In this document: positions 1 to 20,981 of the stretch, piece after piece
How positions within the stretch are numbered: position 1 is the first letter of the stretch
How the letters are laid out: every line of letters begins with the position of its first letter
DNA from: a virus
Reading direction: 5' to 3' (one strand)
IMG/VR virus record: IMGVR_UViG_3300046048_000653
Location: 1-20,981 of that record
Length of the DNA stretch: 20,981 bases
The notes under the pieces: model-generated
What the model saw: the letters and a program-made list of their open reading frames with translations, nothing else
Told to the model about the DNA's origin: nothing
The model's database searches: none
Program-made: the position numbers and the translations under genes

Positions 1-1191
1 AGTCAAGCACCCACCAGCGGAAATGTTTCTCCAGGTGGCTTGAGCTTTCCTATCAACCCTAACGATGCTAATAAACTATTGGCTGGACAAGTAAGTGCTA
101 AGGAAAAAGCTAAATATGAAGAACAAAGATTGAATAATTTAATAAAAGATATGCCAACTGATCTCAAGAAATTAGTTAATACATACAATAATACTAAATA
201 TGTTCAAGACAATATAGCAAAGGCAGCTAAATTGATTGAAGAGATTGGGCCAGGTGTAACTGGTTCAGCTCTATATAGTTACAAACATGGTCAAGCTGCG
301 AAAGCTGGCACTCCTGCTGCTTCAGTTCATGGTGCAATAGAATCTATCAATGCAGCTTTGGGCTTTGATAGAATGGGGCAATTAAGAGATCTAAGTGAAT
401 CTGGATCACTTGGCACTGGTGAACTGTCTATCCCTGAATTTGTTGCTTTGCAATCAAATATCAGGCAATTGAATCAATCAGAGAGTTGGCCACAACTTTA
501 TGAGAATTTAAGAGCAATTGAAGATAGTTATATTAAATACATTAAAGCTGCTGAGTTATATAATGCTGAAAAATATAGAGATCATCCTGAGCAATTAGAA
601 AAGTGGAAGAAATACAAAGAGGCACTTGCACTTCCTAATGATTTCTCAACTAGATTGAAATCTAAAGAAGAAATAGATCAACTTGTTAAAGACAAGAAAA
701 ATGAAGTTGCTCAATTTAGGGAAGAACACCCTGCCAACTGGTCTACCAAGATACTTGATTGGTTTGGCAGAGACCTGCCAGGATATGAAAACTGGGGAGT
801 CCATAATATTGAAAGAAGGGAAGCAGAACTTGGAGGAGCAGTAAGTGGAGCAATTGATAGGACATTAAAAGGAGCTGATGCAGCACTTCAAACATTAGAT
901 GAAGGAATGAAGGGAAGTACTGAAAGAATAGATAAAGAAATTTCTGGTAAAATGGAAGATCTTTGGAATCGTGTTCAAACAGGTAGCCTTAAATCTCATC
1001 TATCAGATAGAGTTATTGATAAATATAGAATAACAAGTAAAGAATTGAAAAGGGAAATTAAAAGGAAGCCCTTGGATGAACTCTTAGAATTATTGAATAG
1101 AGCGCCAAATGTAAGGCCACTCACATATGGTGAGAATCCAAGGGCTGTTGCTAAAGATGAATATTTACAACGGCAGAATGCTAATCAATAA
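1..1191 (+). CDS. Virion structural / DNA-ejection-type protein, C-terminal part (5' truncated)
   Basis: The reading frame is open from base 1 (S-Q-A-P-T-S-G...) to TAA at 1189-1191. It therefore continues upstream of the window; the TTG at 40 has no ribosome site and is probably not the start. About 396 residues are visible. The stretch at bases about 370-550, with MGQLRDLSESGSLG, then LSIPEFVALQ and an L..NL..I...Y tail, resembles the LREASKTGGALG-type motif of podovirus internal virion (ejection) proteins. The rest is charged, helical and rich in K and E, with no signal peptide or membrane segment. Its position at the end of a rightward operon, facing the replication genes, fits the last late gene. 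It overlaps the convergent ligase gene by 11 bp. The virion role rests on motif resemblance and context, not on a catalytic signature. Confidence 0.7.
   Translation, partial: SQAPTSGNVSPGGLSFPINPNDANKLLAGQVSAKEKAKYEEQRLNNLIKDMPTDLKKLVNTYNNTKYVQDNIAKAAKLIEEIGPGVTGSALYSYKHGQAAKAGTPAASVHGAIESINAALGFDRMGQLRDLSESGSLGTGELSIPEFVALQSNIRQLNQSESWPQLYENLRAIEDSYIKYIKAAELYNAEKYRDHPEQLEKWKKYKEALALPNDFSTRLKSKEEIDQLVKDKKNEVAQFREEHPANWSTKILDWFGRDLPGYENWGVHNIERREAELGGAVSGAIDRTLKGADAALQTLDEGMKGSTERIDKEISGKMEDLWNRVQTGSLKSHLSDRVIDKYRITSKELKREIKRKPLDELLELLNRAPNVRPLTYGENPRAVAKDEYLQRQNANQ
14..22 (+). repeat. CCAGCGGAA dispersed nonamer (first of nine exact copies)
   Basis: Exact copies start at 14, 3773, 6171, 18217 and 19486 on the plus strand and at 8155, 10950, 14660 and 17188 as the complement. 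The core CAGCGGAA also occurs at 1909 and 17814, and as complement at 5426, 16559 and 17147. Seven cores read in each direction. Confidence 0.85.
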
Positions 1192-2215
1192 GAGTACAAA
1201 TAGGGTGGAATGGTATGCCATCTTTAGTTAGATAAGCATACTCCACCCTTGCCATCTGCCCAATATATTCCTCCTTATTTTTCCATACCTCCTTTTTGTA
1301 TTCTATATTACCAGGTGCAGATACTTGGAAGGATTCTCCTTCTTTAGTAATACATCTAAGTATTCCCCAGCCATCTTTAGATTCTAATATTCCTGTGATA
1401 AGGAAATAATCATCCAGCCACTGCTTAACTTTTAATAGTGACTTACTTCTTTTACCAGCCTCATATCCTGGTCCATTTAGTCTAACCATTAAGCCTTCAT
1501 AACCAGAGCTTACTGACAATTCTAACATTTCTTTTATATTCCTATCTTCAATGTACCAAGTCTCTGCTACATCTGGTATATAATATGATTTAAGTGTTTT
1601 GAACCTCTCTTTGAAAGGAGCATCTGAAATCATATCATATGCTATATATTGAATCTTATTGGTATGCTCCTGTTTCCTTTTTATTAATGATACTATTTCT
1701 TGAAGTTTCAGATCATGATTGTATAATTCTCCATCAATAGTTGCACCAGTAGGTATATCTATTTTATCTAATATATGTTCAAGATTATTGAATTGTTTGC
1801 CATTCCTTGAGTATGCTATTAATTCACGTCCAGTATTATGAATTAGGCACCTGTTACCATCATATTTTAACTGGACCATTGCATTATCAAGTTGCCTATT
1901 CAACCGCACAGCGGAAAACTTTTGTGCTAGCATAGGTCGATACAATTTTAAATCATTTGTTCCTTTCTGTTCAATTGCATCATCTACAGAGTCCTTGTAC
2001 CCTTGTTGTTTTTTGATTCTAGCTCTGGATTCCATTTTCAGAATCATTTGAGCATCTAAGTCCCTTCCAGATTGATTTGTTTCAATGAAATCAATCTTTC
2101 TTTGCATTTCTCCGCCGAGCACTCCATGAGTGATCTCTAACTCTCCTGGTCCAGCAATTTCACACTGCCAGATTCTTGTCAGACCACCTGCATCTTTTTT
2201 ATACAATTTGATCAT
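1181..2215 (-). CDS. ATP-dependent DNA ligase
   Basis: This 344-aa protein seals nicks in DNA using ATP. The nucleotidyltransferase motifs are present in order: KYDGNR with the lysine to be adenylated at about residue 117, DGELY at 161-165, YIAYDM at 190-195, EGLMVR at 240-245 and LLKVKQW at 260-266, followed by a C-terminal OB-fold-like part. The first ~75 residues (with W..EI, ITHGVLGGE and a KKQQGY end) resemble the WGR-like N-terminal extension of many phage ligases. Its ATG overlaps the TGA of mazG by 4 bp (ATGA), so it is probably translationally coupled. It is the last gene of the leftward replication operon and ends tail to tail inside the late virion gene, with no terminator hairpin seen between them. 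Confidence 0.95.
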   Translation of the reverse strand: MIKLYKKDAGGLTRIWQCEIAGPGELEITHGVLGGEMQRKIDFIETNQSGRDLDAQMILKMESRARIKKQQGYKDSVDDAIEQKGTNDLKLYRPMLAQKFSAVRLNRQLDNAMVQLKYDGNRCLIHNTGRELIAYSRNGKQFNNLEHILDKIDIPTGATIDGELYNHDLKLQEIVSLIKRKQEHTNKIQYIAYDMISDAPFKERFKTLKSYYIPDVAETWYIEDRNIKEMLELSVSSGYEGLMVRLNGPGYEAGKRSKSLLKVKQWLDDYFLITGILESKDGWGILRCITKEGESFQVSAPGNIEYKKEVWKNKEEYIGQMARVEYAYLTKDGIPFHPICTLID

Positions 2216-2526
2216 CGGTTGTCTCCTTCTCCGTCAATGACATTCCGCAGTGCGCGGCTCGATAGCTTGTTTATATTATTCCTCATTACTTCTTCCATGT
2301 CTAAACCTAGCTCATCACAGCAGGCCGCCACCATCCATAATACGTCACCTAATTCTTTTTGCATATCATCTAGATCAAGATTAACAAATGCAGCTTCATC
2401 TCCAAATTTCCTAAGTGATTTCGCTATCTTCCCTGCTACTTCACCAGCCTCTTCCGCCAATCCAAGAAACGGATAATATCTAGATTTATAAATAGCAAAT
2501 TGGATTGCAGCTTCTTGATATGTCAT
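2212..2526 (-). CDS. mazG: MazG-like nucleotide pyrophosphohydrolase
   Basis: This 104-aa all-alpha protein belongs to the MazG/dUTPase-like NTP pyrophosphohydrolase group. These proteins hydrolyse (d)NTPs to monophosphates and, in phages, are thought to clean up or adjust the nucleotide pool. The metal-binding pattern is visible: GLAEEAGEVAGK at about residues 22-33, then KELGDVLW, and a closing NNINKL-S-R motif. The length matches single-domain phage MazG proteins. The start ATG overlaps the stop of the DNA polymerase gene (ATGA) and its own stop overlaps the ligase start in the same way, so all three are probably made from one message. Substrate preference cannot be told from sequence. Confidence 0.9.
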   Translation of the reverse strand: MTYQEAAIQFAIYKSRYYPFLGLAEEAGEVAGKIAKSLRKFGDEAAFVNLDLDDMQKELGDVLWMVAACCDELGLDMEEVMRNNINKLSSRALRNVIDGEGDNR

Positions 2527-5273
2527 ACATTTGTCCTAAAGTGTTTGTTAAGATTGACTATTTCATCGCATTTGATACGACGCCATTTTTCATTCTCGAT
2601 AGAACCTTTGATTAGGTACCAGTCAATGCCAACCCTCCCATTCTCTGTTATATCATGTCCTAGACGATCATAGTCATATCTGCTGATAGTGCAGCTAATA
2701 AGATCAGTGTCATCCTCAACTGTAAAGTTTAGATAGTTTTGGAATGTCTCTATCCTTTCTCCACCTCTCCTTTCTAAGAATACTTGTTCATTTAGATTCC
2801 TTGGGTTCCTGTCTAACAGACGGCCAATGAAGATAAAATTGCCAGCACCGTCTACGTCTTTGATATACATTGGTCGCATGATGCCATACTTCTCTGGCTT
2901 CTCATACATCTCTCCCCAATAGTGTTTAGCAGGGAATAGTATATCATATGGAGTCTTAGGATTAGTCAAATGCTTATAAAGAGATGGGGTGAGCTTGCCC
3001 TTCCCCCTTCTCATATTGAGCACTTGCTTAGCCTTCTCTGGTCCAATGCCTATTATATTTGATAGGCCACCAATAATCTTTTCTCCATCAGTACTCCAGC
3101 CAACATTTGATATATCAGGATCAACTGGGACATATTCAATGCCTTCATTAACTACTATATCCCTAAGATAACGAACCGTACTCTCAAAGTTTTCATTATG
3201 ATTAAGAACTGCTACTGAAAAGTGCAGTGGATAATTAGCTTTCAAATATGCAGTCCAGTAAGACACTAGCCCATAGCTGACTGCATGAGACTTATTGAAT
3301 GACCAGCTGCCACTTGAACTTATATCATTCCAAATAATATCTGGCTGCTCATATCCATTAGCTTTTGCACCTTCTATGAATCGTTCTCTATATCTACCAA
3401 AGAACTCATCACCTAGTGACTTAGATGCTGCCCTTCTCAGAGTACTGGTATCCTCCCATGAGAATCCGCCTATCTTCCTGGCGATCTCCATCATCTGTTC
3501 TTGATACACTACGATACCAAAAGTTTCTTCAGTTATCTCTCTGTGTATGTCTGAATGATATATAGCAGTCTTTTCTCCGTTCTTAGTCAGTATGTATCTA
3601 GCAGTACCTCCAGAGTTAAGAGCACCTGGTCTGGCCAGTGCTGTAATTGCAGCTATATCATAAAAGTTTTCTACTTTAATCTTTTTACAGATCATCTGTA
3701 GAGCCTGCCCCTCAAACTGGAAGATACCAGTCAGGCGGTGGCTATTGAGTAGCTCATATGTAGCAGCGTCGTCCAGCGGAATTTTGTACATAGCTTGCGG
3801 GGGCATGTTGATGGATTTACAACAATCCTCGATTATAGATAATGTTTTTAACCCAAGACAGTCTATTTTTAATAGATTCAATTCTTCTGCTGTTTTCTTG
3901 TCTAGCATTACAATATTGTCTCTATTGTTTACACTAGCATAAGTTGTCAGTGGTAGAGTGGATACCAGTATGCCAGCAGCATGTTTCCCTGCATGACTTG
4001 CGTGGTTCTCTATCTTTTCAACTATCCTCATATTAGGATACTGTTCAATAAACTTCTTACCAGCATCAGTGGTATTGAAAGTGTCTAGTATTTGCATCTG
4101 TGCTCTTGCATCACCAGATGATCTTTCAATAATTGATTGCTTTACGTCATCAGTCTCCCACGGCGGAATACCTAGTCCTTTGGCGAACTCCCCGATTGCT
4201 AGCTTTGGCTTAAAACGATTGATATTAGCCAGGCCACTGACATGATCATTACCATACGTATGCTTAATGTAATCAATGACTTTATGGCGCTCCCTATCGG
4301 GAAAATCCACATCAATATCAGGCAGGTCAAAACGGTTAACATCAATAAATCTCTCGAATATAAGTGAGTGTTGGATAGGGTCTACTTCAGTTATGTCCAA
4401 AAGATAGCATACTAGCGACCCAGCTGAAGAACCTCTAGCTGGTCCAACTAGCATTTCTTCTTTAGCTTTCTTTACTATGTGAGATACTATCAAGAAGTAA
4501 TCTATATAGTCCTTTTCTTTGATTAGTTCCAGCTCTCTTTCAAGTCGAGCCTTATATATAGAATCATCTAAATCAATTCCTTTTCTTTCAGCTCCTTCAA
4601 TGCACATCTGAAGTATATTATTATTATCAGATGCTTTGACCATCCCTGCTTTTGGTATCTCTATGTGATCACAATCATCTGCAATGCCTTTAGTGGCTTC
4701 ATATATATCTGTTGGTAGTGGTATATTATCGGTTATGTATTGCCGTCCAGATTTTGTGTTAAATCTATAGCTGTATCCATCACCTCTCTTACTTGATCCA
4801 GCCATGAGTTGATAAACTCCCCGGTCTTGTGGCTCCGGGTAATAGTTGTCATCAATAAATATATACCCTTCTCTGTATGAATCAGGGTGGTATACTTCTT
4901 CTGGTCTAATGATGAAAACACCTTCAATTTTATCAAGCTGGTCTTTGTATAGTCTAGGGAAATAGTAGAATTGATCCCATGCTGTGGTAACGAGTTTATA
5001 TAAGTTTGTAAGTCCCAGCTGGCTCCTGGCGATGAATACTGTATATTCATGACAAAGTCTCTGTTTAGAATTCCTTTCAATTACATGTAAACGAACTCCA
5101 TATAGTGGTTTGAATCCATGCTTCTTTGATAATTTCTGAAGCTCTACATGGCCATATGTATTGTTATTATCTGCTATGCCAACTACGCCGTCCCTGGCGT
5201 AATTTGAAACATAGCTCATAGGCATGAAACACTCTCTGAAAGAGTATTCAGTTCTAAGAGCAATATGTATCAT
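2523..5273 (-). CDS. dnaE: DNA polymerase III alpha subunit-like (C-family) replicative polymerase
   Basis: This is a 916-aa DnaE-type DNA polymerase, shorter than the ~1160 aa of E. coli DnaE. A PHP domain leads the protein, but its metal ligands look degraded (IHIALRTEYS where HxH is usual; IADNNN where TDH is usual), so it probably does not proofread. Polymerase motifs follow: GPARGSSAGS near residue 281, the catalytic PDIDVDF near 318, YQEQMM near 590 and NKSHAVSYGL near 661, then a C-terminal OB-fold-like region. The frame extends upstream to 5309, but ATG at 5273 is preferred: it follows GGAGG at about 10 nt and overlaps the exonuclease stop as ATGA. The adjacent DnaQ-like gene supplies the missing 3'-5' exonuclease. 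Confidence 0.95.
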   Translation of the reverse strand: MIHIALRTEYSFRECFMPMSYVSNYARDGVVGIADNNNTYGHVELQKLSKKHGFKPLYGVRLHVIERNSKQRLCHEYTVFIARSQLGLTNLYKLVTTAWDQFYYFPRLYKDQLDKIEGVFIIRPEEVYHPDSYREGYIFIDDNYYPEPQDRGVYQLMAGSSKRGDGYSYRFNTKSGRQYITDNIPLPTDIYEATKGIADDCDHIEIPKAGMVKASDNNNILQMCIEGAERKGIDLDDSIYKARLERELELIKEKDYIDYFLIVSHIVKKAKEEMLVGPARGSSAGSLVCYLLDITEVDPIQHSLIFERFIDVNRFDLPDIDVDFPDRERHKVIDYIKHTYGNDHVSGLANINRFKPKLAIGEFAKGLGIPPWETDDVKQSIIERSSGDARAQMQILDTFNTTDAGKKFIEQYPNMRIVEKIENHASHAGKHAAGILVSTLPLTTYASVNNRDNIVMLDKKTAEELNLLKIDCLGLKTLSIIEDCCKSINMPPQAMYKIPLDDAATYELLNSHRLTGIFQFEGQALQMICKKIKVENFYDIAAITALARPGALNSGGTARYILTKNGEKTAIYHSDIHREITEETFGIVVYQEQMMEIARKIGGFSWEDTSTLRRAASKSLGDEFFGRYRERFIEGAKANGYEQPDIIWNDISSSGSWSFNKSHAVSYGLVSYWTAYLKANYPLHFSVAVLNHNENFESTVRYLRDIVVNEGIEYVPVDPDISNVGWSTDGEKIIGGLSNIIGIGPEKAKQVLNMRRGKGKLTPSLYKHLTNPKTPYDILFPAKHYWGEMYEKPEKYGIMRPMYIKDVDGAGNFIFIGRLLDRNPRNLNEQVFLERRGGERIETFQNYLNFTVEDDTDLISCTISRYDYDRLGHDITENGRVGIDWYLIKGSIENEKWRRIKCDEIVNLNKHFRTNV

Positions 5274-5809
5274 ATAATATATCCCTCCTGGCATAGCCAC
5301 ATGAAGCATTCTTTGAGAGTTCTTACATCATCTTTAGCTCTGTGGTGTTTGGTTAGCGGTCTACCCGTTTTCAACTCATATAACTTTGCTAGGCCCAGTC
5401 GTTGCCCGTTGATCGGTATAGATGCTTCCGCTGTGCAGATGTGCGTATAAGGCCATGGGAACCTATACTCAAGCTCTAGCCTCTTAAGTTCATAGAGAAG
5501 CATTGACCTATCGAAGCCAAGGTTATGAGCCACCATTAATTCACTACCACAAAAGAATTTTGCTAAATCTTGTGCTATCTCTGCAAACATTGGGGCTTTT
5601 CTTAACGTCTGATCAGTGATACCGGTGATCTTAGTTATCTCTGGAGGTATAGGAATTGGTGGCTTCACTAGACTTTCAAACTCACCAATCTCATGTCCTT
5701 CAGAATCCATCTTTAGGCAATATATTTCAGTTATGTACGGTTGCTCTTTTAATTGAGCTAGCTCTGGTTTTATAAGACCTGTAGTTTCAGTATCTATTAA
5801 TATTATCAT
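5270..5809 (-). CDS. dnaQ: DnaQ-like 3'-5' exonuclease (proofreading subunit)
   Basis: This 179-aa DEDDh exonuclease has all three motifs: ExoI IDTETTG near the N terminus, ExoII AHNLGFDRSML, and ExoIII HHRAKDDV carrying the general-base histidine and final aspartate. It resembles the epsilon subunit of bacterial polymerase III and probably proofreads for the C-family polymerase encoded immediately downstream, to which it is coupled by an ATGA overlap. The longer frame to 5842 is rejected because ATG 5809 overlaps the methyltransferase stop by 4 bp, the same spacing used by its neighbours. No clamp-binding tail is obvious. A role in repair rather than replication is possible. Confidence 0.9.
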   Translation of the reverse strand: MIILIDTETTGLIKPELAQLKEQPYITEIYCLKMDSEGHEIGEFESLVKPPIPIPPEITKITGITDQTLRKAPMFAEIAQDLAKFFCGSELMVAHNLGFDRSMLLYELKRLELEYRFPWPYTHICTAEASIPINGQRLGLAKLYELKTGRPLTKHHRAKDDVRTLKECFMWLCQEGYII

Positions 5810-6309
5810 ATCATAGGTTTCCTTAATTGAGTTACTAAGCAAAGATTTTCAAGTCTATCCCCCATTATCATATTAGTTACTATTTCCATAAAAGGAACTT
5901 TGTGCTTTTCATAGTGTTCGTTACTGAACATATTTCTCCATACTTTTTCAGAGAAGAATCTCTTATGATCTGCATCAGCAAATGCCATAGAACCTATGTA
6001 ATATGGCACCACTATGTTGATATGACCTCCTGGTATAAGTACCCTTCTCATATCTATTATAAGAGGAACTATATTCTGAATATGCTCCAAAAAATGGTAG
6101 CAATGTATCTGAGCTATAGTTCTGGTAGGAAATGGAATGGCGTCTACTTCTGCATCCCAATCTGGCCACTCCAGCGGAATTGTGTGTTTTATTCCCTTGT
6201 GGCCAGGCCCCAAATTTAATACATGGTATACTTTAGGATCAAAGTCTGGAATGATATCATCATAGTTTCTTTCCATTCCAAAATTAAATAGTTCAATTAG
6301 TGTTTCCAT
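5806..6309 (-). CDS. Class I SAM-dependent methyltransferase-like protein
   Basis: This 167-aa protein has a small Rossmann methyltransferase core. HVLNLGPGHKG stands in place of the SAM-binding glycine loop, then an acidic segment at about residues 50-58 (WDAEVDAIPF), CYHFLEHI (the usual xxxxEH of Methyltransf_11-like proteins) and RRVLIPGGHINIVVPY, the typical LkPGG strand. The substrate is unknown; no DNA-methylase signature (DPPY or PC) is seen, so a small molecule, sugar or protein is as likely as DNA. ATG 6309 is chosen because GGAG lies 7 nt upstream; a TTG at 6315 is too close to it. It sits between DUF3310 and the exonuclease, overlapping both slightly. Confidence 0.75.
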   Translation of the reverse strand: METLIELFNFGMERNYDDIIPDFDPKVYHVLNLGPGHKGIKHTIPLEWPDWDAEVDAIPFPTRTIAQIHCYHFLEHIQNIVPLIIDMRRVLIPGGHINIVVPYYIGSMAFADADHKRFFSEKVWRNMFSNEHYEKHKVPFMEIVTNMIMGDRLENLCLVTQLRKPMI

Positions 6310-6556
6310 ATTCAAACTCCAATAATATATATAATAAATGAATTGCTTTTTCTATATCTTCTTGGCCACCTTTAAAATTATGTCTTGTTACATACTTAAT
6401 AACTGCTGATTCAATTGCCCCTAAATTATTTTTATAACAGTATTCAATTGGTTGAATCTTCAAGTCTTTGTAATGCGACCCTCCAACTTGCTTGTCCAGA
6501 GCACTTTGAACATGGCAGCCCTTCGTTTCTTTTGACGTTGTATGCTTTGTCGTCAT
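6293..6556 (-). CDS. DUF3310 family small phage protein
   Basis: The core (KQVGGSHYKDLKIQPIEY, then YVTRHNFKGGQEDIEKA) is the typical signature of DUF3310 proteins, common and uncharacterised in phages, sometimes called nucleotide kinase-like without proof. ATG 6556 gives 87 aa. The frame is open further upstream to 6667, but that part lies wholly inside the phosphatase gene and has no match to the family. Even with the shorter start it overlaps the phosphatase gene by 113 bp in another frame, unusually long for this operon. The ribosome site (GGGAG, about 13 nt upstream) is far from ideal, so the start is uncertain. Confidence 0.75.
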   Translation of the reverse strand: MTTKHTTSKETKGCHVQSALDKQVGGSHYKDLKIQPIEYCYKNNLGAIESAVIKYVTRHNFKGGQEDIEKAIHLLYILLEFEYGNTN

Positions 6557-6824
6557 AAAATTCTGCAAACTCCCTTCTTTTGACATTAGTAATATCGCAA
6601 TCTCCAATTCCTTGTCGTTCAAGCCACAAAGAAATTTTTGAATACTGGTCATCATAGTCAAGTCCACTTAATCTAGCAGTGAATATCCAAACAACATGAC
6701 CATCAGATATCCAGTTCTTAACTAATTGTACCATCTCAGGAATTGGCTCTCCTATTGCGCCATTCCTATCTTTTGGATCATAAATGGCTAGAGTGCCATC
6801 TAAATCTACAGCTATATGTTTCAT
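6444..6824 (-). CDS. HAD-superfamily phosphatase-like protein
   Basis: This 126-aa protein starts MKHIAVDLDGTL, the DxDGT nucleophile motif of haloacid dehalogenase phosphatases. It continues with WIFTARLSG (motif II threonine) and FYDDKA (motif IV acidic pair), the order found in small phage HAD proteins. In a gene neighbourhood with ThyX and MazG a deoxynucleotidase or nucleotide-related phosphatase is a reasonable guess, but substrate is not shown. The ATG overlaps the thyX stop by 4 bp. The last ~24 residues (with CSKC) extend beyond the normal HAD core and overlap the DUF3310 frame. Confidence 0.8.
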   Translation of the reverse strand: MKHIAVDLDGTLAIYDPKDRNGAIGEPIPEMVQLVKNWISDGHVVWIFTARLSGLDYDDQYSKISLWLERQGIGDCDITNVKRREFAEFYDDKAYNVKRNEGLPCSKCSGQASWRVALQRLEDSTN

Positions 6825-7546
6825 TTATAAATCCCAGGGTCTGCTTCATGTGTAGTGTTCTGCCACAAATGCTGAATTGCGTCCTTCTGTTTTATAGTTA
6901 CTTTTACAGTGTGCTCTTGTATTGGACAGCCTTTATAATTTTGGAATGCACATATCCCTGTTTTGGCGCACGCCACGCGGATCATCCTTTCAAATTCAGG
7001 GTATAGTAGGGTGACCTCCAGTTTCATTAACTTAAATACTTCTTGGTATTCACCAGCAGTTCTGAAGCATAGCCTAGTCTCTGCCATGTGAGCAATTTCT
7101 CTTAAACTTAATTGAGCTATTATAGATGTTTTTATAGCTGATGGTAATACTTTTCTTGCATCTTGTATGGCGTATCCTTTCGATAGTAACTCTGAGTAAT
7201 TATTCATACTTTCATTTAACATTATATCAATAAGAGGATCTTCATCAGAGCATTCCCTATCACTAGCATCTACAGCTCTGAGTGATTCTTGAGCGTAGCT
7301 TGCATTTCTGGTTCTGACAAGTTGGTGCGTAAAATTTCTACTAACACCTGAAATAAGAAAAGTAAAATTGACAAACTCAAAGCTAGACTGAATAGTATTA
7401 AACATATAATCCAGTTCTTTAAGTTTCTTATCATATGGCCATCGCTTAATTTCATTAATAGTATGCTCTCCCTGTAACCTAGTATTCTTTGTGAATATAA
7501 GTTTCTCAATTGCATCTTTGGTATAATCAATTATCTTTACTTCCAC
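6821..7546 (-). CDS. thyX: Flavin-dependent thymidylate synthase ThyX
   Basis: This 241-aa enzyme makes dTMP from dUMP with methylene-tetrahydrofolate, FAD and NADPH. The ThyX signature RHRx7S is present as RTRNASYAQES with following LR, at about residues 78-90, preceded by FTHQLVR. The length is typical. The start is GTG at 7546, 7 nt after AGAGGG, and lies inside the last codons of the upstream flavoprotein gene (10-bp overlap). The stop overlaps the HAD gene start (ATGA). It secures thymidine supply during phage replication and forms a nucleotide block with the HAD, DUF3310 and MazG genes. Confidence 0.95.
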   Translation of the reverse strand: MEVKIIDYTKDAIEKLIFTKNTRLQGEHTINEIKRWPYDKKLKELDYMFNTIQSSFEFVNFTFLISGVSRNFTHQLVRTRNASYAQESLRAVDASDRECSDEDPLIDIMLNESMNNYSELLSKGYAIQDARKVLPSAIKTSIIAQLSLREIAHMAETRLCFRTAGEYQEVFKLMKLEVTLLYPEFERMIRVACAKTGICAFQNYKGCPIQEHTVKVTIKQKDAIQHLWQNTTHEADPGIYK

Positions 7547-8448
7547 CTCATTGCCCTCTCATATGGAGTTAATTCAATCATGTCTCTAATAGTATACAAA
7601 TCTTTTAGTACATCATCTAATAGTACTGATGGCCTCCAACAAGCTACTCTACCAAGAGAGTATACATTGTGGATCTTAGTCATCTGAGATATAATTCTTT
7701 GTCGATATTCCTCATCAATCTTCACCATCTTTCCAATCTTTTGTTCATAGTTGGTAATTATAGATTCACCTATTTCCTTAATACCAAAAGAGTTTTTAAC
7801 TACTTCCAAGCTAGTTTCTGTAATTGGAACAATGCTCTCACATATTAGTTCATCACCTTCTATACTTGCTCTGTATATACTATCTTGTTCATCAGGATAA
7901 TATATAGTTTGATATACATCACATTTTGGAATTTTAAATCTATTTACAAAAATTGAATTAGAATTTGGTTCATAAAATTGTATTGGCTGATCCACCGGAA
8001 AAATTAACTGATTAACTTGCATTGGCAGAGTAGTTATAATTGAACGATCCAATTCAAATCTGTTAGTAAACTGACTGACATCAGACTCGATGAACATTCT
8101 TTCTGATACAGAATTAATCAGCCGGTCGTAAAAGTCTCTTGGTGCTATAAAGCGTTCCGCTGGGGAGATGTCTGCAATAGAACGATCATATAGACCACCT
8201 GTGACTTTCTGACTATATAAATTCATTACTTCTATATTAGGTGGGCAAAAGTAATCATTGCTATATATACCCTTGTATACTCTGACCTTCTTAAAAGGTA
8301 TGCCAGTTAATTTACTGATAGCATCTGAGCGGAATCTTAGCAAAGCTCTGTGTGGAACACTTTGGTTTTTCAAATCATATACTGCTTCTGCATTTGGAAA
8401 TATTTTTAGAGCTATAGCAGCAGTTAATCCATTTCCTAATATCAGCAT
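7537..8448 (-). CDS. FAD/NAD(P)-binding oxidoreductase-like flavoprotein
   Basis: This 303-aa protein opens with LILGNGLTAAIALKIFP, a GxGxxxA dinucleotide-binding loop after a beta strand, as in amine-oxidase-like FAD proteins. Near the C terminus NVYSLGRVACWRPSVLLDDV matches the strand-Gly-Arg pattern that closes the FAD site. The middle is divergent and I cannot name a substrate. Its tight 10-bp overlap with thyX suggests a linked role, perhaps flavin redox, folate or modified-nucleotide chemistry, but that is inference. AGGA lies 8 nt before the ATG. The gene follows directly after a terminator hairpin, so its expression probably depends on read-through or an unseen promoter. Confidence 0.65.
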   Translation of the reverse strand: MLILGNGLTAAIALKIFPNAEAVYDLKNQSVPHRALLRFRSDAISKLTGIPFKKVRVYKGIYSNDYFCPPNIEVMNLYSQKVTGGLYDRSIADISPAERFIAPRDFYDRLINSVSERMFIESDVSQFTNRFELDRSIITTLPMQVNQLIFPVDQPIQFYEPNSNSIFVNRFKIPKCDVYQTIYYPDEQDSIYRASIEGDELICESIVPITETSLEVVKNSFGIKEIGESIITNYEQKIGKMVKIDEEYRQRIISQMTKIHNVYSLGRVACWRPSVLLDDVLKDLYTIRDMIELTPYERAMRWK

Positions 8449-8469
8449 TTATCTAATCCTATAAATGAA

Positions 8470-8500
8470 AAAAGAGTGGCATTGTGAGTGCCACTCTGAT
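8470..8500 (-). terminator. Intrinsic terminator of the leftward 211-aa gene
   Basis: AGAGTGGCA (8473-8481) pairs perfectly with TGCCACTCT (8489-8497) around a 7-nt loop. On the minus strand the stem is followed by six T (A-run at 8468-8473). It lies 19 bp after the stop of the 211-aa gene and before the flavoprotein gene, so it may partly isolate the two. Confidence 0.85.
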
Positions 8501-8515
8501 TAGAGACCTAGATTA

Positions 8516-9151
8516 TTAACTTGCCACTTTCAGATTTAACTTAGCTTCAACAGGCTCTTGGTTCAAGATTTTTCCGGCAAAGTAAATATAGTTAAGGAAA
8601 TGAGTTTCGTTCCTTTTCGTATTGTTTGAAGTTTCTGGGAAACCTTCCTTACCATGAATGTAGTTTTTAGCTACTTCAATATCAGGAATCCTACCAGTCT
8701 CTTTTACAACATCAACTACCCACTGAAGGTAACGCTTGGTGAAGCCAGTAGTGCCATTACCCGTTTCTTTTTCAGGTACAAAGTAGGGCATTTCATTTTT
8801 ACGACAAAAGCCCCTGATCAAAGCTGCGGCTGAGCGAATGGTTGAATCAGTCAGCTTTTCAACCAAGAAATCAACTGCAATATCGAAACCATCTTCATGG
8901 CTTACATCATGCTTTTGAATGCACTCTTTTACAATAGCATCACGATCTTCTTTGCTAATAGCAAGTCCAGCATCAATCATCATAGCATTATACAGACGTG
9001 CAACATTTTTAAACGATGCTCCTGCCTGAATCATTGCCATTTTTACATCATCTTCGCTTTTATTAGCTTCAGTACTAGCTGTAAATGCTTCCTGAATTTT
9101 TTCTTGAATTGCAGCTTCTTCTGCTGATACTTCTTTAATTTCTTCAGTCAT
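8516..9151 (-). CDS. Unknown 211-aa acidic phage protein, own transcription unit
   Basis: I do not recognise a family. The N terminus is acidic and helical (MTEEIKEVSAEEAAIQEKI). It is followed by a probable helical domain with MIQAGASFKNVARLYNAMM, which could be a helix-turn-helix-like segment, then AALIRGFCRKNEMPYF and a basic, polar C-terminal third. No signal peptide or membrane segment is visible. It is set apart from its neighbours: a TATAAT sits about 60 bp upstream of the start, a small hairpin lies in the leader, and a strong terminator follows the stop. ATG 9151 is preceded by CAGGAGAG at a good distance. Such isolation suggests a product needed in large or separately controlled amounts, for example a DNA-binding protein, but nothing proves this. 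Confidence 0.8.
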   Translation of the reverse strand: MTEEIKEVSAEEAAIQEKIQEAFTASTEANKSEDDVKMAMIQAGASFKNVARLYNAMMIDAGLAISKEDRDAIVKECIQKHDVSHEDGFDIAVDFLVEKLTDSTIRSAAALIRGFCRKNEMPYFVPEKETGNGTTGFTKRYLQWVVDVVKETGRIPDIEVAKNYIHGKEGFPETSNNTKRNETHFLNYIYFAGKILNQEPVEAKLNLKVAS

Positions 9152-9181
9152 ATTAAACTCTCCTGGTTTTAGATTAAGCCA

Positions 9182-9198
9182 AAGCCTATTTAGTAGGC
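9182..9198 (-). promoter_or_regulatory. Leader hairpin upstream of the 211-aa gene
   Basis: AGCCTA and TAGGCT form a 6-bp stem with a 5-nt loop, just after the probable transcription start and about 30 nt before the start codon. It lacks a T-run, so it is more likely a leader structure than a terminator of the helicase gene. Confidence 0.4.
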
Positions 9199-9210
9199 TA
9201 GGGATAGTAT

Positions 9211-9216
9211 ATTATA
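9211..9216 (-). promoter_or_regulatory. Possible -10 element for the 211-aa gene
   Basis: A perfect TATAAT on the minus strand lies in the 99-bp gap between helicase and the 211-aa gene, about 60 bp from the ATG. No TTGACA-like box stands 16-18 bp upstream, where the sequence is A-rich, so the promoter is tentative. Confidence 0.35.
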
Positions 9217-9250
9217 AAACGTATATGGAGTCTACTTTTTTTATAGTGGA

Positions 9251-10801
9251 TTAGTAAATTCTCTCCTTGACCTCAGGATACTTGCCTGCTATATCAACTA
9301 ATATCTTTCGGGGCTTCCTAAATTTACTTACATTCGCTATAAATTCCTTAACAGTATTGTATACAGTATTACCAGCTTTATACATAATCTCAATGGATTT
9401 ATCTCTTGCATATCCATTATGCTCTATACAAAGCCATTCACTGATAGTTGCATCTTCAGCGTAGTAGTCTACTTTTACAGTAGGTGGGCCAAATGGCTTT
9501 TTATGTATTTTATAATCTGTATCAATAATATTTAGCCACAACATATTGTTTCTTGGTCTATCTATTGGTGAAACAATTCCTATTTTTGGATCAAGATTAA
9601 CTTTAAATTTGAACTCAAAATTACATTCAGGACACCTCTTAGTTTTAATGTGAGAAAGTAATTGACAGACAGGGCACTCTTTCATCATTTCACCGCCTTC
9701 GCCTGATTTCTTTTTCTTATTTACTTTTACATCATTTATAGGGCCAAGGCGACAAATATTACCAGCGAAGTCAAGGACAAGACAAGACTGCTTGCCAGGA
9801 GCCACACGCATACCTCGTCCAATTGTTTGTACATGGAGGACGGGAGATTTAGTAGGTCTGAGTAACGCAATAAGATCAATATCAGGTACATCAAAACCAG
9901 TGGTAAGGATATTAACATTGACGATACAGCGATAATTTCCATCTTTAAATCTCCTTATAATAGCATCACGGTCTTGATCCATTTTAGAGTGTATGACCAT
10001 GGCAGGCACTCCGCAGCGGATAAGTGATTCCGCTATGTGCTCTGCATGGTCAATGTCTATTGCGAATACCAACCACTTTTTTCGGTCATGACCAGCTTTT
10101 ATTAGCTCCTTTATACATTCATTGGTAATTTCATCTCTATCATTAGCAGCCGCAAGTTGCTTCTCATTGAAGTCCCCAGCTACAGTCCCTACTCCTTCAG
10201 TATTTAATTTTTGTTTAGTTCCTTTAGTTACAAGATTACATAAATAGCCTTCATCAATTAACTTATTGAATTCCTCCTTTGAAGTACAGTCATAAGCTAG
10301 AATATTGAACAGTTTTCCTGGACCATATATATAGCCATCACCTAGTCTGAATGGAGTAGCTGTCAATCCTATTTTAGTATGTGATCCTAATTGGTCAAAG
10401 AACTTCTGATACATACTTTCACTGTTCCTATTTATAAGATGAGCTTCATCTATAATCACCACCTTGAAATGCTTGAATTTTTTAGGATTTCTATATGCCG
10501 ACTGAATACCAGCCACCGTAATCTTTCCTACCTGTTTGCGATCAAGACCAGCAGAGTATATGCTGACATGCTGATCAAGAGCTTTTTCAATACTTACTTG
10601 ATTCTGGTGTAGTATCTCCTTTACATGAGACAGTATCAAGAAATCCTCATGGCCCATAGCTTGTAGCCCTTGGATTATAGCTGCAATTGTATATGTTTTC
10701 CCAGCTCCAGTTGGTAATGCTATTAGGGGATCATTACCATTTAGCACCTCAACTAATGCTTTGTCTGCGGCTTTTAATTGATATGGACGTAGTTTAATCA
10801 T
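9251..10801 (-). CDS. SF2 DEAD/DEAH-box DNA helicase with C-terminal zinc finger
   Basis: This 516-aa protein is a superfamily 2 helicase of the SSL2/XPB-UvsW type. Walker A LPTGAGKT is at residues 29-36, DEAH at 118-121, TATP at 147-150, TTGFDVPDID in the second RecA-like domain, and motif VI QTIGRGMR. A CPVC...CPEC pair of cysteine knuckles (about residues 376-393) should bind zinc, followed by a C-terminal tail of about 120 residues. Such phage helicases remodel forks and recombination intermediates. It lies 12 bp after the nuclease gene, with GGAG before its ATG, next to Sak4-like and DUF669 genes, which supports a recombination or repair role. Confidence 0.9.
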   Translation of the reverse strand: MIKLRPYQLKAADKALVEVLNGNDPLIALPTGAGKTYTIAAIIQGLQAMGHEDFLILSHVKEILHQNQVSIEKALDQHVSIYSAGLDRKQVGKITVAGIQSAYRNPKKFKHFKVVIIDEAHLINRNSESMYQKFFDQLGSHTKIGLTATPFRLGDGYIYGPGKLFNILAYDCTSKEEFNKLIDEGYLCNLVTKGTKQKLNTEGVGTVAGDFNEKQLAAANDRDEITNECIKELIKAGHDRKKWLVFAIDIDHAEHIAESLIRCGVPAMVIHSKMDQDRDAIIRRFKDGNYRCIVNVNILTTGFDVPDIDLIALLRPTKSPVLHVQTIGRGMRVAPGKQSCLVLDFAGNICRLGPINDVKVNKKKKSGEGGEMMKECPVCQLLSHIKTKRCPECNFEFKFKVNLDPKIGIVSPIDRPRNNMLWLNIIDTDYKIHKKPFGPPTVKVDYYAEDATISEWLCIEHNGYARDKSIEIMYKAGNTVYNTVKEFIANVSKFRKPRKILVDIAGKYPEVKERIY

Positions 10802-10813
10802 TTAATTACTCCT

Positions 10814-11632
10814 TTATGAAAAGTATTTTTCATCCAAAGTGTATTTTTTACAACCTTTAATTTGATCCTCTATACTTAGAAATCTTTCATCAATAGAACA
10901 TTGCCATTTGCCAGCATCCAGGATGTCCACGTGGTTGCATGTACGGCAATTCCGCTGGATGGGCTCGTCCCTCCAACATACTTCAGACGCCTCACAGAAC
11001 TTGCATTTGTAATATTCTTCTGATGCGCCTTTGATTCGTGGCAAAAGAGTATCAGAAGATATTACTTCCATTCTGTATCTTTTTAATTCATTAGCTCGCT
11101 CCTGGTCAAGCTCTACATAGAGCACCGCCACAGCGGAGTTATTTTTATTTATGGCGATATAGACCGCCTGTTTGGGAATACCTTCATGACTCATGTACGC
11201 TTGCATCTGATCATAATGCTTTGGAAATGCTTTCTTGATTCCATGCTTGACCAGAGCATTGAAATTCTTTTGGTTATGAGTCTTTATTTCAAGCAGGCTT
11301 TTCCTGATTTCATTGGGTAATTGAATAATTCCGTCTATAGAGCCTCCCCAATGGCCAGCTAATGATGGTATTATTAACTGTCTATCAGTTATTATACAGC
11401 CCAGTGATTCCAATTCATTGATTATATCATCTTCCCCGTAGTGACCGACTCTGAACAGCCGGTTCATCCTGTTTATTATTTTTCTTTTGTAAGCCCATCT
11501 CCAGCTGAATTGTAATGATCTGAGGCATTCTGTGCCATTAGTGGATAGACCAATATGACTTCTTGGATATTCCTCCGATGCTACATCATTGTTTATAGCC
11601 AACTCTAAAAAGTTTCTATCCATCTTAACCAT
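10814..11632 (-). CDS. Cas4/RecB-like PD-(D/E)XK nuclease with Fe-S-type cysteines
   Basis: The 272-aa protein has the nuclease core H64, D100 (SIDGII), E115-I-K117 (LLEIKTHN) and the QxxxY motif Q142-Y146. The cysteines C36, C210, C213 and C219 are spaced as in Cas4 and AddB nucleases that hold a 4Fe-4S cluster. A second set, C229, C232, C245 and C261, could bind zinc. Homologues are DNA exonucleases working with recombination proteins; no CRISPR genes are nearby, so a recombination exonuclease partner for the Sak4-like annealing ATPase and SF2 helicase is more likely than adaptation. AGGAA lies 6 nt before ATG 11632. It follows directly after a terminator. Confidence 0.85.
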   Translation of the reverse strand: MVKMDRNFLELAINNDVASEEYPRSHIGLSTNGTECLRSLQFSWRWAYKRKIINRMNRLFRVGHYGEDDIINELESLGCIITDRQLIIPSLAGHWGGSIDGIIQLPNEIRKSLLEIKTHNQKNFNALVKHGIKKAFPKHYDQMQAYMSHEGIPKQAVYIAINKNNSAVAVLYVELDQERANELKRYRMEVISSDTLLPRIKGASEEYYKCKFCEASEVCWRDEPIQRNCRTCNHVDILDAGKWQCSIDERFLSIEDQIKGCKKYTLDEKYFS

Positions 11633-11649
11633 TTTTATTTCCTTTAGTG

Positions 11650-11678
11650 AAAAAAGAGGGGGCCATTGCTGCCCCCTA
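11650..11678 (-). terminator. Intrinsic terminator after the DUF669 gene
   Basis: AGGGGGC (11657-11663) and GCCCCCT (11671-11677) form a G+C-rich 7-bp stem with a 7-nt loop, followed on the minus strand by a run of T (A-run 11650-11655). It ends, or attenuates, the transcript of the upstream recombination and small-gene set before the nuclease gene. Confidence 0.85.
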
Positions 11679-11694
11679 AAGATTGGCGAATTAT

Positions 11695-12102
11695 TTACGC
11701 TTCATACTTATCTTCGGAAATGTACTTCCTGATTTTGGATTTAGCAGGATAACCGTTGTTTGCGTCCTCGGTCACTACGATAACACATACCGGGATTCCA
11801 TGCAACTCAGCAGTGTCCTCGATTTCTTCGAGTCCACACGCGGAGATCAGTTGGGCGAGCTGTCGGTTACCAATGTCCTCAGCAACCTTATTGGTATGAA
11901 CAATGTTCATAATATCAAACAGTGTAAATCCCTTGTGATCTCCGTCAATAACCTGAACAGTAAACGCCAGGTACTTGCCAGTACCTTTCGAGTTGTCTTT
12001 CAGCTCACTCTTGATGACATGAGCCAGATAGTTTCCTTCTGGGATAGTGATGTCATTGCTAGGAGCTTCAGAAGTTTTGAATGTTTTGGGAAGCATTGCC
12101 AT
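11695..12102 (-). CDS. DUF669-family ssDNA-binding-like protein
   Basis: This 135-aa protein matches the DUF669 pattern: IPEGNYLAHVIKSELK, then GTGKYLAFTVQVIDGDHKG, then LFDIMNI and a leucine-rich helical part. DUF669 proteins are found beside Sak4-type ATPases in phages and are thought to act as single-strand DNA-binding proteins. ATG 12102 is used because GGAG lies 9 nt upstream; the frame also extends to a TTG at 12117 that would overlap the ATPase gene. It follows the ATPase stop by one base and is followed by a strong terminator. No other clear SSB is present in the window, so it is the best candidate for that role. Confidence 0.8.
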   Translation of the reverse strand: MAMLPKTFKTSEAPSNDITIPEGNYLAHVIKSELKDNSKGTGKYLAFTVQVIDGDHKGFTLFDIMNIVHTNKVAEDIGNRQLAQLISACGLEEIEDTAELHGIPVCVIVVTEDANNGYPAKSKIRKYISEDKYEA

Positions 12103-12103
12103 T

Positions 12104-12754
12104 TTAATTAACTCCAATTTTAGAGAAGATTTCAGTAAGGTTTGGTGGTTCCATTTTATTCAGTTTACCTGAACGGTCTTTGCATATATGATTTCTGTCA
12201 CTCTCTGTTTGTAGCCACCTCGCTTTAGCTTTGTCCTGCACCATGCAGAACAGTTCATCTACCATGTATGGAAGCTGCGTTGGCAGCATCTGTCCAGGTA
12301 GAATAGGTCGATGCTGGGTAATACCAACATCATCTTCTTTTGTCTCCATCTTAGTGATAAAGACAACATGTTTTTGCTTAATGTCTCTGAAGTTTCTAAT
12401 AAAGTGAAGCATAGCCTCAGCCATCTTCAGGTATGCCTGGCGGGGGTCTTTTTCATTATCCTTCAGCTTCTTTAGCACCAGTTCTGCTATCTCGCTGAGA
12501 GAGTCTAGACAAATGGTATCAAACTCACTGCCCTTCAGAGTACGGTATGCCTGATCTAAATCCTCCAGAGATGATACTTCCATATAAGGAATATCTAAGC
12601 CAGACAGTGACAACAGACCTGCCTCACTTGATACGATAATTGGCTTTGGGGCTGTGCTACACAGAACAGTTTTACCAATTCCAGCTGGGCCATAGACAAC
12701 TGCTTTTATGCTGTCAGCTTTATAATCCTTGGTACTTTGAATTTTGATAGCCAT
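12104..12754 (-). CDS. Sak4-like RecA-fold ATPase (single-strand annealing type)
   Basis: This 216-aa P-loop ATPase has Walker A GPAGIGKT at residues 22-29 and a Walker B-like strand ending in D84 (ICLDSLSE), with a short RecA-like core (AAA_24-type). It resembles phage Sak4 proteins, which anneal single strands with the help of an SSB. The direct downstream DUF669 gene and the nearby Cas4-like nuclease and helicase make a coherent recombination module. AGGA precedes the ATG at a rather long 12 nt, and a tiny membrane peptide gene ends just upstream. A generic phage AAA ATPase is the alternative, but the neighbourhood favours Sak4. Confidence 0.85.
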   Translation of the reverse strand: MAIKIQSTKDYKADSIKAVVYGPAGIGKTVLCSTAPKPIIVSSEAGLLSLSGLDIPYMEVSSLEDLDQAYRTLKGSEFDTICLDSLSEIAELVLKKLKDNEKDPRQAYLKMAEAMLHFIRNFRDIKQKHVVFITKMETKEDDVGITQHRPILPGQMLPTQLPYMVDELFCMVQDKAKARWLQTESDRNHICKDRSGKLNKMEPPNLTEIFSKIGVN

Positions 12755-12768
12755 AAAATAATTATATC

Positions 12769-12840
12769 CTATAAATAGATTGATAGCAACACTATAAAGT
12801 GCAAAAATATAAGTAGAAACAATACATCTGTCCCATTCAT
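12769..12840 (-). CDS. Tiny single-span membrane peptide (23 aa)
   Basis: A 24-codon frame begins with ATG at 12840, overlapping the TGA of the upstream gene as ATGA, and ends with TAG at 12769. AAGGAG lies 8 nt before the ATG, a near-ideal ribosome site. The peptide MNGTDVLFLLIFLHFIVLLS and three more residues (IYL) is almost wholly hydrophobic, long enough for one membrane span, with only Asp5 and His14 charged or ionisable. Both the coupling and the ribosome site argue that it is translated. No function can be assigned; small phage membrane peptides are known among lysis, superinfection and host-takeover factors. Confidence 0.6.
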   Translation of the reverse strand: MNGTDVLFLLIFLHFIVLLSIYL

Positions 12841-13079
12841 TTTACTTTCTCCTTGAATAATTCGTTCCATACCTGAGGAGTGTATCCACTCAAGAGGAAC
12901 TCCCTCTCATCAGCTGTGAGGTTATCAAACGCATCCTGGATTAGAGCGCCCCTTTGCCATTCATATAACCTTCTGTAGAACTCCATCTTTGGCATCCTAC
13001 AGATCATGGTATTGTCGTTACCATATAGAGGACACTGCTTGGTGACTTTTACCGAATCATTGCTGGCTTCAATTTTCAT
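12837..13079 (-). CDS. Small conserved-type phage protein (80 aa), unknown function
   Basis: The C-terminal half, with YEWQRGALIQDAF, then LTADEREFLLSG and TPQVWNELF, follows a pattern I recognise from many small phage proteins of unknown role (WQrG-liQdAfp-ls-dEREfLisG-tp). An N-terminal CPLYGNDNTMICRMPK precedes it. ATG 13079 is chosen, with GGAGAG 7 nt upstream; the frame opens at 13094 but that ATG lacks a site. It overlaps the preceding gene by 11 bp and the tiny membrane gene by 4 bp, so the three are one translational unit. Confidence 0.75.
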   Translation of the reverse strand: MKIEASNDSVKVTKQCPLYGNDNTMICRMPKMEFYRRLYEWQRGALIQDAFDNLTADEREFLLSGYTPQVWNELFKEKVK

Positions 13080-13251
13080 ATTTGAACTCTCCATATTTAA
13101 GTTTGTATAATTTCATCATCTGATCAAGTATTTCATACTCCCTTTTGATGTCTATTTTACTTTCTCTGATAACCTCCAATGCTGCTATTCTAGCCTGTGT
13201 ACGCATTATAGATAATCGAATTATCGATTCTTGTGGTACAATATCTTTCAT
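13069..13251 (-). CDS. Small helical protein (60 aa), unknown function
   Basis: ATG 13251 begins a 60-aa charged, probably all-helical protein (MKDIVPQES..., RTQARIAALEVIRESK, then KREYEILDQMMKLYKLKYGE). No family is recognised. A TTG further upstream (13263) is possible but has no better ribosome site; GGAT lies 6 nt before the ATG, which is weak. The overlap with the next gene and the absence of any competing frame support it being real. Confidence 0.55.
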   Translation of the reverse strand: MKDIVPQESIIRLSIMRTQARIAALEVIRESKIDIKREYEILDQMMKLYKLKYGEFKYEN

Positions 13252-13269
13252 ATTTTTATCCAAAGAAAA

Positions 13270-13285
13270 TGGCCATCCTTGGCCA
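13270..13285 (-). terminator. Weak hairpin after the 95-aa gene
   Basis: TGGCCA (13270-13275) and TGGCCA (13280-13285) form a 6-bp stem with a 4-nt loop, followed on the minus strand by TTTTCTTT. It may be a weak terminator or attenuator between two small genes. Confidence 0.4.
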
Positions 13286-13292
13286 ATATTAA

Positions 13293-13580
13293 TTACTGAT
13301 CAAATCCAATCATAAGGAACTTAGATTCCATATCCTTGAGGATTTTGACCTGCTCCATCATGTGGTCTTTTGCCTTTTGAATTTCTTCCTGAACATAATC
13401 AATCCCTTTCTCAGCCAGCCACTCAACAGGCGGAGCTGGAACAACAATCCTGGCCAGCTCCAGTCTTGATGACTTCTTTGACAGATACTCCCAATCACTA
13501 GCAATGCAAGACCTAACATCCCACCCTTCTGTTGCATACTGATTGATGGAAGCGTACAGTACCATTTCAACTTCTTTCAT
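13293..13580 (-). CDS. Small unknown phage protein (95 aa)
   Basis: The frame is open to 13628, but ATG 13580 has a strong AAGGAAAG site about 7 nt upstream, whereas the longer form would run through two leader hairpins, so 95 aa is preferred. The protein starts MKEVEMVLYASINQYATEG, has a central APPVEWLAEKG, and ends in a charged amphipathic helix (VQEEIQKAKDHMMEQVKIL) that could form a coiled coil. No family is recognised. A weak hairpin follows the stop. Confidence 0.65.
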   Translation of the reverse strand: MKEVEMVLYASINQYATEGWDVRSCIASDWEYLSKKSSRLELARIVVPAPPVEWLAEKGIDYVQEEIQKAKDHMMEQVKILKDMESKFLMIGFDQ

Positions 13581-13601
13581 TTTTTCTTTCCTTTTCAGTT
13601 T

Positions 13602-13646
13602 GATGCGATATTGCATCCGATAGCGCACTCTTAATTGAATGCGCTA
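13602..13646 (-). promoter_or_regulatory. Two leader hairpins before the 95-aa gene
   Basis: In the 75-bp gap, TAGCGCA/TGCGCTA (13621-13627 and 13640-13646) forms a 7-bp stem. GATGC/GCATC (13602-13606 and 13613-13617) forms a 5-bp stem. Neither is followed by a T-run, so these look like mRNA leader or intercistronic structures rather than a terminator. Confidence 0.4.
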
Positions 13647-13655
13647 CGAGATACA

Positions 13656-13847
13656 TTATCTAATGATAAAGTTTATTTTTACATCATCTGGAAAATCCCT
13701 TTTAGAGCAGTATTTACCACTCCACCTAAGATCCTCCATTCTAGTGGATTCCTGAAAGACGAAATCTTTTCCTTCATCCCAGTCTTTGCGAGCTTCAGTT
13801 TGGTTCTTATACTTTCTTCCATAGGCTGAACTAATAGATATAAACAT
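13656..13847 (-). CDS. Small phage protein (63 aa), unknown function
   Basis: The 63-aa product has a recognisable small-phage-protein layout: FISISSAYGRKYKN, then ARKDWDEGKDF, and KINFIIR at the end. Similar short proteins with an AYGR-Y...DW..GKDF core occur in many phages without known function. AAGGAG lies at a good distance before ATG 13847, and the ATG overlaps the previous stop by one base (TAATG), so it is translationally coupled. Confidence 0.75.
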   Translation of the reverse strand: MFISISSAYGRKYKNQTEARKDWDEGKDFVFQESTRMEDLRWSGKYCSKRDFPDDVKINFIIR

Positions 13848-14098
13848 TATATTTCTCCTTCAGATTCGTCTTTTAACATTTCATAAAGTCGAGTAGTTAT
13901 TGCTTCTTCCATGCTAGTATAGTGTTTTCCTTCACGAATATATAATCCATCAGTATCTATCCACGATTCATTGAGATGGATGTCCTGTATTTCAATAACA
14001 TATCTGCCAAAACCAAATCCTTGCTCATGCTTTTCAAGAGGCACAAGATCAAAGAATACATTGAAAGTATTATCACCAATGCTAATATATCTTTCCAT
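13847..14098 (-). CDS. Small acidic protein (83 aa), unknown function
   Basis: ATG 14098 follows GGAG at 8 nt, giving an 83-aa acidic protein (MERYISIGDNTFNVFF..., FGRYVIEIQDIHLNESW, and an acidic end LKDESEGEI). No family is recognised. The frame opens at 14125, but that ATG sits inside a small hairpin and lacks a ribosome site. It is coupled to the next gene through TAATG. Confidence 0.65.
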   Translation of the reverse strand: MERYISIGDNTFNVFFDLVPLEKHEQGFGFGRYVIEIQDIHLNESWIDTDGLYIREGKHYTSMEEAITTRLYEMLKDESEGEI

Positions 14099-14115
14099 TT
14101 TCTTTTCTCCGAAAA

Positions 14116-14126
14116 GATGCAGCATC
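14116..14126 (-). promoter_or_regulatory. GATGC-a-GCATC leader hairpin
   Basis: A short 5-bp stem with the same arms as the one at 13602-13617 lies in the leader of the 83-aa gene, just before its ribosome site. A single-base loop is too tight for RNA, so it might open partly or act as a palindrome in DNA. Confidence 0.3.
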
Positions 14127-14141
14127 CTTGCCGCAAATTGG

Positions 14142-14285
14142 TTAGTTTATTTCCAGTCGTGTTCTTTTTATAAAAGATACACATTCATCATAAGTTCCAT
14201 TGCTAGCGACTCGCTTCCTTTTATCATTGCTGCAAGCGAATACACAATATTTTAAATTTGGAACGTATCGGATTGCGTAGACCAT
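14142..14285 (-). CDS. Small protein (47 aa), first gene of the leftward operon
   Basis: ATG 14285 follows AAGGAAGG closely and gives a 47-aa basic protein (MVYAIRYVPNLKYCVFACSN, then KRKRVASNGTYDECVSFIKR). A longer reading from ATG 14384 (80 aa) would pass through a strongly structured leader and a G+C-rich hairpin, so the short form is preferred. No family is recognised. Confidence 0.6.
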   Translation of the reverse strand: MVYAIRYVPNLKYCVFACSNDKRKRVASNGTYDECVSFIKRTRLEIN

Positions 14286-14318
14286 ATTTTCCTTCCTTTC
14301 CAGTTGGTGGTTAGACGA

Positions 14319-14385
14319 CCCCGGCGGGGCCGAGCGAGTATAATACCCTAAGTCGGCTATGGAGTAAAGCACTTTCGACTCCATA
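14319..14385 (-). promoter_or_regulatory. Structured leader at the head of the leftward operon
   Basis: Three inverted repeats lie between the first leftward gene and the rightward primase. They are CCCC-ggc-GGGG (14319-14329), GCCGA/TCGGC (14329-14333 and 14353-14357), and TATGGAGT/ACTCCATA (14358-14365 and 14378-14385, with a nested AAAG/CTTT). They would form in the 5' leader of the leftward mRNA. The leftward promoter should lie to the right of them but I could not find a good pair of boxes. Confidence 0.5.
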
Positions 14386-14437
14386 TTAGCTCTTTCTAAT
14401 ACCAGTAAAATACAATCTGATATGGAGATGATTCATC

Positions 14438-14443
14438 TATAAT
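14438..14443 (+). promoter_or_regulatory. Possible -10 element for the primase-RusA operon
   Basis: A TATAAT stands about 80 bp before the primase ATG in the divergent gap 14286-14522. There is no clear -35 box. A small TTCGG/CCGAA hairpin (14483-14487 and 14498-14502) lies in the leader just before the AGGAG ribosome site at 14511-14515. Confidence 0.35.
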
Positions 14444-14522
14444 GTACTTTACTTTAGTATTTAGATATAGTAATATAGAAAATTCGGCTAATTATATCCG
14501 AAAACTTCACAGGAGAGTCTAA

Positions 14523-16787
14523 ATGGTATATAAGATAACTAGATTCGATAATATTACGAATCCAGGAGGTGGAGTACCACAAACATATGAGACATTACCT
14601 GATCTGTATACTCAATTCAATAAATGCGCCATGGCACGCACTGAACAAGATAAAAAGAATTCCGCTGGGTGGGTCCGTGGCCATTTAAAAGACAACTATC
14701 GTAAGAAAGAAAATATAGAACATACTCAATTCATAATTATAGATGTAGACAAATCAAGTGGCAAACCATATTGCATAGAACCGCCTGAGAAAATACACCA
14801 AATAATGAAAGACTTCAATATAAATCATATAATGCACACCACCTGGAGCAATAGAGGCGATGGCAAATACAGGTATAGAATCATTATACCATGTACTAGG
14901 AATGTATGGGAAGAAGAAGTAGAAATAAACAGTAGGGACATTGTTGGTGCTCTGAAGGATGCAGGATGTGATATACTGTATGCTCATGAGAATAAGTCCA
15001 TGAGCCAGATGTGGTTCTTTCCTAGTTCACCAGCTCCAACAAAGTGGTTCCAAAGTTACTTATACTGTGAAGGAGAAGATTACAATCCATCAACTATAGA
15101 CCGATATAAGATTGAAAAGGAAATCAAAGGAGCGCCAACCAATAAGGTTCTGTCCATATTTCCAGATGTAGTAGCTAGTGATAGTCTGTATGATATGTTC
15201 GAGAATGTTCGTACTCATCAGGACATACATGGCAACCTTCTGAATATAACGTATCAATTAGTAAAGGACGAGGTTCCAGATGGATGGATAATGAGGATAT
15301 GTAACTATCTACTAGGAGAACCAACTGATGATAAGAGGATTGAACAAAGGCGGGCTGACCTGCCAAGAATGATTCAAGGAGCTAAATTAAAAAGACTCGA
15401 TGAGAACAAATTCGAAGCTATTGAATGGATAAGCGCTGACAGCAAATATGAAGATCCACCTATTCCGCCTGGGAGATTAGGTGAACTTGTTAAAATGGCT
15501 TATAGACAACAGTCGTATCAGAACAAAACTATAGCTTTAGTCAGTAGCTTAGGGATGATATCTGGAGTGGCTGGTTACAAGTTTCAGTGCCCTAGTGTTC
15601 CATCAATGGGCTGTAATGATTATTTCCTGCTGAGTATGAAAACAGGCGGTGGTAAAGACTTCGCTTCTAGATTCATAATAAGCGGTCTGGCAAAAGCAAG
15701 CAAGGATAATAGCTATCGTCAGTTCATAGGAAATAAGACATTCACTAGTGGAAAAGCAATAAGAAATATGTTAGAAAAGAAAAGATGCTGTGTATCAGTT
15801 ATAACAGAAATGGGCCAAGTTCTGGCAAGCATCAGCGGAGATCCTGTAAGTACAAGGAGAGCGTTCCTGGAAGTATATAGCAAGAGTGGGCCAGATGATA
15901 TAGTGGCAGAAGAAGGATATAGTAAAGATGAAGATAGTATCAAGGAGCTGTCTCATCCAGCACTGACGATAGTAGGAGAGGGTGAGCCAAGTGGCTTTAT
16001 AAGAGCGCTGAAGAGTAGCAATAGTACAACAGACGGATTTGCTCCACGATGCCTTATATTCAGAGCAGATAGGGAGAGGCGGCCATATGAGAATAAGGAC
16101 ATTGATTTATCATGGGATGACGATATATTGGAACATTTGAGTCATTTGCTGAAAGAATGTACTGATATGACTTTGCCTTATTTCATGAGGTGGGAAAGCT
16201 CTGAATTGGAGCAGGACGTTAAGCGTCATAGTGATAAATGGACAGACTATTATAATGACTATGATGGCATCAATGAGCTCAAGTCAGTTCTGAGTACAAG
16301 GATGCACGTTCATGCCGTTAAGTTATCAACTATATGCGCTGTTATGAACAGGAGAGAGTTGATTGTTACGAAAGAGGACTGGGAATGGGCTAAGGAACTG
16401 GTAATGTATTGTTTCAATCAGGCTCAATCATTCATGGATTCGAGTACATCAGGAGAAGGAGATGGAACGATAGAGGATACTTTGAAGATTATAGCTCATA
16501 CATTAAGGAGATATTTCGCTGGTGATTTCAAGGGTGGTAATTTTTATCGTGATAAATATTCCGCTGAGCGGAACAATATTATAATCGAGAGATGTTTCAG
16601 GACGCTGTTCGCTTCAAAGCCAGCCATTAAGAAGTTGTCCAGAAATAATAAGCCCGGTTATGACGTGGTGGTGGAATATTTCTTACAGAAGAAGTACATG
16701 GAGAAACTGGTACACAACAAGAAGATATATTATCTGATTAATAATAATATTCTAGAACTGTTCTGTGATGAGAGTGACTTGATATGA
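14523..16787 (+). CDS. Primase-helicase fusion (AEP-like primase + DUF3987-type ATPase)
   Basis: This 754-aa protein probably primes and unwinds DNA at the phage fork. The N-terminal ~200 residues carry an archaeo-eukaryotic-primase-like pattern: FIIIDVD at 70-76 for the metal site, IMHTTWSN around 103-110, RYRIIIP at 117-123, and SQMWFFPSSP at 161-170. After a linker, PPGRLGELVKMA and ALVSSLGMISGV lead to a P-loop-like TGGGKDF near residues 374-380, the form (G-x-GKD) used by DUF3987 proteins, then VITEMGQVLASISGD as a Walker B-like segment. A winged-helix-like C terminus follows. AGGAG lies 7 nt before the ATG. The stop overlaps the RusA start (ATGA). Two CAGCGGAA-type sites lie inside the gene. 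Confidence 0.85.
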   Translation: MVYKITRFDNITNPGGGVPQTYETLPDLYTQFNKCAMARTEQDKKNSAGWVRGHLKDNYRKKENIEHTQFIIIDVDKSSGKPYCIEPPEKIHQIMKDFNINHIMHTTWSNRGDGKYRYRIIIPCTRNVWEEEVEINSRDIVGALKDAGCDILYAHENKSMSQMWFFPSSPAPTKWFQSYLYCEGEDYNPSTIDRYKIEKEIKGAPTNKVLSIFPDVVASDSLYDMFENVRTHQDIHGNLLNITYQLVKDEVPDGWIMRICNYLLGEPTDDKRIEQRRADLPRMIQGAKLKRLDENKFEAIEWISADSKYEDPPIPPGRLGELVKMAYRQQSYQNKTIALVSSLGMISGVAGYKFQCPSVPSMGCNDYFLLSMKTGGGKDFASRFIISGLAKASKDNSYRQFIGNKTFTSGKAIRNMLEKKRCCVSVITEMGQVLASISGDPVSTRRAFLEVYSKSGPDDIVAEEGYSKDEDSIKELSHPALTIVGEGEPSGFIRALKSSNSTTDGFAPRCLIFRADRERRPYENKDIDLSWDDDILEHLSHLLKECTDMTLPYFMRWESSELEQDVKRHSDKWTDYYNDYDGINELKSVLSTRMHVHAVKLSTICAVMNRRELIVTKEDWEWAKELVMYCFNQAQSFMDSSTSGEGDGTIEDTLKIIAHTLRRYFAGDFKGGNFYRDKYSAERNNIIIERCFRTLFASKPAIKKLSRNNKPGYDVVVEYFLQKKYMEKLVHNKKIYYLINNNILELFCDESDLI

Positions 16788-17146
16788 TTGAACTGTATCT
16801 GCCTTATCCTGTGAGTGTTAATAATTACTACGGTCATAATAAACACACGGTGTATCTTAAGTCAAGCGGTAGGGACTATCATGAAAGTGTAAGGAGGGAA
16901 GTGAGTCAGCAATTGCCGTCTCATCAAGTTATCTTGAAGGAATTCCAGATGGAGATAACTGTATACCCGCCAAAGCTGAAGAGAAAGAGGGATTTGGATA
17001 ATCTCTTGAAGTGTTTGTTAGACTCGATGCAGAGGGCTAATGTATTTAAGGATGATAGTTTGATTCAGAGATTGAGCATTGAATGGTATCAAGATAATGA
17101 TGACAAAGGTTCTGGAGTGGGGATCTTGATTCTAGGAGGAAGATAA
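16784..17146 (+). CDS. rusA: RusA-type Holliday junction resolvase
   Basis: This 120-aa protein matches RusA in length and motifs: LPYPVSVNNYYG near the N terminus and the acidic active-site segment KRDLDNLLKCLLDSM followed by DDSLI, which contains the conserved aspartates. RusA cuts four-way junctions symmetrically, resolving recombination intermediates or branched DNA before packaging. The ATG overlaps the primase stop by 4 bp, so both are made together. The stop codon is immediately followed by a TTCCGCTG site and then a long hairpin. Confidence 0.93.
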   Translation: MIELYLPYPVSVNNYYGHNKHTVYLKSSGRDYHESVRREVSQQLPSHQVILKEFQMEITVYPPKLKRKRDLDNLLKCLLDSMQRANVFKDDSLIQRLSIEWYQDNDDKGSGVGILILGGR

Positions 17147-17150
17147 TTCC

Positions 17151-17184
17151 GCTGATAGAGGAAACTGATCTTCTGATAGAGGAA
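17151..17184 (+). repeat. CTGATAGAGGAAA direct repeats after rusA
   Basis: CTGATAGAGGAAA occurs at 17152-17164 and 17173-17185, with a related GATGATAGAGG at 17262-17272. They lie between two TTCCGCTG sites in the 3' region of rusA. Confidence 0.6.
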
Positions 17185-17192
17185 AGATTCCG

Positions 17193-17233
17193 CTGGGGTG
17201 GCTATATATTATTATCTTTTATAGCCGCCCCAG
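17193..17233 (+). terminator. Long hairpin downstream of rusA
   Basis: CTGGGGTGGCTATA (17193-17206) pairs with TATAGCCGCCCCAG (17220-17233), a 14-bp stem with one G-U pair in RNA and a 13-nt loop. No T-run follows on the plus strand, so it is not a classical intrinsic terminator. It probably still ends or protects the primase-rusA message. Its left arm overlaps a TTCCGCTGG site. Confidence 0.55.
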
Positions 17234-18010
17234 AAATTAATCATACGAATATAGGATAGCGGATGATAGAGGTTTGGGGCGAAAAAAAAAAATTATAGTT
17301 GCAAAAACTGCAAATATAGCAACTATAGGTTAGAAGAATCGAATATAGGTTAAAAAATAGCCTGTTTTCCTAGAGTAAAAATCAGAAAAAGAAATCGGAG
17401 AGAAAAAAAAAATAGGGCTAAGTGCCTAATTTATAAGGAGTTTTCTAGAATTTTCGGAGATTCCGTAAATAAATCGCACCCCCCTGAGAGGGACGCAGGA
17501 GGAACGAAATGGAAATCGAATAAGGGAAATGGGTTTAGATGTAACTAAAAACAAAATCCAATAACGAAAATGTTTTAGCTTGCTAAAAAGTAAAAAAAAA
17601 AGAAGATATAAGAAAAAAAAAAATCTCTCTAGAATATCTATATATATCATATACTTAACCCCCTTCTATCTGTTTCTTCTAATATACACTTTTAACCATT
17701 TTTTTATAAGAAAAAGTCGATGGAGCATAATGTTTTCCGTTAAGCAAATAGCTCTAAAGTATATAGTTTATTATTACCAATTCCCCGGTTTTGGCCAGCC
17801 TTTTCAGCCACCGCAGCGGAATATCTTATATATTACAGTGGGTAGGCTCGCGGCGGGTGGCACTAGGCCCCTAGCCCCCCTATCAGTGCCCCTAGGACCG
17901 CCGGAGTGGCCCTCTAAGCCCCTCTAGCCCCCTACCCTATACCCTAGGGTACCCTCACCCTAGCGTCGCTCCTAGGGCCAGGCAGGAGGCTGGATTTAGC
18001 GAATGGATAG
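17234..18010. other. Gene-free region: A-tracts, hairpin and C-rich block
   Basis: No frame here looks like a real protein; open frames are low-complexity lysine or proline runs without credible starts. The left part has several A-runs (near 17281, 17405, 17590 and 17611), three TATAGG boxes and a 9-bp hairpin, TATAGTTGC/GCAACTATA (17294-17302 and 17319-17327). The right part (about 17840-17980) switches abruptly to C-rich DNA with seven CTAG tetramers. Together with the repeats that follow, it could be a replication origin or a packaging site. Confidence 0.6.
17910..17960 (-). other. G-quadruplex-capable tract on the minus strand
   Basis: Seven runs of three to five C on the plus strand (17910, 17919, 17928, 17935, 17942, 17952 and 17958) are separated by 6, 5, 2, 4, 7 and 3 bases. 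On the minus strand this meets the usual G3+N1-7 rule with spare runs. Formation in the cell is not shown. Confidence 0.55.
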
Positions 18011-18012
18011 GT

Positions 18013-18180
18013 CCCCCGGTTTGGTCTGGCCATATGATTTGATTTGAATCCCCCGGTTGATCCAAACCCCCGGCTTGGTTGGCCACCACATATGGTTTGA
18101 ATCCCCCGGTTTGGTGCCACATATGGTTTGATCCAATCCCCCGGTTGACCCCGGCCACCGATTTGGTTGGCTCACCCAAA
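18013..18180 (+). repeat. Iteron-like direct repeats, CCCCCGGTT units
   Basis: CCCCCGGTT occurs at 18013, 18050, 18103 and 18138, with CCCCCGGCTT at 18067. The full unit is about 36 bp and includes TTTGGT, GGCCA, a CATATG centre and TTTGAAT; unit steps are 37, 17, 36 and 35 bp. A related CCCCGGTTTTGG lies at 17783. Such arrays are typical of initiator- or terminase-binding regions. Confidence 0.75.
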
Positions 18181-18256
18181 CCACTGGTGGCTACTGGACC
18201 ACTGGTGGCAGCCATACCAGCGGAATCCCTGGATCACTGGTGGGAACCACTGGTGG
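18181..18256 (+). repeat. Four ACTGGTGG repeats
   Basis: CCACTGGTGG occurs at 18181-18190, 18199-18208 and 18247-18256, with TCACTGGTGG at 18234-18243. Each CCAC...GTGG is also a near-palindrome. A CCAGCGGAA site (18217-18225) lies among them. Confidence 0.7.
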
Positions 18257-18270
18257 CTGAAATCCGGACG

Positions 18271-18303
18271 AAAAAAAGGCTACCCTTTCGAGTAGCCTTA
18301 TTT
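18271..18303 (-). terminator. Terminator of the three-gene cassette (bidirectional form)
   Basis: AAGGCTAC (18276-18283) and GTAGCCTT (18292-18299) form an 8-bp stem with an 8-nt loop. On the minus strand seven T follow (A-run 18271-18277); on the plus strand TTATTTT follows, so it could stop transcription in both directions. It lies just after the last cassette gene and at the edge of the TGD/HCA-free tract. Confidence 0.85.
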
Positions 18304-18304
18304 T

Positions 18305-18493
18305 CTAATAGGTTATTTCCGTAGTTAGAATTTTCGCGAATTCTATAGCTAGCCTCTCGAAATCTCGAATTCGATTAGATAGATATAACTCGTTTTCTTT
18401 TACGCTATCCCTAAGTAAGTCGTTTATCTCGCCTCGAATAAAACCTAATTCGCTAAGCATCGAACTCTCGAATTCGTTTAGTTCTATTTGCAT
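18305..18493 (-). CDS. Cassette gene 3: small acidic helical protein (62 aa)
   Basis: This 62-aa protein (MQIELNEFESSMLSELGFIR..., ending FAKILTTEITY) is acidic and predicted mainly helical by its E, L, I and R pattern. No family is recognised. The start is ATG 18493, 6 nt after AAAGGAAA, and the leader repeats that of cassette gene 2. Codon use is unlike the rest of the phage: TCG, CGA, TTC-G junctions abound, and every ATG is followed by C. It is the last of three leftward genes and is followed by a strong terminator. Confidence 0.65.
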   Translation of the reverse strand: MQIELNEFESSMLSELGFIRGEINDLLRDSVKENELYLSNRIRDFERLAIEFAKILTTEITY

Positions 18494-18535
18494 TTTAGTT
18501 TCCTTTAAGTTAGCCGCTTCCTTGCGGCGGTTAGT
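18493..18535 (-). promoter_or_regulatory. AAGGAA-loop hairpin plus ribosome site before cassette gene 3
   Basis: On the minus strand GCCGC-AAGGAA-GCGGC forms a 5-bp stem with AAGGAA in the loop, followed by AAAGGAAACTAAAATGCAA. The same arrangement occurs before cassette gene 2. Confidence 0.55.
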
Positions 18536-18700
18536 TTATACGATTCCTAATTCCTTAGCATTTTCCGTTAAGAATTCCGTATACCGAATCGATGCTTCGT
18601 CGAATTCTTTTTTAGCAGAATTTAGAATCGCTTTTTCTTCTAGCACTCTCGAAAAAAGGAAATCGGCTATTTCTTGCGTAGTCCTAAGATCGTCTTGCAT
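18536..18700 (-). CDS. Cassette gene 2: small acidic helical protein (54 aa)
   Basis: A 55-codon frame runs from ATG 18700 to TAA 18536. The product (MQDDLRTTQEIADFLFSRVL, then EEKAILNSAKKEF, ending ENAKELGIV) is acidic and probably two helices. No family is recognised. AAAGGAAA lies 6 nt before the ATG. It has the same leader, the same MQ start and about the same size and charge as cassette gene 3, so the two may be old duplicates, though their sequences show little identity by eye. It obeys the same TGD/HCA-free rule. Confidence 0.6.
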   Translation of the reverse strand: MQDDLRTTQEIADFLFSRVLEEKAILNSAKKEFDEASIRYTEFLTENAKELGIV

Positions 18701-18742
18701 TTTAGTTTCCTTTAAAGAAGGCGCTTCCTTGCGCCGGATTTA
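18700..18742 (-). promoter_or_regulatory. AAGGAA-loop hairpin plus ribosome site before cassette gene 2
   Basis: On the minus strand GGCGC-AAGGAA-GCGCC forms a 5-bp stem with loop AAGGAA, followed by CTTTAAAGGAAACTAAAATG. The hairpin loop and the ribosome site each hold an ANGGA core. Confidence 0.55.
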
Positions 18743-18743
18743 G

Positions 18744-19112
18744 TTACTTCGTTGCTTCGAGCAATTCTTTACCGAATCCGTAATATACGGAAAGGTAATA
18801 GTCGCGATGCTTTAGACTATTACTCGCCTTTGCATCTTTACCGCCTTTCGGATAGTAGGATTCGATAGTATCGTCGAAAACTATTCCCGCTTCCGCTTCC
18901 GTTGCTTCCGGGTTTTCGGAAAGCAATTTAATAATCGCTTGCGAAAAAACCGTTCGGAAAGTATTCCGCTTCTCCGGAATTAGGTTTAACTCCGATATAG
19001 CGAAAGCTATATTTTCTTCGGAATAACCTTGCTTCTTCGCGAGCGCGATAATAGCCTTTACCGAAAGCCCTAGTCCGATTGCTTGCTCGAAATACTTTAC
19101 TACGTCTAGCAT
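18744..19112 (-). CDS. Cassette gene 1: unknown protein (122 aa)
   Basis: The product begins MLDVVKYFEQAIGLGLSVKA and has an IALAKKQGYSEENIAFAI segment that could be a helix-turn-helix-like unit, then LIPEKRNTFRTVFSQAIIKL, an acidic stretch, and SNSLKHRDYYLSVYYGFGKE near the C terminus. No family is recognised with confidence; a small DNA-binding or regulatory protein is a guess. GAGG lies about 10 nt before ATG 19112, partly within a leader hairpin. It is the first gene after the cassette promoter. No TGG, TGT, TGA, TCA, CCA or ACA occurs in the gene; the single histidine codon is allowed only because it is preceded by G. Confidence 0.7.
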   Translation of the reverse strand: MLDVVKYFEQAIGLGLSVKAIIALAKKQGYSEENIAFAISELNLIPEKRNTFRTVFSQAIIKLLSENPEATEAEAGIVFDDTIESYYPKGGKDAKASNSLKHRDYYLSVYYGFGKELLEATK

Positions 19113-19122
19113 ATTTAAATAA

Positions 19123-19197
19123 CCTCGTTAGGTTAACTAAACGAGTTGCGAGTATCGCAACCCGCTATCGAATCGCTTTCCGTTTCGCGATTCGATA
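19123..19197 (-). promoter_or_regulatory. Structured 5' leader of the cassette (three stem-loops)
   Basis: Between promoter and first ATG the minus-strand leader can form three hairpins in a row. The first has 11 bp (19166-19176 with 19187-19197, 10-nt loop). The second has 6 bp (GTTGCG/CGCAAC, 19145-19150 with 19156-19161). The third has about 8 bp with one bulge (19124-19131 with 19137-19145) next to the ribosome site; it shares its outermost base, 19145, with the second, so one closing pair would be lost if both form. Almost the whole leader is structured. Confidence 0.65.
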
Positions 19198-19202
19198 AAA
19201 GA

Positions 19203-19231
19203 ATTATAAAGGCGGAATCGGAATCGCGCAA
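19203..19231 (-). promoter_or_regulatory. Promoter of the leftward cassette
   Basis: On the minus strand TATAAT (19208-19203) lies 17 bp from TTGCGC (19231-19226). The -35 box keeps TTG; the consensus TTGACA would break the TGD-free rule of this tract. Transcription would start near 19196 at the first hairpin of the leader. Confidence 0.65.
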
Positions 19232-19262
19232 GCGTTTTCTTTATCTTTTTTCGATTCCCAAC

Positions 19263-19278
19263 ATTAAATATATTTAAT
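19263..19278. repeat. Perfect 16-bp palindrome ATTAAATATATTTAAT
   Basis: The sequence reads identically on both strands. It begins five bases beyond the right end of the TGD/HCA-free tract and about 30 bp upstream of the cassette promoter, so it could be an operator or a recombination boundary. Confidence 0.6.
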
Positions 19279-19346
19279 AAAATAATCAACCAGGGGGTAT
19301 TGCAATTTTTCAGCCATTGGGCGTCAGCCCCCCGCACTTCACTCTA

Positions 19347-19402
19347 TTTTTTTTCAAAAAATTTTTTTTCAAAATTTTTCAAAAATTTTTCAAATTTTTC
19401 AG
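19347..19402. repeat. Tandem T-tract/A-tract array
   Basis: Five consecutive units of T5-8 C A3-6 (the last ending CAG) repeat about every 9-15 bp, closer to helical phase at the right. Such phased A-tracts are expected to bend DNA, as at origins, promoters or packaging sites. Confidence 0.65.
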
Positions 19403-19523
19403 ATTCCTCCAGAATATTCCAGACTCTTATGCCCGATAATTTCACGAAGGTGGGATTCCCATCAGGCTGTGCCAAGGGAGCGCCCCCAGCGGAAATCTTT
19501 TCCGGGGCGAGGGTAGTTTCGGC

Positions 19524-19552
19524 TTGCCGTTACCTACCAATAGTGCTATAAT
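19524..19552 (+). promoter_or_regulatory. Promoter of the terminase (late) operon
   Basis: TTGCCG (19524-19529) and TATAAT (19547-19552) are separated by 17 bp, and TGC precedes the -10 box, giving an extended -10. The start would be near 19559, 26 bp before the terS ATG. Confidence 0.7.
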
Positions 19553-19584
19553 CATTGGCAGTACAATGAATTCCAGAGGTAAAT

Positions 19585-19959
19585 ATGAGTAATAGACTGG
19601 CACATACATACAATAGGTATGCTAGCCTGATCAATTGTGAAAACTTCGATGAGGATATGCTAATCCGAATTGAAGATTTGGCGGCTGGCCTATCTGAAGT
19701 CGAGGCACTTTCATTTTTCGGATTGACGGATGCTGATCTTAATGCTGCTGAACGCAGGTACTTCAAAACTGCTTACCAGAGAGGATTGAGCAAGGCTAAG
19801 CAAATGGCTACTGAGAAATTATTCGCAGCAATGAGTGATCGTAATGGAGGAGCTTTGGCACTTAGGTATCTTCAGATCTTCGGAGAGAAGTTTCCTACTG
19901 AAGAAGATGGAACATTGGCATCTAGTAACGGGTACACTCTGAAGATTGTAAAAGATTAA
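19585..19959 (+). CDS. terS: Small terminase subunit-like protein (TerS)
   Basis: This 124-aa helical protein lies directly upstream of the large terminase and overlaps its start by one base. The N-terminal half (LAAGLSEVEALSFFGLTDAD) has a helix-turn-helix-like layout, as expected for a packaging-site-binding subunit. It is followed by QRGLSKAKQMATEKLFAAMS and GGALALRYLQIFGEKF, a pattern I associate with phage TerS-type proteins. AGAGG stands 6 nt before the ATG. Size and position fit TerS; without a search, a related DNA-binding helper cannot be excluded. Confidence 0.75.
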   Translation: MSNRLAHTYNRYASLINCENFDEDMLIRIEDLAAGLSEVEALSFFGLTDADLNAAERRYFKTAYQRGLSKAKQMATEKLFAAMSDRNGGALALRYLQIFGEKFPTEEDGTLASSNGYTLKIVKD

Positions 19960-20981
19960 TGGACAGAACTTATATAGCATCTCCTACACTCAGGAAGTTC
20001 CACGGCGGCGATCATTTCGTCAGAGCCGTAATGGGGCCAATTGGATCAGGCAAATCTGTCGGATGTTGCATGGAGATGAATATAAGATCTCAATTACAAT
20101 CTCCAGATGCCAATGGTATCAGACGTTCTCGATGGGCAATTATTAGGAACACCTATCGAGAACTAATAGATACGACTATGGAAACCTTCTTTGATTGGTT
20201 CCCTAAGTCAATTGGTAACTATAGAGCCGGTGATATGAAATATACACTGTCATATAGATTACCTGATGGAACTACCGTACACTCGGAGTTTTTATTCCGC
20301 GCTCTTGATAAGCCCGATGATATAAAAAAGCTCCTTTCATTAGAACTGACAGGCGGCTGGATAAACGAAGCTAGAGAAATCCCTAAACAAGTTCTTGATA
20401 TGCTAATGGGGCGTGTTGGTAGATACCCTGCCACTGGCTCTATATGGTCTGGCATTATCATGGACACTAACCCGCCTGATTCAGATCATTGGTGGTATAA
20501 ACTCTTTGAAGAGACAGAGCTGGAGAATTTCAAACTCTATAAGCAACCGTCTGGATTATCTCCTAATGCAGAGAATTTAGAAAATCTACTCCAGCCACCA
20601 GGTGCTGATCAACTGACTCTAGATGAGCGCCGCTTTATTGGCCGTAAATACTATGAACGGATGATTGAAGGCAAAGACCAGGAATGGATTAATGTCTATA
20701 TCCATGGTCAGTATGGCTTCGTCAGTGATGGCAAGCCAGTATTCCCAGAATATAAAGATGATGTACATTTTAGCGATAAGCCCTATAAGTTGGATAAAAC
20801 TAAGCCTATCTATGTAGGACTAGACTTTGGTTTGACTCCAGCTGCTGTTTTTGGACAAAGGCTATCTTCCAACAGGTGGCTTATTTTTGATGAGCTTGTC
20901 TGTGAGGACATGGGCGCCAAGAACTTCTCTGAACTTCTTAGTCAGATGATTAACCATAAATATAATGACTATGAATTCGAG
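19959..20981 (+). CDS. terL: Large terminase subunit (TerL), 3' truncated by window end
   Basis: The frame opens at ATG 19959 (TAATG overlap with terS) and stays open for 341 codons to the window end. The ATPase P-loop GPIGSGKS is at residues 26-33, and a Walker B-like strand with GGWINEARE is at about 139-147, where Asn-Glu replaces the common Asp-Glu, as in some terminase groups. The start of the nuclease domain appears at about residues 286-298 (YVGLDFGLTPAAVFGQ), whose Asp is the first metal ligand. The remaining nuclease motifs lie beyond the window. TerL drives DNA into the prohead and cuts it, and its presence fixes the window as phage DNA. Confidence 0.93.
   Translation, partial: MDRTYIASPTLRKFHGGDHFVRAVMGPIGSGKSVGCCMEMNIRSQLQSPDANGIRRSRWAIIRNTYRELIDTTMETFFDWFPKSIGNYRAGDMKYTLSYRLPDGTTVHSEFLFRALDKPDDIKKLLSLELTGGWINEAREIPKQVLDMLMGRVGRYPATGSIWSGIIMDTNPPDSDHWWYKLFEETELENFKLYKQPSGLSPNAENLENLLQPPGADQLTLDERRFIGRKYYERMIEGKDQEWINVYIHGQYGFVSDGKPVFPEYKDDVHFSDKPYKLDKTKPIYVGLDFGLTPAAVFGQRLSSNRWLIFDELVCEDMGAKNFSELLSQMINHKYNDYEFE

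Follow-up and report, generated by a model that had tools for sequence, protein, structure and literature searches.

Depletion of the CA/TG step at predicted early promoters of a podovirus family, with one complete transcription unit free of HCA/TGD trinucleotides

Several predicted early promoters in a family of podoviruses are strongly depleted of a single duplex dinucleotide step, CA/TG, and this rule is real, non-random and conserved. Its extreme case is a cassette in the window (the whole stretch of DNA analysed here, 20,981 nucleotides, positions 1 to 20,981 of IMG/VR virus record IMGVR_UViG_3300046048_000653), where the promoter-centred depletion covers a whole unit. To our knowledge the rule is previously undescribed, and the part of the literature that was covered gave no description of it. 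We know of no kind of system that predicts absence of one duplex step across a promoter footprint, and for this reason we call the finding categorically new. A rule that is strict, tied to promoters and specific to a clade implies that something reads a DNA signal of 2-3 bp, with an effect strong enough to shape whole proteins. If this is true, it would represent a new phage route to the separation of early and late genes, or to the evasion of a host or phage factor.

Between positions 18261 and 19257 of the window (997 bp), the trinucleotides TGA, TCA, TGG, CCA, TGT and ACA, designated HCA/TGD, do not occur. The nearest forbidden trinucleotides on the two sides are TGA at 18258 and CCA at 19258. 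All 15 TG dinucleotides inside are part of TGC, and all 12 CA dinucleotides are part of GCA. A preliminary description, made from the sequence alone, had reported this tract, its edges, the TGC and GCA contexts and a -35 box reading TTGCGC, and was exact on each. From the window's own density, about 101 forbidden trinucleotides are expected in 997 bp; the second-longest gap between HCA/TGD occurrences within the window is 103 bp. Among 64 dinucleotide-plus-neighbour rule variants, HCA/TGD deviates most within the window, with 100.8 expected occurrences missing as against 25.3 for the next. When the three ORFs were randomly recoded with synonymous codons, at the codon usage of the phage and with the proteins unchanged, they carried about 52 forbidden triplets in total (means of 13.7, 10.5 and 28.0), compared with none observed; none of 2000 draws fell below 5, 4 and 17, respectively. 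CTG and GTG are likewise missing from the tract. When the cassettes of the window and of its nearest relative are pooled, all 53 surviving steps are GCA/TGC, 49 of them GCAA/GCAT, and the rule in these two is a little stricter than HCA/TGD.

The cassette lies between the RusA gene and the small terminase (TerS) gene of a 21-kb virus fragment whose gene set includes PolIII, ligase, ThyX, helicase, a Sak4-like protein, RusA and primase. Its features are listed in Table 1; all promoters are predicted from sequence. The footprint of the second promoter-like zone has five CA/TG steps, every one of them GCA/TGC, and its spacer is long. After this promoter, and upstream of antisense RusA, positions 17190-17290 contain a stable predicted hairpin (GGGGCGGCTAT...ATAGCCACCCC), and the transcript is possibly a small RNA. 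Adjoining the cassette, positions 18180-18258 contain four copies of ACTGGTGG, three of them within CCACTGGTGG palindromes; the sequence is one base off the E. coli Chi octamer.

Table 1. Features of the cassette and its surroundings, in window coordinates.
Feature	Position	Strand	Remarks
HCA/TGD-free tract	18261..19257		One complete unit, transcribed leftward; right edge at about -64 relative to the predicted start site, left edge about 13 bp beyond the terminator
-35 box TTGCGC	19226..19231	-	HCA/TGD-free variant of TTGACA; from sequence; counterpart in nearest relative TTGCTA
-10 box TATAAT	19203..19208	-	17-bp spacer; from sequence
5' leader	19113..19196	-	Folding prediction: three adjacent hairpins, -37.5 kcal/mol, z -5.85
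122-aa early protein ORF	18744..19112	-	All-helical model; homologue in nearest relative, 42% identity
Intergenic hairpin GGCGCAAGGAAGCGCC	18720..18735	-	Identical in nearest relative
54-aa ORF	18536..18700	-	From ORF list
Intergenic hairpin GCCGCAAGGAAGCGGC	18513..18528	-	From sequence
62-aa ORF	18305..18493	-	Homologue in nearest relative, 57-aa ORF
Intrinsic terminator of unit	18276..18299	-	Conserved TTTTTTTCGTCCGGA / CGTCCGGA comes next
Second promoter-like HCA/TGD-free zone	17276..17362	-	-35 TTGCTA (17322-17317), -10 TATAAT (17297-17292), 19-bp spacer
Late (TerS-side) promoter TTGCCG-17-TATAAT	19524..19552	+	6 CA/TG steps; contrast class
Non-coding flank	17980..18260		CA/TG-enriched, 49 observed vs 34.5 expected; CCACTGGTGG-type repeats

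The nearest relative of the window virus, IMGVR_UViG_3300046048_000265 (G001, locus L002), has at the same location a tract of 797 bp with zero HCA/TGD. The two cassettes align with 63% DNA identity. The G001 cassette encodes homologues of the 122-aa and 62-aa proteins, is headed by the promoter TTGCTA-17-TATAAT, and has the same terminator edge. According to the preliminary description, homologous cassettes carrying HCA/TGD at normal rates would be a refutation; this attempt at refutation failed, since the closest homologous cassette shows no exception to the rule. Searches by protein, by alignment and with three conserved DNA words retrieved G001 and no further cassette. In the G001 flank, CCACAGTG repeats stand in place of the window's ACTGGTGG, and CA/TG is enriched 1.75x.

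The gene set is shared with Cronobacter phage vB_CsaP_Ss1, Vibrio phages vB_ValP_VA-RY-3 and PVA7, and several metagenomic relatives; the three isolates make the rule directly testable. A segment scan for CA/TG-depleted tracts with scores above 12 found seven in Ss1, six in RY-3 and six in PVA7, while tract counts for the other nine steps were near zero in these genomes. The family as a whole (314 kb) has 35 tracts with scores above 12 and 18 above 20; the controls, 103 viral loci with 879 kb in total, have one and none, respectively. No tract above 12 was found in T7, M6 (first 50 of 59.4 kb), BcepC6B or MEP301. Among distant relatives, G014 has one tract above 12, and G016 and G019 have none. 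In the relatives the rule is confined to local, short tracts scattered over the genome, not one contiguous entry segment. Shared mobile sequence was rejected as the origin of the tracts, which are mostly dissimilar except for the homologous pair in the window and G001 and for short stretches that are palindromic or rich in AT; in one 400-bp tract, RY-3 and PVA7 have no convincingly alignable sequence, and both are nearly CA/TG-free. Some tracts are intragenic, with no evident promoter, as in late genes and in the ligase genes of Ss1, RY-3 and PVA7, where the part of the protein concerned is poorly conserved and varies in length.

The Ss1 DNA ligase gene (L074:21727-21894) contains 168 bp with zero CA/TG in a region of variable length relative to the window's ligase, and RY-3 and PVA7 are similar. 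A non-coding early region (L075:6791-7217; L074:41948-42205 and 1-91) has a long inverted repeat containing (TA)n, and TTGATTTATAAG-like words recur in it family-wide; this region is possibly a replication origin. The PVA7 record (L101, PQ582223) has many genes annotated as fragments, among them those for DNA polymerase, ligase and helicase, which suggests that the deposited sequence contains frameshift errors. T7 shows two weak CA/TG-poor stretches (L098:5892-6025 and 18515-18605), one at the phi1.1A/B promoters and the other at the phi6.5 promoter, which immediately precedes gene 6.5.

Tracts upstream of the primase, DUF669 and orf35 genes in Ss1, RY-3 and PVA7 are centred on the -10 box. 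Across nine orthologous predicted early sigma-70 promoters, aligned on the -10 box and chosen partly for lying in tracts, CA/TG occurs about 3 times per 20 bp outside, 0.33 times at -60 to -20, and not at all at -20 to 0. It recovers by about +40, and the depleted zone extends roughly from -80 to +20, a span like that of an RNA polymerase-promoter complex. From -60 to +5, this early set has 8 CA/TG steps against 78 expected, whereas a late set, the promoters on the TerS side in these phages and their relatives, has 33 against 51 (P=1.5e-4). Early -35 boxes lacking the signal include TTGCGC, TTGCTA and TAGACG; late ones include TTGACT. The predicted early promoter of RY-3 nearest TerS seems undepleted by eye, and some forbidden triplets are present in two predicted early promoters of the window, one at 14385-14522 and one upstream of 9151.

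We tentatively interpret the cassette as the immediate-early unit of a podovirus family whose early promoters are under selection against one duplex DNA signal, read by a putative factor. The signal would be any CA/TG step in most members and HCA/TGD in the window phage and G001. A putative factor, encoded by phage or host, would read the step in double-stranded DNA, as a base modification or a DNA-coating protein, and its mark or coat would hinder host RNA polymerase. Early units would avoid the step because such a factor would hinder transcription of incoming DNA; early genes, which must function on the incoming genome despite the factor, would carry no signal. Late promoters, which fire later, may retain it, and the mark could help to keep late genes silent until replication has supplied new DNA. 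An extended form of this model seems doubtful: that a genome-wide mark or coat on CA/TG is an early/late switch, that the clade writes temporal class as absence or presence of the step in the promoter, and that the immediate-early unit was rewritten, amino acids included, to evade the mark. GCA is spared in the window and G001, whereas it is the most avoided context in other members (0.04 of expectation), and a reader with changed specificity fits this contrast better than does a general property of promoters.

T4/SPO1-type systems use a DNA modification or a phage factor to tell templates apart and to set the timing of early versus late transcription. There, as in our model, host RNA polymerase serves early promoters and early and late classes contrast; here, however, the classes differ in whether promoter DNA has or lacks one duplex step. 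Phages M6, ViI and phi W-14 carry 5hmdU-derived thymidine hypermodifications at TG/TC (PMC6449724). Such a preferred context includes TG and would mark CA/TG steps genome-wide, but no CA/TG-free tract occurs in the scanned 50 kb of M6, and hypermodified T was rejected as a general cause on that ground. Neither a 5hmdU kinase nor hypermodification genes were recognised in the family, for which the window supplies a partial genome. The only related gene recognised encodes flavin-dependent thymidylate synthase (ThyX), with additional DUF3310/nucleotide-kinase-like matches.

Family gene searches recognised no modification or DNA-coating gene. Three proteins are weak candidates for the factor: the methyltransferase-like phrog_6636, phrog_4828 and the 122-aa cassette protein. 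The first (ORF 5806-6315) has matches in G001, G006 and G014, and none by tblastn in Ss1 or RY-3. The second, a 303-aa ORF (7537-8448) of no known function, is present in the window, G001, Ss1, RY-3 and G006; its structure model has a pLDDT of 33. It is conserved, adjoins ThyX, and appears by eye to have a Rossmann-like N-terminus. An orf35-family protein (8516-9151), also considered as a candidate, occurs in G001, Ss1, RY-3, G006 and G014 as well as in the tract-poor G016, and was not found in G019.

Evasion of a nuclease is an unlikely alternative, according to which a host-defence or phage endonuclease cuts or nicks a 2-3 bp site, the first-needed DNA lacks that site, and the rest is protected later. 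A close parallel is restriction-site avoidance by phages, exemplified by T5, whose first-step-transfer segment lacks EcoRI sites. In both cases a functionally early segment is free of a short signal that persists elsewhere in the genome, and segmental depletion relative to expectation is found here too. The present signal, in contrast, is a step of 2-3 bp, the spared zones are promoter footprints plus one whole unit, and we know of no enzyme that matches a CA/TG-type step of this size; none was found in the part of the literature covered. Chlorella viruses have nicking and modification enzymes with short sites, such as CviPII, whose specificity is CCD. There are nicking enzymes that recognise sites of 3-7 bp, and one of them, Nt.CviPII, serves chlorella viruses in frequent nicking of host DNA (PMC8845596). 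It shows that a virus can encode an enzyme with a degenerate site of 3 bp, but no homologue was found here, and the regions spared are promoters. A short degenerate motif with a lineage-specific exemption would fit an enzyme site, and the cassette adjoins TerS, possibly near a genome end. Cuts elsewhere, however, would still break the genome, in which thousands of sites remain. Unlike in T5, depletion is not restricted to first-entering DNA: the spared zones of Ss1, RY-3 and PVA7 are short footprints at promoters across the genome. The family gene searches recognised no candidate nuclease, nor any restriction or nuclease gene of CA/TG-type specificity.

Quite unlikely, in our judgment, is that promoters are kept blank. 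Most operators for host transcription factors, and spurious -35 or extended -10 elements, contain TG or CA, and their avoidance would escape host regulation and antisense initiation. The depleted zone does coincide with the promoter region, and TTGACA-type -35 boxes and TGn elements have been removed. This explanation nevertheless predicts neither depletion in every context, nor the opposite treatment of GCA in two lineages, nor absence across the whole coding sequence of the cassette.

A local mutation bias, in which a mutagenic process acting on polymerase-occupied DNA strips CA/TG steps, would fit both the coincidence of the zone with polymerase occupancy and the free turnover of tract sequence, but we consider it very unlikely. 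Where CA/TG is lost in Ss1, RY-3, L034, L035, L037 and L049, CG and TA both rise, so no single replacement direction holds in these genomes; a clear rise in CG only, with TA hardly altered, is found just in the window and G001. Start codons have been kept there, and the base after them is C instead: ATG is followed by C in 5 of 5 starts, versus 16% in other genes (P about 1e-4). The preliminary description had noticed this C at the three starts of the window cassette. The proteins themselves are compatible with the rule. All five cassette proteins of the window and G001 can be encoded with zero forbidden triplets; this is true for none of 154 other 122-aa stretches of the window phage's proteins, for which the mean minimum is 6.6. 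The genes of Ss1 make normal use of fourfold-degenerate NCA codons outside the tracts (TCA 32%, CCA 40%), and genome-wide mutation bias or CpG-like decay was rejected as well because these synonymous codons are normal.

Because choices of codon, start-codon context and amino acid all obey the rule, selection on the DNA itself has stronger support than a bias in mutation. A DNA-level cause had been called for in the preliminary description and is borne out, since both complementary sets are missing, the non-transcribed promoter is included, and relatives show a promoter footprint. Among the three causes proposed there, avoidance of a very short signal fares best. Directed mutation of CA/TG to CG is disfavoured by the same observations on replacement steps, start codons and protein compatibility, and origin in a genome obeying the rule is not supported, given the purely local tracts of the relatives examined and the normal NCA codons elsewhere in Ss1.

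Avoidance at the RNA level, for example of an endoribonuclease toxin recognising ACA or a similar site, is highly improbable, in agreement with the initial view. The leaders are strongly structured, and hairpins render a one-strand rule symmetric. Both strands of the coding sequence are equally depleted, however, and the zone reaches -64 to -80, which is untranscribed from these promoters; MazF-type avoidance would deplete the transcribed strand alone, whereas here both strands are at zero, promoter included. The probability of chance or an assembly artefact is negligible: the window is a single metagenomic contig, but the pattern recurs in an independent contig (G001) and, as CA/TG tracts, in isolate genomes, against 1 tract in 879 kb of controls.

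PHROGs and Pfam searches gave no convincing match for any of the three cassette proteins, and Foldseek found no match at E<=1e-3; the 122-aa model matches no known fold. Queries with the 122-aa protein or TerL found no relative among one genome per species from 84,980 bacterial and archaeal species, and the primase query yielded zero additional relatives. More distant homologues of the 122-aa protein adjoin TerS in L034, L035 and L037. These are larger (L034:738-1253, L035:3969-4526, L037:2966-3586) and have a C-terminal J-domain-like segment with an HPDK motif, which the window and G001 versions lack. The 57-aa protein of G001 (L002:8721-8894) has a CxC-x2-C-x2-C cluster, with TGC used for all four of its Cys codons.
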